Source: Armatimonadota bacterium (GTDB lineage Bacteria; Armatimonadota; UBA5829; DSUL01). Taken from it: a stretch of DNA of 64,000 nt. The notes beneath the pieces were generated by a model. It saw only the letters and a list, made by a program, of their open reading frames with translations. It was not told the DNA's origin and made no database searches. The DNA lies in assembly GCA_025998755.1 (NCBI GenBank), contig AP024674.1, positions 2,310,162 through 2,374,161 of the forward strand. The letters are read 5' to 3'. A program made the position numbers and the translations under genes. This document shows, one piece after another, positions 1-64,000 of the stretch; positions within the stretch are counted from its first letter, which is position 1, and the number at the start of each line of letters is the position of its first letter.

Positions 1-426
1 AATGCGCTGTTCGGCCTTCGCGCCCATCCGAGGAAGCTGCCGAACGCGGCCGGCCCGTGCGGCCTTTTCCAACGCCTCCAGGCTATCCACCCCCAGCCCT
101 TCATAAAGGGCGCGGACCGTCCTTGCACCCACGCCCGGCAGTTCGAGCAGCTCCAGAATGGTCAGGGGGAACTGTTGCTTCAGACGCTCGTAGAGACCGC
201 ACGTGCCGGTCTCAAGGATCTCGAGGGTCTTCTTCTCGATAGCCTCGCCCACGCCGGGGATGCTCCTCAATTCCCCGCGGGCCGCCAGCTGCTCCAGGTC
301 ATCGGTGAGGGAGGCAAAGGTGTCTGCCGCGTTCCGGTAGGCGTTCACCTTGAAGGGGCTCTCGCCGCTGATCTCCATTAGCGCGGCGATGTTCTCGAAA
401 ACGCGGGCTGCCTGAAGGTTTTTCAC
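1..426 (-). CDS. polX: DNA polymerase/3'-5' exonuclease PolX, N-terminal part (cut by window edge)
   Basis: Reading down from a GTG at 424-426 gives 142 codons open to the window edge, so the C-terminus lies outside. The protein begins MKNLQAARVFENIAALMEI and shows the helix-hairpin-helix 8-kDa domain of family X polymerases (residues about 5-70, with a SIPGVGEAIEKK hairpin) followed by a second hairpin with ELPGVGARTVRALYEGLG (about residues 92-110). PolX enzymes are gap-filling repair polymerases, and bacterial forms usually add a PHP exonuclease domain at the C-terminus, which cannot be seen here. GGAG lies 10 nt before the GTG. It is the last visible gene of a minus-strand operon, 25 nt after the GT2 gene. 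Family assignment is firm; completeness is unknown. Confidence 0.88.
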   Translation of the reverse strand, partial: MKNLQAARVFENIAALMEISGESPFKVNAYRNAADTFASLTDDLEQLAARGELRSIPGVGEAIEKKTLEILETGTCGLYERLKQQFPLTILELLELPGVGARTVRALYEGLGVDSLEALEKAARAGRVRQLPRMGAKAEQRI

Positions 427-451
427 GGAGAATGATCTCCGCCAGCCGGGC

Positions 452-1210
452 TCAGCGTCTGCGCGCGAACGGCCCCAGCGACTCCTCTTCGCGCGGGCAT
501 ATCCCCCGGAGCGCGCGCAGGGCCCGCGCCTGTTCCCGGAGCTTGCGGCCGTCCATCATCACCCGCCCGATATCGGCATACATCGCGATGCGGGAAGCCA
601 GACCGCGCACCGGACCCAGTTTCTCCTCCTTCATGGAGTGCGTCACACCACCAATGACCGTGGTGCTCACCCGGATGCCCGCCCAGCGCGCCCATCGGGT
701 GAGGGCGATCTCCACGCCCATCCTGAGCGACGGCAAGTCCGGGATGGCGAGGAACAGGTCGCGCCGGATGGCCCGCTGCCCGGAGATGACCGGAGCGATC
801 TTCTGGGCCAGATCCGTCAGCAACCGGCCTCCGCGGAAGACCCCCACGCACATATCCGCGCGACCCTCCACCACCGGCCGGGCCAGCGCATCCACGTGCT
901 CCGGCTTCAGTCCGAAGAGATCCGCATCCAAAAACACCAGCACATCGGCATCCGTGCAGAGGGCACCCTCGCACATAGCTGCGGCCTTGCCGCGGTTGGA
1001 CCCGAGCTCAACCGCGCGGACGCCAGGGATCTCAAGCGCCGCCCGGTAGGTGCCATCCGTGGAGCCGTCGCTCACCACCAGCACTTCGTCCACCAGCGAC
1101 GCCGCAACTGCGGCCTCCAGCACCCTCCGGATGCGCGGTTCCTCATTGTAGGCGGGAATGACCGCGGCGACCTTCACATCCCGTTCCACGGCTCCAGTGC
1201 CGTCCCTCAC
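452..1210 (-). CDS. Family 2 glycosyltransferase
   Basis: The 252-residue protein is a GT-A fold glycosyltransferase. A nucleotide-sugar-binding start VAAVIPAYNEE sits at about residues 14-24, SDGSTDGT follows at about 47-54, and the metal-binding DAD motif VFLDADLFG is near residue 95. The shorter acceptor part (VISGQRAIRRDLF, RMGVEIALTRWA) resembles the dolichyl-phosphate-mannose-synthase-like branch, but no C-terminal membrane segment is present. The substrate cannot be read from sequence. Its ATG overlaps the stop of the preceding gene by 4 nt (ATGA), so it is probably translated by coupling. Neighbours include phosphatidylserine decarboxylase, which suggests envelope lipid or polysaccharide work. 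Confidence 0.85.
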   Translation of the reverse strand: MRDGTGAVERDVKVAAVIPAYNEEPRIRRVLEAAVAASLVDEVLVVSDGSTDGTYRAALEIPGVRAVELGSNRGKAAAMCEGALCTDADVLVFLDADLFGLKPEHVDALARPVVEGRADMCVGVFRGGRLLTDLAQKIAPVISGQRAIRRDLFLAIPDLPSLRMGVEIALTRWARWAGIRVSTTVIGGVTHSMKEEKLGPVRGLASRIAMYADIGRVMMDGRKLREQARALRALRGICPREEESLGPFARRR

Positions 1211-1599
1211 CGGCTTCCTTCCTTCGTCTTTTGCGGCTCGTACAGCCCACCCAGCTGCTTTTTCAGGAAATCGGCAGCGCCTCCGGTAAGCTCCCGCAGG
1301 AGCGGCGCCGCGTCCAGCGCTACGCGGGAGTCGGGATCCAGCATCAGGTAGCCGCTGCGTGCTAGGCTTCTGGCGCGCGCCAGATCGCCCTGACGGGCGG
1401 CCTTCGCGGCCTGCTCCAGAGCGTCTCCTGCCTCACTCAGTGCGGCATTGTCCACCCGTGCAGGGACAGGAACGCTCTCCACGGCGATCTGCCGGGATAG
1501 CAGACGGATCTCCTTTCTCATCTGGGCCGTCTGCCAGGTCTGGTAGGCGATCCCCGCCACCAGGACGGCAGCCAGCAGCAAACCGATCAGTCTCAGCAT
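1207..1599 (-). CDS. Small single-pass membrane protein, unknown function
   Basis: This 130-residue protein has one N-terminal hydrophobic helix (residues about 3-20) that may be a signal anchor. After it comes a short basic/coiled segment and an alanine-rich helical region (about 50-95) that may be a TPR-like hairpin (GDALEQAAKAARQGDLARA). I do not recognise a family. It lies inside the operon: its start overlaps the end of the phosphatidylserine decarboxylase gene by 7 nt, and its stop overlaps the GT2 start by 4 nt. The predicted soluble part would be periplasmic if the helix anchors it. Confidence 0.7.
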   Translation of the reverse strand: MLRLIGLLLAAVLVAGIAYQTWQTAQMRKEIRLLSRQIAVESVPVPARVDNAALSEAGDALEQAAKAARQGDLARARSLARSGYLMLDPDSRVALDAAPLLRELTGGAADFLKKQLGGLYEPQKTKEGSR

Positions 1600-2306
1600 C
1601 CGCTCGTGCCCTCCCCGATCCTCGCGATAACCGTTTCTCCACCCCGCACCCGCACGCCGGGCCGGACTTCCAGGCGCACGTTCTCGTCGAAGATCACCAC
1701 ATCCACCTGAGACCCTCTCCCGATAAACGCCAGCTTCTCCGAGCAGCGCACCTGCTGCCCGGCGGAGACGAAGCAGTTTATCTTACTGACGAACTTATCC
1801 GCGATGAGCACCAGCGCCAGACGCACCCGCTCCCCGTCCAGGAACAGCGTGGTGCGTTCGTTCTCCAGGTGGAACCGGCGCCCGAACAGCTGCACCAGAC
1901 GTCTCAGCCACACCATCCTGATGTATTCCCACAGATCCAGCATGGGAAGGTTCAACGAAGCGCGCCGGTGATGAATGGCCTGCACCACTCCGGCGCAGGG
2001 GGCGTAGTTGAAGTGGACGTCCAGGGGCGACATATAGATGCCGAGCATCCATCCGGAATCCTCCCCGGTGGCTGTGCCGGTGATCTCCGTGACGGGGATG
2101 CGCTCGCCCAGCTTCTCCGAGACCACCCGCCCGTGCCGGAATGGACGCGCGTAGACCACCATCCCGTCCGCAGGGGCGACGAGAACCGCTCCGGATTCTT
2201 TTGGAGCCCGTTTCGGATCACGGTGAAACCATACAGTCCGCAGGAACAGCAGTGCTCCTCCTGCGGCAAGCGCCAGCCCTCCCGCGGCCACCACGATGCC
2301 GTTCAT
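1593..2306 (-). CDS. psd: Phosphatidylserine decarboxylase proenzyme (short form)
   Basis: The enzyme makes phosphatidylethanolamine from phosphatidylserine and uses a pyruvoyl group formed by self-cleavage at a Gly-Ser pair. The 237-residue protein fits the short class. It has an N-terminal membrane helix (about 3-22), WFHRDPKR, VAPADGMVVYARP, the conserved MSPLDVHFNYAP, and near the C-terminus FIGRGSQVDVV, whose GS is the expected cleavage and pyruvoyl site. Longer in-frame starts exist upstream, but ATG 2304-2306 begins right at the membrane helix and overlaps the stop of the upstream GCS2-type gene by 4 nt. Archaetidylserine decarboxylase is a close alternative, but in a bacterium PE synthesis is more likely. 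Confidence 0.9.
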   Translation of the reverse strand: MNGIVVAAGGLALAAGGALLFLRTVWFHRDPKRAPKESGAVLVAPADGMVVYARPFRHGRVVSEKLGERIPVTEITGTATGEDSGWMLGIYMSPLDVHFNYAPCAGVVQAIHHRRASLNLPMLDLWEYIRMVWLRRLVQLFGRRFHLENERTTLFLDGERVRLALVLIADKFVSKINCFVSAGQQVRCSEKLAFIGRGSQVDVVIFDENVRLEVRPGVRVRGGETVIARIGEGTSGC

Positions 2307-3307
2307 TCGATCAGCCCCTTCCAGGCGTAATACGGAAGCCGGGGAAGGAAGTATCCCACAAAACCGGCCAGCGCCGCGAAGGCCAGCGCCGGGGCGCGCC
2401 GCCGCACCTCCCAATCCTCAGCAGAATCCAGACCGCGGTATCCCCTGTCCGCCTCGCGATAGGCAGCGACCGCCCCCTGGCGCTGGTAGATCTCCCAGAC
2501 CTCGTCCGAGGGAGTATGCTCGAAGAGTTCCTCCGGAACATCGAGGATCTCCCGGAGCTCACGGTACAGATCGCGGGTGTGGGCGTTATGGCCATCACGC
2601 GCCGCCAGGATTCGCTGTTCGTTGTAGAGTTCCAGATCGAACGGGAGGTCGCACTCCAGGGTGGCCACGGCCACAAGGCAGCGAACCAGCCAGCGCACCC
2701 GCTCCAGATCCCACACAGGATCCGGCACCCTGACCTCCAGCGTGCCCAGGCGCTTGGAGTAGATCACATCCTGGAAGCGGAAGCTGCGGTCCGGCCTCAA
2801 GGGGCCGATGGCGAAGGAGTTCAATACGCGGCAGGATTTCCCCACCCGGTGGCCGCTCACCGCCGGGGAGTTCGCCGTCAACAGCAGCAGCAGGGGCAGG
2901 AAATGGACGATGTTCCCATACGCCCGGTCCTTGTCCGGCAGTTCCCCAAGATGCACCTGCAGCCCGCAGACATTGGTGGGAGTATCCTGCTCCAGCAGAT
3001 GACCCATGGGGACGATCAATCCGTCCGCCACCGAGGCGAGATCCCGCCGGCGCATCCGCAGATCCTCCAACAGGCAGTCCGGGTCACTGTGCACGCCGGT
3101 GGAGATCTCCACGCCGCCCATCAGTCCCCAGCGCACATCCTTGAACCGCGCGAAGTTGGAGGCCGAGTGGACATAGTAAAACCGCGGATTCCTGGCCAGA
3201 AGCCTGGCCAGGTAATACAGTGACCGGAGCGTCGGTCGCGCCGGTTCAGTGACAAAAACTTCCTCTTCAATGCCGAGTGTGGGCATCGTGTATCCAGAGC
3301 GGCTCAT
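2303..3307 (-). CDS. GCS2-type carboxylate-amine ligase (glutamate-cysteine ligase family 2)
   Basis: The protein carries the family start LGIEEEVFVTE and an ATP-grasp-like glutamine-synthetase fold characteristic of GCS2/YbdK ligases, which couple ATP to amide-bond formation between a carboxylate and an amine; the true substrate is often not glutamate plus cysteine. Other landmarks are CGLQVHLGELPDKD and LGTLEVRVPDP. The C-terminal segment (LAFAALAGFVGYFLPRLPYY) is hydrophobic and may bind the membrane. The reading frame is open further upstream to 3370, but an extended -10 box lies at 3332-3337, so ATG 3305-3307 is preferred (334 residues); ATG 3284-3286 directly before the LGIEEE motif is another option. 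No clear Shine-Dalgarno sequence precedes either. It is the first gene of the psd operon. Confidence 0.85.
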   Translation of the reverse strand: MSRSGYTMPTLGIEEEVFVTEPARPTLRSLYYLARLLARNPRFYYVHSASNFARFKDVRWGLMGGVEISTGVHSDPDCLLEDLRMRRRDLASVADGLIVPMGHLLEQDTPTNVCGLQVHLGELPDKDRAYGNIVHFLPLLLLLTANSPAVSGHRVGKSCRVLNSFAIGPLRPDRSFRFQDVIYSKRLGTLEVRVPDPVWDLERVRWLVRCLVAVATLECDLPFDLELYNEQRILAARDGHNAHTRDLYRELREILDVPEELFEHTPSDEVWEIYQRQGAVAAYREADRGYRGLDSAEDWEVRRRAPALAFAALAGFVGYFLPRLPYYAWKGLIE

Positions 3308-3331
3308 GGCGGGCACTGTGCGCGCCGGATC

Positions 3332-3340
3332 ATTATACCA
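3332..3340 (-). promoter_or_regulatory. Extended -10 promoter for the GCS2-psd-polX operon
   Basis: On the minus strand TGGTATAAT forms a consensus extended -10 element. No good -35 hexamer sits 16-18 nt upstream, which is typical of extended -10 promoters. The start point would be near 3325, giving a leader of about 18 nt to ATG 3307. This decides against the longer upstream start at 3370. Confidence 0.6.
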
Positions 3341-3463
3341 GAATTGGTTCCTCCTCCTGTTGCCAGCCACTGCGTCCTGTCGGGTGGCCGGGCCGCTGCC
3401 CTCAAAGTCCTTTCCAGTTTCCGCTTCCCGAGCGATTTACGGGGTTTGCCGGGAAAAGAAACC

Positions 3464-3492
3464 TTGCGAAATGGACAACTAAAGGGTAGAAT
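3464..3492 (+). promoter_or_regulatory. Sigma-70 type promoter for the LuxR-type gene
   Basis: TTGCGA at 3464-3469 and TAGAAT at 3487-3492 are separated by 17 nt. The expected start point is near 3499, leaving a leader of about 184 nt before ATG 3683. The spacing and hexamer matches are good; no experimental support is available. Confidence 0.6.
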
Positions 3493-3682
3493 AGCGGAGA
3501 ATCCGGCGACACGGGAGGAGGGCCTCTTTTTCTCCACTCACAGGCAGGAAGCACGACGGGTGGCCGGTCTTCCCCCCGAAGGAACCGCAAGGCGCCCGCC
3601 AGCCAGAAGCTTCAATGCCCCCACGGACGGAATCGGGGCCAAAGGGCTCGGAGGGTCGCCGCAATCAAGCGAGGGTGAAGCT

Positions 3683-3946
3683 ATGGAAAGAGGTGACTGG
3701 ACGGAATCCACGGGCGAGTCGGACCGTACGATCCGGCTGACTCCCCGCGAAGCGGAGGTGTTGGAACGGGTGCTCTTGGGCAAGTCCAACAAGGAGGTGG
3801 CGTCGGAGCTGTTCTGCTCCAAAAGGACGGTGGATTTCCACCTGGCCCGCATCTACGAAAAGCTCCACGTCAACAATCGGATCCAGGCGGTCCGGAGGGC
3901 CGCGACACTGGGGCTTCTCCGCGAGACTCCCCACTATCTCGGCTGA
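3683..3946 (+). CDS. Stand-alone LuxR/GerE-type DNA-binding protein
   Basis: The 87-residue product is essentially one LuxR-type helix-turn-helix. LTPREAEVLERVLLGKSNKE begins near residue 19, and the recognition region CSKRTVDFHLARIYEKL follows. There is no receiver, PAS or ligand-binding domain, unlike most LuxR-family regulators, so activity must be set by expression, partner proteins or dimerisation. ATG 3683 has a GAGGGTGA ribosome-binding site 4-5 nt upstream; the longer in-frame extension upstream is low-complexity and lies across the promoter. A strong terminator follows at 3978. It sits just before an ECF sigma operon, but a link between them is only inferred. Confidence 0.85.
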   Translation: MERGDWTESTGESDRTIRLTPREAEVLERVLLGKSNKEVASELFCSKRTVDFHLARIYEKLHVNNRIQAVRRAATLGLLRETPHYLG

Positions 3947-3977
3947 CGCATCCGGCTCCGGCAAATCCTGCTGTTCT

Positions 3978-4017
3978 CCGGGGCGGGGTTATAGCCCCCG
4001 CCCCGGCGTCTGTTTTT
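3978..4017 (+). terminator. Intrinsic terminator after the LuxR-type gene
   Basis: A perfect 11-bp GC stem (CCGGGGCGGGG at 3978-3988 with CCCCGCCCCGG at 3996-4006, loop TTATAGC) is followed by a TTTTT run at 4013-4017, 6 nt after the stem. Confidence 0.85.
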
Positions 4018-4137
4018 GCATTCATAAGGTAGTCAGGATCCGGCGAACCCATAGCCTGCCGCTTCCCGGGCGGATGTTAAGGCTGAAGAGGAACACTGCG
4101 TCCAAAAGTACGGAACAGCTCACCTGAGGACAAGCGC

Positions 4138-4755
4138 TTGGAGCAGGATGAAAAACGCCTCGTCGAAAAGGCACAGGCGGGAGACCTGGATGCCTTTGGC
4201 GAGCTTTACGAGCGGTTCTCTCCGGGGGTGTTCAATCTGGCCCTCCGGATGGTGGGCAGCCGTGAAGACGCCGAAGACATCCGGCAAGAGGTGTTCCTGC
4301 GGGCGCACCGGGCGCTGAAGGACTTCAAGCGCGAGGCGCGCTTCTCCACGTGGCTGTACCGGATCGCGGTGAATGTAGCGCTGGATGAGATCCGCCGCAG
4401 GAAACCCTCAGTCTCTGCAGATGCTCTGAGGGAAGAATTGCGGTGGGAGGCCGCGGCCGACGATCAAGGGGATCCTCAGGAACAGCTGGACCGGAGTCTG
4501 GCGCGGGAGGCGGTACAGGCGGCGCTGATGGCCATGCCGCCCCACTACCGCATCCTGGTCGTGCTGAAGCATATCGAGGGACTCTCTTACGAGGAGATCG
4601 CGGCTGTGCTGGGGTGCTCGCTGACATCGCTGAATGTGAGGCTGCACCGGGCGCGGGAATCGTTCCGCAAGGCGATCTGCCCCCATCTTCAGGGGCTGGA
4701 GGAATCTGAAAGTGACCTGCCGACGGGTCCGAAAAAGAATCTCGCTCTATATTGA
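4138..4755 (+). CDS. ECF-type RNA polymerase sigma factor
   Basis: The 205-residue protein has sigma region 2 (EDAEDIRQEVFLRAHRAL, then FSTWLYRIAVNVALDEIRRR) and sigma region 4 (LPP-like MPPHYRILVVLKHIEGLSYE followed by CSLTSLNVRLHRARESFRK), joined by a short linker as usual for ECF group sigma factors. It would direct RNA polymerase to a stress regulon, held in check by the anti-sigma protein encoded next. The TTG start at 4138 is supported by GAGGA at 4126-4130 with 7-nt spacing. The 3' end overlaps the anti-sigma gene by 44 nt, so the two are translated together. ECF operons often autoregulate, but I could not identify its target promoter. Confidence 0.92.
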   Translation: MEQDEKRLVEKAQAGDLDAFGELYERFSPGVFNLALRMVGSREDAEDIRQEVFLRAHRALKDFKREARFSTWLYRIAVNVALDEIRRRKPSVSADALREELRWEAAADDQGDPQEQLDRSLAREAVQAALMAMPPHYRILVVLKHIEGLSYEEIAAVLGCSLTSLNVRLHRARESFRKAICPHLQGLEESESDLPTGPKKNLALY

Positions 4756-5500
4756 TGGCCGGCTGCCGGAGGATGTCCGTGCGGGGGTTCAGCGTCATCT
4801 GGATTCCTGTGCGGATTGCCGCGCCTATCTGACCGGGATGGAGCGGGCCCTCGGGACACTGACCATCCTGCGGCCGCAGACGCCGCCCGCGGGCGGCTGG
4901 GAGAGACTGCGGCAGCGCATCGAGGAGCAGGAAGCACCGTCTCGTGGGCGGCAGACCGTGCCGGCCAGCTGGTGGAGACCTGTTCCCGTGGCGGTCGCCG
5001 CAGGTGTGCTAATCGCCGCCATCTCTTTGGTGTGGCGAGGTCCGTTGGATGAAAAGGTGGCTGTCGCGCCTCCTTCGCAGGCTCCCGCTGTGACCGTTGA
5101 GAACATCATTTCGCCACCGGATGCCGCGCGGGAGCCGGAGACTCTTCCGGCTGATCCCGCGGCTTCGGCTCCTGCGTCGGCTCAGACAGCCCCGCCGGTT
5201 TCCGTTACGGCGCAACCGCGTCCCCAGCGTGTGGCCTCCGTTCGGCCGCGACCTCGCCCATCGGTCTCGCCGGCTCCCGCTGCACCGCCCGAGCAGGAGG
5301 CGCCCTCGGCGCCAGAGACCGCGCGCCTGGAGCCGGACCCGGAAGGTTACCTGGCACCCGCGTCCGGTCTGAATGAGGCGCTGGACGAGCCCGCTGCCGA
5401 ACTGGCCCTTACCAGCCTGACTCCGCTGGTTGCCGCGGCGGAGCAGTACATGGACCCTGTGGCCTGGGTCTATGACATCAGCGCGGAGGACTGGCTGTGA
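4712..5500 (+). CDS. Membrane anti-sigma factor with zinc-finger (zf-HC2)
   Basis: The N-terminus shows the HC2 zinc-binding anti-sigma domain (Cys3, then RHLDSCADCRAY giving H-x3-C-x2-C at about residues 29-36). A membrane helix follows at about residues 90-108 (VPVAVAAGVLIAAISLVW), then a long Pro/Ala-rich periplasmic stretch and an acidic C-terminus. This layout suits a sigma-sequestering protein that senses the envelope. The GTG start at 4712 lies inside the sigma gene (44-nt overlap), and the TGA stop shares bases with the next GTG start. The 262-residue length is typical. The stimulus and the release mechanism (proteolysis or conformational change) cannot be told. Confidence 0.88.
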   Translation: MTCRRVRKRISLYIDGRLPEDVRAGVQRHLDSCADCRAYLTGMERALGTLTILRPQTPPAGGWERLRQRIEEQEAPSRGRQTVPASWWRPVPVAVAAGVLIAAISLVWRGPLDEKVAVAPPSQAPAVTVENIISPPDAAREPETLPADPAASAPASAQTAPPVSVTAQPRPQRVASVRPRPRPSVSPAPAAPPEQEAPSAPETARLEPDPEGYLAPASGLNEALDEPAAELALTSLTPLVAAAEQYMDPVAWVYDISAEDWL

Positions 5501-6579
5501 GCGCCCGTTGCACTCTGCAGGTCCTGGCTTTGAGCGCGCTTGCGGCGATGGCCGCGCCCCTGGCCGCCGATCCTGATACGGAGCCGGGGATCCGGCTGCC
5601 GGAAGGGGCACGGATGATTCGGGAAGTGCGGATGGAGGGGGCTCTGCTGGACCGCGCGAAACAGAACTCCCCGGAACTGGCAGGGATCGAGCAGGTCATC
5701 ATCAGGCGGTATTGCCCAGCCGGGGAGCGAGGCCGGGACAGGCAGGCGCACCGGCGAATACTGGAGCACTTCGAGCGCGAAATGGAGCGGCTGCAGTGGG
5801 TGGAACTGCTGAGCCAGGAATCGGCTCCCGGGCGAGGAGCCGCTTACGCCTCGCCGGATGGTCGCTGGTTGTTTGGGATTGCGGCGGACAACCGCGGGGT
5901 GGCCACAAGCCTCATCCGCGGAGAGGTCAGTCTGGAGCAAATGCCCTACCTGGAGCGGATGGTGGTGCGCGCGCTTGCGCCCGGTGTGCCTGTTATCAGC
6001 CCGGAGGATCAGAAGACAGCGGCGCGGGCTCAGGAGCTGATGAAGAGCGGCCGTCTGGACGAGGCCGAGCAGGTCCTGAAAGAGGCTCTGGCCGGCAGGC
6101 CGGACGCGGTGCTGCTGCGCCGTCAGATGGCTGCCCTGCTGGCGGCCAGGGGGCGCAGCGATGAATACATCGAAGAGCTCCGCAGGGCGGTGGCGCTCGA
6201 GCCGATGGGCTATTCCCACCGGTTGGAATACGCCCGCGCTCTCTATGAGAAGAAAAAGGACCTCCAAGGCGCGCTTTACGAGTTCACTCAGGCAGCGGCT
6301 CTTGCGCCCGGCCAGGGAACGCCCCGGTATTTCATCGGGCGCATCCAAGAGGACCTGGGGCGCTACGAGGAATCGCTGGCCGCTTACCGTCAGGCGGGCG
6401 AGCTGGCTCCGCACTGGGTCAGTATTCCCCTCAGGATGGGCAGCATCTACGAACAGAAACTCAACGACCCCGCCCGCGCGGAAGCAGCGTATCGGCGGGC
6501 GCTCCAGCTCGACCCGAAATGCTCCGCTGCACGCGAAGGTCTGGAGAGGGTTCGGCGTGCGAGATCCGGCCGCCGGTGA
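5497..6579 (+). CDS. Secreted tetratricopeptide-repeat protein
   Basis: The 360-residue product starts with a probable signal peptide (MSARCTLQVLALSALAAMAA), followed by a domain of unknown function (about 25-165). Residues about 170-355 hold four to five TPR units, for example ARAQELMKSGRLDEAEQVLK, EYARALYEKKKDLQGALYEF, YFIGRIQEDLGRYEESLAAY and GSIYEQKLNDPARAEAAYRR. TPR arrays bind partner proteins, here presumably in the periplasm. The GTG start shares its bases with the anti-sigma stop (GTGA), so it belongs to the sigma/anti-sigma operon and may be a co-sensor or an effector. The partner is unknown. Confidence 0.82.
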   Translation: MSARCTLQVLALSALAAMAAPLAADPDTEPGIRLPEGARMIREVRMEGALLDRAKQNSPELAGIEQVIIRRYCPAGERGRDRQAHRRILEHFEREMERLQWVELLSQESAPGRGAAYASPDGRWLFGIAADNRGVATSLIRGEVSLEQMPYLERMVVRALAPGVPVISPEDQKTAARAQELMKSGRLDEAEQVLKEALAGRPDAVLLRRQMAALLAARGRSDEYIEELRRAVALEPMGYSHRLEYARALYEKKKDLQGALYEFTQAAALAPGQGTPRYFIGRIQEDLGRYEESLAAYRQAGELAPHWVSIPLRMGSIYEQKLNDPARAEAAYRRALQLDPKCSAAREGLERVRRARSGRR

Positions 6580-6629
6580 GTACGGATACAGCTCTTGCGG
6601 AAGATGACCGGCAAAGGAGCTGAACGAAG

Positions 6630-7310
6630 ATGAAAACGAAGCGAGTGCTTTTCTGGCCGGTGTGCCTGGCGCTTCTGGCGACCACCGCCGCAACGGCGTT
6701 CGCGCAGATGCCGCCGGGGGGGCCCGGAGTGAGGCCTCAGGCCGGCCCTCCACCCGGAGGAAGGGGCCCAAGCTTCGAACCGGGACCTGTCTCCGGTGAG
6801 GGCGACCCGCAGATCGGTATGATGCTCCCTCCCATGAAGGGCAAAGAGATGCAGCGCATCTCGGATGCCCTTCTGCTGAGCGTGGAGCAGAAGGAGAAGA
6901 TCCGCCAGCTCGCCGAGTCTGCGGGTAAAAAGGTCAGGGAAACCATGGAGCAGCTACCGCCGCTCTACCGCCAGCTTTCCGAGGAGCTTCTAAAAGATCA
7001 GCCGGACTCAGCGCGCGCCAAAGAGCTGGTGGAGCAGATCGGAAGGTTGCGCTCACAGGTGATCGTGGAAGGCATCGAATTCTGGACCGGAGTGCGCAGG
7101 TTCCTGACGCCCGAGCAGAACCGGAAGCTCACCGAGATCCTCAAGGAGCGGCAGGAGCGCCGGAAGCGGATCTGGCCGCGGCTTCCCGGACGGGATGAGA
7201 GACCGGGACAGCCGGTAGGACCTCCGCCTCCGGGTGGGCCTCCTCCGATGGATGGTCCTCCGCCAGGCGGACCGATGGGCCCGCCTTCGGAGCCGGATCC
7301 GGGGTTCTGA
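6630..7310 (+). CDS. Spy/CpxP-like periplasmic protein with Pro/Gly-rich ends
   Basis: A signal peptide ending near AFAQ (residue 25) precedes a Pro/Gly-rich segment. A helical core (about 65-185) then contains LTPEQNRKL, the LTxxQ-type motif of Spy/CpxP/ZraP proteins, and many Glu/Lys heptads (EQKEKIRQLAESAGKKV). The tail is again strongly Pro/Gly-rich. Spy-like proteins act as ATP-independent periplasmic chaperones or metal-stress sensors. The gene closes the sigma/anti-sigma/TPR operon (50-nt gap, AGGAG before ATG), which fits an envelope-stress effector. The flanking PPPGGP-type repeats are unusual for Spy and may mediate surface or polymer contacts. Confidence 0.78.
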   Translation: MKTKRVLFWPVCLALLATTAATAFAQMPPGGPGVRPQAGPPPGGRGPSFEPGPVSGEGDPQIGMMLPPMKGKEMQRISDALLLSVEQKEKIRQLAESAGKKVRETMEQLPPLYRQLSEELLKDQPDSARAKELVEQIGRLRSQVIVEGIEFWTGVRRFLTPEQNRKLTEILKERQERRKRIWPRLPGRDERPGQPVGPPPPGGPPPMDGPPPGGPMGPPSEPDPGF

Positions 7311-7337
7311 GATTCCTGCAGCAAGAATACGCGTTTC

Positions 7338-7365
7338 AAAGCCCGGCGGCAAACCGCCGGGCTTT
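7338..7365. terminator. Bidirectional intrinsic terminator
   Basis: A perfect 12-bp stem (AAAGCCCGGCGG at 7338-7349 with CCGCCGGGCTTT at 7354-7365, loop CAAA) is flanked by A and T tracts. It lies between the convergent Spy-like gene and the DUF6785-like gene and can serve both. Confidence 0.88.
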
Positions 7366-7373
7366 TCCACAGG

Positions 7374-9359
7374 TCACCAGTTTGCGGGGTAGGCGTTGGT
7401 GCCGAACAGGATGGCGGCCAGAGTGGTGGAGCCGCCTCCCAGGAAGTCCCCTGCAATCAGACCCAGGAAGAACGGCAGAGCCTGCCGGTAGAGCCGCATG
7501 CCACCGGTCCGCACGATGATCACCTTGGCGGCCCACGCCACCAGCATGGATACCCAGGCGTAGTTCATGGTGGGAGTGTTGGCCATCGCATAGCCGATGG
7601 GGTGGAAGGGCCACCAGACCCACTGCACCCGTGCGGCCATAAGGGCGAACACGGTGAGCATGCCGAACCCTACCGCGGCAGCACCCGCCGGGTCCGGGTC
7701 GCGCGGGGCGAGCATCAGAGAGCTGGCCGCATCGAAAGCCCGCAAGCCCGCCAGTCCGCGCCAGGCGTCTATCCGCGCCACCGCCCCCAGGTTCGTGAAC
7801 AGCGTCACCGCGATAACCGCGCTGATGATCACACCCAGCACTGTCGCCAGCATCAGAGCGAACGCCACCTGGCTCACCCTGAGCCCCCCTTCCGGTCCCA
7901 TCTTCAGGGCGTCCAGTTGGTGGGGCATGCAGGCTCCGCGGAAGTCCTGCGCGGCGGTGGCGCTTCGCACGAACAGCAGCACCGTCAGGTCGGCGGGAGA
8001 GAAGATGCGCGTGCCCCCCACGGTGGTCATAAGCGAATACGCGTCTACATCCGGCCCGGTGGGCCAGGCGTTGCCGGTCTCGGCGCGGGTGCGTGTGGCT
8101 GCTATGAGGTAGGCGATCGTCAGCAGCAGGAAAACGGCCGCCGTGCGGGGCTGTATACCCCCCACGATACAGAACGCCGCCATAGCCACCAGCGACAGCG
8201 CAAGACCCGCCACAGCGAAACGGTACACGCGGGCTTCATCCTCGAACCCCTCGGGAGGCCGCCCGATCGCCGAACGCCACACCGAAGCGAAGTAGCGCCT
8301 CCCCATCCACAGCAGCGCCAGCGTGATGCCCAGATACGCACCCGCCCCCTGGTGCCCGATCCACGGGAAGGCGCTCAGCGCTCCTTCGCTTGCGCCCAGC
8401 GACCAGCCGCTCATCTTCCCCCAGACGATCTCCGCGCGGGTGATCAGGAAGAAGAACCAGCAGCTGAAAGCAACCTCTGTGGAAAGCAGATAGCCGATTC
8501 CGACGGCGAACCCGAAAACGCTGAGCTGCGTGGAGGCAATGGAGTCCCATGGCGGCGAAAGCTGCCAGTCGGACAGACGGATGCCGCGGGTGTTGATGGA
8601 AGGCACCTGAGGAATGTTCCAGCTGAGCGTGTTCAGAACCTGAAGTCCGAGGGTGAGGGCGAGTCCCGCCCAGAACAGGCGGTTGCGGAAGAGCGGCACC
8701 CCTTCGCGGGTCAACTCCAGCGGGAGCGTGACGGTGGGGAACGGAAGCTTCTCGCTCTCCACCCACAGGCGGCGCAGAATGAGCGCAACGCACAGAGTTG
8801 AGAAGGCAAAGACCGTCAGGAAGCCCAGCCAGGACGCCAGCGGCGCAAGCCAGGCCGACCAGTCCACGTCACGGCCGCCGTAATAGAACCCCGTCAGCGC
8901 CCCTCTGTCCTTCACTGCCATCCAGTCCGGGATGTAAGGGTGGAACAGCTCCGCCCACCGGTTCTCCCGGGTGGCGAAGAAGAAGGGACTGGTCAGAGCC
9001 GGCAGCAGGAAATGCAGCCCACCGGAGCTGGACAGAACGGTGGAGACCGCCGACATCGTGTAGATGATGATCAGCTCCCCGCGCCGCAGCCGCAGCGAGG
9101 GCGCGGCGAAGCCCACCAGCAGGTTCACCGCCGCCAGCGCGAAAAGCATATCGAACGCGCCAAGCGGAATGGACGTGTTGGAGATGGCGCTGTGCCCGCG
9201 CCCGGAAAGTGTCAGTTCCGCATGATGCAGCCACAGGTTGATGACGGTGGTGACGACGACTCCCAACACGAGTGCGCGCAGAGTAAACGCTCTCGCGGGT
9301 GGTTCCTCACCCGAGGTGTGAAGGGGAGTCCTGATCGGGATGTTCGACTGTGTGTGCAA
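7374..9359 (-). CDS. Large multi-spanning membrane protein (DUF6785/OPT-like)
   Basis: The 661-residue protein contains roughly 14-16 hydrophobic segments across its whole length (for example AFTLRALVLGVVVTTVINLW at about 24-43, FFLITRAEIVWG, VAGLALSLVAMAAFCIVGGI, WVSMLVAWAAKVIIVRTG). It resembles the DUF6785/DUF6784 proteins that are frequent in Armatimonadota and Planctomycetes and share features with oligopeptide transporters. Conserved-looking loops include the segment around FHPYIPDWM and HPIGYAMANTPTMNYAW. A transport role is likely, but no substrate can be named. The start is a TTG with a weak ribosome-binding site, so the N-terminus is uncertain. It is monocistronic, with a terminator 9 nt after its stop. 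Confidence 0.72.
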   Translation of the reverse strand: MHTQSNIPIRTPLHTSGEEPPARAFTLRALVLGVVVTTVINLWLHHAELTLSGRGHSAISNTSIPLGAFDMLFALAAVNLLVGFAAPSLRLRRGELIIIYTMSAVSTVLSSSGGLHFLLPALTSPFFFATRENRWAELFHPYIPDWMAVKDRGALTGFYYGGRDVDWSAWLAPLASWLGFLTVFAFSTLCVALILRRLWVESEKLPFPTVTLPLELTREGVPLFRNRLFWAGLALTLGLQVLNTLSWNIPQVPSINTRGIRLSDWQLSPPWDSIASTQLSVFGFAVGIGYLLSTEVAFSCWFFFLITRAEIVWGKMSGWSLGASEGALSAFPWIGHQGAGAYLGITLALLWMGRRYFASVWRSAIGRPPEGFEDEARVYRFAVAGLALSLVAMAAFCIVGGIQPRTAAVFLLLTIAYLIAATRTRAETGNAWPTGPDVDAYSLMTTVGGTRIFSPADLTVLLFVRSATAAQDFRGACMPHQLDALKMGPEGGLRVSQVAFALMLATVLGVIISAVIAVTLFTNLGAVARIDAWRGLAGLRAFDAASSLMLAPRDPDPAGAAAVGFGMLTVFALMAARVQWVWWPFHPIGYAMANTPTMNYAWVSMLVAWAAKVIIVRTGGMRLYRQALPFFLGLIAGDFLGGGSTTLAAILFGTNAYPANW

Positions 9360-9457
9360 GATCCGCCGGTTTCCGTCCGGCGCCGCGAACCTGGCGGCGC
9401 TCTACGGCGGGGTTAGATACATACGATGCAGAGTCCTTCTGTAACCGGTTCCGCACT

Positions 9458-10342
9458 TTACCCTGGCGGTCCGTTCCGCATGGCCTCGTAGGCTGCGACG
9501 ATGCTCTGAGTGCCATGCTGACCGTGCCCGTTGTCCTCCAGCCAGGTCAGAAGCTGCATCACAAGACGCGTAATAGGGAGAGGAAGGCCCATCTCGTCCG
9601 CCTCCGCAAGCACCAGCCGCAGATCCTTCGCCTGGAGCGAAACCTTGAAGCCTCCCTCGAAGTCGTGCGCAAGCATCCGCGGAGCCAGGTTCGTCATCAT
9701 CCAGCTTCCCGCAGCGCCTCCGCCAATGGCCTCGATGGTCTTTGCGCCGTCCAGCCCGGCCGCCCGGGAGAAGGTGAGGCCCTCCGCCACAGCGCAGAAC
9801 GTGCACGCCCCCACGATCTGATTCACCAGCTTGGTTGCCTGTCCCGCACCCACCGGCCCGCAGTGGACGATGGTCTTACCCATCGCCCGCAGCGCCGGCA
9901 ACGTCTCCTCCAGATCGGCAGCTTCACCGCCTGCCATAATGGACAGAGTGGCCTGTTGCGCCCCGAGTGGTCCTCCGGAGACCGGAGCATCCACGAAGCG
10001 CACACCCGCTTCACGGCAACGGGTGGCGATGGAGCGCGCCGCCTTCGGTCCGATGGTGCTCAAGTCCACCACCAGCCGTCCGGGTTGTATGCCCTGCAGC
10101 ACGCCACGAGGACCGCAGATGACCTCCTCCACGTCCGGGACATCGCTGACGCAGGTGAAGATGATGGCAGCATGCGAGGCCGCCTCCGACGGGCTGGCTG
10201 CCCTTCCGGCCCCGAGGGCCGCCAGGGGCTCCTCGCGCTCCCGCGTCCGGTTGTGGACGATGACGGGGAAACCAGCCTTCAGCAGATTTCCCGCCATGGG
10301 AGCGCCCATGGCTCCCATCCCGATGAAGGCGATACTTGTCAT
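9458..10342 (-). CDS. Beta-hydroxyacid dehydrogenase (3-hydroxyisobutyrate / tartronate semialdehyde reductase type)
   Basis: The 294-residue protein has the N-terminal NAD(P) Rossmann motif IAFIGMGAMGAPMAGNLLKA, the substrate motif DAPVSGGPLGAQQATLSI at about residues 117-134, and the catalytic-lysine helix GAGQATKLVNQIVGA. It would reversibly oxidise a short 3-hydroxyacid such as 3-hydroxyisobutyrate or glycerate. ATG 10342 is preceded by AGAGGA with good spacing; an upstream extension is possible but carries no domain. It lies 88 nt downstream of sucD on the same strand and may be co-transcribed. The exact substrate cannot be decided from the motifs. Confidence 0.87.
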   Translation of the reverse strand: MTSIAFIGMGAMGAPMAGNLLKAGFPVIVHNRTREREEPLAALGAGRAASPSEAASHAAIIFTCVSDVPDVEEVICGPRGVLQGIQPGRLVVDLSTIGPKAARSIATRCREAGVRFVDAPVSGGPLGAQQATLSIMAGGEAADLEETLPALRAMGKTIVHCGPVGAGQATKLVNQIVGACTFCAVAEGLTFSRAAGLDGAKTIEAIGGGAAGSWMMTNLAPRMLAHDFEGGFKVSLQAKDLRLVLAEADEMGLPLPITRLVMQLLTWLEDNGHGQHGTQSIVAAYEAMRNGPPG

Positions 10343-10430
10343 AACGTCCTCTGGAGAGTGGCCCGTCTGAATCCTCGCTCTCCTGTCTTGGAACATCTGA
10401 ACGGGTCCGGGACCGCCTTTGTGGGTGAAA

Positions 10431-11300
10431 TCAGGCCAGCGCCTCCCGGACCAGAGACGGTATATCGTGGGTGGTGTCCGCAACCTTGACACCGGCGGCC
10501 GTCAGCGCCTCCACTTTGGCCTGCGGGGTGCCGGTGCGTCCGCTGATGATGGCTCCAGCGTGGCCCATTCTCTTGCCGGGAGGTGCAGACCGCCCGGAGA
10601 TGAACCCGATGACCGGCTTCGTCATCTGCCGCGCGATATACTCCGCAGCCAGCTCTTCGTCCGATCCGCCGATCTCCCCCACCAGCACCACGGCGCGGGT
10701 CTGCGGATCCTGTTCGAAGAGCGGCAGCACGTCCAGGAACGTCATCCCCGGCGTCTGATCCCCTCCGATCCCAACGCAGGTGGATTGCCCCAGCCCGGCG
10801 CGTGTCAGCTCGTCAACGATCTCGTAGGTCAGGGTCCCGCTGCGCGATACCAGCCCCACAGGTCCGGGAGTGAAGATGTCTCCTGGCAGGATGCCCACTT
10901 TGCACTCGCCCGGAGTTATGATGCCAGGGCAGTTGGGACCGATCATCCGGAGGCCCCGCTGGCGCACCAGATTGACAGCGTATACCGTATCCTGCGCGGG
11001 GATCCCCTCCGTTATGCAGACGATCAGGGGAATCCCGGCATCCACTGCCTCGATAATGGCATCCCGGCAGAAGCGGGCCGGGACGAAGATGACCGTCGCA
11101 TTCGCGCCGGTGGCATCGCGAGCCTCGCGGACGGTGTCGAAGACAGGAACTCCCAGCTCCTGTGTGCCACCTTTTCCCGGAGTGACGCCCGCCACGATGC
11201 TGGTGCCGTATTCCAGCATCTGCCGGGAGTGAAACTGCCCCTCTCGCCCGGTGAATCCCTGCACCATCAGGCGCGTATCTTTGCCGACCAGTATGCCCAT
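10431..11300 (-). CDS. sucD: Succinate-CoA ligase alpha subunit
   Basis: The product (289 residues, normal length) has the CoA-binding Rossmann start [20 protein letters not shown]-like segment and the [16 protein letters not shown] loop. The C-terminal ligase half shows [14 protein letters not shown] and the active-site phosphohistidine in GHAGAI. The enzyme interconverts succinyl-CoA and succinate with substrate-level phosphorylation and needs the beta subunit SucC. SucC is normally encoded directly upstream, but here the upstream gene is a phytase, so the partner must lie elsewhere. A 10-bp GC hairpin at 11326-11351 precedes the gene. Confidence 0.93.
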
Positions 11301-11325
11301 ACTGCGGATAAGTCTCCCTGAAATG

Positions 11326-11351
11326 GCGGCCGCCCCGGAAAGGGCGGCCGC
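11326..11351 (-). terminator. GC hairpin between the phytase gene and sucD
   Basis: GCGGCCGCCC at 11326-11335 pairs with GGGCGGCCGC at 11342-11351 (loop CGGAAA). No clear T-run follows on the minus strand, so it may be a weak terminator of the phytase transcript or a leader structure of sucD. Confidence 0.45.
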
Positions 11352-11395
11352 TCACATCTTACCCGCAATAACGGACTGTGCAAGCCGGAAAGCCG

Positions 11396-12511
11396 CTAGC
11401 GGGCCGCGGCTTGCTCCCGGGGAAGCCCTTTGCGGATATCGCGCCAGTCGAAAATGAGGAAGTTGCGGTCCTTGCTGTTCATTACCACGAGGATGCCTTC
11501 CGGGAAACGGTCCCCCAGCGGCTTCGAGACTGCTTCGATGCCGTCCGTGTCGTCCGCGCCTGCCTCTATGACCGCAACAGCGGGTTCGTGCCGGTGCGCT
11601 GGACCTCCATCTCGGGGAAAAAGGTAATAGCGGGACCCGTTCTTGATCTGGTCCGTGCTGATGAGATACCCCCCACCGTTCAGTGTATAAATGGCCAGAC
11701 CCTCACGGTCTCCCTGATAACCTTCCCCGCCAAAGACGGCCAGCTGTCGGTCGGCTTCCGGCGCGTCCGGATCGGCAAGATACTTGCGGATGCCGAATGC
11801 CTCATCGGAGTAGTAGACGAACCCGGCCTCGTCATCCACGGCCACGGACTCAATCTCGCCGGTGCCGCCGAACTCGCCGAAGCGCCGCACCTCGCGGCAG
11901 TTCACCTTGCCGTCGCCGCCATCAGTCAGCAGGTATTGGCCCAGATAGCTCCCGGAATCTCCGGTCTTTCGGCTGACGATGGCGAAGACTGCACCATCGG
12001 AGGGGCGCCGGTAGAGGGCGATCCCCATTGGAGCAGCTTTCTCGCCCTGTTCCCCCTGAAAAACGGCCGTAGAGCCGGAGACGTCGGTCAGGCGGCCGGT
12101 CTGCCGGTCAATGGCGAAGACACGCAGCCTCTGCTTACCGCGTTCTGTCGAGACAGCGATATCCGTCTCTCGACCGCCCAGCCGGAAGCCGTATTCCACG
12201 TCGACGTTGTTCGGACGTAGCATGCCCGGCACGGACTGCACCAACTTTCCGTCCAGGGAGAAGACGTAGAGTCCGCCGTTCTCATCACCCTTGTCAGTGC
12301 CGATGATGAGGCTTCGGCGAGGGTCCTGAGGATGAACCCAGATGGCCGGGTCATCTGCGTCGTTCGGCACAGCATCCGTCGCCACGACAGGCTGGATCCG
12401 AATGACCGGCAACTGCCCGGCCGCTTTCGCGCCTGCAACGTCCGCCGAGGAGCAGCCTGTGAACAGCAGCCCCGGCATAACCGCCAGCACCAGCAAGAAA
12501 GCCCGATTCAT
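11396..12511 (-). CDS. Beta-propeller phytase lipoprotein
   Basis: The N-terminus is a lipoprotein signal (LVLAVMPGLLFTGCSSA, lipobox LFTGC). The mature part starts with the beta-propeller phytase signature DADDPAIWVHPQDPRRS and continues with LIIGTDKGDENGGLYVFSLDG, RPNNVDVEYGF, DREGLAIYTLNGGGYLIST and SRYYLFPRDG. The 371-residue length matches the six-bladed family. These calcium-dependent enzymes release phosphate from phytate outside the cytoplasm. Its ATG overlaps the stop of the pseudopilin gene by 1 nt, so the two are co-expressed. A role in phosphate scavenging is expected; the exact phosphoester is not proven. Confidence 0.9.
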   Translation of the reverse strand: MNRAFLLVLAVMPGLLFTGCSSADVAGAKAAGQLPVIRIQPVVATDAVPNDADDPAIWVHPQDPRRSLIIGTDKGDENGGLYVFSLDGKLVQSVPGMLRPNNVDVEYGFRLGGRETDIAVSTERGKQRLRVFAIDRQTGRLTDVSGSTAVFQGEQGEKAAPMGIALYRRPSDGAVFAIVSRKTGDSGSYLGQYLLTDGGDGKVNCREVRRFGEFGGTGEIESVAVDDEAGFVYYSDEAFGIRKYLADPDAPEADRQLAVFGGEGYQGDREGLAIYTLNGGGYLISTDQIKNGSRYYLFPRDGGPAHRHEPAVAVIEAGADDTDGIEAVSKPLGDRFPEGILVVMNSKDRNFLIFDWRDIRKGLPREQAAAR

Positions 12512-13320
12512 CAGTCATCCCCCCGCGGCGTCCATGGTCCCCAGTCGTCGTCACCCACGGAGCTTGCCGGTGGAAACTTCCAGTATCGCGGTTCTGCAGA
12601 AGTCATCCTTAGGCCGGTCTGCGGGTTGCTGGTAATGGGTCCGCTGTATTCCACCCTTTGCCACTGAACGTGCCCGTCCATGTAAAGGATGTTCGTTCCA
12701 CCCTGATGGGGCCACCGCAGCTCGTCTAGCTCGTCTCCTTCGATCTCCGTGTCGCTGGACTCCAGCACCATGAAGGACCCGGCAGGGTTTTCCCAGGATC
12801 CCAGGAACGGAAACCCGAACCCCGGCGCATCATCCACGATCCATTCGTTGATGCTGTAGCTGCACCAGAACTCCAGAACACGGTACTGGTTCCGCTTCAA
12901 CCCCCAGCTCGTCGCCGGCTCCGGGAAGATGTTCTCCGTGCGGGATCCGGAGAGCGCGTGCTTCACGGGCTCCGTCGGGCACACGAAGAAGCTGTCAGCC
13001 GGGCGGTCCCAGGAGGCAGGCTTTCCGTTAGTGTACTGGTTGATGGTGAACATCCAGTAATACTTGCCCCATGTGATCATGGAGGACGGGTTCTTCGGGC
13101 TGGGAGCTTTCGGCGGCGGAAAACGGTCCTTGTTGTCCGCCGTATACATACTCATCGCCATCCCGATCTGGCGCATGTTGGATGCGCACGTTGACTGCTG
13201 CGCCCTCTTCTTCGCCGATGCGAAAACCGGAAAAAGGATGGACGCCAGGATCGCGATGACCGCGATGACCACCAGAAGCTCGATGAGAGTGAATCCGGAG
13301 TTAAGGGGGAGTCTTTTCAT
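12511..13320 (-). CDS. Pseudopilin-like protein with H-X9-DG C-terminal motif
   Basis: The protein starts with a prepilin peptidase site and hydrophobic helix (SGFTLIELLVVIAVIAILAS) and carries the H-X9-DG sorting-type motif in PHQGGTNILYMDGHVQW near residue 215. These proteins are abundant in Armatimonadota and Planctomycetes and are thought to be type II/IV-like pseudopilins or surface proteins. The 269-residue length is typical. Residues about 70-200 form the variable beta-rich domain. It is the first gene of a two-gene unit with the phytase, and about 100 nt separate it from the PEP-CTERM gene. Confidence 0.88.
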   Translation of the reverse strand: MKRLPLNSGFTLIELLVVIAVIAILASILFPVFASAKKRAQQSTCASNMRQIGMAMSMYTADNKDRFPPPKAPSPKNPSSMITWGKYYWMFTINQYTNGKPASWDRPADSFFVCPTEPVKHALSGSRTENIFPEPATSWGLKRNQYRVLEFWCSYSINEWIVDDAPGFGFPFLGSWENPAGSFMVLESSDTEIEGDELDELRWPHQGGTNILYMDGHVQWQRVEYSGPITSNPQTGLRMTSAEPRYWKFPPASSVGDDDWGPWTPRGDD

Positions 13321-13374
13321 CTTCAGCCGTCCTTGCGCCGGGGACAGGCCCCTGTGAGTTTCCTGAAACGCGAG

Positions 13375-13409
13375 TGCCGGGAGCGGGCAAGCCGCGCCCG
13401 CTCCCGGCA
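13375..13409 (-). terminator. Strong GC hairpin after the PEP-CTERM gene
   Basis: A perfect 14-bp stem (TGCCGGGAGCGGGC at 13375-13388 with GCCCGCTCCCGGCA at 13396-13409) lies 11 nt after the PEP-CTERM stop codon. No T-tract follows, so it may act as a rho-independent-like pause or as an mRNA 3' stabiliser. Confidence 0.55.
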
Positions 13410-13419
13410 GGCGGATATG

Positions 13420-14205
13420 TCAACGCCTCTTCAGGCGAATGGAGCCGATCAACCCTGCCGCTCCCAGTCCCAGGGTGAGGAGCGAAGCGGGCTCCGGGAT
13501 CACCGTGCCGGAAACCTGCACCATATCGAAGCGGAACAGATCCCGCTGACGGAAAGTGGCTCCGGTCTTGGAGGCTTCGTAGAGCCCGGACGGACCGAAC
13601 TCGGCCACCACGCGGAACCCGAAGAGCGGGTTGTCGGCCACGCCGGGCACTCCGGAGAGATCCACCGTCCGGCCGTTGTACCAGTAGTCGGCCTCGTTCG
13701 GGTTGTCGGCTTCGAACAGCAGGCTGTCCACCCAGTTGACGCCGTCCACCGTGTACTGCACGCGGGCGTGCCGGGGCGAGCGATACTTGTGGCGGATGTC
13801 GAAGCTCACCACGATGTTCTCGTAGCCCACCGTGGACACGTTGAAGCGGACGCCGGCGGTCTTGTTGCCCGTGCCCTGCGGCGGAGCGTTGTCCACGTCC
13901 AGGCCGTATCCCATGAACTCGTTGATGAGATGGATAGGATCACTGCTGGATGTGGTCTCCAGCGGGTTGGCGGGGTCGCGGTAATCCTGCTGATCCGGGT
14001 CGAAGACCGCCGTTCCCTGCACTTCCCAGCCCCCGGAGCCGATGCTCGGCGTGTAGCGTGGAGTCACGATCCAGTCCAGGGTGACGGGATCCTGATAGTA
14101 GTCCTGAAAGTCCCAGAGCGTGATGATGCTGGCGGCCTGCGCGGCGGTCACGATCGTCGCGAAGGCTGCCGTCAGCGCTACGGCTCTGGCGATTCGTCTG
14201 ATCAT
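13420..14205 (-). CDS. Secreted PEP-CTERM protein
   Basis: A signal peptide (AVALTAAFATIVTAAQA) precedes a beta-rich domain (about residues 28-235). The C-terminus is a classic PEP-CTERM sorting tail, VIPEPASLLTLGLGAAGLIG followed by a basic cluster RLKRR. Such proteins are processed by an exosortase and placed on the cell surface, often in organisms that make exopolysaccharide. The central domain contains YENIVVSFDIRHKYRSPRHA and DGVNWVDSLLFEADNP, an arrangement seen in surface proteins with lectin-like folds. It is a tandem duplicate of the upstream neighbour at 14274-15260, with which it is nearly identical over long stretches. No exosortase gene is in the window. Confidence 0.88.
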   Translation of the reverse strand: MIRRIARAVALTAAFATIVTAAQAASIITLWDFQDYYQDPVTLDWIVTPRYTPSIGSGGWEVQGTAVFDPDQQDYRDPANPLETTSSSDPIHLINEFMGYGLDVDNAPPQGTGNKTAGVRFNVSTVGYENIVVSFDIRHKYRSPRHARVQYTVDGVNWVDSLLFEADNPNEADYWYNGRTVDLSGVPGVADNPLFGFRVVAEFGPSGLYEASKTGATFRQRDLFRFDMVQVSGTVIPEPASLLTLGLGAAGLIGSIRLKRR

Positions 14206-14273
14206 TCGAGTTGTCTCCTCTCCTTCTGCCTGCTATGAGAACCGCCCGGCAGGGCGGGAAAGCGGAATGTTGG

Positions 14274-15260
14274 TCAGTCGAGCTTCTCCACCTCTGTTGC
14301 GGAGGACTGGAGTGTCACAATCTCTCCGCTGTTGTCCAGCGTGCCGGTAGCCCTGGCATAATCGCCTTCGGAGAGACCCTGCGCTCCTTCGGCCAGCACG
14401 CGCACCGGGGCGCCCGAGCCGTCGTCCAGGGTGAAACCGCCGCCGTCCAGAGCGCTAACCCGTCCCCAGACGGTGAAGCGGAAATTGGATTTTGCGCTGG
14501 AGATGATCGGGTGGCGGGTGTCGCGGTTGCTGATGAGGTAAGCCTTCGGCGCTCCAATGGGTATGCCGCTCACACGTACCATATCGAAGCGGAAGTTGTC
14601 GCGCTGCCTGTAGACAGAACCGGTCTTGGAAGCCTCGTACTGGCCGGACGGGCCAAACTCAGCCACCACGCGGAAGGCGAAACTCGGGTTGTCGTCCACA
14701 CCCGGGACGCCGGAGAGATCCACCGTCCGCCCGTTGTACCAGTAGTCGGCCTCGTTCGGGTTGTCGGCCTCGAACAGCGTGCTGTCTATCCAGTTGACGC
14801 CGTCCACGGTATACTGCACGCGGGCGTGGCGAGGCGAGCGGTACTTGTGGCGGATGTCGAAGCTGATGACGATACCGGTGTAGCCCTTCGTGGAGACATT
14901 GAACCGTACGCCGGCGGTCTTGTTGTCCGTTCCCTGAGCGGGCGAGTTATCAAAATCCAGAGCCAGGCCCATAAACTCGTTGATCTCGTGGATGGGGTCG
15001 CTGCTGGATGTGGTCTCCAGGGGGTTGTCAGGATCGCGGTAGTCCTCCTGCTCCGGATCCCAGACGGCGAGTCCCTGCGCTTCCCAAGTCCCCTCACCGA
15101 TCTCCGGCGTGTATTCCGGCTCCACGACCCAGTCCTGCCATTCATCGCTCCAGTAATGGTCCTGAAAATCCCAGAGCGTGATGGTCTCCAGAGCCGCGGC
15201 GGCGTGCGCGCCGGGCGCCACGGCCAAGAGCACCAGCAATGCGGCCAGTATGGTTTTCAC
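14274..15260 (-). CDS. Secreted paralogue of the PEP-CTERM protein with OB-fold-like C-terminus
   Basis: Residues about 1-235 match the neighbouring PEP-CTERM protein closely (same ITLWDFQDHYW start, DIRHKYRSPRHARVQYTVDG, VVAEFGPSGQYEASKTG). Instead of a PEP-CTERM anchor it ends with a domain of about 90 residues (AYLISNRDTRHPIISSAKSN, then FTVWGRVSALDGGGFTLDDG and GDYARATGTLDNSGEIVTL) that reads like an OB-fold nucleic-acid/oligosaccharide-binding module. The signal peptide ends near AHAAA. It is therefore probably secreted and not surface-anchored. A purine-rich GGGAGAAG ribosome-binding site precedes ATG 15260. Function is unknown. Confidence 0.82.
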   Translation of the reverse strand: MKTILAALLVLLAVAPGAHAAAALETITLWDFQDHYWSDEWQDWVVEPEYTPEIGEGTWEAQGLAVWDPEQEDYRDPDNPLETTSSSDPIHEINEFMGLALDFDNSPAQGTDNKTAGVRFNVSTKGYTGIVISFDIRHKYRSPRHARVQYTVDGVNWIDSTLFEADNPNEADYWYNGRTVDLSGVPGVDDNPSFAFRVVAEFGPSGQYEASKTGSVYRQRDNFRFDMVRVSGIPIGAPKAYLISNRDTRHPIISSAKSNFRFTVWGRVSALDGGGFTLDDGSGAPVRVLAEGAQGLSEGDYARATGTLDNSGEIVTLQSSATEVEKLD

Positions 15261-15599
15261 GGTGACTTCTCCCTCTATTGAACGATCCAGATGCGAGGCG
15301 TCTTCAATCCAGCCACGCCATTGCTAGTCTAAACCCTGCGGGGTTCAGCACGGTTTTCGAGGAGTTGCGCTTTCGTCAAAGTTCGGTTGTTGGAGTGTCA
15401 AGGCGCTTTCCTGAGATGGCCGGGACTTTGCGGCGTTCTCCATCCTCACCGGCTGGGGTGGGATGTTTCGGTGATCGTGCTTATCTCGCAGGAGCAAACC
15501 TCCCCGTCACGCAGAAGGAAGCGGCGTCCGTTTCCTCGCGGCAGGACGGGCAGCGGCTCCGGCGTGTATAATGCCGAAAGAAGAAGGTCCGCCGGCTCG
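15261..15599. other. Divergent intergenic region before ispE
   Basis: The region separates the minus-strand paralogue from ispE. It contains a short AACCC/GGGTT hairpin near 15332-15345 and a TATAAT at 15567-15572 that could be the ispE -10 box, although no matching -35 hexamer is visible. Open frames running through it have no domain character. I see no RNA gene in it. Confidence 0.5.
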
Positions 15600-16457
15600 A
15601 TGACTCTGTCCCTCGTCTCCCCCGCCAAAATCAACCTCGCCCTGGATGTCGGGCATCGTCGCCCTGACGGGTATCACGACATCCGCACGGTGTTCTGTCG
15701 CATAGACCTTGCCGATGAGCTTGAGCTCACTCCGTCCGATCAGCCGGGCATCCGTCTCGTCGTGGAAGACGGAGACGCGCCGCTCGGACAAGCCAATCTG
15801 GCTGTGCAGGCGGCGGAGATGATCCGGCGCGAATGCGGCGCCGGCCAGGGACTGGAGATCCGCCTGCGCAAGCGGATTCCGATGCAGTCCGGCCTGGGCG
15901 GCGGGTCCTCCAACGCCGCGGCAGCGCTTCGTGGCGCGGCGGAGATCTTCGGCTACGCGGGCAAGCTGTCCGCCCTGGCCGACCTGTTGGGTTCGGACGT
16001 CCCGTTTTTTCTAAATGGGCGGATTGCTCTGGGCGAAGGAAAAGGGGAGCGCCTGCTCGAGATTCCCTCAAGTCTCTCCCTGCACTTCCTGATCGTCCGC
16101 CCGGATATCGGGGTCTCCACGGCGTGGGCATACGCGGAGCTGGACCGCTCCGGCGCTGGCGGAACGACCGGTTTTGCAGAGATGGCCGTCAGGGCGCTCC
16201 AGTCAGACGATCGCGACGCGTTGCTGACATCCCTGGGAAACAGCTTCGAGCCCGTCGTCTTCGCACGCCACCCAGAGATCGCCCGACTGAAGCAGAGGCT
16301 GCTGGAGGCGGGCGCGGAAGCCGCTCTGCTCTGCGGAAGCGGTAGTGCGGTGTTCGGCGTCTTCCCCACGCGGGACGCTGCGGAAGGCGCAGCATCCGGT
16401 TTCGGTGACGTGTGGAGGGCCGTCTCGTCCTCTACGCCGGAAGGGGGGCCCCCATGA
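15600..16457 (+). CDS. ispE: 4-diphosphocytidyl-2-C-methyl-D-erythritol kinase
   Basis: IspE phosphorylates CDP-methylerythritol in the MEP isoprenoid pathway. The 285-residue product has SPAKINLALDVGHRRPDGYH at the N-terminus, the GHMP-kinase ATP loop IPMQSGLGGGSSNAAAAL near residue 92, GSDVPFFLNG, and the C-terminal ALLCGSGSAVFGVF motif. All are hallmark IspE segments. The ATG at 15600 follows a TATAAT by 28 nt and an AAGAAGG purine stretch; a longer upstream frame is open but lies across the presumed promoter. Its stop overlaps the next start (ATGA), which puts it in one operon with the nucleotidyltransferase gene and dxs. Confidence 0.94.
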   Translation: MTLSLVSPAKINLALDVGHRRPDGYHDIRTVFCRIDLADELELTPSDQPGIRLVVEDGDAPLGQANLAVQAAEMIRRECGAGQGLEIRLRKRIPMQSGLGGGSSNAAAALRGAAEIFGYAGKLSALADLLGSDVPFFLNGRIALGEGKGERLLEIPSSLSLHFLIVRPDIGVSTAWAYAELDRSGAGGTTGFAEMAVRALQSDDRDALLTSLGNSFEPVVFARHPEIARLKQRLLEAGAEAALLCGSGSAVFGVFPTRDAAEGAASGFGDVWRAVSSSTPEGGPP

Positions 16458-17245
16458 CCGTCCCGGCGCTGGACTGTGTGGTGCTGGCCGGCGCACCGGC
16501 AGACGACAAACTGAAAGCAAGATACAATGTCAACTGGCGCGCCGAAGCTCCGCTGGCGGGTCGGAAAATGGCCGATCGTGTGCTGGATGCCCTGCGGGAC
16601 TCGGGCTGTATCCGCACCAGAATATTGGTGGGCGCTTTCCAGAGTGACGCCGAGGTGACCGTCCCGCCTGGCGACACCTTTCTGGAAAACCTGATGCGAG
16701 GGATGGAAGCGGCCGGCGAGGATGCGCAGATGGTGCTTGTGGCCAGCTCGGACATCCCGATGGTGAGTGGTCCGGCCATCCGCAGGCTTGTGGAGAAGGG
16801 ACTGTCGCTGGAGGCGGACTTCGTGTATCCCGTCATCCGGAAAGAAGACTGCGAGCGCAGCTATCCGGGTTTGAGACGCACCTATCTGCGTTTGCGGGAA
16901 GGGACGTTTACCGGCGGTAACGCCGTCCTGATAAACAGGCGCTTCGCGCTTCAGAACAGGGACAGGATTCAGGGAATTTATCAGGCGCGCAAGCAGCCTT
17001 TTCGCCTGGCCGCGATGATCGGGGTATCCACCCTGATCCGGGCAGTGGTTGCGCAGAAGCTCTGGCCGGGAGCGCTGGACATTGCCGCCGTGGAGCGGGC
17101 GGCGGAGCGGGCCATCGGCGGAAAGCTGCGGGCCCTTATCTGTCCGGATCCCGAGATCGGGGAGGATATGGACCGCCTGGAGGACATCCTGGTTGCGGAG
17201 CATCTGCTGGCCGAACGGGCCGCTGAAGGAGAACTGTCATCTTGA
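16454..17245 (+). CDS. MobA-like nucleotidyltransferase with atypical signature loop
   Basis: The 263-residue protein reads as a nucleotidyltransferase of the MobA/GlmU-like fold: VVLAG start, PLAGRKMADRVLDALRDSG (sugar or cofactor-binding helix), VLVASSDIPMVSG (the metal-binding DxP-type motif) and GGNAVLINRRF. The normal glycine-rich GGxGxRMG loop is replaced by AGAPADDKLKARY. It is not IspD, because the IspD landmarks are missing. Similar NTases sit beside ispE in some Clostridia, so the position between ispE and dxs may be meaningful. Start ATG 16454 overlaps the ispE stop by 4 nt, and its own stop overlaps the dxs TTG start. Substrate unknown. Confidence 0.75.
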   Translation: MTVPALDCVVLAGAPADDKLKARYNVNWRAEAPLAGRKMADRVLDALRDSGCIRTRILVGAFQSDAEVTVPPGDTFLENLMRGMEAAGEDAQMVLVASSDIPMVSGPAIRRLVEKGLSLEADFVYPVIRKEDCERSYPGLRRTYLRLREGTFTGGNAVLINRRFALQNRDRIQGIYQARKQPFRLAAMIGVSTLIRAVVAQKLWPGALDIAAVERAAERAIGGKLRALICPDPEIGEDMDRLEDILVAEHLLAERAAEGELSS

Positions 17246-19179
17246 CTGACGATATGAAGGGCGTGCTGGAGCGCATCAACAGCCCCGCCGACCTGAAGAG
17301 CCTGACGCCGCAGGAGCGGCGCATTCTTGCAGCCGAGATCCGGGAGACCATTCTGAATGTGGTCAGCAAGACCGGCGGGCACCTGGCCAGCAATCTGGGC
17401 ACCGTGGAGCTGACCATCGCCCTGCACACCGTCTGGGACGCCCCGAAAGACATCATCATCTTCGACACCGGCCATCAGGCCTATCCGCACAAGCTTCTGA
17501 CCGGCCGCCGCGACCAGTTCCATACCATCCGGCAGGGAGGCGGGCTTTCCGGCTTTCTGCGGCGCGAGGAGAGTCCTTACGACGTGTTCGGGGCCGGGCA
17601 CGCGGGAACGTCCATCTCGGCTGCGCTGGGGTTTGCCGAAGCGCGCGACCTGCGGGGCGGCGATGAAGAGGTGGTGGCGGTCATCGGCGATTCCGCCCTA
17701 ACAGCCGGAATGGCGCTGGAGGCTTTGAACCACGCCGGCGAGCTCAAGGCTAACATTAAGGTCATCCTGAACGACAACTCCATGTCCATCGCGCAGGCGG
17801 TGGGGGCGCTCTCTTACCATCTGGCCCGCCTGCGCAGCCAGCCGATCCTTCACAGCCTGGAGCAGAGGGCGAAGGATTTCATCCAGCATCTGAAAGTGGG
17901 CCGCAAAGCCATCGAGCATGCCGCCGAGGGTCTGAAGCTGGGCATGGCTCACCTGATGTCCCCGGGCGAGGGGCCCGTCTTCGAGAACCTGGGATTCACC
18001 TACCTCGGCCCCATCGATGGTCATAACACGGAGGAGCTGATCGAGATCTTCCGCGCCGTGCGCGAGATGAAGGAACCTGTCCTGGTGCACGTGGTCACCA
18101 CCAAGGGCAAGGGAGTGGAGTACGCCGAAAACGACGCGCGGGTGTTCCACGGGGTCACGCCGTTCGACACGGGATGCGGAAAGTTCCAGAAGAAGGAGGG
18201 CGGGAATCCCACCTGGACCAGCGGGTTTAGCCAGACCCTGCTGGAACTGGCGGAGGCGGATGAGCGCATCGTGGCCATCACGGCCGCCATGCCGGACGGC
18301 ACGGGGCTGGCCGCGTTCGCGGAGCGCTTCCCGGAACGGTTCTACGATGTGGCGATCGCGGAGCAGCACGCGGTGACCTTCGCCGCAGGGCTGGCGGCCT
18401 CAGGTCTGCGGCCGGTGGTGGCCATCTATTCCACGTTCCTCCAGCGCGCCTTCGACCAGGTGCTGCATGACGTGTGCATCCAGCATCTCCCCGTGATCTT
18501 CTGTCTGGACCGGGCGGGCCTTGTGGGAGACGATGGGGCCACCCATCAGGGTGTGTTCGACCTCTCGTATCTCCGGCTGATGCCGGGAATCGTGATCATG
18601 GCCCCATCCGATCTGCAGGAACTGGCGGACATGCTGCTGACCGCAGTCCAGCACGATGGCCCGATCGTGCTCCGGTATCCGCGTGGGCCGTGCCCTCGGC
18701 CCTGGGAAAAGCGCAAGCCGAGGCCCATACCCATCGGACGCGGAAGGACTCTGCGCGAGGGTTCGGATGTGGCGCTGGTGGCGTGTGGGAGCAGTGTCAT
18801 CACGGCAGAGGAGGCGGCGGATATGCTTCACGCCGATGGCATTTCGGCGGAAGTGATAGACGCGCGCTTCGTGAAGCCGCTCGATGAGCAGCGCATCTGC
18901 GCGGCCGCGCGCAAGTGCGGCAAGATGGTGGTGCTGGAGGAGAACGCCTTGGCCGGAGGGTTCGGCAGCGCGGTGCTGGAGCTGTTGTCTGTGGCAGCCC
19001 CGGAATGCAGGGTGTCGCGCGTGGGGGTTCCGGACCGCTTCTTGGAGCACGACAGCCAGCAGGCGCAGCGCAGAGAAGTGGGACTGACAGCAGAGCAGGT
19101 GGCGGAGCGGGCGCGGGAGCTGACAGGGACATCGCGCCAGCGCGATGCACGCGCTGTCGAACGCCCAGAACGCATCTGA
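17242..19179 (+). CDS. dxs: 1-deoxy-D-xylulose-5-phosphate synthase
   Basis: DXS condenses pyruvate and glyceraldehyde-3-phosphate with thiamine diphosphate and is the first step of the MEP pathway. The 645-residue product shows DTGHQAYPHKLLTGR, the ThDP motif GDSALTAGMALEALNHAG...NDNSMSI near residues 151-180, FENLGFTYLGPIDGHN, the transketolase-like DRAGLVGDDGATHQGVFDLS and the C-terminal VEVIDARFVKPLDE-like EVIDARFVKPLDEQRI. The TTG start shares bases with the previous stop and has AAGGAGAA 10 nt upstream, so it is preferred over ATG 17254. It follows ispE in the same operon. Confidence 0.97.
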   Translation: MTDDMKGVLERINSPADLKSLTPQERRILAAEIRETILNVVSKTGGHLASNLGTVELTIALHTVWDAPKDIIIFDTGHQAYPHKLLTGRRDQFHTIRQGGGLSGFLRREESPYDVFGAGHAGTSISAALGFAEARDLRGGDEEVVAVIGDSALTAGMALEALNHAGELKANIKVILNDNSMSIAQAVGALSYHLARLRSQPILHSLEQRAKDFIQHLKVGRKAIEHAAEGLKLGMAHLMSPGEGPVFENLGFTYLGPIDGHNTEELIEIFRAVREMKEPVLVHVVTTKGKGVEYAENDARVFHGVTPFDTGCGKFQKKEGGNPTWTSGFSQTLLELAEADERIVAITAAMPDGTGLAAFAERFPERFYDVAIAEQHAVTFAAGLAASGLRPVVAIYSTFLQRAFDQVLHDVCIQHLPVIFCLDRAGLVGDDGATHQGVFDLSYLRLMPGIVIMAPSDLQELADMLLTAVQHDGPIVLRYPRGPCPRPWEKRKPRPIPIGRGRTLREGSDVALVACGSSVITAEEAADMLHADGISAEVIDARFVKPLDEQRICAAARKCGKMVVLEENALAGGFGSAVLELLSVAAPECRVSRVGVPDRFLEHDSQQAQRREVGLTAEQVAERARELTGTSRQRDARAVERPERI

Positions 19180-19343
19180 GACGAATCCGCTCTGACCCTT
19201 CGAGCTACTTGAGCAGTCTCTGTGCTCCGCCGCAAACCGCCAGCGAAAACTATTGCCGGACCGATCGCCGCAGAGAGGAATTCGACCCCACCCCTGCTGA
19301 ATAAGGCGAACGGGGAAGAGCCGCCCCTCCTCACAGACGCCCG

Positions 19344-19796
19344 ATGACAACGAGCGCCCAGAGCTACGTGAACGATCCCGTCGTCCTCACCTGGACGATC
19401 CATCGCCTGCGCGAGCGCCCTCAGATGCTCCTGCTCGTAATCCCTTGTCTGTTGTTGACCGGCTTTGCAGGAGCCCGGATGCTTGGCTCCCCTCTGGCGG
19501 GATTTCTGGCGGCCGGGCTGCTGGCGGCATCCATCGGGGACTATCTGTTCCCCGTGCGCTACGAGCTGCGCAGGCGCGCCGCGTCGGCAGCATGCCTCTT
19601 CAGCCGCCAGGAGATTCCCTGGGAGCGGGTGCGTTCGGTCTGGCTGTCGGAAGAGGGAGTGAAGCTGTCGCCGCTTCGCAGACCTTCGCGGATGGATGCG
19701 TTCCGCGGCGTGTTCCTGCGGTTCGGGCCGGAGCGGGAGCAGGTGATCGAGGCGGTGAAGCATCTGCGGGCGCGGGCGGCGGAGGCAGAGGAGTGA
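19344..19796 (+). CDS. Small membrane protein with PH-like C-terminal region
   Basis: This 150-residue protein has two hydrophobic segments (MLLLVIPCLLLTGFAGARML at about 28-47 and LAGFLAAGLLAASIGDYLF at about 51-69) followed by a soluble domain. That domain reads like the bacterial PH fold (RYELRRRAASAACLFSRQEI, PWERVRSVWLSEEGVKLSPL). No family was recognised with certainty. It opens a run of six closely coupled genes up to 23288; its stop TGA overlaps the next GTG start. No clear ribosome-binding site precedes ATG 19344, and the 165-nt gap after dxs has no terminator, so read-through from dxs is possible. Confidence 0.72.
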   Translation: MTTSAQSYVNDPVVLTWTIHRLRERPQMLLLVIPCLLLTGFAGARMLGSPLAGFLAAGLLAASIGDYLFPVRYELRRRAASAACLFSRQEIPWERVRSVWLSEEGVKLSPLRRPSRMDAFRGVFLRFGPEREQVIEAVKHLRARAAEAEE

Positions 19797-20092
19797 TTGA
19801 CCTGGCTTCTCCGCTCAGCCAGGAAGAAGCCGTTGAGATGGCGGAGGCAGTGGCCCGCCGGGTGGTCGGGATGGGGCTGTCCGTTCCCGCCATCCTGATG
19901 CTGGAGATGCACCGGCCCCTTTCGCGGCTGGCGGGGCAGGCGCTGGTGGCGGCGACGCCGGTGCTCGGACCGGCGCTCGGGGCGGGCGGGGTTCAGAAGC
20001 TTGCCCGCCTGCTCTATCACCCGGGAGGCATTGAGCTGATGATAAGCCGCATCGAAGAGCTCCGCGATGCGCAAAAGGAGGCGAGCCGTTGA
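19793..20092 (+). CDS. Short conserved-looking protein in the DUF6754 cluster
   Basis: The product is 99 residues long. It begins with the GTG at 19793 that overlaps the previous stop (GTGA) and follows a GCAGAGGA purine stretch. An N-terminal amphipathic helix is followed by GMGLSVPAILMLEMHRPLSR (a possible membrane-associated helix) and a glycine/alanine-rich segment with LLYHPGGIELMISRIEEL near the C-terminus. I do not recognise a family. The frame is open far upstream inside the preceding gene, but that part is a shadow of the neighbour. Its stop overlaps the TTG start of the DUF6754 gene. Confidence 0.7.
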   Translation: MIDLASPLSQEEAVEMAEAVARRVVGMGLSVPAILMLEMHRPLSRLAGQALVAATPVLGPALGAGGVQKLARLLYHPGGIELMISRIEELRDAQKEASR

Positions 20093-20871
20093 GCCACGCA
20101 ACGCTGCCGGTCCTGGTGTTCGAAAGCGTGATCGTGTTCTTCATCTTGTGGAAGATCCTCAGCGCGCGGCGCGGCAGGGAGCTTTACATTCGCAGGATCC
20201 CTGGTCTTTCGGCCATAGACGAGGCCGTCGGCCGCGCCACCGAGATGGGCCGGCCCATATTCTACTCCCCCGGCATACAGGGGCTGGACATTGTGGGGCT
20301 GCAGTCGCTCTCCATTCTGTCGCACATCATCAAACTGGCGGCCAAGTTCCGGACGCGGGTGATGGTGGCTCTGGCAGATGCTGTTCTGTATACCATCGCC
20401 CAGGACGTGGCACGGGAAGCGTATGCCCGGGAGGGAGCGCCCGAGCTGTACGAGCAGGACGACATCAAGTTCCTGTCAGACCAGCAGTTCGCATACGCTT
20501 CGGCGTCCATCGGGTTGATGTCGCGGGAGAGGGTGGCGAGCTGCTTCTACTTCGGGAGCTTCTTCGCGGAAGCTTTGATCCTTGCGGAGACGGGGCACCA
20601 CGTGGGCGCCATCCAGGTGGCGGGAACTCCGCAGATCACACAGCTTCCGTTCTTCATTGCGGCTTGCGACTACTGCATCATCGGAGACGAGTATTACGCT
20701 GGAAGCGCTTACCTCTCCAAGGAACCGACGCTCCTGGGCAGCCTGGTGGGGCAGGATCTGGGCAAGCTGGTCATCATCGCCGCGCTCATCGTCGGCGTCA
20801 TAGGAGTGAGCATCTCGCCGTGGGTCCCGGCAGGCTCCGTGGTGCTGGAGTGGTTCAAGGTGGGCAAGTAG
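20089..20871 (+). CDS. DUF6754-type membrane protein
   Basis: The 260-residue protein starts with a membrane helix (PVLVFESVIVFFILWKIL), then a long soluble region and a C-terminal helix (VIIAALIVGVIGVSISPWVP). The soluble part includes SPGIQGLDIVGLQSLSILSH, FGSFFAEALILAETGHHVGA, CDYCIIGDEYYAGSAYL and LVGQDLGKL, which I associate with the DUF6754 family of unknown function. The TTG start overlaps the upstream stop by 4 nt and has AAGGAG 8 nt upstream. A Cys-x2-Cys pair (CDYC) is noteworthy given the multihaem cytochrome encoded downstream. Function is not known. Confidence 0.75.
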   Translation: MSHATLPVLVFESVIVFFILWKILSARRGRELYIRRIPGLSAIDEAVGRATEMGRPIFYSPGIQGLDIVGLQSLSILSHIIKLAAKFRTRVMVALADAVLYTIAQDVAREAYAREGAPELYEQDDIKFLSDQQFAYASASIGLMSRERVASCFYFGSFFAEALILAETGHHVGAIQVAGTPQITQLPFFIAACDYCIIGDEYYAGSAYLSKEPTLLGSLVGQDLGKLVIIAALIVGVIGVSISPWVPAGSVVLEWFKVGK

Positions 20872-20873
20872 GG

Positions 20874-21761
20874 ATGGCTTCGTTCTGGGGACCGCATACG
20901 GATAATCCCGAGAAGACGCTCTTCATCCTGGGGGCGCTGGTCACGGGGGCGCTGTTCATCTTCGGGCTGACGTTCGTGCCGCGGCGGGCACGCAAGCCGC
21001 TCATCGCCGTGGTGACGTTCATCGGAGGACTGTACTTCAGCCTGGAGTTCCTCATCGCGCCTCGCTCTTCCGCCGAGCCGTTCCTGCTTTCCAAGGGAGC
21101 GTTCGGGAAAAAAGTGTTCGAGCTCCTCTACGCGGGACTGGACCCGGACCAGAACTTCCTCTCCCCCTATATGCAGGCCCTGACAAACGCCTGGCAGGTC
21201 ATCGCGGGCTTCACGTTCGCGCTGGGGCTGACCAACCTGGTGCACATCCACGGCAAGAACATCCTGCAGGGGCGGAAAAACTGGGGATTCAGCGTCTTCT
21301 TCTTCGTCGGCGTTATCGTGATGGCCGTCATCGGTTTCTTCCAGCGTTTCGGGGCGGGGCAGGACAGTGCGATCTGGCAGGGTCTCTGGAAGATCGCAAC
21401 GGATGGCTGGCTGTTCTCGCTGGACGCGGCGATGTTTTCGCTCATCGCGTTCTTCATCATCTCCGCCGCCTACCGCGCGTTCCGTATCCGCAGTGTGGAG
21501 GCGACCATCATGATGGGCGCAGCATTCCTGGTCATGCTGGGGCAGGTTCCGGTGGGCATCTGGTTGACCAGCTGGATCCAGCCTGAGTGGGGGTTCCTCC
21601 ACAACCTTCGGCTGGAGAACATCAGCCAGTGGATTCTGTGGAAGCCAAATGCGGCGGCGCAGCGGGGCATTGAGTTCGGGATCGCCGTGGGAGCGCTGGC
21701 GATGGGCCTGAGGATCTGGTTGTCGCTGGAGCGCGGCAGCTATTTCGAGAAGGAGGTTTAA
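20874..21761 (+). CDS. Seven-helix membrane protein in the DUF6754 cluster
   Basis: Translation from ATG 20874, 2 nt after the previous stop, gives 295 residues with about seven hydrophobic segments: LFILGALVTGALFIFGLTFV, LIAVVTFIGGLYFSLEFLI, WQVIAGFTFALGLTNLVHI, FSVFFFVGVIVMAVIGFF, AAMFSLIAFFIISAAYRAF, AAFLVMLGQVPVGIWL and GIEFGIAVGALAMGLRIWL. The in-frame extension upstream overlaps the DUF6754 gene and is a shadow. No family was recognised. Helix 3 carries HIHGKN at its end, which might bind a cofactor, but I see no haem-ligand pattern clear enough to call a cytochrome b. Confidence 0.78.
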   Translation: MASFWGPHTDNPEKTLFILGALVTGALFIFGLTFVPRRARKPLIAVVTFIGGLYFSLEFLIAPRSSAEPFLLSKGAFGKKVFELLYAGLDPDQNFLSPYMQALTNAWQVIAGFTFALGLTNLVHIHGKNILQGRKNWGFSVFFFVGVIVMAVIGFFQRFGAGQDSAIWQGLWKIATDGWLFSLDAAMFSLIAFFIISAAYRAFRIRSVEATIMMGAAFLVMLGQVPVGIWLTSWIQPEWGFLHNLRLENISQWILWKPNAAAQRGIEFGIAVGALAMGLRIWLSLERGSYFEKEV

Positions 21762-21765
21762 CCCG

Positions 21766-22599
21766 GTGAGCATCTTCGAACGGATGCAGCGCATCGACCG
21801 CCGGGTGATGTATGTCCTGCTGGTGGCGGTCATCGCTTTGCCGATGTTCGTCCCGTTCAAGTTGCCGACGGCCATCACGCCGGAAGTCAGGGGCGTCTAC
21901 GACGCAGTGGAGGCCATTCCGAAGGGGAAGCTGGCCATCCTTTCCGGAGACTGGGGCGCGGGAACGCTGGCCGAAAGCCTGCCCCAGACGGAAGCGCTGA
22001 TGCGCCATCTGTTCCGCAACAACGTGCCCTTCGCCATCCTGCCGTGGGCTCCCCAGACCACCACGCTGATGCAGAACACCGCGGAGCGCCTTGCGCCGGA
22101 GTATGGCAAGGTGTATGGCAGAGACTGGGTCAACTGGGGCTGGAAGGCCGTGCCGATGGTGGCCTTTTTGAAGTCCATGGCCAAGGACATTCCGGGCACC
22201 GTGCGACAGGACTACCGGGGGAGGCCCCTGTCCGAGCTGCCCGTCATGAAGGGCGTGAAGGACATTGACGACATCGGCTTCGTCTGCCACATCACGCCCG
22301 TCGGCAACATCATGCTGTGGGTGGCTTTCATTCAGGCCGTCTACGGCACCCCCATCGCATACGCGCCGACGGCTGTCATGGTGGCGCAGGGCTATGATCC
22401 TTTGGATGCCAAGCAGCTGGTCGGCATGCTGCCCGGACTGGTGGGTGGCGCGCAGTATGAGACGCTCCTGAACGACCCGCGCAGCGGCGTGCGATGGTCC
22501 AACTCACTTTCGCTGGCGGAGCTGTTGATGATCTTCCTCATCGTGCTGGCGAACATCGGCTACTTCGCGTCTCGGCGCGCCGGAGGATCCGGGCGATGA
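21766..22599 (+). CDS. Membrane-anchored protein with Rossmann-like extracytoplasmic domain
   Basis: The 277-residue product has a helix near the N-terminus (VMYVLLVAVIALPMFVPF) and one at the C-terminus (LAELLMIFLIVLANIGYFAS). Between them lies a domain with alternating strands and helices (KGKLAILSGDWGAGTLAESL, LFRNNVPFAILPWAP, GVKDIDDIGFVCHITPVGN), which may fold like a periplasmic-binding or Rossmann domain. No family was recognised. A GTG start 4 nt after the previous stop and an AGGAGG site at 21751-21756 support the call. Its stop overlaps the next ATG (ATGA). Confidence 0.76.
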   Translation: MSIFERMQRIDRRVMYVLLVAVIALPMFVPFKLPTAITPEVRGVYDAVEAIPKGKLAILSGDWGAGTLAESLPQTEALMRHLFRNNVPFAILPWAPQTTTLMQNTAERLAPEYGKVYGRDWVNWGWKAVPMVAFLKSMAKDIPGTVRQDYRGRPLSELPVMKGVKDIDDIGFVCHITPVGNIMLWVAFIQAVYGTPIAYAPTAVMVAQGYDPLDAKQLVGMLPGLVGGAQYETLLNDPRSGVRWSNSLSLAELLMIFLIVLANIGYFASRRAGGSGR

Positions 22600-23288
22600 A
22601 CGAAGCGCTGCAGCAGTTCTTCTCGAACCCGGAAGCGGTCCAGCGGGCGGTGGTCTGGTCCGGAGCTGTCTGCACCCTGGCCATCTACACGTTTCTGTAT
22701 CGGGAGAACGTGGTCTACCGCCTGTTCGAGCACTTCTATCTGGGGCTGGCGGTGGGCTACGGGCTGTTCCTCGTGGTCAGCGAGATCCTCATCCCCAAGT
22801 GGTGGGTGCCCATGTGGAACGAGGGGCGCTGGTGGTGGGCGTTTGCGCTGACAGGCGGGGCGATGTTCTATTTCGTCTACTCCCAGAAGCACAACTGGAT
22901 CAGCAGGCTGGCGTTCGGAGCGGTGATGGGCCTGGCGGTGGGTTGGATGTTCCAGGACTTCGCCGGTGCCAACTTCCCGAAGATCGCCGCAAGCCTGAAG
23001 CCCGTCGTCCCGCACGCGCCGGTGGGAGACAGCCCGGGACTGTCCGTATCGGGGGCGGTGAACAACGCCATTTTCCTGTTCGTGCTGCTCACGGTGATGA
23101 GCTATTTCTTCTTCAGCTTCGACTATGAGAAGCACAAAAGGGCGGCAAGGGCGGCGCAGATCGGCCGGTGGATGTTGATGCTGGGCTTCGGGGCGATGTT
23201 CGGAGCCACAGTGATGGCCAGGATGTCGCTTCTGATCGGCCGGCTCTGGTTCCTGCTGCATGACTGGCTGCGGGCGGTCAGTTTCTGA
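22596..23288 (+). CDS. Six-helix membrane protein in the DUF6754 cluster
   Basis: The 230-residue protein has about six hydrophobic helices: VVWSGAVCTLAIYTFLY, FYLGLAVGYGLFLVVSEIL, WWWAFALTGGAMFYFVYS, LAFGAVMGLAVGWMFQDF, AIFLFVLLTVMSYFFFSF, and a long last one around LMLGFGAMFGATVMARM. ATG 22596 overlaps the previous stop by 4 nt; the longer in-frame start would run back inside the neighbour. No family was recognised. With the three preceding genes it probably builds one membrane complex. Confidence 0.77.
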   Translation: MNEALQQFFSNPEAVQRAVVWSGAVCTLAIYTFLYRENVVYRLFEHFYLGLAVGYGLFLVVSEILIPKWWVPMWNEGRWWWAFALTGGAMFYFVYSQKHNWISRLAFGAVMGLAVGWMFQDFAGANFPKIAASLKPVVPHAPVGDSPGLSVSGAVNNAIFLFVLLTVMSYFFFSFDYEKHKRAARAAQIGRWMLMLGFGAMFGATVMARMSLLIGRLWFLLHDWLRAVSF

Positions 23289-23331
23289 GGTTGTAAAAGG
23301 CTCCGCCGGGGCGGACCGTACCAAAGGTCCA

Positions 23332-23361
23332 TTGAACGGGGTCTAACGGGTGAGGTATTCT
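23332..23361 (+). promoter_or_regulatory. Promoter for the multihaem cytochrome gene
   Basis: TTGAAC at 23332-23337 and TATTCT at 23356-23361 are spaced by 18 nt. The start point would be near 23368, leaving a leader of about 50 nt. The cytochrome gene may therefore be expressed both from this site and by read-through from the upstream operon. Confidence 0.55.
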
Positions 23362-23417
23362 GAAGTCAGGTTTGACGCGAGACCGGGTCCCGGCCCGGCG
23401 TGAAGGGGTCTGAAGAG

Positions 23418-24368
23418 ATGAGCCAGCCACGAAAGAACGCTCTCATCGGCGGGGCCGCCACACTGGCAGTCGCCGCCGCAGTGTTGACGGTGACGCATAT
23501 TGCGGTGGCTCAGCCGCCTGCGGATGCCACATACTCCGGCTCCAAACTGTGTGTCGTCTGCCATAAGGTGACCCATAAAGAGCTGGTGGAGGCGTTCGAG
23601 AAGACGGCGCACCCAAGAGCACTCCTGATGGCCTCGGACCAGGGGGCAATCGTTGCCGAGTTCGGCGATGATTGCCCGGTGAACAAGGAAGACATCCACA
23701 AGGTGCTCGGGGTCGGGAAGCGTTCGCAGGCGTACATCGGCAAAGACGGCAAGACCCTGCCGGGCAAGTGGTTTGTGAACGAGAAGCGCTGGAAGCCGCT
23801 TCAGGTGGTGGACGCCACGACCCAGTGCGTTCCCTGCCACGTGACGGGGTACGACCCGGCAAAGAAGACTTACAACGAGGCGGGCGTTCAGTGCGAAGCC
23901 TGCCACGGACCGGGCAGCGCCCACGCCACCACAGGCGACAAGACGAAGATTGGGCAGATCTCCACCCTGTCATTCGACAGGCAGGCCATGATCTGCGGCC
24001 GTTGCCACTCCGAAGGGACCAGCGTCAAGGATCCGAACTTCAAGCATCCCGTGGGGATGAAATGGGGAGACGATCTGAAGGAGTATCTAAAGCTGGCGGA
24101 GGTCAAGGGCCCGGGGATGAATCAGCAGTACAATGAATGGCTGCTCTCCAAGCACGCCACCAGCCAGGTCGGCTGCACCACGTGCCACGAGGTCCACGGC
24201 AAGGGCTCGGAGAATGTGGCTATGCTGAAGAAGCCCCAGAATGCCCTTTGTTTGGACTGCCACGCCGACGCGGTGGCCAAGCCAACTCATCCCCAGGTGC
24301 CGGACGGCGTAAAGTGCAGTCTCTGCCATATGCCCCAGGGAATGCACACATTCAAGATGGGGCAGTAA
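23418..24368 (+). CDS. Secreted multihaem cytochrome c (seven CxxCH motifs)
   Basis: The 316-residue protein has a signal peptide or anchor (ATLAVAAAVLTVTHIAVA) and seven haem c attachment motifs: CVVCH, CVPCH, CEACH, CGRCH, CTTCH, CLDCH and CSLCH. The order and the CEACHGPG segment recall cytochrome c-554-like and related periplasmic electron carriers. It probably passes electrons outside the cytoplasmic membrane. ATG 23418 is used here; a longer start six codons upstream is equally open. It follows the six-gene membrane cluster after 129 nt and a promoter, and is ended by a 15-bp hairpin. Cytochrome c maturation genes are not in the window. Confidence 0.9.
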   Translation: MSQPRKNALIGGAATLAVAAAVLTVTHIAVAQPPADATYSGSKLCVVCHKVTHKELVEAFEKTAHPRALLMASDQGAIVAEFGDDCPVNKEDIHKVLGVGKRSQAYIGKDGKTLPGKWFVNEKRWKPLQVVDATTQCVPCHVTGYDPAKKTYNEAGVQCEACHGPGSAHATTGDKTKIGQISTLSFDRQAMICGRCHSEGTSVKDPNFKHPVGMKWGDDLKEYLKLAEVKGPGMNQQYNEWLLSKHATSQVGCTTCHEVHGKGSENVAMLKKPQNALCLDCHADAVAKPTHPQVPDGVKCSLCHMPQGMHTFKMGQ

Positions 24369-24404
24369 CCGGGCCGACCAACGAGGCTCACAATGGGATT
24401 GACC

Positions 24405-24445
24405 CGAGAGGGCGGGGCGCTACCGGGCGGCGTCCCGCCCTCTCG
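24405..24445 (+). terminator. Long hairpin after the cytochrome c gene
   Basis: A 15-bp stem with one G-T wobble (24405-24419 with 24431-24445, loop of 11 nt) lies 36 nt after the stop codon. There is no T-tract, so it may be a terminator of the non-canonical type or an mRNA-stabilising end. Confidence 0.5.
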
Positions 24446-24546
24446 CCTGTGATGGGAAGAGCAGGCAGGGAGCAGCGCATCCGGCGGGGAATGCTACCCT
24501 CCGGAGGAGATTCGCGGTGTTCCCTGGTTTACGGGGGTGAGGCGTC

Positions 24547-25998
24547 TTGCTGAGTGTCCGTTGGTTTTTTGCGCTGATCCTAACGGGATTGTTCGTTCCG
24601 GCAGCCGCCGGCTCCGCGTCGGCTCAGCAGTCCCCGCCGGCTTCGTCCGCATCTGTAACTCCGCCGTCTGAAGCTGAGCGCGTCCCCGCCAGCCTGACGC
24701 TTCGCGACGCAGTCCGGATCAGCCTGCAGAACAACCCGCAGTTGAAGCAGGCGCGGGTTTCCTATCTGGCGGCACTTTCCGGGCTGGCGTCCGCGCGGGA
24801 TCTGGTGGACACATCGGTCTTTGCCGGCATCAGTCAGGCGTCCGTGGGCGGCGGGTCCGGAGAGACCGCTGCCGCAGCGGGTGCCCGGGTGGAGTGGCAG
24901 AGCCGGGCCGGAGACGCTCTCTCGGCGTCCCTGGTGCCTGCGGCCACCAGCGGAGCAACATCCAATCTGAGGTTGCACTACCGGCGTCCCCTTTCCCGCC
25001 AGAGCGGCGGACTGTCGCCCACGAATGTGAGCATCGTGTCCGCGGAACTGGCGCTGGCCGTGCAGGACAATACGTTCTGGCTGGCGCGCCAGGAGACCGC
25101 CGAAGCCACAGTGCGAGCTTATCTGAACGCAGTGCGCGCCCGAGATCTCATCAAAGTGAGTGAGGCGGATGTGGAGATCGCGCAGGAGACGGTGCGGATG
25201 GCCCGCAGGAGACTGGAAGAGGGGCTGGTGGCGGAGATAGAGCTTTCCCGCGCGGAGATCCGGCTGGCGCAGAGCCGTGACGCATTGATCGAGCGCCAGC
25301 GCGCCTACCGGGACGCTCTGGACGCGCTTCTCCTCGCAATGGGCCTTCCCGTGGGGCAGGAAACGGAGCTGGTGGACACGGCATCTGCGGAGCGCGCTGA
25401 GCTGGACTCACAGAAGCTGGTGGAAGAAGCGCTGGCGAACCGCCGGGACCTGAAAGCGCAACAGATCGCCATCCGCCGTCAGGAGCTGGACTACCGGGTG
25501 GCCGGCGACGACCTGCGGCCGTCGTTGGACGTGGTGGCTTCCTACACACGGGCCGGACTGGGACTGGCAGGGGGCGGGGACTTCCAGTCGCAGAGCTACT
25601 GGGCGGGCGGGCTTGAATACTCGCTGCCGATTGGGGCCGTCAGCCGCCGCGAGCGCAAGGAAACATCCCGCCGCAGCCTGGAGCAACTGAAAGTGGAGGA
25701 AGCCTTCCTGCGGGAGCGCATCACGAACGAGGTGCTCTCGGCCGTGCGCAGGCTGGAGGCGGTGGCCGCCACACTGGATATCTACTCCGCCAATCTGAAG
25801 GTGGCGCAGGACAACCTGGAGCTTGCGCGCCGGATGGTGGAGGAGGGCCTGGTGACCAACCGGGACATCCTGGAGGCGCAGGTGGCCCTCACCCAGACCC
25901 GCAGCAGCCTGCTTTCGGCGGAGATAGACTACTTCCTGGCACAGATCGCCCTGGAGCGGGCCGTGGGACGGGATCTGGCCGAACGTCTGGGCGGTTAG
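24547..25998 (+). CDS. TolC-family outer-membrane efflux protein
   Basis: The 483-residue protein has a signal peptide (FALILTGLFVPAAAGSASAQ) and two TolC-type repeats with long helical hairpins. Examples are LTLRDAVRISLQNNPQLKQA near residue 48 and the matching DNLELARRMVEEGLVTNRDI near residue 425. It would form the outer-membrane channel of a tripartite exporter with the HlyD-type adaptor and the MacB-type permease encoded next. The TTG start follows GGTGAGG. Its presence confirms a diderm envelope. The cargo cannot be told. Confidence 0.9.
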   Translation: MLSVRWFFALILTGLFVPAAAGSASAQQSPPASSASVTPPSEAERVPASLTLRDAVRISLQNNPQLKQARVSYLAALSGLASARDLVDTSVFAGISQASVGGGSGETAAAAGARVEWQSRAGDALSASLVPAATSGATSNLRLHYRRPLSRQSGGLSPTNVSIVSAELALAVQDNTFWLARQETAEATVRAYLNAVRARDLIKVSEADVEIAQETVRMARRRLEEGLVAEIELSRAEIRLAQSRDALIERQRAYRDALDALLLAMGLPVGQETELVDTASAERAELDSQKLVEEALANRRDLKAQQIAIRRQELDYRVAGDDLRPSLDVVASYTRAGLGLAGGGDFQSQSYWAGGLEYSLPIGAVSRRERKETSRRSLEQLKVEEAFLRERITNEVLSAVRRLEAVAATLDIYSANLKVAQDNLELARRMVEEGLVTNRDILEAQVALTQTRSSLLSAEIDYFLAQIALERAVGRDLAERLGG

Positions 25999-26006
25999 GG
26001 CGGACT

Positions 26007-27431
26007 ATGGAGATTGCAGAAGAGAGAAAGACGCTCCTGCGGCGCATACCCTTGCGGCGTCTGACCAGGCCGCTGATCATTCTTATCCTCTTTGCGGCCG
26101 CAGTTTGGGGCGGGGTGAAGGTTCTCCCGGCCCATTGGGCACGCTGGTTCCCGAAGGACAAAAAAGAGGTCTTCATCCCGACGGCTCAGGCGCGACGCGG
26201 AGAGCTGGTGGTCAGCGTCAAGCAGCTGGGCAGTGTCGAGGCAGAGAACAGCGTGCTGGTTTCCTCGGAGATCGATGGCAAAATCATCTACCTGGTGCCC
26301 GAGGGTCGGACGGTCTCCCCGGGTGAGCTACTGGTCCAGTTCGACGACACACCCCTGCGCGAGGCGGTCAGGACTGCCACGCTGGAGTATAACAATGCGC
26401 TGGCGCAGGTGGAAAAAGCTAAGCTGGAACTCGAGATCCAGAAAGAGTCCAATCGCACCGAGGTGGAGCAGCAGGAGGCCCAACTGAACTTCGACCGCGC
26501 CGAGCTGGAACGGGCTCAGGCGCAGCTGGAGAAGAAGAAGCGCCTTGCCTCGGACCGCCTGATCCCGCAGTCGGAGGTGGAGGTAGCCGAGATTGACGTC
26601 CGCAGCAAGCAGTTCAACGTCACCAAGCAGGAGAAGGCGCTTGCCCTGAAGCGCAAGGAGGTGGAGAGCCGGGAGAGTCAGAAGCAGGCGGACGTCCGCA
26701 ACGTGGAGTTCTCCGCTCAGATGGCCCGGATGCGCCTGCGGGAGGCCGAGGGACGTTTGAAAAAGAGCCGCCTCCTTGCTCCGAAGGGGGGCCTTGTGGT
26801 CATCCAGAAGACCTGGACCCCGGACGGAAGGCGCAAGTTCAAGGAAGGTGACTCGGTCTATCCGCGCCAGGAGATCCTGCAACTGCCAGATCTCTCCAGC
26901 ATGCTGGTGAAGGCTCAGGTGGAAGAGGCGGACATTGCGCGGGTGAAGGTGGGGCAGAGTGTGCGTCTCACCCTGGACGCCCTGCCCGGCAAGACCTATA
27001 CCGGAGTGGTGCGCGAGATCTCCAGTCTGGCCACGGAGGCGTCACCCTGGGAGACATCCGGCACGCCCGGCCGCAAGAACTTCGAGGTGACCATCAAGAT
27101 CAACACTTCGGGAATCTCCCCCATCCGGCCGGGAATGACCGCCAACGTGGAGATCATCTCAGACCGCGTGACGGACACGGTGTATGTTCCCATCGAGGCT
27201 GTTTTCGAGAAGGAGGGGAAGAGACTGGTCTACGTGAAGCGGGGAGCTTCTTTCGTGGCAAGGGAGGTGGAGACGGGAAAGCGGAACGAGACGTTCGTGT
27301 CCATCCGCAAAGGTCTGAGGGGGGGCGAGGTGGTGGCGCTGAAGGATCCGACGCGTCAGCAGCCCACTCCCCGGCAGGACGAGAAGCCGGCGGCGCTTCC
27401 CGTGCCCACTCCTGCGAAGGCAAAAAGCTGA
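26007..27431 (+). CDS. HlyD/MacA-type periplasmic adaptor with long coiled coil
   Basis: An N-terminal membrane helix (PLIILILFAAAVWGGVKVL) is followed by a biotinyl-lipoyl-like domain (EIDGKIIYLVPEGRTVSPGE). A long Glu/Lys/Arg-rich coiled coil occupies about residues 125-250 (EVEQQEAQLNFDRAELERAQ, KRKEVESRESQKQADVRNVE). Then come a beta-barrel domain (KVGQSVRLTLDALPGKTYTG) and a membrane-proximal domain (VYVPIEAVFEKEGKRLVYVK). This is the layout of membrane-fusion proteins that bridge an inner-membrane pump to TolC. It is 474 residues long and lies 8 nt after the TolC gene and 4 nt before the permease gene. Confidence 0.9.
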   Translation: MEIAEERKTLLRRIPLRRLTRPLIILILFAAAVWGGVKVLPAHWARWFPKDKKEVFIPTAQARRGELVVSVKQLGSVEAENSVLVSSEIDGKIIYLVPEGRTVSPGELLVQFDDTPLREAVRTATLEYNNALAQVEKAKLELEIQKESNRTEVEQQEAQLNFDRAELERAQAQLEKKKRLASDRLIPQSEVEVAEIDVRSKQFNVTKQEKALALKRKEVESRESQKQADVRNVEFSAQMARMRLREAEGRLKKSRLLAPKGGLVVIQKTWTPDGRRKFKEGDSVYPRQEILQLPDLSSMLVKAQVEEADIARVKVGQSVRLTLDALPGKTYTGVVREISSLATEASPWETSGTPGRKNFEVTIKINTSGISPIRPGMTANVEIISDRVTDTVYVPIEAVFEKEGKRLVYVKRGASFVAREVETGKRNETFVSIRKGLRGGEVVALKDPTRQQPTPRQDEKPAALPVPTPAKAKS

Positions 27432-27435
27432 AGAC

Positions 27436-28737
27436 GTGAGCGTCTGGCAGTCAATTCTCAGCGGGTTGCAGGAGCTGCTGGCGCACAAGCTGCGCTCGTT
27501 TCTCACCATGCTGGGCGTCATCTTCGGAGTGGCGGCCGTCATCGCGATGGTCTCCATCGGCGAGGGAGCGCGCAGGGAAGCGATGGAGCAGCTCAGGCTT
27601 CTGGGGGTGGACGTGGTACGCGTGATGCGAAAGCCGCTGGCCGGAGCGGCCCTGGAGAAGGCGCAGGAGAAGTCCCCCCACGGGCTGAACTACGGCGACG
27701 CGCTGGCCGCGCGTCAGATTCTGAAATACGCCACGCGCGTGGTGGCGGTGAGGCAGGTGCAGGCTGAGCTGGGAGTGGAAGGCGCACCCGTCTCTGTCCG
27801 GGTTCTGGGAGCCTCCCCGGGGCTGCCTGAAGTCACGCGCAGCGAGATCGCCCGGGGACGATTCCTGACGGATGAGGACGAGCAAAAAGCGGCGCGCGTC
27901 TGCGTGCTGGGATCGGGAATCCGGCGCAGACTTTTCGGTTTCGAGGACCCCATTGGAAAGACCATCAAGCTCTCCGGCATCCCGTTCACGGTGGTGGGAG
28001 CGATCGCCGAGAAGGTCATTCCAGCAAAGACCGTGGTCGAGATTCCTGATCAAAACTTTGACATCTATATACCTATCACGGTCTCCATCCGCACCTTCCT
28101 GATGTACTCGGAGCAGCCCGTCCCCTCCAACGTGCGCGCGGTTGTCCAGACGCTGAGGGCTATGACCGCAAAACAGGCTCTGGAGGTCAGTCCGGTAAGC
28201 GCCATCATCATCCAGTCTGGCTCGGAGGCAGCCGCGCCGGAGACCGCCCAGATCCTGGACCGGATGCTGAAGCGCAGGCATCGAGGGGTGGACGACTACA
28301 CCATAGAAGTGCCTGCGGAGCTCATTCGGCAGAGCCAGGAGACGCAGCGGGTGTTCAACATCGTGATGGGGGCGATCGCGGGCATCTCTCTGGTGGTGGG
28401 CGGCATCGGCATCATGAACATCATGCTGGCCACCGTCACGCAACGCACGCGGGAGATCGGCATCCGCCGGTGCGTGGGAGCCACACGAGGCGACGTGCTC
28501 CGTCAGTTCCTGCTGGAGGCGCTGGTCATCACAGTGCTGGGCGGGTTGATTGGGGTAGCGCTCGGGGTGGGAGGGGCCACCGCAATCTCGCAATACGCGG
28601 GATGGACCACGGTGGTCAGTGTGCAGGCTATCCTGCTGAGCCTGTTCGTGGCGAGCGCCGTGGGGGTGATCTTCGGGCTGTATCCGGCCGTGCGTGCAGC
28701 CTACGTGGATCCCATCACGGCCCTGCGCTATGAGTAA
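27436..28737 (+). CDS. MacB/FtsX-type ABC transporter permease (no ATPase domain)
   Basis: The 433-residue protein matches the MacB permease layout: an N-terminal helix (KLRSFLTMLGVIFGVAAVIA), a large periplasmic MacB-PCD domain (about 50-300), and three C-terminal FtsX helices starting with GIGIMNIMLATVTQRTREIG. The GARRxxEIGIRRxxGA-type segment (GIRRCVGATRGDVLRQFLLE) is conserved. Unlike canonical MacB it has no N-terminal ATPase, and no ATPase gene is adjacent. The partner must be encoded elsewhere. The GTG start lies 4 nt after the adaptor stop; the 3' end overlaps the hydrolase start by 8 nt. Confidence 0.9.
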   Translation: MSVWQSILSGLQELLAHKLRSFLTMLGVIFGVAAVIAMVSIGEGARREAMEQLRLLGVDVVRVMRKPLAGAALEKAQEKSPHGLNYGDALAARQILKYATRVVAVRQVQAELGVEGAPVSVRVLGASPGLPEVTRSEIARGRFLTDEDEQKAARVCVLGSGIRRRLFGFEDPIGKTIKLSGIPFTVVGAIAEKVIPAKTVVEIPDQNFDIYIPITVSIRTFLMYSEQPVPSNVRAVVQTLRAMTAKQALEVSPVSAIIIQSGSEAAAPETAQILDRMLKRRHRGVDDYTIEVPAELIRQSQETQRVFNIVMGAIAGISLVVGGIGIMNIMLATVTQRTREIGIRRCVGATRGDVLRQFLLEALVITVLGGLIGVALGVGGATAISQYAGWTTVVSVQAILLSLFVASAVGVIFGLYPAVRAAYVDPITALRYE

Positions 28738-29593
28738 GGGAGGACGCCGCGCGGTGGGCGGCATCCTGCTTGCTGCGGTGCTGGCGGGCGCGTTCGTCTG
28801 GTTCCTCTATGCTTTTCAGGAAGCGCTGATCTACCACCCTCTTCCCAGCCGCATCGCCGTCCGGGACGAGCTACCGGCAGGAGTGGAGGCCCTTCAATAC
28901 ACCATCGAGGGACCGCGCGGGGAAAGACTGCGGCAGGAGTCCTATCTGGCCCTGCCCGCCGGCAGCGCCGGCAGCAAGGGCATCCGGGTGGCCGTGCTGT
29001 TCCACGGGAACGCCTCCTCGGCGCTGGACTGGCCGGATGCGGCAGGTTACCTGCGCGAACGGGGCTTTCATCTGCTGATGGTGGAGTATCCGGGCTACGG
29101 CCGCTGCCAGGGAAACCCGTCTCCCGAAAGCATCGCGCTCGCTTCGCAGGAGGCCTTCCGGGCTCTGGCAAAGCGACTGGAAGTACCGGAGCAGGAGTTG
29201 GAGCGCCGGACGGTGGCGATAGGGCACTCGCTGGGAAGCGCGGCGGCGCTCTTGTTCGCCTCGGATCGGAATCTGCAGCAAGTCATCCTGCTTGCGCCCT
29301 TCACCTCTTCGATGGATCTCGCCCGGAGGCGCGTGGGATGGCCGCTGTGTCTTCTGCTGCGGCACCGCTACGACAACCGCTCATTGCTAGCCAAGATCGT
29401 GGACCGGCAGACTCCTCCGAAAGTGCTGATCGTCCACGGGGCGAGGGATGACATCATACCACCGCAAATGTCCCGGCGTCTGGAGGATATCTCGCCGAAC
29501 ATCCGCCGCGAAGAGCTGCGGGAGACGGACCATGTGACGGTGGTGGATGCGTCCCGAGACGCAATTCTGCGCGCCCTCAGCGCCACAGAATAA
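28730..29593 (+). CDS. Alpha/beta-hydrolase, membrane-anchored
   Basis: An N-terminal helix (GGILLAAVLAGAFVWFLYAF) precedes an alpha/beta-hydrolase fold. It shows the oxyanion loop VLFHGNASS, YPGYGRCQG, the nucleophile elbow IGHSLGSAAA, the acid in GARDDIIPP and the catalytic histidine in ETDHVTVVD. This is the BEM46/YfhR-like branch of serine hydrolases with unknown substrate. The start ATG 28730 overlaps the permease stop. Being last in the exporter operon, it may modify or mature the exported compound, but that is inference. A 14-bp hairpin follows right after the stop. Confidence 0.86.
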   Translation: MSKGGRRAVGGILLAAVLAGAFVWFLYAFQEALIYHPLPSRIAVRDELPAGVEALQYTIEGPRGERLRQESYLALPAGSAGSKGIRVAVLFHGNASSALDWPDAAGYLRERGFHLLMVEYPGYGRCQGNPSPESIALASQEAFRALAKRLEVPEQELERRTVAIGHSLGSAAALLFASDRNLQQVILLAPFTSSMDLARRRVGWPLCLLLRHRYDNRSLLAKIVDRQTPPKVLIVHGARDDIIPPQMSRRLEDISPNIRREELRETDHVTVVDASRDAILRALSATE

Positions 29594-29626
29594 GGGAGGC
29601 GGATGATTCTGCATCATCCGCCTCCC
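29594..29626. terminator. Perfect 14-bp hairpin after the hydrolase gene
   Basis: GGGAGGCGGATGAT at 29594-29607 pairs with ATCATCCGCCTCCC at 29613-29626, loop TCTGC, and starts one base after the stop codon. It lies between convergent genes and can serve the exporter operon and the DUF378 gene. A T-run is lacking. Confidence 0.6.
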
Positions 29627-29658
29627 GGTGGTCAGGGCTTCTCAGGCAAGACTTTCAG

Positions 29659-29883
29659 TTACGTGCGAGCGTGGGCGGTAACCCCCCAGCGCTCCTGAAT
29701 TCCCTTCAGACCTATCGCCTGATACAGACCGGCCAGTCCGACCAACACATAGACCGCGCGGGAAGCGATACTCATCTCCCCGAACAACGCGGCAACCACA
29801 TCGAGGCCAAACAGCCCCACCAGACCCCAGTTAAGTCCTCCGACAACCAGAAGGACTGCAGCGATTATGTCAACGGTCTTCAT
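29659..29883 (-). CDS. DUF378 small membrane protein
   Basis: The 74-residue protein matches DUF378. Two helices carry the family signatures VVGGLNWGLVGLFGLDVVA and VYVLVGLAGLYQAIGL. These proteins are widespread in bacteria and have no assigned function. It is monocistronic; AAGGAT about 10 nt before ATG 29883 is a plausible ribosome-binding site. Confidence 0.9.
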   Translation of the reverse strand: MKTVDIIAAVLLVVGGLNWGLVGLFGLDVVAALFGEMSIASRAVYVLVGLAGLYQAIGLKGIQERWGVTAHART

Positions 29884-30005
29884 CAGTTCCCGATCCTTCT
29901 CATCAAAGGGCAGGATGCTATCCTGCTCACTGCTAGAAACACTCGAGAGACAGAATCAGTTCCCATTCCCATTCCAGCAATCGAGCGTCGATAATGCATC
30001 CGCAC

Positions 30006-30036
30006 AAAAAGGGCCCGCTGCATCCGCAGCGGGCCC
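30006..30036 (-). terminator. Intrinsic terminator after the large glycosidase-like gene
   Basis: On the minus strand an 11-bp GC stem (30011-30021 with 30026-30036, loop of 4 nt) is followed by TTTTT (30006-30010 read in reverse). It ends the transcript of the gene whose stop is at 30068. Confidence 0.85.
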
Positions 30037-30067
30037 CGAAGCGAGAAGATACAGCCTGCGGACCGAC

Positions 30068-33000
30068 CTACGGCGTGCGCGGCCACCTCTCGTAGATCAC
30101 GCGCCGGTTGTTGAAACCGGCCGCCCCGGTCACCGTCACGAACTGGCCGGGCTGGAGATCCGGCATCTCAGGCGTGGACACCAGGATACCCTCCTGATCC
30201 GAGCCATCCGTAATTTCGTACGTGAACGTGGTGATGGATCCCGGCTTCACTCTTCCATATGCTCGGACCAGCAGCCCGTTCATCATCGGCGACTTCAGGT
30301 CGCGGTTGTTCGCGGCCAGCGGGACGGGCGATGCCGTGCCCACCACGGAGATCTGGTCCACCAGAATGCGCCGTTCACCTCCGGAGGTTGTGCTCATCAG
30401 ACCGGAGACGTTGACCAGGCTGTCCCTGGGGATGGCACTCAGGTTGCCATCTATGCGCAGCCCGGACGAGCGGTCCAGCTCCTGCACGTATCCGATGGAT
30501 CCCTGCTTGAAGTGCAGCACCTTGCCCCGGACATCCACGCGAGTCCCATCGGGAAGCTGCGCGATCTCTGACAGGTGCAGCTCCACCCCGTCGGAATCGA
30601 ACATCGTCTGGTAGCCATCCACGATATACATCTTGCCGGCCGCGACATTCGTGTCGGCTGTATCGTAGACTGCCACCTCATCCACCTTGATGTAGCGGGT
30701 GGAAGGAGCCTTGACGAACTGAACGGAAACATAGCGGCCGCGCGTTCCTTGCGCCAGCGGGATCTCTATGATCCCCGGGCCCTGAACACTGCCGTCGTTT
30801 GTCCACTCCCCCGCCAACTCAAAGCCGTCGCCCGCGAACGTCTCGAATTCGAAACGGTCACCTGCCACATACGGCTTCGAGACTGCCGGAATGGTGAACT
30901 GCACCACTCCATTGTCTGACACAAACGGAACACCCACGGTCGCGATCCCCTGGGGTCCGGAGACGGACGCCGTCACCTGGAACTCCGTGGGAGAGACCGC
31001 CGTCGCCGTCCACTGCTCGTGGACTAGCGAGGAGGACCCTGTATTCACCGTCACCGCGAAGGGAGTCGCGCCAGCCTGACCGATGTGCCGGGCAGCCACG
31101 AGCGGAGGCCGGCAGGATGGGTCCGTTGCAGTCCGCGATGTGTAAACGCGAACGGCCGCCACCTTAGAGCGGTCATAGACTCCCACTGTGGCGCGGGTCA
31201 GATCGAACATACCGTCCTGGGGGATGCGGTTGCCGGCGGCGTCATAGGTGGCCAGATCCAGCAACACGCCCTTATTCTTCGCAGCGGAAGCAGTGATCCA
31301 GTAGACCGGTTTGGGCAGCCCGGTGCCGTAGTAGAATATCCCGGAGTGCTCGCGCCAGATACTGTCCTCACCCTGCCCCACTGGCGCCTCGTCCACGGCC
31401 GGATACCACTGGACCGCCCGTGGATAGCCCAGCCTGCGTGCCCAGAGGAACTGGCGCATGCCGTATTCCGCCTGCTTCCAGTCGTTCAGACCGCCACCAG
31501 CGGCGGCAACGGCGCTGGTGGTTCCCAGCTCGCCAAAGAAAACCATCTTGTCTTCGTCACCAGCCGCGATCATCGCCGCCCGCCCGATGCCGTTCGAGCT
31601 CCCGAGCCCCCAGTTGTACGAGTCCGGCGGCAGGTTGCGGAAGTTATAGGGGTGCCACGCGGCGAAGTCGAAGAACTCCTTGCCGATGGTGTTATAAATG
31701 ATGGACATCCTGCCCGTGGCGCTGTCGGCGAACCCGCCGTTCATAACACGGGCGTCCGGGTCTGCCTCCTTGATGGCCTGATAAGCATCCCGGAGCAACA
31801 CGGAATACAGCTCCGTTCCGCCCTGCCAGACCCACCCCTGATCGGGCTCGTTCCAGACCTCCCAGAACTTCACGCGATCCTTGAAATGCCCCACCCAGAT
31901 TTTCAGGAAGTCCGTGAATGGCTTAGTGTTCAAGTAGTTGTAGAACACGCGCACCTGCCCGCCCGCCGGGATGGATGGCAGCTTCACCCAGAACTTATCC
32001 AGCTCCACCTGGGAAGTCCCTGCAAAGGAAATGCCCACTTTCAGCGGGTACTGGAACGTTCGCGAGAAGCTATAGGTCTTGTGGAAGCCACCGTCTGGAG
32101 CTTCAGGATTGTTGGAGGAGGTGAACACCGTGAAGGTGTTGCCACTCTTGCGCACCACCACCCAGCAAGGAGGGTTGATCAGAAAACCCAGCTCACCGCC
32201 CCCACCGAACGAAGTGACGGTGCCGTTGACGGAGCTCACAAGGAAAGGACGGCCGGCGCTGGAGGTCAAGCAGTAGCGGAACCAGTTGTTCGCATCCTGA
32301 TACACAGCGATCCCGCACTGCCCGTTCGTCATCTTGTTGACGCGCAGATATACGGAGAAATCCCCATCCCCGGAGAAATCCTGGTGCAGGAAATGCCCGA
32401 TGGTGTTGGTGGCGTTCGAGGACGTCGCTGCAAGCATCCCCGGTGTGGTCTGCCCCACATCCCAGGAAGACGGCTCATTCATCCACGTCCAGCGTCCGTC
32501 CAGCGGGGCGGACTCGAACTCCTCCTCCGGGATATAGCCGCTGATGTCACCCTTGACCCTGATGATCTTGCCATCCAGCGGACTGATCACATAGTCCACT
32601 CCCTGTTTGTAGAGGGAAGTGATGACGTCGTAGCTGATCTTGACACGCGAGTTGAACGCGGGAGTCTTGCCGTGGTAATAGTAGTACTCGTTGTTCCGGA
32701 ACTTCACGCGCCCGGAGCGGTCGAACTCGTAATGCTCGGCGCCGTCCGGGGAGTAGATCAGATTATCCACCCGGGTCCACTGCACCCAGCCGCGACCGTC
32801 ATTCTCGTCCACCCAGACCGTCTCCGTCCCGACCACCACGGGATAGCGAGAGCAGCGCGGCTGCATGCCGCGCGAGAAGCTTGTCGTGATGATCTCCTCT
32901 TCCACACGTTCGGTGGTGTAATCCACCGGCGTGACGGCCACGGGGAAGATGTTCTGAAGGGTGGTGATGACCGGGAACTTGCTCAGTTGCTCCTCGTCGC

Positions 33001-33619
33001 TGTTAAACTGGATCAGCTCTCCCTCGATGGGGTTGTTAGGAGGATACTCCCGGTTCTTCAGACCGTTGGCCCAGGCCGGCGTGTAGCCCACCACTCCGAC
33101 CACTGAAAATCCGTCCGCAGCATACGCGTTAATGTCGGATTCCACGCCAAGCGCATCGAAGAGCATGCTGTCTGGGCCGTGGAACTGCGCCGCGTTCCAG
33201 AGCATGTCGTATCGCACGCCACGGATGTTGGCCTGGATCATCTTGACATACAGCGACGGAGTGCGGGTAGGCGAGAGCCCAATAGGGGCGTTCATCCCCC
33301 AGAAGCTGAACTCTCCCGGGTTGTAGCGGGTGCGGGGGAGGATGGTGGAATCTCCGTAAAGGGTCACCCACGCGGAGTCACCGGGAAGCGGGGCCGCCGT
33401 GACCCCGTCCGTAAGTTTGATGTGGGCGTCGCGGTGCAATATCCAGGAATCTTCAGCCGGCGCGGCCGAGACCGAACACGCTTCTGCGATCACCCCCGCG
33501 CAAAGAACAGCCAAGGCTCCGCGGAGGCTTCGTTCCAGCCAACCCTTCGCACCTCCGCGGGCGGAGCGCCAACGCCCCGCGAACGCGGATTTCCCGTCGA
33601 ACTCGGCGGGTATAGTCAT
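30068..33619 (-). CDS. Large secreted glycosidase-like protein with accessory modules
   Basis: The 1183-residue product has a signal sequence (LRGALAVLCAGVIAEACSVS) and then a domain that begins like clan-A TIM-barrel glycosidases (WGMNAPIG). A lectin-like concanavalin insert lies around GDGDFSVYLRVNKM (about residues 470-550). The barrel resumes with VKFWEVWNEPDQGWVW (acid/base Glu) and MVFFGELGTTSAV (candidate nucleophile Glu), which recalls GH39/GH5-type enzymes. The C-terminus holds two OB-fold-like modules (GTRVDVRGKVLHFKQGSIGY, LQPGQFVTVTGAAGFNNRRV). The sugar target is unknown. ATG 33619 is used; the further upstream frame lacks a signal peptide and is read as leader. Confidence 0.78.
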   Translation of the reverse strand: MTIPAEFDGKSAFAGRWRSARGGAKGWLERSLRGALAVLCAGVIAEACSVSAAPAEDSWILHRDAHIKLTDGVTAAPLPGDSAWVTLYGDSTILPRTRYNPGEFSFWGMNAPIGLSPTRTPSLYVKMIQANIRGVRYDMLWNAAQFHGPDSMLFDALGVESDINAYAADGFSVVGVVGYTPAWANGLKNREYPPNNPIEGELIQFNSDEEQLSKFPVITTLQNIFPVAVTPVDYTTERVEEEIITTSFSRGMQPRCSRYPVVVGTETVWVDENDGRGWVQWTRVDNLIYSPDGAEHYEFDRSGRVKFRNNEYYYYHGKTPAFNSRVKISYDVITSLYKQGVDYVISPLDGKIIRVKGDISGYIPEEEFESAPLDGRWTWMNEPSSWDVGQTTPGMLAATSSNATNTIGHFLHQDFSGDGDFSVYLRVNKMTNGQCGIAVYQDANNWFRYCLTSSAGRPFLVSSVNGTVTSFGGGGELGFLINPPCWVVVRKSGNTFTVFTSSNNPEAPDGGFHKTYSFSRTFQYPLKVGISFAGTSQVELDKFWVKLPSIPAGGQVRVFYNYLNTKPFTDFLKIWVGHFKDRVKFWEVWNEPDQGWVWQGGTELYSVLLRDAYQAIKEADPDARVMNGGFADSATGRMSIIYNTIGKEFFDFAAWHPYNFRNLPPDSYNWGLGSSNGIGRAAMIAAGDEDKMVFFGELGTTSAVAAAGGGLNDWKQAEYGMRQFLWARRLGYPRAVQWYPAVDEAPVGQGEDSIWREHSGIFYYGTGLPKPVYWITASAAKNKGVLLDLATYDAAGNRIPQDGMFDLTRATVGVYDRSKVAAVRVYTSRTATDPSCRPPLVAARHIGQAGATPFAVTVNTGSSSLVHEQWTATAVSPTEFQVTASVSGPQGIATVGVPFVSDNGVVQFTIPAVSKPYVAGDRFEFETFAGDGFELAGEWTNDGSVQGPGIIEIPLAQGTRGRYVSVQFVKAPSTRYIKVDEVAVYDTADTNVAAGKMYIVDGYQTMFDSDGVELHLSEIAQLPDGTRVDVRGKVLHFKQGSIGYVQELDRSSGLRIDGNLSAIPRDSLVNVSGLMSTTSGGERRILVDQISVVGTASPVPLAANNRDLKSPMMNGLLVRAYGRVKPGSITTFTYEITDGSDQEGILVSTPEMPDLQPGQFVTVTGAAGFNNRRVIYERWPRTP

Positions 33620-33972
33620 CTGGTCATCCCTTTCCAACAAACGGTCCGCAACGGGCAACGGCCTGCAGTCCCCTTTTTCGGGCCGCAGCCCGGTATTCCG
33701 GGCCACAGACGTGGCGTAATGACGGCGTCCCTGCAGAAAGCGGCTCCAGATTGTGCTGCTAGGTCTCTTCCGTGAGAGTGCCACCGGAAGGCGCCGGTAT
33801 TGCGCGCTATTAGCAGGCTGAAAGGAGAGCGGCAGATACGGTGGGGGCTTCTCCTCTCCTCCTATCTGCAATAATGACGGGCCGCGCCTCCCAGGCGGCG
33901 CTTGCGGCCCCACCCTGCTGTGGCCAGAGCTCCCCGGAAAGCTTACAGTCCGGCTCCGGCCTTGCCTAACCT

Positions 33973-33978
33973 ATTATA
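33973..33978 (-). promoter_or_regulatory. Candidate -10 box for the glycosidase-like gene
   Basis: TATAAT is a perfect -10 hexamer on the minus strand, but no -35 hexamer is found at normal spacing. The predicted leader to ATG 33619 is long, so regulation in the leader is conceivable. Confidence 0.4.
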
Positions 33979-34055
33979 CAGCACAAACAGGCAAAAGAAC
34001 CGGTTGACTTTCGCAACGGGAATTCATCCGTAATCCCCCGGCTGCAACCATCCGC

Positions 34056-34083
34056 TTGCGGAGGCGGCAAAAGCCTGTATACT
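34056..34083 (+). promoter_or_regulatory. Candidate promoter for the microprotein-galT operon
   Basis: TTGCGG at 34056-34061 and TATACT at 34078-34083 are 16 nt apart. The start point would be near 34090, about 66 nt before the TTG start of the microprotein. Confidence 0.5.
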
Positions 34084-34155
34084 CTCTCCTGATGATGGGG
34101 CCCGGTCGGTCCGGGGATCCATCCACCCAGAACGAGGCGCGGGAGACAGACGGAT

Positions 34156-34269
34156 TTGACCAAAGAAGAAGATCGCCTGCCGGACGGACGGCGCATCATC
34201 TACTACGAGTTCGAGGACGAAGAGCAAGACAGCGAGGACCAGGAAACCCGCCGGGAGGAAAGCCGGTGA
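34156..34269 (+). CDS. 37-residue acidic microprotein upstream of galT
   Basis: Reading from TTG 34156 gives 37 residues: an N-terminal MTKEEDRLPDGRRIIYYEFE segment followed by a strongly acidic, Gln-containing tail ending in RREESR. GGGAG at 34141-34145 lies 10 nt upstream, and the stop overlaps the galT GTG start (GTGA), so it is placed exactly like the coupled genes elsewhere in this genome. About three quarters of third codon positions are G or C, as expected for coding sequence here. No family was recognised. It might only couple translation to galT. Confidence 0.6.
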   Translation: MTKEEDRLPDGRRIIYYEFEDEEQDSEDQETRREESR

Positions 34270-35246
34270 GCGAGCTGCGATGGCATCCCGTTTTGGGCGA
34301 GTGGGTCATCACGGCCACCCATCGCCAGGATCGCACATTTCATCCGCCCGACGATTTCTGCCCGCTCTGCCCCACCAGGCCCGGAGCATTTCCCACCGAG
34401 GTTCCGCGCGAGACCTACGACATTGTCGTATTCGAGAACCGTTTCCCTTCCCTGCAGCGCACCCCTCCCGAACCCGCGGTGGAAGGCACTCCCTGGTCGC
34501 CCGTGGCTCCGGCGCAGGGGGTTTGCGAGGTAGTCCTTTACTCTCCCGACCACAACGCCACTCTGGCGGATATGCCGGTGCGGCAGATCCGGAAGCTGGT
34601 GCAGGTGTGGCAGGACCGATACCTGGAACTGGGCGCGCTGGATTTCGTGGACTATGTGTATCTATTCGAGAACAAAGGCCGCGAGATCGGGGTGACGCTT
34701 TCGCACCCGCACGGGCAGATCTACGCCTACCCATACGTCCCGCCAAAAATGATGGATCGCCGGGTAAACTTCGAGATGTGGCTCCGGGAGAACGGTACGT
34801 GCATGCTGTGCGACATCTTGCGCGACGAGCTGGAAGACGGCCGAAGGATGGTCTGGGAGAATGAGCAGTTTGCCGCCTTCGTCCCGTTCTATGCCCGGTA
34901 TCCCTACGAGGTGCACATCCTTCCGCGCGACCATGAAGTCCGGCTGGGACGGCTGGACAGGGAAGCGGTATCTTCGCTTGCGGAGATCCTGAAGGTCATT
35001 CTGCTGAAATACGACGGACTGTGGGGATTTTCGCTGCCATACATTCTGAACCTGTTCCCCGAACCCACGGACGGACAGCCTGATCCGGGCTGGCATTTCC
35101 ACATCGAGTTCTACCCGCCCTACCGGACGCCGGAGAAGCTGAAATATCTGGCGGGTTCGGAAAGCGGAGCCGGGGCGTTTATCAACGACACGCTTCCCGA
35201 GCAGACCGCCGCGGCGCTCCGGGCCGTGGAGGTGTCGCCGGAATGA
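34266..35246 (+). CDS. galT: Galactose-1-phosphate uridylyltransferase
   Basis: GalT exchanges UMP between UDP-glucose and galactose-1-phosphate in the Leloir pathway. The 326-residue product shows the zinc motif CPLC near residue 36, FENRFPS, the active-site SHPHGQIYAYPYVPP (nucleophile His in HPH) near residue 143, a second CMLCDIL pair, and the HFHIEFYPP motif at the C-terminus. The GTG start at 34266 overlaps the microprotein stop; the in-frame extension upstream is a shadow of it. It is coupled to a small membrane protein downstream (ATGA). Galactose would come from the glycosidases encoded nearby. Confidence 0.93.
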   Translation: MSELRWHPVLGEWVITATHRQDRTFHPPDDFCPLCPTRPGAFPTEVPRETYDIVVFENRFPSLQRTPPEPAVEGTPWSPVAPAQGVCEVVLYSPDHNATLADMPVRQIRKLVQVWQDRYLELGALDFVDYVYLFENKGREIGVTLSHPHGQIYAYPYVPPKMMDRRVNFEMWLRENGTCMLCDILRDELEDGRRMVWENEQFAAFVPFYARYPYEVHILPRDHEVRLGRLDREAVSSLAEILKVILLKYDGLWGFSLPYILNLFPEPTDGQPDPGWHFHIEFYPPYRTPEKLKYLAGSESGAGAFINDTLPEQTAAALRAVEVSPE

Positions 35247-35635
35247 ACGCTCCCCCGTCCGGACCGGCAGGAGAAGTCGCACGCGCCGCTCTGGCCTGCG
35301 CGGCAGTGAACGGCCTGATGGCCGTGCTTCTGGCCGTACGGGGCGGGCTGACCGACGTGGGAGGCCTGCTGGCAAACATCGCTTTGGGAGTGGCCATCGG
35401 GACAGCCACGGCCTGCGTGCTGGGACTTGCGATCCAGCGCGGACACAGTCTGGGATATGTGTTGGCGGCTGCGTTACTGCTGCTCCTGCTTGTGGGCACG
35501 GCCTGGCTTGCCAACAACACAGAGCTGATCGTCCTGACCGCCACTCTGGCCGTCTCGGCCTCGCTGTATGCTATCGCCGCCGTCATCACTTGTCTGCTGG
35601 TGCACCCGGTGCACCGCGACCGGCGGCGGGAGTGA
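35243..35635 (+). CDS. Small membrane protein, unknown function
   Basis: The 130-residue protein has four hydrophobic helices (AALACAAVNGLMAVLLAV, GGLLANIALGVAIGTATACV, VLAAALLLLLLVGTAWLA, TATLAVSASLYAIAAVITCL) and a basic C-terminus. The pattern is somewhat like AtpI or small permease-like proteins, but no motif decides it. Its ATG overlaps the galT stop. It ends 1 nt before the convergent kdsA stop. Confidence 0.7.
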   Translation: MNAPPSGPAGEVARAALACAAVNGLMAVLLAVRGGLTDVGGLLANIALGVAIGTATACVLGLAIQRGHSLGYVLAAALLLLLLVGTAWLANNTELIVLTATLAVSASLYAIAAVITCLLVHPVHRDRRRE

Positions 35636-35636
35636 T

Positions 35637-36458
35637 TCAGGCGCCGCGAACCGCCTCCCACACTCGCAAGGCGCTTCTCAGCAACCCTTCCAGATCGTCG
35701 AGAGGAAGCTGGGACGCGGCATCGGAGAGAGCCCGGTCTGGATCGGGGTGGGTTTCCAGAAACAGAGCGTCAGCCCCGGCCGCCACGGCTGCCCTGACCA
35801 GCGTGGGAATGAACTGACGATTTCCTCCCGATGCGTTGCCCAGTCCCCCGGGCCGCTGCACACTATGGGTGGCATCGAACACCACCGGGTACCCGGTCTC
35901 GCGCATCACCGGGATAGAGGTCATATCGGCCACCAGCTGGTTGTAACCGAAGCTTGAGCCGCGCTCGCTGAGTAGAATGCGCCGGTTGCCTGTGGATTCG
36001 ATCTTGCGCACGGCGTTCACCATATCGTGCGGCGCTACGAACTGCCCCTTCTTGACATTCACTGCCTTGCCGGTGCGCCCGCAGGCCAGCAGCAGGTCTG
36101 TCTGGCGGCAAAGGAAGGCGGGGATCTGAAGGATATCCACGGCTTGTCCGGCAGGATCGGCCTGCCAGGTCTCGTGCACGTCGGTCAACACGGGCACACC
36201 AAACTCGGTGCGGATCTGACTGAGGATCTCCAGCCCTTTCTCGATTCCCGGCCCGCGGAAGCTCTCCACCGATGTCCGGTTCGCCTTGTCAAAGCTGGCC
36301 TTGAAGACACATCCGACGCCCAGTCGGCCGCAGATCTCGATCAGCCGACCGGCCACAATCCTGCACAGGTCCAGGCTCTCGATGACGCACGGGCCGCCGA
36401 TGACCGCCAGCCTGTCTCCACCGAACTCAACGCTGTCCGTTATCTTCACTGTGGTCAT
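35637..36458 (-). CDS. kdsA: 3-deoxy-8-phosphooctulonate synthase (metal-dependent type)
   Basis: KdsA condenses PEP with arabinose-5-phosphate to form Kdo-8-phosphate, a building block of lipopolysaccharide. The 273-residue product has IGGPCVIES at the N-terminus, FKASFDKANRTSVESFRGPG, VLTDVHE, VNVKKGQFVAP, FDATHSVQRPGG and ETHPDPDRALSDA. The Cys in GPCVIES, with the His of DATHSVQ and the Glu/Asp of ETHPDPD, marks the metal-dependent class (as in Aquifex); metal-independent enzymes such as that of E. coli have Asn at the Cys position. It is good evidence for an LPS-type outer membrane. A TATCAT at 36465-36470, only 6 nt before the start codon, might give a leaderless transcript. Confidence 0.94.
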   Translation of the reverse strand: MTTVKITDSVEFGGDRLAVIGGPCVIESLDLCRIVAGRLIEICGRLGVGCVFKASFDKANRTSVESFRGPGIEKGLEILSQIRTEFGVPVLTDVHETWQADPAGQAVDILQIPAFLCRQTDLLLACGRTGKAVNVKKGQFVAPHDMVNAVRKIESTGNRRILLSERGSSFGYNQLVADMTSIPVMRETGYPVVFDATHSVQRPGGLGNASGGNRQFIPTLVRAAVAAGADALFLETHPDPDRALSDAASQLPLDDLEGLLRSALRVWEAVRGA

Positions 36459-36560
36459 AGCGCCATGATAGCCGAGAAGCGCCCTGCGGCGTCACGGCTG
36501 GAAACGGAAGCGCGTCTGGTGTATCATCCCCGAGAGATACTTCACGAAAGGACATTTCGA

Positions 36561-39500
36561 ATGGCCGACCCTCAGCTGCTCACCGTGAGCGCTCCTTTTC
36601 TGGGCATCTTCATCGCAGCCGTTCTGGGGCTTCTGGCCTGCAGCTCCTCTGCCGAAGCCGCTTCCCTTCCTGAAGCAGTTGACCTGACGACGGAACACCG
36701 CATCAATCCCCTGGGGATTGACGCCGCAGAGCCGCGTCTTTCCTGGCGATTCGCCCAGGATGGCAGGGAGCGGCGGCAATCTGCATATCAGATCCAGATT
36801 GCCGGTGGTCCGGAAGCGCTTCAGGCTGGCAACACACTGCTGGACACCGGCAAGGTGGAATCGTCTCAATCCCTCAGCATCCCGCTCAAGGGCCTGCGGC
36901 CGGCCAGCCAGATGCGTTACTGGTGGAGGGTGAAAGTCTGGGACAACGAGGGAAAGGAAGGCCCGTGGTCGTCCCCCGCGTTCTTTGAGATGGGCTTGCT
37001 GCACAGGGCGGAATGGCAAGGCGTATGGATCACATCTCCCATCGGCGGCAACGGCTACCATTCTGAAATCACTGCCGATGCCGACGCCGAAAAATGGGTG
37101 CAGGTGGATCTGGGCAACATCCGCGAAATCGGGGCGGTCACTCTGTTTCCCGCCCGGCCCTACAACTGGAACGAAGATACCCCCGGCTTTGGCTTTCCGC
37201 TGCGCTACCGGGTGGAGGTGTCCAACGACGCGGATTTCCGGCAGTCCACGGTGGTGGCGGACCGGACGGGCCAGGACCAACCCAATCCGGGGGAAAAGCC
37301 GGTGGAGTTCCGCTTCGAACCCGTCCGGGCTCGGTACGTCCGCCTGACGGCTACCCGCCTCTTCACGCGCCAGGACGGTCAGAAGCTGCTGGCGCTCGCG
37401 GAGCTGCAGGCGGCCGGGCCGTCTGGAGAGATCCTCACGGCTGGGCGTCCAGTCTCAGCGCTGGACAGCACCGAGGCGCACGGTTGGAGCCTGGAAAATC
37501 TTACCGAAGGGATAACCCGATCCACAGCTCCGTCGCGCATCGCGCCGCTGTTCCGCAAGGAGTTTACTCTGGCGAAGCCAGTGCGAAGAGCCAGGGCGTA
37601 TGTGTGCGGCTTGGGTTACTATGAGCTTCACCTGAACGGACAGAAGGTGGGAGACCACGTTCTGGATCCTGCGTACACGAACTTCGAGAAGCGGGCCTAC
37701 TACTCCACCTACGACGTCACACATATGCTGCGCGTTGGACCGAACGCCGCCGGCGCCATTCTGGGAAAGGGATGGTGGGGACGTTCGCCGGTCCTGATCG
37801 TGCAGATCAATATCGAGCACGATGACGGCAGCCGGACCAGCGTGTTCACAGACGGCACGTGGAAGCGCGGACACAGCCCCATCCTCGACAACTCTCTGTA
37901 CCACGGCGAGACCTACGACGCCCGGCTGGAGCAGGATGGATGGGACCAGCCCGGTTTCGACGACTCCAACTGGGAGGAGGCGGTAGTCGCGCCTGAGTGG
38001 CCCACACAGCAGCTCTCCGCCCAGACCATCCAGCCCATCCGGGTCACGGAGACCCTGACCTTCAAGAGCATGAAACCTGGGAAGGACTGCTGGGTCTTCG
38101 ACTTCGGCCAGAACTTCAGCGGGTGGTGCCGTCTGACAGTGGCCGGTCCGGCGGGCAACGTGATTACTCTGAAGCACGCTGAGGTCTTGTACCCCGACGG
38201 CACGGTGAATCAGGAGAACCTCCGCTCGGCGAAGGCCACCGACACTTACATTACTCGCGGATCCGGCACAGAGGTCTACGAGCCGCGATTCACCTATCAC
38301 GGCTTCCGTTACGTGCAACTGGAAGGATTCCCGGGACACCCCTCCGGCTGGGACGTCCTGAAGGGACGCGTGGTGCACACGGACATGCCCACACGTGGGA
38401 CCTTCGAGTGCTCCAACGAGCTGCTCAACCAGATCCACCGCAACTCCTGCTGGGGATTCCGGACAAATTTCCATTCCATTCCCACGGACTGCCCGCAAAG
38501 GGACGAGCGTCAGGGGTGGATGGGCGACGCCGGCATGACCTCCGACATGGGGCTTTACAACTTCGACGCCGCCGCCGCGTACAACAAGTTCCTACAGGAT
38601 ATCGCGGACGCTCAGGGCGAGGACGGACGCATCCCGGACACCGTCCCCCACATCTGGGGGACGAATCCGGGCGATCCCATGTGGTCGGCGGCGTACCATT
38701 TCATCATCCGTGACATGTATCGCCACACGGGCGACCGCACCCTGCTGGAGCGTCACTACGAGGGGATGAAACGCTACGTGCAGATGCTGGAGCGCGAAGC
38801 GCAGGACTACATCATCACCCGCAACAACTACGGCGACTGGGTGGGGATTGTGGAGACCCCGAAGGACCTGATCTCAACGGGCAGCTTCATCTTGGTGTCG
38901 AATATCGTGGCCGACGCTGCAGAGGTGCTGGGCAGGGAGGATGATGCGCGCTACTTCCGCGAGCTGAGCTCGCGCATCGCAGAGGCGTTCAATGCGCGCT
39001 TCCTGAACAGGGAGACCGCAGTCTATGGGAACGGCAGCCAATACAGCTATGTGTGGCCGCTGTACCTGAAGATCGTGCCGCCGGAGCTGCACACCCGTGT
39101 GGTGGAGAACCTGGTGCACGACATCATGGTGAATCACAAAGGGCACCTGAGCACAGGGTTCCTGGGAGCGCGCTATATGTTCGAGGTGCTCTGCGACGAG
39201 GGGCACGCGGACGTCGCCTATACCATCATGAACCAGAGGGACTACCCCAGCTACGGCTATATGATCGAGATGGGGGCCACCACCATCTGGGAGCTGTGGA
39301 AATACGAGACCGGCCGGGGGATGAACTCGCACAATCATCCCGCCTTCGGCTTCATCAGCGGCTGGTTCTTCAGCGACATCGCCGGAATCGTGCCCAGTTG
39401 GGAAGGCGCCGGCTTCGGCCGCTTCGACATCAAACCGCACCTGATGGGCGACCTCAAGAGCGCGCGAGCGAGTGTGGACACAGTGCGCGGCAGGGTGTCT

Positions 39501-39746
39501 TCGAGCTGGGAGCGTGAGGGCTCCGCGGTGCGGCTGGAGGTCGCCATTCCCGCCAACGCCACGGCGGATGTCTGGGTGCCTCTGGCCGGCAAGGGGCCGG
39601 CAGAGGTGTTGGAAGGCGGGAGGACCATCTGGAAGGACGGTGCGTTTGTCCCGGGCGTGGCGGGAATCGCCTCCGGCGAGGCTGCGGGACGCTGGGTGCG
39701 GTTCCAGGCTGGCTCCGGGCAGTACCGCTTCGAATCCAGGAGCTGA
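36561..39746 (+). CDS. Secreted GH78 alpha-L-rhamnosidase
   Basis: The 1061-residue enzyme has a signal sequence (FLGIFIAAVLGLLACSSSAE; LLAC could be a lipobox) and an N-terminal fibronectin-like domain (VDLTTEHRINPLGIDAAEPR, then RYWWRVKVWDNEGKEGPWS). A discoidin (F5/8C)-like insert follows around WVQVDLGNIREIGAVTLFPA (about residues 180-300). GH78 domains come next (GYYELHLNGQKVGDHVLDPA), with the catalytic (alpha/alpha)6 core holding DCPQRDERQGWMGDAGM and AATTIWELWKYE-like residues. The C-terminal beta-domain closes with SGQYRFES. It should release rhamnose from plant or bacterial polysaccharides. ATG 36561 has GAAAGGA 8 nt upstream; the longer open frame is antisense to kdsA and rejected. 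Confidence 0.93.
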   Translation: MADPQLLTVSAPFLGIFIAAVLGLLACSSSAEAASLPEAVDLTTEHRINPLGIDAAEPRLSWRFAQDGRERRQSAYQIQIAGGPEALQAGNTLLDTGKVESSQSLSIPLKGLRPASQMRYWWRVKVWDNEGKEGPWSSPAFFEMGLLHRAEWQGVWITSPIGGNGYHSEITADADAEKWVQVDLGNIREIGAVTLFPARPYNWNEDTPGFGFPLRYRVEVSNDADFRQSTVVADRTGQDQPNPGEKPVEFRFEPVRARYVRLTATRLFTRQDGQKLLALAELQAAGPSGEILTAGRPVSALDSTEAHGWSLENLTEGITRSTAPSRIAPLFRKEFTLAKPVRRARAYVCGLGYYELHLNGQKVGDHVLDPAYTNFEKRAYYSTYDVTHMLRVGPNAAGAILGKGWWGRSPVLIVQINIEHDDGSRTSVFTDGTWKRGHSPILDNSLYHGETYDARLEQDGWDQPGFDDSNWEEAVVAPEWPTQQLSAQTIQPIRVTETLTFKSMKPGKDCWVFDFGQNFSGWCRLTVAGPAGNVITLKHAEVLYPDGTVNQENLRSAKATDTYITRGSGTEVYEPRFTYHGFRYVQLEGFPGHPSGWDVLKGRVVHTDMPTRGTFECSNELLNQIHRNSCWGFRTNFHSIPTDCPQRDERQGWMGDAGMTSDMGLYNFDAAAAYNKFLQDIADAQGEDGRIPDTVPHIWGTNPGDPMWSAAYHFIIRDMYRHTGDRTLLERHYEGMKRYVQMLEREAQDYIITRNNYGDWVGIVETPKDLISTGSFILVSNIVADAAEVLGREDDARYFRELSSRIAEAFNARFLNRETAVYGNGSQYSYVWPLYLKIVPPELHTRVVENLVHDIMVNHKGHLSTGFLGARYMFEVLCDEGHADVAYTIMNQRDYPSYGYMIEMGATTIWELWKYETGRGMNSHNHPAFGFISGWFFSDIAGIVPSWEGAGFGRFDIKPHLMGDLKSARASVDTVRGRVSSSWEREGSAVRLEVAIPANATADVWVPLAGKGPAEVLEGGRTIWKDGAFVPGVAGIASGEAAGRWVRFQAGSGQYRFESRS

Positions 39747-39907
39747 AGCAGAACCGGCCAGGACTGTTTCACGATCTCTCTTGTGAAGGGGCCGCGCGTA
39801 AAAGCGGTCCCTACGCACTTTGTGCACGCTTTCTTGGGTATCGGCCCGGCGCGGCCGCGGCAGGAACGAATAGCCCACAAGAATGCTATGGTTATCGTTC
39901 GTTTTCG

Positions 39908-39936
39908 TGGCAAATTCTGCACGGCGCAGTTATATC
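39908..39936 (+). promoter_or_regulatory. Candidate promoter for cheC-cheD
   Basis: TGGCAA at 39908-39913 and TATATC at 39931-39936 are spaced by 17 nt. The start point would be near 39943. No other gene uses this stretch. Confidence 0.45.
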
Positions 39937-39985
39937 CTCTGCGCCCTGCTCAAATGTGACGGAGAGGCGCGGACACACGACAACC

Positions 39986-40615
39986 ATGGATACGAGCGCG
40001 CAATACGCCCCGCAACTCAACAGCAAACAGCTCATAAGCCTGGAAACCCTGGCGGACGATGCCGTCCACGACGCGGCAAAGGCCATCGCGTGCTTGCTTG
40101 GGGTCCAACTTGAGATCAGCGCCGTGCGGGCTCATGGAGTGCCGGCCGGGCAAGTGACAGATCTGGTGGGTGCGCCGGAGGACCTGGCCGCAGCGATCTA
40201 CCTGAAGGTGGACGGCGACGCGCCTGGCCATGCCGCATTTGTCTGCCCGCAGGATGAGGCGCTGCGCCTGGTGGACCTGCTGAGCGGCGTTCCTGAAGGC
40301 ACCACGCAGCAGCTGGACGACTTCGGAGCATCGGCCCTGCAGGAACTGGGAAACATTCTTACTTCGTCCTACCTGAACTCCCTTTCGGAGCATACGGGCC
40401 TGACGTTCCTGCCCCATCCTCCGCAGCTCGCTGTGGACATGGCCTACGCCATTGTCACCGCCATCCTGGTGGGTTCGGTGGAAGCCTCCAGCGAGGCCAT
40501 CTCCATTGTGACGGAGTTCGGGCAGGACAGCGGTCCGCTGCAGGGGCTGTTCCTATACATTCCCGAGAAGTCGTCGGTGGGCACTCTGCTCAGCAGCATC
40601 AAGGAGGCCGCCTGA
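39986..40615 (+). CDS. cheC: CheC-like CheY-P phosphatase
   Basis: The 209-residue product reads as a CheC/CheX-type protein. One phosphatase signature is clear (DDFGASALQELGNILTSSYL, with the E-x2-N residues that act on CheY-P), and an N-terminal half-repeat is less conserved. CheC dephosphorylates CheY-P and is stimulated by CheD, which is encoded next. The start is uncertain: GTG 39956 would add ten residues but lacks a ribosome-binding site; ATG 39986 is preferred. No other chemotaxis gene is nearby, which is unusual and suggests a link to a distant che cluster or to another response regulator. Confidence 0.83.
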   Translation: MDTSAQYAPQLNSKQLISLETLADDAVHDAAKAIACLLGVQLEISAVRAHGVPAGQVTDLVGAPEDLAAAIYLKVDGDAPGHAAFVCPQDEALRLVDLLSGVPEGTTQQLDDFGASALQELGNILTSSYLNSLSEHTGLTFLPHPPQLAVDMAYAIVTAILVGSVEASSEAISIVTEFGQDSGPLQGLFLYIPEKSSVGTLLSSIKEAA

Positions 40616-40616
40616 G

Positions 40617-41156
40617 GTGGTTCGGCAGATTCCCGTGAAGATGGCGGAGATCGCGGTTTGCCGCCAGGATGACCGCGCCGTGCTTGTGGCGCTGGGACTG
40701 GGATCGTGCATCGGTCTCTGCCTGTATGACCCGGTCGCGAAGGTGGCGGGGATGGCGCACGTTGTCCTTCCCGACAGCTCGGCGGCCCGCAAGGATGAGC
40801 CGCCTGGGAAGTATGCGGATACCGCGGTCGCGGCTCTGATTTTCCAGATGACGGGCGCAGGGGCCATCCGCACGCGTCTGGTATCCGCAATAGCCGGTGG
40901 CGCGCACGTGTTCAGTTTCGGGAGCGGCTCCGGAGCAGGAGGCACGATGGATATCGGCGCGCGCAACGCCGAAGCCGTGCTGCGCCATCTCAAGCACATG
41001 CGCATTCCGGTATTGGCATCCGATGTGGGCGGTTCTACGGGCCGGACCGTGCAACTCTTTCCTGAGAACGGACTGGTTACGGTGAGGATGACGGGCTCGG
41101 CGGAGTCCGAACTGGTGGTGCTATCCGAGCGCGGAGCCCTCCGCCGACCCGCCTGA
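40617..41156 (+). CDS. cheD: CheD chemoreceptor glutamine deamidase
   Basis: CheD deamidates glutamines on chemoreceptors and binds CheC. The 179-residue protein has the catalytic-Cys segment ALGLGSCIGLCLYDPV, the catalytic-His segment GMAHVVLPDS, AIAGGAHVF and GARNAEAVLRHL, as in the family. The GTG start follows the cheC stop by one base. It is ended by the hairpin at 41180-41212. Length and motifs are normal. Confidence 0.92.
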   Translation: MVRQIPVKMAEIAVCRQDDRAVLVALGLGSCIGLCLYDPVAKVAGMAHVVLPDSSAARKDEPPGKYADTAVAALIFQMTGAGAIRTRLVSAIAGGAHVFSFGSGSGAGGTMDIGARNAEAVLRHLKHMRIPVLASDVGGSTGRTVQLFPENGLVTVRMTGSAESELVVLSERGALRRPA

Positions 41157-41179
41157 GCAACCGTCCTGTCCGAAAAGAG

Positions 41180-41212
41180 ATTGCGCCCCCGAGTGATGCT
41201 TGGGGGCGCAAT
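41180..41212. terminator. Hairpin between cheD and the peroxiredoxin-like gene
   Basis: ATTGCGCCCCC at 41180-41190 pairs with GGGGGCGCAAT at 41202-41212, and the inner GAG/CTT extends the stem to 14 bp with one wobble, loop TGATG. It lies between convergent genes and can serve both. Confidence 0.75.
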
Positions 41213-41246
41213 GGTCTTCAGCATAGGAGAAGCAGTCCGTCTGTGT

Positions 41247-42356
41247 CTATCCCTCGGCCTTCACGCGTTTGATGGTGCAACCGAACGGCTTGTGATAGGG
41301 AGTGGAAACGGTCTTTCCCGCCAGAAGCTCATCCAGCGCGGCTTTCAGGAAGTGCTTCTTGACTTGCGCCACGTCCTGGGAGTCGTCAATGGCGCCGTGG
41401 TAACGGATGACTCCCTGCCGGCAGATGAGGAAGACCTCCGGTGTCACCTTCGCCCCGTAAGCGTCTGCCACTCGGTTGCCGGGATCGCGAAGCACGGGCA
41501 GGCCCGGGATCTCCTTCTTGAAGTGCTGGATGATGGGGTCATCGCCGTAGGTGGAATTGGAGTCCACGGCCAGGAAAACCACCCCTTTGTTCTTGTAGGC
41601 CTCCGCCAGATCCTTGATGCGGCTCTCATAAGCCCGGGAGACGGGGCACGCGTGCGAAACCCACACCAGCGCGACCGCCTTGGTGCTGCTCTTCTTGAGC
41701 GTTTCGGCAAGGGAAACCTCTCCCGCGCCAGTCAGATTCTTCAGCTTGAAGTCGGGGGCCTTGTCTCCAGGCTTCCGCTCCGCGATGCCCTCGGTGCGCG
41801 GGCGGTAGGCCGGTGCGGCACTCGCCTGGAGGTCACGGATGGTCGCCACCAGATCTTCCCCGTGAGAGCGCACATTCACGCTGTCGAAGCGCTTTGCGAT
41901 CTTACCGGAAGGATCCACGATAAATGTTACACGGTTAGAGAATCCTGCGGGGCCCAGAACGCCGTAGGCACGGGAGACCTCTTTTTCTGTATCCGCGAGC
42001 AGGGTATGCGTGAGCCCCTCAGCCTCGCAGAAGGATGCCTTGCTGGCTGAGTCCTGCACGCTGATGGCGAAAGCCTTTGCATTCATCTCCCGCAGTTGGG
42101 AATCCACTGCGGAGATGGACCGATTCTCCAGCGTACAGCCCGGAGTCTTATCTGCGGGATAAAACGCCAGAGCCACCCACTTGCCACGGTAGTCCGAAAG
42201 CCGATGGACTTTCCCTTCCTGATCCGGAAGAGAGAAGTCAGGAGCCGCGGATCCTTCCTCAAGCGCTGAGCCCTGATTGGCCGCAATCACTGCCACCGCC
42301 GCCAGCGCGGCGAGCAGGACCCCTATGCCGATCTTTTGAACTATCTTGCCTGCCAT
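41247..42356 (-). CDS. Two-domain thiol protein: BCP-type peroxiredoxin plus thioredoxin-like domain
   Basis: An N-terminal helix (IGIGVLLAALAAVAVIAANQ) suggests export or anchoring. The first domain (about 38-175) is a BCP/peroxiredoxin, with APDFSLPDQEGKVHRL, the peroxidatic Cys in PADKTPGCTLENRS and a second Cys in SFCEAEGL. The second domain (about 195-330) is thioredoxin-like (GDKAPDFKLKNLTG, VWVSHACPVSRAYESRI) with a single Cys in place of CxxC. It is a fusion of two redox domains in one periplasmic or envelope protein. ATG 42356 has GGAGG 8 nt upstream; the TTG two codons earlier is badly spaced. Confidence 0.85.
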   Translation of the reverse strand: MAGKIVQKIGIGVLLAALAAVAVIAANQGSALEEGSAAPDFSLPDQEGKVHRLSDYRGKWVALAFYPADKTPGCTLENRSISAVDSQLREMNAKAFAISVQDSASKASFCEAEGLTHTLLADTEKEVSRAYGVLGPAGFSNRVTFIVDPSGKIAKRFDSVNVRSHGEDLVATIRDLQASAAPAYRPRTEGIAERKPGDKAPDFKLKNLTGAGEVSLAETLKKSSTKAVALVWVSHACPVSRAYESRIKDLAEAYKNKGVVFLAVDSNSTYGDDPIIQHFKKEIPGLPVLRDPGNRVADAYGAKVTPEVFLICRQGVIRYHGAIDDSQDVAQVKKHFLKAALDELLAGKTVSTPYHKPFGCTIKRVKAEG

Positions 42357-42500
42357 TGCCAAAACCTCCGTTTCGGTCCCTCAGACCGCACAACGCCGGC
42401 CGCCGGTGAAGCGATCCGGCAGGTTGCTTCGTCACTCCTGAAACGCGAACAAGGTGCAACAGGGTTCCCAGAGAGGAGATCTGGCCCGCTCTGTGAGATA

Positions 42501-43433
42501 TCAGGCGTCTCTCACAATCCCGGCGAGGGTATGCCAGTCCTTCTGAGATAGCTCGCCGTCCGCGGCAGGCGCGACTCCCGTAATGTGCGAAGGCTCCTTG
42601 ACTCCAACGATTGCCGCTGTCACGGCCGGGTGCGTCAGGACCCAGCGCACGGCAAGCTGTGGGAGGTCCAGACCATAGCTGTGCGCGAGGGGACGCGCCT
42701 GCTCCAGGCGATCCAGAATGCGCGCAAACCGCTCGCCCTGGAAGCGCGGATTGTTGGCACGGGAGTCCTGGAACACGTGATCCTTGCTATACTTGCCGGA
42801 GAGAAGCCCGCGCGCCAGCGTGGAGTAGGTGATGACGCCGATCCGCTCCGTCTGACAGTAAGGGAGCTCCTCCGCCTCCACCTGCCGATCCAGCAGATTG
42901 TAAAGAGGCTGCAGGCAGGAGATCTCGAAATACCGGCCGTAAGCCCTCATCTGCTCCACGTTCAGGTTGCTGACGCCGAACCACCGGACTTTGCCCTCCT
43001 TTTTCAATCGGTAAAGGGCCGCGGCCACTTCCTCCGGACGGGTCAGCGGGTCCCAGGCGTGGATCTGATACAGATCGATGCGATCCGTCTTCAGCCTCCT
43101 GAGAGAGGCTTCGCAGGCGCGCAGGATGTAGTCGTAAGAGGTATCGGGGTAGCGCTCCCCGGTCTCGAAGTTCCAGTAGAACTTTGTGGCCAGCACAAAG
43201 CGGTCCCTGAGCTTCTCCGCCGCCAGAAAATTCCCCAACTCCGTCTCAGCATAGCCATCGCCATAGGCGTCAGCCGTATCGATGAAATTCACTCCGCAGT
43301 CCAGGGCGGCAAGTATGGCCGCTCTCCAGGGTTCAAGGTCCACTTCTCCCCAGAAGCGGGGGGACAGCTGCCAGCACCCGAAACAGATGCGGGAGACGAT
43401 GAGATCGGTGTCGCCAAGCTGACGGTACTGCAT
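42501..43433 (-). CDS. Aldo/keto reductase
   Basis: The 310-residue protein belongs to the aldo/keto reductase superfamily. It has the FIDTADAYGDGYAETELG segment (Asp and Tyr of the catalytic tetrad), LATKFYWNFETG (Lys), DLYQIHAWDPLT (His) and the phosphate-binding NNPRFQGERF. It reduces aldehydes or sugar-type substrates with NADPH; it looks closest to the YhdN/Tas-like group. It is a single gene, divergent from rnd with a 96-nt gap. Confidence 0.9.
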   Translation of the reverse strand: MQYRQLGDTDLIVSRICFGCWQLSPRFWGEVDLEPWRAAILAALDCGVNFIDTADAYGDGYAETELGNFLAAEKLRDRFVLATKFYWNFETGERYPDTSYDYILRACEASLRRLKTDRIDLYQIHAWDPLTRPEEVAAALYRLKKEGKVRWFGVSNLNVEQMRAYGRYFEISCLQPLYNLLDRQVEAEELPYCQTERIGVITYSTLARGLLSGKYSKDHVFQDSRANNPRFQGERFARILDRLEQARPLAHSYGLDLPQLAVRWVLTHPAVTAAIVGVKEPSHITGVAPAADGELSQKDWHTLAGIVRDA

Positions 43434-43529
43434 TCGGATCCTCCTGTGAAAAGCCGCGACGTTGTATCCCGACGGGGCTCAATGCGGCAAGGACGGGCAC
43501 GGCGCGGTCATGGTAAAAAACGGAGGGCC

Positions 43530-44738
43530 ATGCTGATCACAAGCACAAAACAGCTCGCCGGGTTCTGCAAAGATGTGTCCGGAACGCATCAGCTCTTCAT
43601 GGACACGGAGTTCGTGCGCGAGGAGACCTACTATCCGCAACTGGAGCTGGTCCAGGTGATGGCGGACGGGCAGATCGGCCTGGTGGATGTGCGGTCCACG
43701 GGCAATCTGGGGCCGCTTTTGGAGTTGCTGGAGGATCCCTCCGTCGAGAAAGTGTTCCATGCCGCTCAGCAGGATCTTGAGCTGTTCCACCAGTACGCGG
43801 GGCGGGCGGTGCGCAACGTCTTCGATACCCAGATCGCCGCCGCAATGGTGGGGATGGGCGAGCAGGTGGGTTACGGCCAGCTTGTGAAGACGCTGACCGG
43901 TGTTTCTCTCATCAAGACACAGGCTTACACGGCCTGGAACACCCGCCCGTTCACCCCCGCGCAGCTGGAGTATGCCGCGGACGACGTGCGCCACCTGCCG
44001 GCCGTGACAGAGGCGCTCAAAGAGAGACTGGAGGAGATGGGACGCACGGACTGGGCGCGCGAGGAATGCCAACGGCTGGAGGAGAAGGCGCAGAAACCGG
44101 AGTGCCCGGCGGAAGAGCTGTATCTGCGCGTCTCAGGCGTCGAGCGCCTGAGCCCGAAAGAGCTGAATGTCCTGAGGGCGCTTGCCATCTGGCGCGACGA
44201 GACAGCGCGGCGCAGGAACATACCACCTCAAAAGCTGCTGAAGGACAACTCTCTGGTGAACCTTGCGCGCCAGCAACCGGTGACCCTGGCCGAGATCCGG
44301 GACCTGCGCGGATTCCCGGCAGGCGTGGCGGAGCGTCACGGCGCGGAGATCGCAGAGACGGTGGCGGAAGCGCTGAAAACCCCTAAAGAACAGTGGCCAC
44401 GGCGCCTGCCGGTTCGCGAAGTCGACGCATCCACGCAGGCGCTGGTCAACATTCTGGCCACCTTCCTGCGCATCCGGGCACAGGAACGGCGCATCGCGTG
44501 GGGACTGTTGGCGACCGCACGCGACCTGGAAGAGCTGGTGGAACGGACGCCGGGCGTCGGGAAAGGAGATCTTCCTGTTCTGGACGGCTGGCGCTACGAG
44601 CTGGCGGGACGAGACCTGCTGCGTCTGCTGGCCGGGGAGATCTCTCTGACTGTGGATCCCGTTACGGCACGGCCCGTGGCCCGTGAGACGTCGATCCCGT
44701 CCAGAGATCTCAGCCCGGAAGATCCGAAGACCCCATAA
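43530..44738 (+). CDS. rnd: Ribonuclease D
   Basis: RNase D trims 3' ends of tRNA and other RNAs. The 402-residue product carries the DEDD exonuclease motifs [12 protein letters not shown] (Asp and Glu), [15 protein letters not shown] (Asp) and [12 protein letters not shown] (Tyr and Asp). A first HRDC domain follows ([20 protein letters not shown]), and a second, more diverged one near [19 protein letters not shown] 43530 has CGGAGGG upstream; the far longer frame is antisense to the aldo/keto reductase and is rejected. Its 3' end overlaps the convergent gltD gene by 29 nt. Confidence 0.92.
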
Positions 44739-46191
44739 GAAACTCGTCCACCGCCCGCGCGGCCTGACGGCCTTCGTGGATGGCCCAGACCACCAGACTC
44801 TGACCCCGGCGCATGTCTCCGGCCGCGAACACCCTTGGGACGTTTGTGGAATAGCGTCCGTATTCGGCTTTCGCGTTGGAGCGCTCGTCGCGCTCGATGC
44901 CCAGTTCCTGAAGGATGACATCCTCCGGCCCCGTAAAGCCCATCGCCAGCAGGACGAGATCCGCGGGGATGGTGCGCTCCGAGCCGGGCACGGGGGCGGG
45001 GACGCGCCTGCCGTTCTCCTGCCGCCACTCCACGTCCACCACTTCCACGTGGGACACGTGTCCAGAGGGATCGCCCAGGAACCTGTTGACGGTCACCAGG
45101 TAGCGGCGGGGATCATCGCCGAACACTGCAGCCGCCTCTTCCTGACCGTAGTCCAGGCGGTAGACCCGCGGCCACTCCGGCCACGGGTTGCTTCCGGATC
45201 GCTCCAGGGGTGGGCGGGGCATGATCTCCAGCTGGACCAGGCTGCTGCATCCCTGCCGGACCGCCGTGGCCACACAATCGGTCCCCGTGTCGCCTCCCCC
45301 GATGACCACCACATTGCGACCCTGCGCCGAAATGAAGGCCGGAGAAGGCCGGCCGTCCAGCAGCCGGCGAGTGTTCTCGCGCAGGAACTCCATGGCGAAG
45401 TGGATGCCCTCCAGCGAGCGCCCCTCCACATTCAGATCGCGCGGGCGGGTGGCTCCGCAACACAGCAGGACAGCGTCGCTGGTCTCCAGCAGCCGGGCAG
45501 CCGGGATATCCCTGCCTATCTCCACACCTGTCACAAACCGCACCCCCTCTTCCGCCATCAGGTCTATGCGTCGCTGGACGATCTTCTTGTCCAGCTTCAT
45601 GTTCGGGATGCCATACATCAGCAGCCCGCCGATGCGGTCATCCCGCTCATAGACGGTGACCTCGTGCCCGACACTGTTCAGCTCCGCCGCGGCGGCCAGC
45701 CCGGCCGGTCCGGAACCGACGATGGACACCTTCTTTCCCGTCCTGAGACGAGGCGGACGGGGCGTGACCCATCCCTCCTCGAAGGCGCGGTCGATGATGG
45801 CGCATTCGATGGACTTGATGGTCACCGGCGGCTCGTTGATCCCCAGCACGCAGGAGCCCTCGCACGGGGCGGGGCAGACGCGGCCGGTGAACTCGGGGAA
45901 GTTGTTCGTCAGAAGCAGCCGCTCAAGCGCCTCCCGCCACTTGCCCCGGTAGACCAGGTCATTCCACTCGGGGATCAGGTTGTGGATGGGACAGCCGGAT
46001 GCGGCGCCGGAGAGAACGACCCCCGTCTGGCAGAACGGCGTCCCGCAGTCCATGCAGCGTGCGCCCTGCCGCTGCAGGAGTTCGTCGGGCATGTGCTCGT
46101 GGAACTCCAGCCAGTGCGAAATGCGCTGCGCGGGCGATGCCTCGGGCGGAGTCTCCCTCGGGTATTCCTTGAATCCTGTCGGTTTGCCCAT
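44710..46191 (-). CDS. gltD: Glutamate synthase, small (beta) subunit
   Basis: GltD passes electrons from NADPH to GltB. The 493-residue product has the N-terminal Fe-S cysteine clusters ([40 protein letters not shown]) and the FAD site [17 protein letters not shown]. The NADPH site follows ([20 protein letters not shown]), then [14 protein letters not shown] and [18 protein letters not shown]. It lies 15 nt downstream of gltB, as in a classical gltBD operon. The 29-nt convergent overlap with rnd means that transcripts of the two genes are partly complementary. Confidence 0.97.
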
Positions 46192-46206
46192 TCAAGCGCT
46201 CCTTAC

Positions 46207-49200
46207 TCAGTTTCCACCGATGCGCGCCAGATCCCGCGCGTTCGCCTCGAAAGCCGCCATGACAGCCTCTTCTCCGGAGAGACCTTTCCGCTCCATCTCT
46301 TCCATCTTCTCCAGCATCCGGCGATAGTCTCTGGGCAGCACCTTGACGAACTGCGGAACAGCCTCGTCCCAGCGCCGCAGGATGCGTCTGGCCAGCGCGC
46401 TGCCGGTTAGGGCACCGTGGCGCTCGACCAACCTCCGCAACTGCTCGATCTCGACGTCGTCGGTCAGCTCGAAGAGGTCCACCATGTCCGTGTTACAGCG
46501 CGATTCGAAGTCGCCAGCCGGATCCAACACATAGGCGATCCCGCCGGACATACCGGCCGCGAAGTTGCGTCCTGTAGAACCCAGGACCACCACGCGTCCG
46601 CCGGTCATGTACTCGCACCCGTGGTCTCCGACAGCCTCCACCACTGCGGTCACACCACTGTTGCGCACGCAGAACCGCTCGCCGGCAGCGCCGCACACGT
46701 AAGCCTCGCCGGAGGTAGCCCCGTAGAAGGCCACGTTGCCGATGATGATATTCTCTTCGGCGGCGAAGGGCGACTGGCGGGGAGGATACACGATGATGCG
46801 TCCTCCGCACAGACCCTTGCCCAGGTAGTCGTTGGCGTCCCCTTCCAGCTCCAATGTGATGCCGCGCGGCACGAAAGCTCCGAAGCTCTGGCCCGCCGAC
46901 CCTGTGAATTTCAGATGAATGGTCCCGTCGGGGAGACCTTCCGGGCCATACAAGCGGGTCACCTCGCTGCCCAGGATGGTTCCCACCACCCGGTCCGTGT
47001 TCCTGATAGGGATGGAGGCGATGACCTGCTTTCCGCTTTCCAGGGCGGGCCTGCAGATCTCCAGCAGCCTGCGGCGGTCCAGGGACCGGTCCAGACCGTG
47101 GTCCTGCTCCTCGCGCTTGTACTGCCCCGCCAGAGGCATCCCTTCCGGCCGGTGCAGGATGCGGGAGAGATCCAGCCCGCGCGCCTTCCAGTGCTCCACG
47201 GCGTCGTCCATCACCAGCAAGTCCGACCGGCCCACCATCTCGTTCACCGTCCGGAAGCCAAGCTGCGCCATGATCTCCCGCAACTCCATGGCCACGAAGC
47301 GCATGTAGTTCTCCACGTGCTCCGGCTGACCCTGGAACTTGCGGCGCAGCTCGGGATCCTGCGTCGCCACCCCCACCGGGCAGGTGTTCTTGTGGCAGAC
47401 GCGCATCATGACGCACCCGATGGCCACCAAGGGGGACGTCGCAAACCCGAACTCCTCGGCTCCCAGCAGCGCGGCGATCGCCACATCCCGCCCTGTGCGC
47501 AGCTGTCCGTCCGTCTCAACTGCGATGCGGGTCCGCAGACCGTTCAAGACCAGGGTCTGGTGCGTCTCCGCGAGCCCCAGCTCCCAAGGCACTCCGGCAT
47601 GCTTGATGCTGGAAAGCGGGGATGCTCCCGTCCCGCCGTCGTATCCGCTAATCAGCACCACGTCCGCGTGAGCCTTGGCCACTCCGGCGGCGATGGTACC
47701 GACGCCCACCTCGGAGACCAGCTTCACGCTGATCCGCGCCCGCGGGTTGGCGTTCTTGAGGTCGTGGATGAGCTCAGCCAGATCCTCGATGGAATAGATG
47801 TCGTGATGGGGCGGTGGAGAGATCAGTCCCACCCCCGGCGTCGAGAACCGGACCTTTGCGATCCAGGGGTAGACCTTGTGACCCGGAAGCTGGCCGCCCT
47901 CGCCGGGCTTGGCCCCCTGCGCCATCTTGATCTGGATCTCCTGGGCGCTCATCAGATAATGGCTGGTAACCCCGAACCGCCCCGATGCCACCTGCTTGAT
48001 GGCGCTGCATTTGGAGTCACCATTCGGAAGAGGCCGGTAGCGCTCCGGATCCTCGCCGCCTTCGCCCGTGTTGCTCTTGCCGCCCAGCCGGTTCATGGCG
48101 ATGGCCAGCGTCTCGTGCGCCTCCTTGCTGATGGACCCGTAGGACATGGCGCCCGTCTTGAAACGCCGGACGATGGACTCCACCGGCTCCACCTCGTCCA
48201 GCGGGACCGGGGTGGTGTCCTCCCGGAACTTCAGCAGCCCCCGCAGGGTGCAGTAGTGCCGGGACTGATCGTTCACGGCGCGGGAGAACTCCCGGAACAG
48301 CTCGTAATCGCCGGTGCGGACGGCTCTCTGCATCTTGTGGATGGTTTCCGGGTTGAAAAGGTGATACTCCCCGTCGCTGCGCCACTGATACAGCCCGCCC
48401 GACTCCAGCGGCCGGTCCACCGGAGCGCGCTCGGCGAAGGCGTTGTGGTGACGCGCCAGCGCTTCCTGCGCGATGACGTCCGCGCCCACTCCCTCCACCC
48501 GGGAAGCGGTCCCGGTGAAGTAGCGCTCGACGAAATCCTCTTTCAGCCCCACCGCCTCGAAGATCTGAGCTCCCCGATAGCTCTGGATGGTGGAGATGCC
48601 CATCTTGGACATCGTCTTGACGATGCCCTTCGTGAGCGCCTTGACGTAGTTCTTCTCGGCAGTGGCGTAGTCCACGCCCTCACGCACCAGACCGTTTGCG
48701 ATGAGGTCCGCCAGCGTCTCGAAGGCCAGATAGGGATTGATGGCGGAAGCGCCGTACCCCACAAGAAGGGCCATGTGGTGCACCTCCCGCGGCTCCCCGG
48801 ATTCCACCACGAGCGATACCTTCATCCGGGTACCCGTCCGGATGAGATGATGGTGCAATCCGGATACCGCCAGGAGCGCCGGGATGGGGGCATGCTCCTG
48901 ATCAACACCCCGGTCGGAGAGGATGAGGATGTTCGCGCCCTCCTCGATGGCTCTGTCCGCGGACGTGAAGAGCTCCTCCAGCGCCCGCTCCAGTGCCTCG
49001 CCGCCCCCGGACGCCGGGAAGAGCATCGGCAGGGTGACCGCCCGGAATCCCTCCTCCCGCACGCTTCGCAGAGTCTCCAGCCGCGAATTTGTGAGGATGG
49101 GCGAGTCCAGCTCCAGCAGTCGGAAGCTGCCTGCTCCAGGCTTCAGCAGGTTTCCCTCCGAGCCAACCAGCATCGTGGTGCTGGTGACGATCTCCTCGCG

Positions 49201-50802
49201 GATGGCATCCAGCGGAGGATTGGTGACCTGCGCGAACAGCTGCTTGAAGTAGTTGTAAAGCAGATACGGACGGTCGGAAAGCGCTGCAAGCGGCGTATCC
49301 GTTCCCATGGACCCGATGGGCTCCACTCCGTCCTCGCCCATGGGAGCCATCAGGAAGCGAAGATCCTCCCAGGTGTATCCGAACACCTTCTGACGCTGGA
49401 GCAGCGGAAGCTGCGGTTCCGGACGCGCTGCAGCCCTCTGCTCCGGGAGGTCGTGGAAGGAGATAAGGTTCTGCGCCAGCCACTCCCGGTACGGATGCTC
49501 GCTTGCGATGGCGGCCTTCAGCTCCTCGTCCGCAACGATCCGTCCCTCGCGGGTGTCCACAAGGAATATCCGCCCCGGCTGCAGACGGCCCTTCAGGACC
49601 ACCTTCTGGGGATCCACATCCAGCACCCCGACCTCGGATGCCATAATGACACGGCCGTCGTCGGTGACGTAGTAGCGGGAAGGGCGAAGTCCGTTGCGGT
49701 CCAGTACCGCCCCGATCTGCACCCCGTCCGTGAAAGCGATGGAGGCCGGGCCGTCCCAGGGCTCCATGAGGCAGCTGTGGAAACGGTAGAAGTCGCGCCG
49801 CTTCCGGTCCATCCGGCTGTCCTTCTCCCAGGGCTCCGGGATCATCATCATGACGGCGTGCGGCAGCGAGCGCCCGGTAAGGGTAAGGAACTCCAGCACA
49901 TTGTCGAACATGGCGGAGTCGCTGCCGTCCTCGTCTATGACGGGCATCACACTGGCAAGGCGCTCTCCGAAGATGTCCGACTCGCACAGCGCCTGCCGTG
50001 CCCGCATGGCGTTCACATTGCCCCGCAGAGTATTGATCTCGCCGTTGTGCGCCACCATCCGGTAGGGATGCGAGCGCTCCCAGTTGGGGAACGTGTTGGT
50101 GCTGAAGCGGGAGTGTACCAGCGCAAGCGCGCTCTGCACGCGCGGGTCGAGCAACTCGGGATAGTAGCTCTCCACCTGCTCGCTCATCAGCATCCCTTTG
50201 TAGACAATTGTGCGCGTGGAGAGACTGGCCACGTAGAATCCCGGCGACGGCTGCCCAGGCGAGCGAAGCGCGTTCTCGGCACGCCGCCGGATGACATAGA
50301 GGACCCGCTCGAATGCCAGATCATCGCTACCGATGCCGGAGCGCAGGCCGACAAAGATCTGCCGCACCAGAGGCTCCCCGGCGACGGCAGTGGCCCCCAG
50401 CGATGAGTTATCTACCGGCACCGTGCGCCAGCCCAGCACCTCCTGCCCCTCTTCGCGGATGATGTCCTCCAGAGTCTGCTCGCATCGTTTCTGCGCCTCG
50501 GGATCTCGGGGCAGGAAGACCATCCCCACCCCGTAGCGCCCCGGGCCGGGCAGGGAGATGCCGCAGTCCGCCGCAGCGGCGGCGAAGAACTCGTGAGGGA
50601 TCTGCAGGAGGATGCCCGCCCCGTCGCCGGTGTTCGACTCACATCCGCAGGCGCCCCGGTGGCTGAGGTTGCGCAGCACCGTCAGGGCGTCGCGAACGAT
50701 GGCGTGGCTCGCCTCGCCGCGCATATGCACGATAAAACCGACCCCGCAGCTATCCTTCTCGTATGCGGGATCATACAGACCCTGTTTCGGTGGATAAGCC
50801 AT
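46207..50802 (-). CDS. gltB: Glutamate synthase, large (alpha) subunit
   Basis: GltB makes two glutamates from glutamine and 2-oxoglutarate. The 1531-residue protein has a short propeptide before the Ntn nucleophile Cys ([15 protein letters not shown]), the glutaminase domain (about 18-430), and the central and FMN-binding synthase domain ([40 protein letters not shown]). The 3Fe-4S cysteines lie in [17 protein letters not shown], and the beta-helix C-terminal domain ([19 protein letters not shown]) closes the protein. Length and motifs are normal. It is preceded by a promoter at 51158-51186 and a leader of about 350 nt. The huge plus-strand frame running opposite to it is a GC-driven shadow. 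Confidence 0.98.
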
Positions 50803-51259
50803 AGTTGTTGTCCGAAAAACCTTTCCAGCTTTGTGGCGCGTGGCAGCGGACCAGCCTGTCCAATGCCGGCGCCGGACGGACTTCTGTCGAAGAGAGACCG
50901 CCCGCTCGTGCGCGAAGTCGCTTTCGTCTGGGAACTGCGCGGCGATGCGCTGAAAGGGAAGCCGGCCACTGCGGCCACTGGAGAGCCGCTCCCCTGAGAA
51001 AAAAACGTGTGAGAATCAGCGGCCTGCGCGGACCATTGTCCACCGGCCCCGGGCAACATCGCCCTGAGAGGTCAGCAATGAAGGAAGCGCCGCCGGCATG
51101 CGCCTCCACGCGCTTCCGGCATCCCGCCGGCGCCTGAGCGGCAGCTATGTTGCTATTATATTACCCCTCCCGCGCCTCGGATGCAAGAGGTAGACGCACC
51201 GAAAGGGATGGGGAAGCGCTCACTCTGCCGCGCCGAGGATTGACACGCGCTCCAGCCTG
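50803..51259. other. gltB leader and promoter region
   Basis: Apart from the promoter at 51158-51186, this stretch holds only the long untranslated leader of gltB. A T6 run on the minus strand (complement of 50999-51005) could mark an attenuator, but I find no convincing hairpin directly before it. I recognise no glutamine, glycine or SAM riboswitch core. Open plus-strand frames here have no domain character. Confidence 0.5.
51158..51186 (-). promoter_or_regulatory. Promoter for gltB-gltD
   Basis: On the minus strand TTGCAT (51181-51186) and TAATAT (51158-51163) are 17 nt apart; a TATAAT overlaps the latter, shifted by 3 nt. The start point would be near 51150, about 350 nt upstream of ATG 50802. 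Confidence 0.65.
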
Positions 51260-53089
51260 TTATTTCTCGTAAAACCTGTAAGCAAACCGTCCGTTCGGTG
51301 CGGCGTCGCCGTGCTCCGTGAAGGTGATGGGATCACCGGTGAGCTGGCAGTTATCCGCCCACTTGAAACGGATATCCACTTTCCGGCCCTGTTGCAGCCC
51401 CAGGAGGCGGCGGGGGATGGCCAGCTCCATCTCGCGCCCGCTCACGCGGTAGCTTACCTCTCCCGCCTTCTCCCATTCCCACCGTCTGCCGCGGCTTCGC
51501 TCCAGCGTGGCGGTGCGGGTTCCGGGCGGAACACGGTTGACGACGAAATCGAACCCCTCCCACCCAGTGCGGGGACGTCCGTCCGCGTCAATGAACAGCA
51601 GCATCCATTCCGGATCCGTGCGCGGGGTCAGCGGCTGGCGGGCGCGAACGTAGAAATACAGATTCTCCGCGTCGCGCGCCACCTTCGCTGCCACAATGTC
51701 ATTGCGCCCGGTGGTGTCCACATACGGCCCGGCATTACCCCAGCCGGGATGATCCCGGTGCGCCGTGTCGCCGATGTCGTCACGGTACTCCGGGGTCACA
51801 TCCCGCCAGTCATCGAACCGTCCATCAATCCGGATAGTCTTCTCCGGCCCGGCGGGCGGCGCAGGACGGGCGCCCTTGTACCGGCGGATGAAGTCCACCA
51901 TCTGATAGTAGTAGTGGTCGCCGTGCCCGCCGCGCATCGGCTCGATGTCCCGGCTGTACTCCTGATTGAACTGATCCACGAACATCACCGGCAGGTCCAC
52001 GCCCGCGAAGCTGTTCAGCCGGAGGGCCACCCACTCATTCCAGCCCGTGATGAATACCAGCTGTGGATCCACCTCTAGAGCCCGCTCCCACTGCTCGGCG
52101 AAGTTGAGTCCCAGGTTGACGGCTCCCGGACGGGTGTCCTTCCGCCCTCCGTGCCAGCTCCGGCCAGCGGCATTTGGCTCGCTCATCGCCGCCAGGCGCT
52201 GCGCATTCTGGGCGTTCTGCGCCACTCCCACCGTCATCATCTCCGCCTCACCCTCCGAGTTGCGGAACACGTGCTGCGGGTAGACCTCCAGCCATCCCCA
52301 CTGATCGGGCCCCGTAGGGCCGCTAAAGTAGCTGGGTATGGGCTTGCGGAAGGAGAAGAACTCCCGGATCTCCCCGTCGAAGAACGCCGGATCCGCCAGG
52401 ATGAGGGGCTTACCCTTCCACTGGAACCACAAGTCGCGGAATCGCCCCGAGCGGTACAGCGTCTCGTAGACCTCCTTCACCACCTTTGAGGGATCCCCGA
52501 AGGGGCACAGGAACGCGATCTGCGGTGTGGGATTGCCGAGCGAACGCACCTCGGACCAGGCTTCGCAAAGCGCCAGGTAGCTCTTCGGATAGCTGAACTG
52601 ATTGGTGCAGTCGAAGACTACGGCGTCCACCCCGGCATCGGCGAGCATCTGCGCGTGCTTGCGGTAGACCCACTTATCGTCGGAAAGATAGTAGCCGAAC
52701 AGTGGCTCGCCCCAGTGATGGAACGAGTTTTCCGGCCCCCAGGGCGGGCTGGAGGGATTGTCGAGCGCCCCGGGATGCTCGGCCAGGATCTTCGAGATGT
52801 TCCATGGCCCACTCTGCCCGTGTTCGCCCATCCACAGGAAGTAAAAGATGACCACTGTCCGGTCGCGCGGCGCGGGAGCCTCCCCGCCCCGGATGACCGT
52901 GCGCCCCAGCCCGTCGGTGGCCTCCCAGGTATCCGGCTGCCGGTCCCAGACGGGTGCGGCGCAGCAGGCTGCCGCGAAGGACAGAACAATAACCACTGCG
53001 GCTGTCGTCAGCACGCTTTGCACGAGATGCGCTCCATTCGTGCTCGCGGCCGGGATCAATACGAATCTTGCCCTCCCTGGTTGCCTCAC
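51260..53089 (-). CDS. Secreted GH99/WbsX-like protein with family-9-type carbohydrate-binding domain
   Basis: The 609-residue product has an N-terminal export signal after about 22 residues (VLTTAAVVIVLSFAAACCAA). The catalytic-type domain resembles GH99/GH71 and the WbsX group: VVIFYFLWMGEHGQSGPWNI, HWGEPLFGYYLSDDKWVYRK, DAVVFDCTNQFSYPKSYLAL and FITGWNEWVALR. Residues about 430-609 form a DOMON/CBM9-like module (IRIDGRFDDWRDVTPEY, ENLYFYVRARQPLTP, WMLLFIDADGRPRTGWEG). A mannan- or polysaccharide-processing role is likely; the bond cleaved is unknown. Its GTG start overlaps the stop of the zinc-ribbon gene (GTGA), which ties it to the kinase operon. Confidence 0.8.
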   Translation of the reverse strand: MRQPGRARFVLIPAASTNGAHLVQSVLTTAAVVIVLSFAAACCAAPVWDRQPDTWEATDGLGRTVIRGGEAPAPRDRTVVIFYFLWMGEHGQSGPWNISKILAEHPGALDNPSSPPWGPENSFHHWGEPLFGYYLSDDKWVYRKHAQMLADAGVDAVVFDCTNQFSYPKSYLALCEAWSEVRSLGNPTPQIAFLCPFGDPSKVVKEVYETLYRSGRFRDLWFQWKGKPLILADPAFFDGEIREFFSFRKPIPSYFSGPTGPDQWGWLEVYPQHVFRNSEGEAEMMTVGVAQNAQNAQRLAAMSEPNAAGRSWHGGRKDTRPGAVNLGLNFAEQWERALEVDPQLVFITGWNEWVALRLNSFAGVDLPVMFVDQFNQEYSRDIEPMRGGHGDHYYYQMVDFIRRYKGARPAPPAGPEKTIRIDGRFDDWRDVTPEYRDDIGDTAHRDHPGWGNAGPYVDTTGRNDIVAAKVARDAENLYFYVRARQPLTPRTDPEWMLLFIDADGRPRTGWEGFDFVVNRVPPGTRTATLERSRGRRWEWEKAGEVSYRVSGREMELAIPRRLLGLQQGRKVDIRFKWADNCQLTGDPITFTEHGDAAPNGRFAYRFYEK

Positions 53090-53745
53090 TCGTCTCCCAG
53101 ACGTAGCGGCGGCAGTTCCTCCCCGGCAGGATGGGTTATAACCGTGAAACCCGCTTCATACTCCGTGAACCGGCGGAAAACAGCCGTGCCTGTCCGGGGA
53201 GGGATGGAACCGTCCGGGCTGCAAACTTCCACCCCGTAGTCCCCGGCGGGAACCTGTATCACACCGTCCCGGTTCGGGTAACAGGCCACTGTGTAGCGCG
53301 ACCCGTCCGTTCCGGTCAGGATGAGAACGGCTCCTCCCGGATAGTCTGTGTATATCCGGATTGTGGGTGTCTCTACGTTGCTGGGCCGCTCTTCGAAGAT
53401 CCCTGAAGATGTCAGAGCGGGAGCCGGGGACTCTTGCGGCGTGGCAACCTCTTGTTGCGAGGGCGTCCGGGGGACGGATGCGATGACGACCAGCAGGATC
53501 AGAAAAGCCACCACTGCCAGGGATCCAACGATGGCGGCAGTCACTCCGGAGAAACGTTGCTGCTGCGGAGCCACCCAAGGTTGTCCCATCTGAGTCCGGC
53601 CGTCTGACGATTCCGGCGTAGCCACGCGCTGCCCGGTAGGGGTGAACTGCGTCCGGTAGGCATGCCCGCACTGCGCGCACACGGGCGCCTGCAGGTCAGC
53701 GGCCTGGCCGCATTCCGGACAGATCTTGAAGGGCTGCTGGTTCAC
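53086..53745 (-). CDS. Zinc-ribbon membrane protein A
   Basis: The 219-residue protein starts with a zinc ribbon (CPECG near residue 9 and CAQCG near residue 23), followed by a Gln/Pro linker, one membrane helix (AAIVGSLAVVAFLILLVVIA) and a beta-rich C-terminal domain (IRIYTDYPGGAVLILTGTDG, VPAGDYGVEVCSPDGSIPPR) that may be PEGA-like. The zinc ribbon is very similar to that of the neighbour at 53764-54168. The gene lies between a Ser/Thr kinase unit and a secreted glycosidase-like gene, with which it overlaps. It could be a kinase substrate or partner. Confidence 0.75.
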   Translation of the reverse strand: MNQQPFKICPECGQAADLQAPVCAQCGHAYRTQFTPTGQRVATPESSDGRTQMGQPWVAPQQQRFSGVTAAIVGSLAVVAFLILLVVIASVPRTPSQQEVATPQESPAPALTSSGIFEERPSNVETPTIRIYTDYPGGAVLILTGTDGSRYTVACYPNRDGVIQVPAGDYGVEVCSPDGSIPPRTGTAVFRRFTEYEAGFTVITHPAGEELPPLRLGDE

Positions 53746-53763
53746 GGTCCCTGCCCACCTTCC

Positions 53764-54168
53764 TCACTCGCGGAGCGGGATGCCCCGCGCGTCCACGGCG
53801 ATCTCTCCCGTGAGGATAAGGATTCCCTCGATAAGACCCCAGACTGCCGCTGCGTACAGGCTCAAAAAGCAGACGAAAGGACTGATCAGCGTCAGCACAA
53901 GCTGGATCGCTCCGATGGTGTGATAACCCAGGTAAAACCGGTGGGCTCCGGTCCACCCGATGAGTATCCCCATAAGACCCGCCGCAAGCTTAGATTTCTG
54001 CTGATAGTAGGCTCCGCCGACATACGGTCCGCCGGGAGGAGGCTGCGCCGGGGACCCCGGTGGCACAAACTGCGACCGGAAAACGTGCCCGCACCGGGCG
54101 CAGGACTGCTCGGCCAGTTGAGCCGAGGCTCCGCATTGCGGGCAGGTCTTGAAGTAAGATGTCTGCAT
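53764..54168 (-). CDS. Zinc-ribbon TM2-domain protein B
   Basis: The 134-residue protein has the same N-terminal zinc ribbon (CPQCG and CARCG) joined by a Pro/Gly linker to a TM2 domain: KSKLAAGLMGILIGWTGAHR, FYLGYHTIGAIQLVLTLISP and a second helix WGLIEGILILTG. TM2 proteins are small two-helix membrane proteins of unknown biochemical role. It follows the kinase gene by 30 nt on the same strand and precedes its zinc-ribbon paralogue by 18 nt. Confidence 0.85.
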   Translation of the reverse strand: MQTSYFKTCPQCGASAQLAEQSCARCGHVFRSQFVPPGSPAQPPPGGPYVGGAYYQQKSKLAAGLMGILIGWTGAHRFYLGYHTIGAIQLVLTLISPFVCFLSLYAAAVWGLIEGILILTGEIAVDARGIPLRE

Positions 54169-54198
54169 AAACCATCCTCCCGCGCCGAGCCGGCGCGC

Positions 54199-55494
54199 TC
54201 ACAGGCCTATCAGAAGTGCAATAAGGAACCACAGGAATCCCAGGGCTACGCCGATGTAGCCGCATATCATCCCCGCCTGAGTCATCCCATATCCCGCAGG
54301 GTCCATCCGTCCGGCCTTCATCTCATTCAGATCCGATGAGCCCATCAGCGCGGCGGCAATCGACAGAGGAACGCACCATACGAGTCCAAGAAGTCCCAGA
54401 GTCAGTACGGTTGTGCCTCTGTGAGAGCGGACGAACCCTCCAGGCGGAATGACACCCGTGTATCCCGGTGGCGGCGGGGGCTGGTGAGAGCTTTGCTGGG
54501 GAAAAGGTTGAAGCGGCGGCACCGCGCCCATCACCACCTGAGTCTGGTGGATACCCGGCTGAGCCGCCGAAGGCGCGCCGCCCACGACAAACTGCGTCTG
54601 ATGAACGGGCTGGTGCCCTGGAGGCGGCGATGCGGTCCCCAAGGCTCCCGGAGCGGCCGGAGCAACCGGCTGCTGCGGCGCGGCAGGTGCCCTTCCCGTC
54701 AGCAGGTGAGAAATCATCTGAGAGGCGCTCTGGAACCGCGCCGCCGGGTCTTTGGCCAGAGCACGCAGAACGAAAGACTGCCAGAACGGCGACACCCCCG
54801 CCATTGGAGGCGGATCCTCAAAGGCGATCTTGTGCGTTACCGCCGTGATCGTCGGCCCGTCGAACGGCTTGCGCCCCGTCAGGCACTCATAAAGCACAAC
54901 GCCCACTGAGAACAGGTCGCTTCGGGCGTCCACCGGCTTCCCCAGCACCTGCTCCGGGGACATATAAGCCGGGCTCCCCAGCGCCTGACCCGTCTGGGTC
55001 AGAGTGGAATCGTGCATCAGCCGGGCGATGCCGAAGTCCATCAGCTTGAGGGAGTCATCCCGGCTCAACACGATGTTGTCCGGCTTGATGTCCCGATGGA
55101 CGATCCCCCGCGCGTGCGCCAGCTCCAGGGCGGAGAGCAACTGCTCCGCGATGCGGCGCACCCGCTGTTCGGGAAGATGATGTTCGAAGCTCAGAACATC
55201 GCGCAGGGTGGTCCCTTCGCACAGCTCCATCACCAGGTACGGACGGCCCTGGTCCTCGCCCATATCAAACACCTGGACGATGTTGGGATGGAGAAGAGAT
55301 CCTGCGGCTTTTCCCTCGCGAAGAAACCGCTCCAGCGCCTGGCGGCGCTCCGCCGGCGGCGCGTTCTGCGCCAGCGAGAGGACCTTTACGGCGACGGCGC
55401 GTCCGAGCTGCGGGTCGCGGGCCTCATAGACGATTCCCATGGCCCCCCGCCCAAGCTCCCGAACGATCTGGTAACGGCCGATCTGTGAGCTCAT
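54199..55494 (-). CDS. Membrane Ser/Thr protein kinase (PknB-type)
   Basis: The 431-residue protein has a complete eukaryotic-type kinase domain (residues about 7-265). It shows the P-loop LGRGAMGIVYEA, the Lys in AVAVKVLSL, the catalytic loop IVHRDIKPDNIVL, DFGIARL and SPAYMSPEQVLGKP. A Pro/Gln-rich linker leads to two C-terminal membrane helices (TTVLTLGLLGLVWCVPLSIA and GYIGVALGFLWFLIALLIGL) with DUF4190-like DLNEMKAGRMDPAGYGMTQA between them. Unlike canonical PknB it has no PASTA domains. Substrates are unknown, but two zinc-ribbon proteins with similar membrane tails follow in the same operon. Confidence 0.92.
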   Translation of the reverse strand: MSSQIGRYQIVRELGRGAMGIVYEARDPQLGRAVAVKVLSLAQNAPPAERRQALERFLREGKAAGSLLHPNIVQVFDMGEDQGRPYLVMELCEGTTLRDVLSFEHHLPEQRVRRIAEQLLSALELAHARGIVHRDIKPDNIVLSRDDSLKLMDFGIARLMHDSTLTQTGQALGSPAYMSPEQVLGKPVDARSDLFSVGVVLYECLTGRKPFDGPTITAVTHKIAFEDPPPMAGVSPFWQSFVLRALAKDPAARFQSASQMISHLLTGRAPAAPQQPVAPAAPGALGTASPPPGHQPVHQTQFVVGGAPSAAQPGIHQTQVVMGAVPPLQPFPQQSSHQPPPPPGYTGVIPPGGFVRSHRGTTVLTLGLLGLVWCVPLSIAAALMGSSDLNEMKAGRMDPAGYGMTQAGMICGYIGVALGFLWFLIALLIGL

Positions 55495-55631
55495 TCAATC
55501 TCCCCCGGGTAGGCGCGCTCCCGTGCGCCGCCCCTGCTCCTGGCTCCCTGGCTTCTATCGTAAACCATCCGCTCGCCGCTGTAAAGGGCTTTCAGCGGAA
55601 GGCGTTGTTTGCTTGCCCGTTTTTGCGAAGA

Positions 55632-56303
55632 TCAGCCGAATGTCAGCGTCCCGAAGAACTGCGGCGCGTGAAAGTCGGGCTTGGACAATCCGATCGGGGA
55701 CCAGCTTCCATAATGGGGATGTGAGTTGATCTCCGCGCACTTGTAGAAGTTCGCCCGCCAGTTCACTCCCGGGGCCGGCCGCAGCACCGGTCCGTATTTC
55801 TCCAGCATCGCAAACGGCACCCGGTACTCCACCACCCACGTCAACGGTCCTTCCCTCTCCGGATCCACGATGGCCGGCAGGGTACTGGCCACATTGAGCA
55901 GCCTGGCATCCTCCTCGCTGACCTGCACCACGTTCTCGCCCCTGCCGCTCTGGTAGTTGACGAAAAGCACCCCTCCGCAGTTGGATTCGATATTGAAATA
56001 AAAAGGCCCTGCCTCCGGCGCGGGATTGAAAAACATCTCCACACACGCATCCTGACAGACCAGGTCGCAGTAGCGGGTATGGATGCTGCGCACGTATCGG
56101 TCCTGAACCCGGAAGATGACATACAGGTGGTCCGATGTATATTGGAGCTTCACCTGGGTGACCGGCTTGTGACCGTTCTTATCCCAGACGTATTGATCTA
56201 TCAGCAGAGGAAACACGTCCCTCCACTGCTCCTTGTCCCAGCAGGCGTCGGGAACAAAATCCTCCATCGCCGGGGGCACGGTATGGCTGCGGGGTTCGCT
56301 CAT
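55632..56303 (-). CDS. Family 9-like carbohydrate-binding protein
   Basis: The 223-residue product reads as a CBM9/DOMON-type beta-sandwich: TQVKLQYTSDHLYVIFRVQD, CDLVCQDACVEMFFNPAPEA, GPFYFNIESNCGGVLFVNYQ, WVVEYRVPFAMLEKYG and NFYKCAEINSHPHYGSWSPI. No signal peptide is seen, so it may act inside the cell or be secreted by another route. It is monocistronic and divergent from rbsK. The ligand is unknown. Confidence 0.85.
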   Translation of the reverse strand: MSEPRSHTVPPAMEDFVPDACWDKEQWRDVFPLLIDQYVWDKNGHKPVTQVKLQYTSDHLYVIFRVQDRYVRSIHTRYCDLVCQDACVEMFFNPAPEAGPFYFNIESNCGGVLFVNYQSGRGENVVQVSEEDARLLNVASTLPAIVDPEREGPLTWVVEYRVPFAMLEKYGPVLRPAPGVNWRANFYKCAEINSHPHYGSWSPIGLSKPDFHAPQFFGTLTFG

Positions 56304-56440
56304 CTTACTGGTCGCCTCCTGAACGGTGGTCTTACGGGAGGCATTACGTCAGAGGAGCGGCAATTCCCTGCCGCAGGTAAGCCGCTACGCCGTGTTGAAA
56401 CCCTCACGCGGACATCCTGCAACGGGAGGAGCCTGTCCCC

Positions 56441-57349
56441 ATGCCCCACATCACAGTGATCGGAAGCTCCAACACGGACATGATCATCTCCGTCGAGAAT
56501 CTGCCCGCACCCGGAGAGACGGTCATCGGCGGAGCGTTTTCTATGGCCGCCGGCGGAAAAGGAGCCAATCAGGCCGTGGCCGCCGCACGCCTTGGGGCGC
56601 AGGTCGCCTTTGTCGCCTGTCTGGGGGTGGATACCTTCGGCGAGCAGGCGCTCGCGGGCTTCCGGGCGGAGGGCATAGATACCTCCCACATCGTCCGCAC
56701 GCCGGAGGCGCCCTCGGGAGTGGCGCTGATCTTCGTGGACGGCCAGGGCGAAAACGTTATCGCCGTGGCTCCCGGCGCAAACGCTCTGCTGACTCCGGAT
56801 GATGTCCGGAATGCTGCTGAGGCCATCCGGTCTGCGGACGTGGTCCTGGCTCAGCTGGAAGTTCCGCTTGAAGCTGTGGAAACGGCCGCCGAAATCGCCG
56901 CAGAAACCGGTGTTCCGTTCCTTCTGAACCCTGCTCCGGCCCGGGATTTGCCGCCGGAGCTGCTTCAAAAAACAGCCGTTCTGACGCCGAACGAAACCGA
57001 GGCGGCACTGCTCGCAGGCGCGATAAATGACAGACGGTCCCCACAAGAGGTGGGATATCTTTTACTGGAAAGAGGAGTGGGGGCGGTGGTGATGACTCTG
57101 GGCGCGAGGGGCGCCCTGGCAGTCACACCCCAATCCGCGGAATGGATTCCCGCCCCTCGGGTGAAGGCGGTGGACACCACCGCCGCCGGGGACTGCTTCA
57201 GCGCCGCGCTTGCGGTGGGTGTGGCCGAAGGAATGTCTGTCGCGGAGGCGGCGCATTTCGCAGCCAGGGCGGCTGCCATCTCGGTCACGCGCCGGGGCGC
57301 GCAACCCTCGCTTCCCACGCGCGAAGAGTTGGCAATGTCAGGCGGCTGA
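56441..57349 (+). CDS. rbsK: Ribokinase
   Basis: A PfkB-family sugar kinase of 302 residues: ITVIGSSNTDMIISVENLPA, the family signature GGKGANQAVAAARLGAQVAF at about residues 41-60, VTLGARGALA-like VMTLGARGALAVTP, and the catalytic anion hole VDTTAAGDCFSAALAVGV near the C-terminus. The IGSSNTDM and GGKGANQ segments favour ribokinase over fructokinase. It would feed ribose into the pentose phosphate pathway. Its 3' end overlaps the convergent transporter gene by 12 nt. Confidence 0.92.
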   Translation: MPHITVIGSSNTDMIISVENLPAPGETVIGGAFSMAAGGKGANQAVAAARLGAQVAFVACLGVDTFGEQALAGFRAEGIDTSHIVRTPEAPSGVALIFVDGQGENVIAVAPGANALLTPDDVRNAAEAIRSADVVLAQLEVPLEAVETAAEIAAETGVPFLLNPAPARDLPPELLQKTAVLTPNETEAALLAGAINDRRSPQEVGYLLLERGVGAVVMTLGARGALAVTPQSAEWIPAPRVKAVDTTAAGDCFSAALAVGVAEGMSVAEAAHFAARAAAISVTRRGAQPSLPTREELAMSGG

Positions 57350-58789
57350 GGTCGCTTTGCCGGAAGACTGCCGTCCGGCGTCCCGGGTTCCGGAAGCGAA
57401 AGCGCCGGCCGCAGCGATAACAGCGGCAACTGCACAGCTGGCCCGGGCTCCCAACACCAGCGCTCCTGCCGAGTGAGAGCCCCGATCCAGCGCAGTAGTG
57501 AATACGGCTCCGGAGACACCCACCCCCAGCGCGAATCCCAGATTCCTGGCCACGGCCAGCACACCGGATGCGATGCCCTGTCGGTTGCGCGGCGCCGAGC
57601 CCATCAGAGCGCTGTTGTTCGGCGACGTGAACAGGCCTGCTCCCAGTCCCACCAGCATGAGCGCCGCGCCGACAGCAACAAGCCCCTGCCCGGGCCCGGT
57701 CCAGGCAAGCATGGCCATCCCCAGCGACACCAGGATCATTCCAGCTGTGGCTGGAATGCGGGAGCCTATCCTGTCAGAAAGCGTGCCGCTCAGCGGAGCG
57801 GTGAACGCCATGACCAGCGGCTGCGCGGTCATCAGCAGGCCGGCGTGCCCCACAGAGAGTCCCCGTCCCTCGACCAGCAGGAACGGAAGCACGAACGTCA
57901 TGCTGGAGATGGACATATAGTTCATCAAGGCGCTGGCGGCGGAGGCGCTGAACAGGCGCTCCGAGAACAGAGACAGTTCCAGCATGGGATGGCGGGAGGT
58001 GCGCTCGATACGGAGGAACAACCCGAATCCGGCGGCGGAGGCCACTATGAGACCCAGCAGTCCGGGCGAGGACCAGCCCCAGTCGTGCCCCCGGTTCAGG
58101 GCTAGAAGAAGCACCACAAGTGAGCAGGTGAAGGCAGCCGCGCCCGGCAGGTCGAAGCTTTCTCCTGCCGCCCCGCCGTCCTCCCGGGGCACGCGGCGCA
58201 TCCCGAGAGCCAGAGCCGCCAAGCCCACCGGCACGTTGACGAAATACACCGCTCGCCAAGAGAACGCCTGCGCCAGGGCCCCGCCCACGGAAGGGCCGGC
58301 CGTAAGGCCCAGATAGGTCATGGTGGCCTGCAGGCCCAGAACTTGCCCGCGGCGGGTCGCGGGGAAGGCGCGCGTCAGGATGGCGGGGCCGTTCGCGAAA
58401 AGCATCGCAGCCCCCACGCCCTGAAGGGCGCGTCCAAGCACGAGAAGCGGAAGTGTGGGCGCTACGCCGCACATTGCGGAAGCCGCCACGAACAGGCCCA
58501 TCCCTGAAAGGTAGACGCGGCCGTGACCGAAGATATCGCCCAGCCGGCCGAATCCCAGCAGGCTCCCGCTGACGACGAGCAGATAGACGGTCACCACCCA
58601 CTGGACCGATGCAACCCCTGAACCAAAATCCCTGGCCACCACCGGAAGAATGGTGTTGACGACGCTGCCGTCCAGCGCCGACATGAACGTCCCCGCGCCG
58701 ATGGCAAGCAGCACACTCCACCGGGCGGCAGGCTGATCCCTCGCTATCCCGCCGGCGTCACGCGTCTCGGATGTGTGGTCCAGATTCAA
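57338..58789 (-). CDS. MFS drug:H+ antiporter, DHA2 (14-helix) type
   Basis: The 483-residue protein has about 14 hydrophobic helices and the DHA2 signature motifs: motif D1 LDGSVVNTILPV, motif A GRLGDIFGHGRVYLSG, motif B LGRALQGVGAAML and motif C YLGLTAGPSVGGAL. It resembles EmrB/QacA-type exporters, but the cargo is unknown. A promoter (58956-58985) and a 14-bp hairpin (58897-58926) in the roughly 160-nt leader suggest regulation at the RNA level. Confidence 0.9.
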   Translation of the reverse strand: MNLDHTSETRDAGGIARDQPAARWSVLLAIGAGTFMSALDGSVVNTILPVVARDFGSGVASVQWVVTVYLLVVSGSLLGFGRLGDIFGHGRVYLSGMGLFVAASAMCGVAPTLPLLVLGRALQGVGAAMLFANGPAILTRAFPATRRGQVLGLQATMTYLGLTAGPSVGGALAQAFSWRAVYFVNVPVGLAALALGMRRVPREDGGAAGESFDLPGAAAFTCSLVVLLLALNRGHDWGWSSPGLLGLIVASAAGFGLFLRIERTSRHPMLELSLFSERLFSASAASALMNYMSISSMTFVLPFLLVEGRGLSVGHAGLLMTAQPLVMAFTAPLSGTLSDRIGSRIPATAGMILVSLGMAMLAWTGPGQGLVAVGAALMLVGLGAGLFTSPNNSALMGSAPRNRQGIASGVLAVARNLGFALGVGVSGAVFTTALDRGSHSAGALVLGARASCAVAAVIAAAGAFASGTRDAGRQSSGKATSAA

Positions 58790-58896
58790 TGCAGCCCAGA
58801 GGATACCATCTGTCCGTACGGAGCGGCACGCTCCGGTTTCCTGAAGGAAGCTTCTTCACCTCCACCCTATCAGAGAACAAACCGCGATATAGAAAT

Positions 58897-58926
58897 CTCC
58901 CCGGCCGGTCTGGACCGGCCGGGGAG
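58897..58926 (-). repeat. 14-bp GC inverted repeat in the MFS leader
   Basis: CTCCCCGGCCGGTC at 58897-58910 pairs with GACCGGCCGGGGAG at 58913-58926 with a minimal loop. It lies downstream of the presumed transcription start on the minus strand and is followed by TTTCTATAT, so it could act as an attenuator, or as a binding site for a dimeric regulator. Confidence 0.55.
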
Positions 58927-58955
58927 CGAATGGAGGGTGGGAAGCTTTCACAGCT

Positions 58956-58985
58956 ATTGTAACGCCTCTTTCAAGCTCCCTGCAA
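58956..58985 (-). promoter_or_regulatory. Promoter for the MFS gene
   Basis: TTGCAG (58980-58985) and TACAAT (58956-58961) on the minus strand are 18 nt apart. The start point would be near 58949, leaving a leader of about 160 nt. Confidence 0.55.
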
Positions 58986-59057
58986 TATATCCGCGGAAAA
59001 AATCACAACTTTTTTATAGATGCTATATTGCCACGCGGCCAAGGGTCGCAACAAATA

Positions 59058-59089
59058 AAGCCCCGCCGCCTCTGCGTGCAGCGGGGCTT
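59058..59089 (-). terminator. Intrinsic terminator after the ferredoxin gene
   Basis: AAGCCCCGC at 59058-59066 pairs with GCGGGGCTT at 59081-59089; the loop can form a small inner stem. On the minus strand it is followed by TTTATTTGTTG. Confidence 0.75.
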
Positions 59090-59123
59090 ACATCAACTTG
59101 CTCCTTGCCGGCAGACCGGAGGC

Positions 59124-59372
59124 TTACTCCCTGTTCTTGAAATAGTCCGCGTTGATCTGGATGTACTGCTGCAGCTCCTCCGGGACGTTGTAGTCCGGGA
59201 AGATGGCGGAGACGGGACACACCGGCTCGCACGCCCCGCAATCGATACACGTTTCCGGATCGATATAGAGCTGCGGATCTTCATCCGTCCCGTGGATGCA
59301 GTCCACCGGGCATGCTTCCACGCACGACTTATCTTTGGTGCCCAGGCACGCCTCTGTTATCACATAAGCCAT
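59124..59372 (-). CDS. 7Fe-type ferredoxin
   Basis: The 82-residue protein has a first cluster motif C-x7-C-x3-C-P (Cys9, Cys17, Cys21), as in [3Fe-4S]/[4Fe-4S] ferredoxins, and a second full motif CIDCGACEPVCPVS. The remaining family cysteine (Cys25) lies in PVDCIHG. The pattern matches the 7Fe ferredoxins of Azotobacter FdI type, which are low-potential soluble electron carriers. ATG 59372 is preceded by GGGGAGA. A near-consensus promoter at 59471-59500 and a terminator at 59058-59089 make it a strong monocistronic unit. Confidence 0.92.
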   Translation of the reverse strand: MAYVITEACLGTKDKSCVEACPVDCIHGTDEDPQLYIDPETCIDCGACEPVCPVSAIFPDYNVPEELQQYIQINADYFKNRE

Positions 59373-59470
59373 AGCGCTTTTTTCGTCTCCCCTGAAAGCC
59401 GCGGCGGATTGCTTCCGCCGCCCCTATTGCGGTTGCGATCAGTTGGCAGTGCGCGACTGCCCGCAAAAGG

Positions 59471-59500
59471 ATATTAGCCAGCCGTCCCCGCGCCTGTCAA
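59471..59500 (-). promoter_or_regulatory. Strong promoter for the ferredoxin gene
   Basis: TTGACA (59495-59500, consensus) and TAATAT (59471-59476) on the minus strand are 18 nt apart. The start point is near 59464, which gives a leader of about 92 nt. It lies in the short gap after the thioredoxin-like gene. Confidence 0.7.
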
Positions 59501-59515
59501 CATCGGTCTGTTGCG

Positions 59516-60082
59516 TCAGCCCTCCGCCAGAAGGGCATCCACGTCCGAGCGGAAGACGCTGCCGGAAACTTTCCCCACATACTTCTTGGCGATCCGACCT
59601 TCCCGGTCCAGAAGATAGGTGGTGGGTATCGGAATACCGTTGATCTGAAACGATGTCTCAGAGTCTCCTGATGGCATCAGGACAGGATACGGGATGCCAT
59701 ATTCCCGGACGAAACGGCGAACCACGTCCGGTCCTTCCGTGTCCAGGGACACACCGACGACCACCACGCCCTTCGATTCGTAGTCCCTCGCCAGGGCCAC
59801 CAGGTCCGGCGTCTCGGCCCGGCAGGGGGGACACCAGGTGGCAAACAGATTCACCAGGACCACCTTGCCCCGGTGCTCGGCGAGGTCGAAGCGACCTCCG
59901 TCAAGATCATTCATGACAAGCCGCGTGTCCCCCGACCTCGAGCCGGCGTCTACCACGCCCTCGGAGGTCTGCTGCATCCTTCCGACCGCCGCATAGACCA
60001 CCACGCCCACGGCGACCAGCAGGGCCGGAACAAGCCAGCCCGGTGTACGTTTCTCGCTGCGGCCAGTTTGCTGTTCTTCCAT
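59516..60082 (-). CDS. Membrane-anchored TlpA/ResA-type thioredoxin
   Basis: The 188-residue protein has an N-terminal membrane helix (GWLVPALLVAVGVVVYAAVG) and a periplasmic thioredoxin domain with the redox motif ATWCPPCRAETPDLVALA and the cis-Pro region IPIPTTYLLDREGRI. Such proteins reduce thiols of exported proteins, for example apocytochromes c; a multihaem cytochrome is encoded elsewhere in the window. ATG 60082 is preceded by AAGGAA with good spacing, and the longer frame upstream looks like a shadow. Confidence 0.88.
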   Translation of the reverse strand: MEEQQTGRSEKRTPGWLVPALLVAVGVVVYAAVGRMQQTSEGVVDAGSRSGDTRLVMNDLDGGRFDLAEHRGKVVLVNLFATWCPPCRAETPDLVALARDYESKGVVVVGVSLDTEGPDVVRRFVREYGIPYPVLMPSGDSETSFQINGIPIPTTYLLDREGRIAKKYVGKVSGSVFRSDVDALLAEG

Positions 60083-60300
60083 AACGTTGTGTTCCTTTTC
60101 GTGCCCGGACAAGCGTTTGCGGCTGGTTCCGCCGCAAGTCACATTCCTTGCCATCTCCAGAAACGCCTGATCTGTCCCCTGCGGTTCCTGTCCCACCTGC
60201 GCCGTGCAGATCACGGAGGATGGGCGGCCTCCTGGCGCGCAACTCTCCCTTGCAGACGCGAGGAGCATTCAGCTCCTCCGCCCGGGAGCATACGGCACAG

Positions 60301-62913
60301 ATGGCGCGCCTGACTCAGACGATATCGCACATATCCGGCATCCCGCTGGGAGGAATCGGGGCCGGGTCGGTGGAGATCCGGCCGGACGGTCTCTTCCACG
60401 ACTGGTTGATCTTCAACGCGGGACGCTGGTCGCCCGGGTCGCCCGGCCCAGAGCGCCCCCCGCTCGCGCCGGAGGATCTGGTCTTCCTGGTGCGCACGAG
60501 GACCGGCGAGGACTGGCCGTGCGTGCGGTATCTCGCCCTTCGACCGGAGCTGAATGAGCTCTATTCCTTCTCCTGGCTGAAGTGCGTCGAGGGCATCCAG
60601 TATGAGGGTATCTTTCCGGCGGCGCGTCTGTTCTATCAGGATGAAGCGCTGCCGGTGCGCCTGAGCGCAACGGTCTTCTCGCCCTTCATTCCCGGCGACA
60701 GTGAGGCATCCGGGACTCCCGGCTTCATCGTAGAGTTCCATATCGAGAACCCCACCGGCGATGAGGTGGAGGTCTCTGTGCTAGGAACCCTGCGCAATCC
60801 TGCGGGGGTCGGCCAGACAGGTCGGCGACCTCTGAACACAGTAGAAACTGCGGAAGCCTGCGCGATCATCCGTCTCGGCGCGGAGGGCACGGAAGAGAAC
60901 CATCCCACCACCGGCTCCATGGCCTTCGGTGTCGACGGCGGGGAGGTCAGCTTCATCAGCGGATCCTTCAGCATCGAGCGACCCGGTCTGGTGTACCACG
61001 GAGGAAGCCGCTACGGAATGAAGGTTTACTCCAACCTCTCCTGGTTCCGCGATCACGGAAGCCTGTCGGACCTCAGCCCATCATCGCCACCGTCCCTCCC
61101 GGAGGGATTCGACCCGGCCACCCTGCCAGACCCGGAGGCGCACGCGGAGTTCTCGCACCTGGTCCGCCATTCAGCCTTCCACAACCAGTATCACACCCTG
61201 CTTCACGCGCAGCCTGCGCTTTCGCGCGATGTGGGTCTGCAGAGAGATTTCCTGGCGGATGCGGTGCGCAATCTGCAAGAGATTGAGAAACGGGGAGGAG
61301 CCTGGGGCGACGCCTACCTCTGCTCGCAGCATCATCTCGCTCGCGGAGCGTCCGCATCCTGCGCCTTCACTGTGGCGTGGCACTTCCCCAACCATATCAG
61401 TCCCACGGGCGAACGGCTGGGGCACCGGTATGAAAAACGCTTCTCCTGTTCCACAGAGGTGGCGCGTCACCTGCTGGAGCGCCGGGACCATCTGAAACGC
61501 CGATCCCTTGCGCTCCCGCGCGCGCTGCTCGAATCCAGCCTCCCCCGGGAGATGGCCGAGGCCGCCCTTGCGCAACTGAGCACCCTGACGAAGTGCACCT
61601 GGTGGACGCGCGAGGGACGCTTCGGAGTCTGGGAGGGACTCGGCTGTTGCGGATTCCACACCATGGATATCTCCTATCAGGGTTCCTTCCCGCTGATCGC
61701 CCTGTTTCCGGACCTGCAGAAGGAACAGATGACACACGGGGCGCGTTTCCAGCGCCAGGACGGCCGGATCCCCCATATGTTCACCCCGGACTTCAGTGCA
61801 GTGGACGACCAGTTCGAGCGGGTGGACATGAATCCGCAGTTCGTGATGCTTGCAGCGCGGGACTACCTCTGGACGGGGGATCGCGATTACCTTCGCAGCC
61901 TCTGGCCCGCCATCGTCCGCGCTATTGAGAGCACGGCCGCCCTGGATTCCGACGGGGACGGCCTCCCGGACGCGGACACTCGCCGCAACACATATGACGT
62001 CTGGGACTTCCAGGGCTGCCCGTCCTACATCTCCAGCCTGTGGCTGGGAGCGCTGGCTGCGGCGGAGCGTCTGGCGCGCGAAATGGGGGAGGACGAGCTT
62101 GCCGGTCGCTACCGGCAGACGCTGGAGCGGGCGCTGGCATCGTTCGAAGAAAAGCTCTGGAACGGCCAGTATTACGTGCTCTGGCGCGATACCCGCACCG
62201 GGGAAGCGGACGAGTGCTGTATGAGCGATCAGGTCAGCGCGGAATGGTTCTTCGCATCCTGCGGGTGGGACCCGCTGTTGCCGGAAGATCGCATCCGTTC
62301 CGCAATGAGGGCCGTGCTGACTCACAACTTTCGTCCGGACCGCGGTCTCATAAACGCCAGCTATCCCCCCGGCGTGCCGCACCGCATGCCGACATCCGGC
62401 AACCTGCAGCAAGATGCCACCTGGACGGGCATCGAGTACACCGTGGCGGCTCTGCTAATACGCCTGGGGATGCTGGAGGAGGCGCTAAATGTCACACGAG
62501 ACATCCACCTCCGCTACGAGCGCGCCGGGCGCTTCTGGAACCACGTGGAGTGCGGAGAACACTACTACCGGGCAATGTCCTCCTGGACGCTGCTCCTGAC
62601 GGCTAGCGGCTTCTTCCGGGATGCCCCCTCGGGAGAGATCGGCTTCCGGCCGCGCCTGGCGGAGCGTCCGTTCCGCTGTCCCTTCGCGGTTGCCGGAGCT
62701 GTGGGCGGCTACACGGAGAGCACCGCTGGCGTGGAGATCGAGATATGGGAGGGAGCTCTGGAAGTCCGACGGCTCCGTCTGCCACACCTGGCCGCGATCA
62801 GCCGGGTGGAGCTGAACGGCTCCGAGCTGAAGTTCCAGAGGACGCTCGGGGGAGCGATCGACCTCGGCGGCGTGACACTCCGGCCCGGCGACCGGCTCAC
62901 GGCCAACCCGTGA
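60301..62913 (+). CDS. GH116-type glycosidase (GBA2-like)
   Basis: The 870-residue enzyme has the N-terminal GBA2-type beta-domain (IPLGGIGAGSVEIRPDGLFH, WSPGSPGPERPPLAPEDLVF) and the C-terminal (alpha/alpha)6 GH116 domain. That domain shows WTREGRFGVWEGLGCCGFHT, NTYDVWDFQGCPSYISSLWL, DECCMSDQVSAEWFFASCGW and LQQDATWTGIEYTVAALLIR. GH116 enzymes cleave beta-glucosides or beta-xylosides; which applies is not visible. No signal peptide is seen in the form from ATG 60301 (GGGAG 12 nt upstream), so it may act inside the cell on imported oligosaccharides. An oxidoreductase gene follows after 14 nt. Confidence 0.88.
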   Translation: MARLTQTISHISGIPLGGIGAGSVEIRPDGLFHDWLIFNAGRWSPGSPGPERPPLAPEDLVFLVRTRTGEDWPCVRYLALRPELNELYSFSWLKCVEGIQYEGIFPAARLFYQDEALPVRLSATVFSPFIPGDSEASGTPGFIVEFHIENPTGDEVEVSVLGTLRNPAGVGQTGRRPLNTVETAEACAIIRLGAEGTEENHPTTGSMAFGVDGGEVSFISGSFSIERPGLVYHGGSRYGMKVYSNLSWFRDHGSLSDLSPSSPPSLPEGFDPATLPDPEAHAEFSHLVRHSAFHNQYHTLLHAQPALSRDVGLQRDFLADAVRNLQEIEKRGGAWGDAYLCSQHHLARGASASCAFTVAWHFPNHISPTGERLGHRYEKRFSCSTEVARHLLERRDHLKRRSLALPRALLESSLPREMAEAALAQLSTLTKCTWWTREGRFGVWEGLGCCGFHTMDISYQGSFPLIALFPDLQKEQMTHGARFQRQDGRIPHMFTPDFSAVDDQFERVDMNPQFVMLAARDYLWTGDRDYLRSLWPAIVRAIESTAALDSDGDGLPDADTRRNTYDVWDFQGCPSYISSLWLGALAAAERLAREMGEDELAGRYRQTLERALASFEEKLWNGQYYVLWRDTRTGEADECCMSDQVSAEWFFASCGWDPLLPEDRIRSAMRAVLTHNFRPDRGLINASYPPGVPHRMPTSGNLQQDATWTGIEYTVAALLIRLGMLEEALNVTRDIHLRYERAGRFWNHVECGEHYYRAMSSWTLLLTASGFFRDAPSGEIGFRPRLAERPFRCPFAVAGAVGGYTESTAGVEIEIWEGALEVRRLRLPHLAAISRVELNGSELKFQRTLGGAIDLGGVTLRPGDRLTANP

Positions 62914-62927
62914 GGAAGAAGGTGCCC

Positions 62928-63992
62928 ATGAACAGCAGACTCAGGATTGGTATCCTCTCATTTGCGCACGGCCACGTGAACGCCTACGCGAAGCAGATCC
63001 TCACATTCGAAGATGCGGAGCTGGTGGCGTGCTGGGATGATGATGTCCAGCGGGGACAAGCCTACGCGCAGGCGTTCGGCATCACCTTCGTTCCGCATCT
63101 GGAGGACATGCTTTCGCGGCGCGATCTGGATTGCCTGATCATCGCCAGCGAGACAGTCAAGCACGGCGCACTGGCTGTCGCCGCCGTAGAAGCCGGGCAC
63201 AACGTGCTGCTGCAGAAGCCGATGGCGCTGACGCTTGAGGAATGCGACCGCATCATCCGGGCGGTGGAGAACAGGGGCGTCTGGTTCAGCCTTGCCTTTC
63301 AGATGCGATGCGACCCGGCCAACATCCGCATGAGAGAGATCGTCCGGTCGGGCGCGCTGGGAAAGATCGGGACCATCCGGCGGCGCCACTGCATCGGGGT
63401 GCTCTTCGACCGGGCTTTCTGCGAGGGGCCCACCCGCTGGCACCTCTCTGCGGAAGCCAATCGCGGGATGTTCTTCGACGACGCCATCCACCCAATGGAC
63501 TGGCTCTTCTGGACGGTGGGGGAGCAACCGGTCTCGGTGATGGCGGAGATCGGGAACATCCTGACGGACGTCGCCCCGGACGACACGGGCTGCGCTCTGT
63601 TCCGGTTCCGCGACGGCATGCTGGCGGATATTTACAACTCCAGCGTCACGCGCGCTGCCGAGAACACCACGGAGATCTACGGCGACAAGGGCGTCATCAT
63701 CCAGAATCACGGGGACGGGCCGTCCAATGCCATTCTTCCTCCCTGCCCCGTGGCGGTGAAGATGTTCCTGGCCGATGAACCCTGGAAAGGTTGGCAGGAT
63801 CTGGGCATCCCCATCCCAGCAGGGCACGGGGAGCGCATATCGGCCGTGGCGAGGGCCTTTGTGGACGCGCTGCGGCTCGGCGAGCCCATCTGCTCCGCCC
63901 GTGAGGGACGGGTTTCCGTGGAGATGTGCCTGGCGGCCTACGAATCGGCCGCCAGCGGCCAGCGGGTGGCCATCACTCAGGACCCGGCCTGA
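62928..63992 (+). CDS. Gfo/Idh/MocA-family sugar oxidoreductase
   Basis: The 354-residue protein has an N-terminal NAD(P) Rossmann fold (RIGILSFAHGHVNAYAKQIL), the family signature LLQKPMALTLEECDRIIRAV (EKP-type motif with Gln in place of Glu), and a C-terminal domain with FFDDAIHPMDWLFWTVGEQP. Members oxidise or reduce sugars, inositols and related polyols. ATG 62928 is preceded by GAGGAAGAAGG and lies 14 nt after the GH116 stop, so the two probably form an operon that releases and then oxidises a sugar. Confidence 0.9.
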   Translation: MNSRLRIGILSFAHGHVNAYAKQILTFEDAELVACWDDDVQRGQAYAQAFGITFVPHLEDMLSRRDLDCLIIASETVKHGALAVAAVEAGHNVLLQKPMALTLEECDRIIRAVENRGVWFSLAFQMRCDPANIRMREIVRSGALGKIGTIRRRHCIGVLFDRAFCEGPTRWHLSAEANRGMFFDDAIHPMDWLFWTVGEQPVSVMAEIGNILTDVAPDDTGCALFRFRDGMLADIYNSSVTRAAENTTEIYGDKGVIIQNHGDGPSNAILPPCPVAVKMFLADEPWKGWQDLGIPIPAGHGERISAVARAFVDALRLGEPICSAREGRVSVEMCLAAYESAASGQRVAITQDPA

Positions 63993-64000
63993 GCGCCGTA

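Follow-up and report, generated by a model that had tools for sequence, protein, structure and literature searches.

What do six tightly packed plus-strand genes (A–F, 19344–23288), followed by a cytochrome gene (G, 23418–24368), do for a bacterium of the Armatimonadota? They lie in a stretch of 64,000 nucleotides, the window of this study, which is part of a single 3.29 Mb contig. In a scan of genome contigs with protein E, Armatimonadetes alone gave matches; they are the nearest named relatives of the window. The original prediction had read the locus as a possible new membrane complex for electron transfer, which would donate electrons to the cytochrome or accept them from it. Our analysis upholds a conserved unit that belongs to no described family apart from the DUF6754 protein C, whereas neither a role in electron transfer nor a connection with the cytochrome held up.

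The gene list itself was right, i.e., six coupled genes and then a cytochrome with seven CxxCH motifs, and hydropathy agreed with the topology proposed earlier. Gene A (19344–19796, 150 aa) is an open reading frame for a small membrane protein with two transmembrane (TM) segments and a possible PH-like domain. B (19793–20092, GTG start) encodes about 99 residues, probably soluble and helical. C (20089–20871, TTG start, 260 aa) is a membrane-anchored protein with TM segments at both ends, D (20868–21761, starting with GTG at 20868 or ATG at 20874) has about six TM segments, and in E (21766–22599, GTG start) TM segments flank a soluble domain on both sides, with one weak segment in addition. F (22596–23288, ATG start) is multi-spanning with three long segments. 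The positive-inside rule predicts a cytosolic location for the soluble domain of C and an extracytoplasmic one for that of E. The A/B, B/C and E/F junctions each overlap by 4 nt, D and E are 4 nt apart, and C/D is either a 4 nt overlap (GTG start) or a 2 nt gap (ATG start). G begins at ATG 23418 or GTG 23400, which leaves 111–129 nt behind F; for B, C, D and G the start codon was picked by eye. Upstream of A, at a distance of 165 nt, an ispE-like kinase, a MobA-like nucleotidyltransferase and dxs stand in a row (15387–19179), an arrangement not recurrent in relatives.

We assessed conservation in a sample of 151 Armatimonadota genomes and 14 control genomes. Of the phylum genomes, 129 contained C and 131 contained E, and DUF6754 occurred in none of the 14 controls. 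For gene order, 60 loci were fetched and analyzed together with the window (61 in total), searching their reading frames with iterated profiles. The order found in the window recurs phylum-wide: rather than occurring separately in relatives, C-D-E-F are consecutive on one strand in 57/61 loci (31/34 families), and the full A–F order is kept in 46 loci (27 families). Relatives of A were found in 51 fetched loci, and B is kept in 54. For comparison, the surroundings of the operon were checked for other recurrent gene families, and none was shared by more than 13 loci. C and H, a partner described below, were not found on plasmids, nor was C on viral contigs. Tandem copies exist of C (L065, L068) and of E (L078) and would fit hetero-oligomers.

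In four families (f23, f28, f29, f32), two further genes, here called M and H, stand between B and C. The order A-B-M-H-C-D-E-F was seen in six loci and A-B-C-D-E-F-M-H in one (L084). Moreover, M-H precede a second C-D-E-F copy in L083, M alone lies downstream of F in L099, and genome G009 has A-B with M at one site and H with C-D-E-E-F at another. In many genomes, M-H are encoded away from the operon. The window genome is among them, with the two genes adjacent at G000:C1:475524-478424, 1.83 Mb from the operon; there they are preceded by an AcrB-type RND gene and a gene for a 96-aa PII-like or CutA-like protein (L128:4740-8405, G000:C1). M has about 600 aa and a match to PF13941 (MutL/GlmL) that spans the entire profile (E 1.4e-128, 429.9 bits against a cut-off of 27), and its ASKHA phosphate-1, phosphate-2 and adenosine motifs, DxGSTxTK, DIGGATTD and GSGG, are invariant. 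H, of about 372 aa, contains a biotinyl/lipoyl-like stretch (PF00364, 26.7 bits, cut-off 22.1) that also resembles the N-terminal barrel-sandwich of RnfC/NqrA, with scores below cut-off for both RnfC_N (24.7 vs 25.6 bits) and NQRA_N (19.5 vs 25 bits). Unlike these domains, H shows neither an acceptor lysine conserved within AES.SFFGLF (alignment A9) nor an Fe-S or flavin motif. Outside the barrel-sandwich stretch, H matches nothing.

Where M-H are part of the operon, C has an extra exported N-terminal part (L113:8098-9369, L112:8178-9482, L098, L095, L096, L090), with a fibronectin type III domain detected in L113. This added part of C was found in four families and lies ahead of the TM segment; an exported part at this position fits an N-terminus on the outside.

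Co-inheritance was evaluated in 116 good genomes, i.e., those at least 90% complete and at most 5% contaminated. C and E were both missing in 11 of them. In searches that covered B–F, M and H, eight of these (G004, G007, G019, G045, G057, G104, G114, G126) also lacked B, D, F, H and full-length M; G104 gave one weak PF13941 match (E 7.8e-5). The other three (G023, G055, G106; 440–1060 contigs) had M and H and lacked B–F, for which missing contigs could account in such fragmented assemblies. No good genome had C without H (Fisher p = 2.6e-10, a value overstated owing to kinship among the genomes). A small tree built from five ribosomal proteins put the genomes without the system at three positions: f9 together with f26 (support 0.945), one subclade within f11 (0.990), and G104 (1.000), whose sister G009 has it. 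The f11 subclade and G104 are clear losses on this tree, while the case of f9 with f26 depends on the root. A co-inherited set that is present in most of the phylum (C in 129/151) and has no characterized relative probably serves a core cell function that is as yet unnamed. The naturally lacking lineages, together with cultured members of the phylum, make the system testable.

Gene order and co-occurrence support one functional unit in which membrane proteins are joined by a probable ATPase in the cytosol and a protein that resembles an adaptor, and since the unit is conserved and fits no described family apart from DUF6754, an undescribed membrane complex is likely. With moderate confidence we propose that A–F are the membrane part of an eight-protein system, to which M and H would belong although they lie outside the window, and that this system drives movement or assembly of an envelope component with ATP. 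In ASKHA proteins such as Hsp70, actin and reactivases, nucleotide binding leads to large domain movements; we therefore favor an ATP-driven inner-membrane complex in which C, M and H would face the cytosol and E the outside. M would hydrolyze ATP and H would connect it with C through the latter's cytosolic domain. The core in the inner membrane would consist of C, D and F; E would pass the effect to the extracytoplasmic side, and A and B may act as regulators or assembly helpers. The role in transport or envelope assembly, suggested by topology and analogy, is perhaps the right one. More tentatively, the set may represent an undescribed class of inner-membrane machine and a core feature of the phylum; an ASKHA-fold, GlmL-type ATPase would power it via a barrel-sandwich adaptor, and it would act across the membrane through the cytosolic domain in C and the extracytoplasmic, Rossmann-like one in E. 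M-H may also serve another purpose besides the operon system, as they are present without A–F in G023, G055 and G106 and are often unlinked. The arrangement hints that the GlmL/MutL family has a second branch, linked to the membrane and unrelated to mutases, and it gives DUF6754 a genomic context.

Could A–F instead be an envelope lipid or glycan enzyme complex, in which a lipid-linked substrate is carried by D and F, C and E provide enzyme domains on either side and M-H control or power the reaction? Its appeal lies in the Rossmann-like domain of E, the multi-spanning D and F, and the isoprenoid genes (ispE-like, dxs) just upstream in the window genome. We consider it unlikely: these upstream genes do not recur in relatives, and no enzyme family was matched. 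C is a full DUF6754 member, as its likeness had suggested (PF20539, E 1.6e-96, 322.9 bits against the Pfam gathering cut-off of 27), a family that itself has no assigned function; a literature search gave no mention of DUF6754, including partners or gene order. For the other membrane-operon proteins the earlier failure to assign a family was borne out, i.e., A, B, D, E and F had no Pfam or NCBIfam match above cut-off. When every aligned relative of these five was scanned against Pfam, nothing consistent emerged except for A, where 5 of the 24 relatives gave a weak bPH_6 match (best E 5e-4) and the window copy gave none. NCBIfam and PADLOC scans of A–F gave no match, and no PADLOC model for anti-phage defence matched A–F, M or H. 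Profiles of A, C, D, E, F, M and H produced only chance-level matches against PDB sequences.

Structure modeling relied on alignments of three to four rows. The C model was of low confidence and too poor for a fold search. For E, a partial model showed a Rossmann-like α/β domain at residues ~80–170 (pLDDT 76–95), and its comparison with solved structures returned generic α/β matches alone (best Foldseek E 0.011, best Z 8.2). The extracytoplasmic Rossmann-like domain originally described for E is thus modeled in part and its outside placement predicted, whereas the fold matches remain generic. The match of D to MraY was at chance level (E 0.011). Profile comparison spoke against C and E (probability 2%) and against D and F (0.2%) as paralogues.

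A second alternative takes M as a protein that, like GlmL, reactivates or chaperones a cofactor enzyme, with C and E as this enzyme or its membrane anchor. M is indeed a PF13941 family member, with a full-length match and the ASKHA motifs, and the NCBIfam name describes GlmL as an accessory protein of a B12-dependent mutase. M, however, stays below all three NCBIfam cut-offs (GlmL, Or-4 and GlmL-family; NF040745, NF040744, TIGR01319), scoring 235 bits with the equivalog model for GlmL, the accessory protein of methylaspartate mutase, which requires 475. In contrast to the GlmL/MutL family, it is ~120–140 aa longer at the C-terminus and is linked to membrane genes and no mutase. Moreover, no cofactor-enzyme family recurs beside the operon, and true GlmL-type copies exist separately in G063 and G055; we hence regard this explanation as distinctly improbable. 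A literature search on GlmL yielded nothing relevant. The G063 copy (L147, G063:C620:4203-5564) encodes a 464-aa protein whose PF13941 match is much stronger (E 3e-171); it is probably a genuine GlmL, and that genome has its M gene elsewhere.

The gene set is split in some genomes (L100, L105, L110), as would be expected if A–F were separate housekeeping genes that share an operon and form no common complex. Against this stand the all-or-none absence in three lineages and the retention of the parts after splitting, which leave it with very little probability.

Least credible of all is the complex first proposed, i.e., one exchanging electrons with cytochrome G, which we rejected on synteny, orthologue placement and motifs, even though G follows F in three f1 genomes and H shows a weak RnfC/NqrA-like barrel-sandwich match below cut-off. 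G is predicted to be exported, has seven CxxCH motifs and matches domains of multihaem cytochromes c (C554, paired CXXCH, GSU2203-like); its best solved sequence match is 6qvm. It differs from them in scoring below the NCBIfam equivalog cut-offs and in having no operon link elsewhere in the class. G adjoins the operon in family f1 alone (the window genome, G095 and G152), and no multihaem gene lies near the operon in the remaining loci outside f1. Orthologues elsewhere in the class (40–47% identity) stand apart from it. Their neighbors, named by reading their sequences, are ResB/CcsA-like and hemA-like genes (L159, L160, L164), biotin genes (L162) or phosphate-transport genes (L166). As G adjoins the operon in f1 alone and has orthologues elsewhere, it is a lineage-specific neighbor and not part of the system, contrary to the set as first drawn.

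The motifs pointed in the same direction. Alignments of A–F contained no conserved CxxC, CxxCH, flavinylation, Fe-S or bis-His signature; at the level of at least 90% conservation, we found at most one His each in D, E and F, and C has one conserved Cys. The CDYC pair noted earlier in C does not qualify as a redox pair, since its second Cys occurs in 1 of 31 sequences and is private to the lineage of the window. Membership in the Rnf/Nqr complexes is not indicated, with RnfC_N and NQRA_N below cut-off for H and no flavinylation or Fe-S motifs. The membrane subunits likewise lack the His pairs, CxxCH motifs and Cys clusters of haem or Fe-S respiratory complexes. Electron transfer is therefore an unlikely job for the system.

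Three further observations concern the cytochrome and its surroundings. The orthologue of G in the sister genus (L002:11670-12665, G095) has six CxxCH motifs, one site reading LIPKH instead of CVPCH. Adjacent reading frames with 11 and 28 CxxCH motifs at L163:9463-12283 (G119) form a large multihaem cluster. Downstream of G in the window, TolC-like, HlyD-like and MacB-like genes (24547–28737) make up a tripartite efflux-type cluster.
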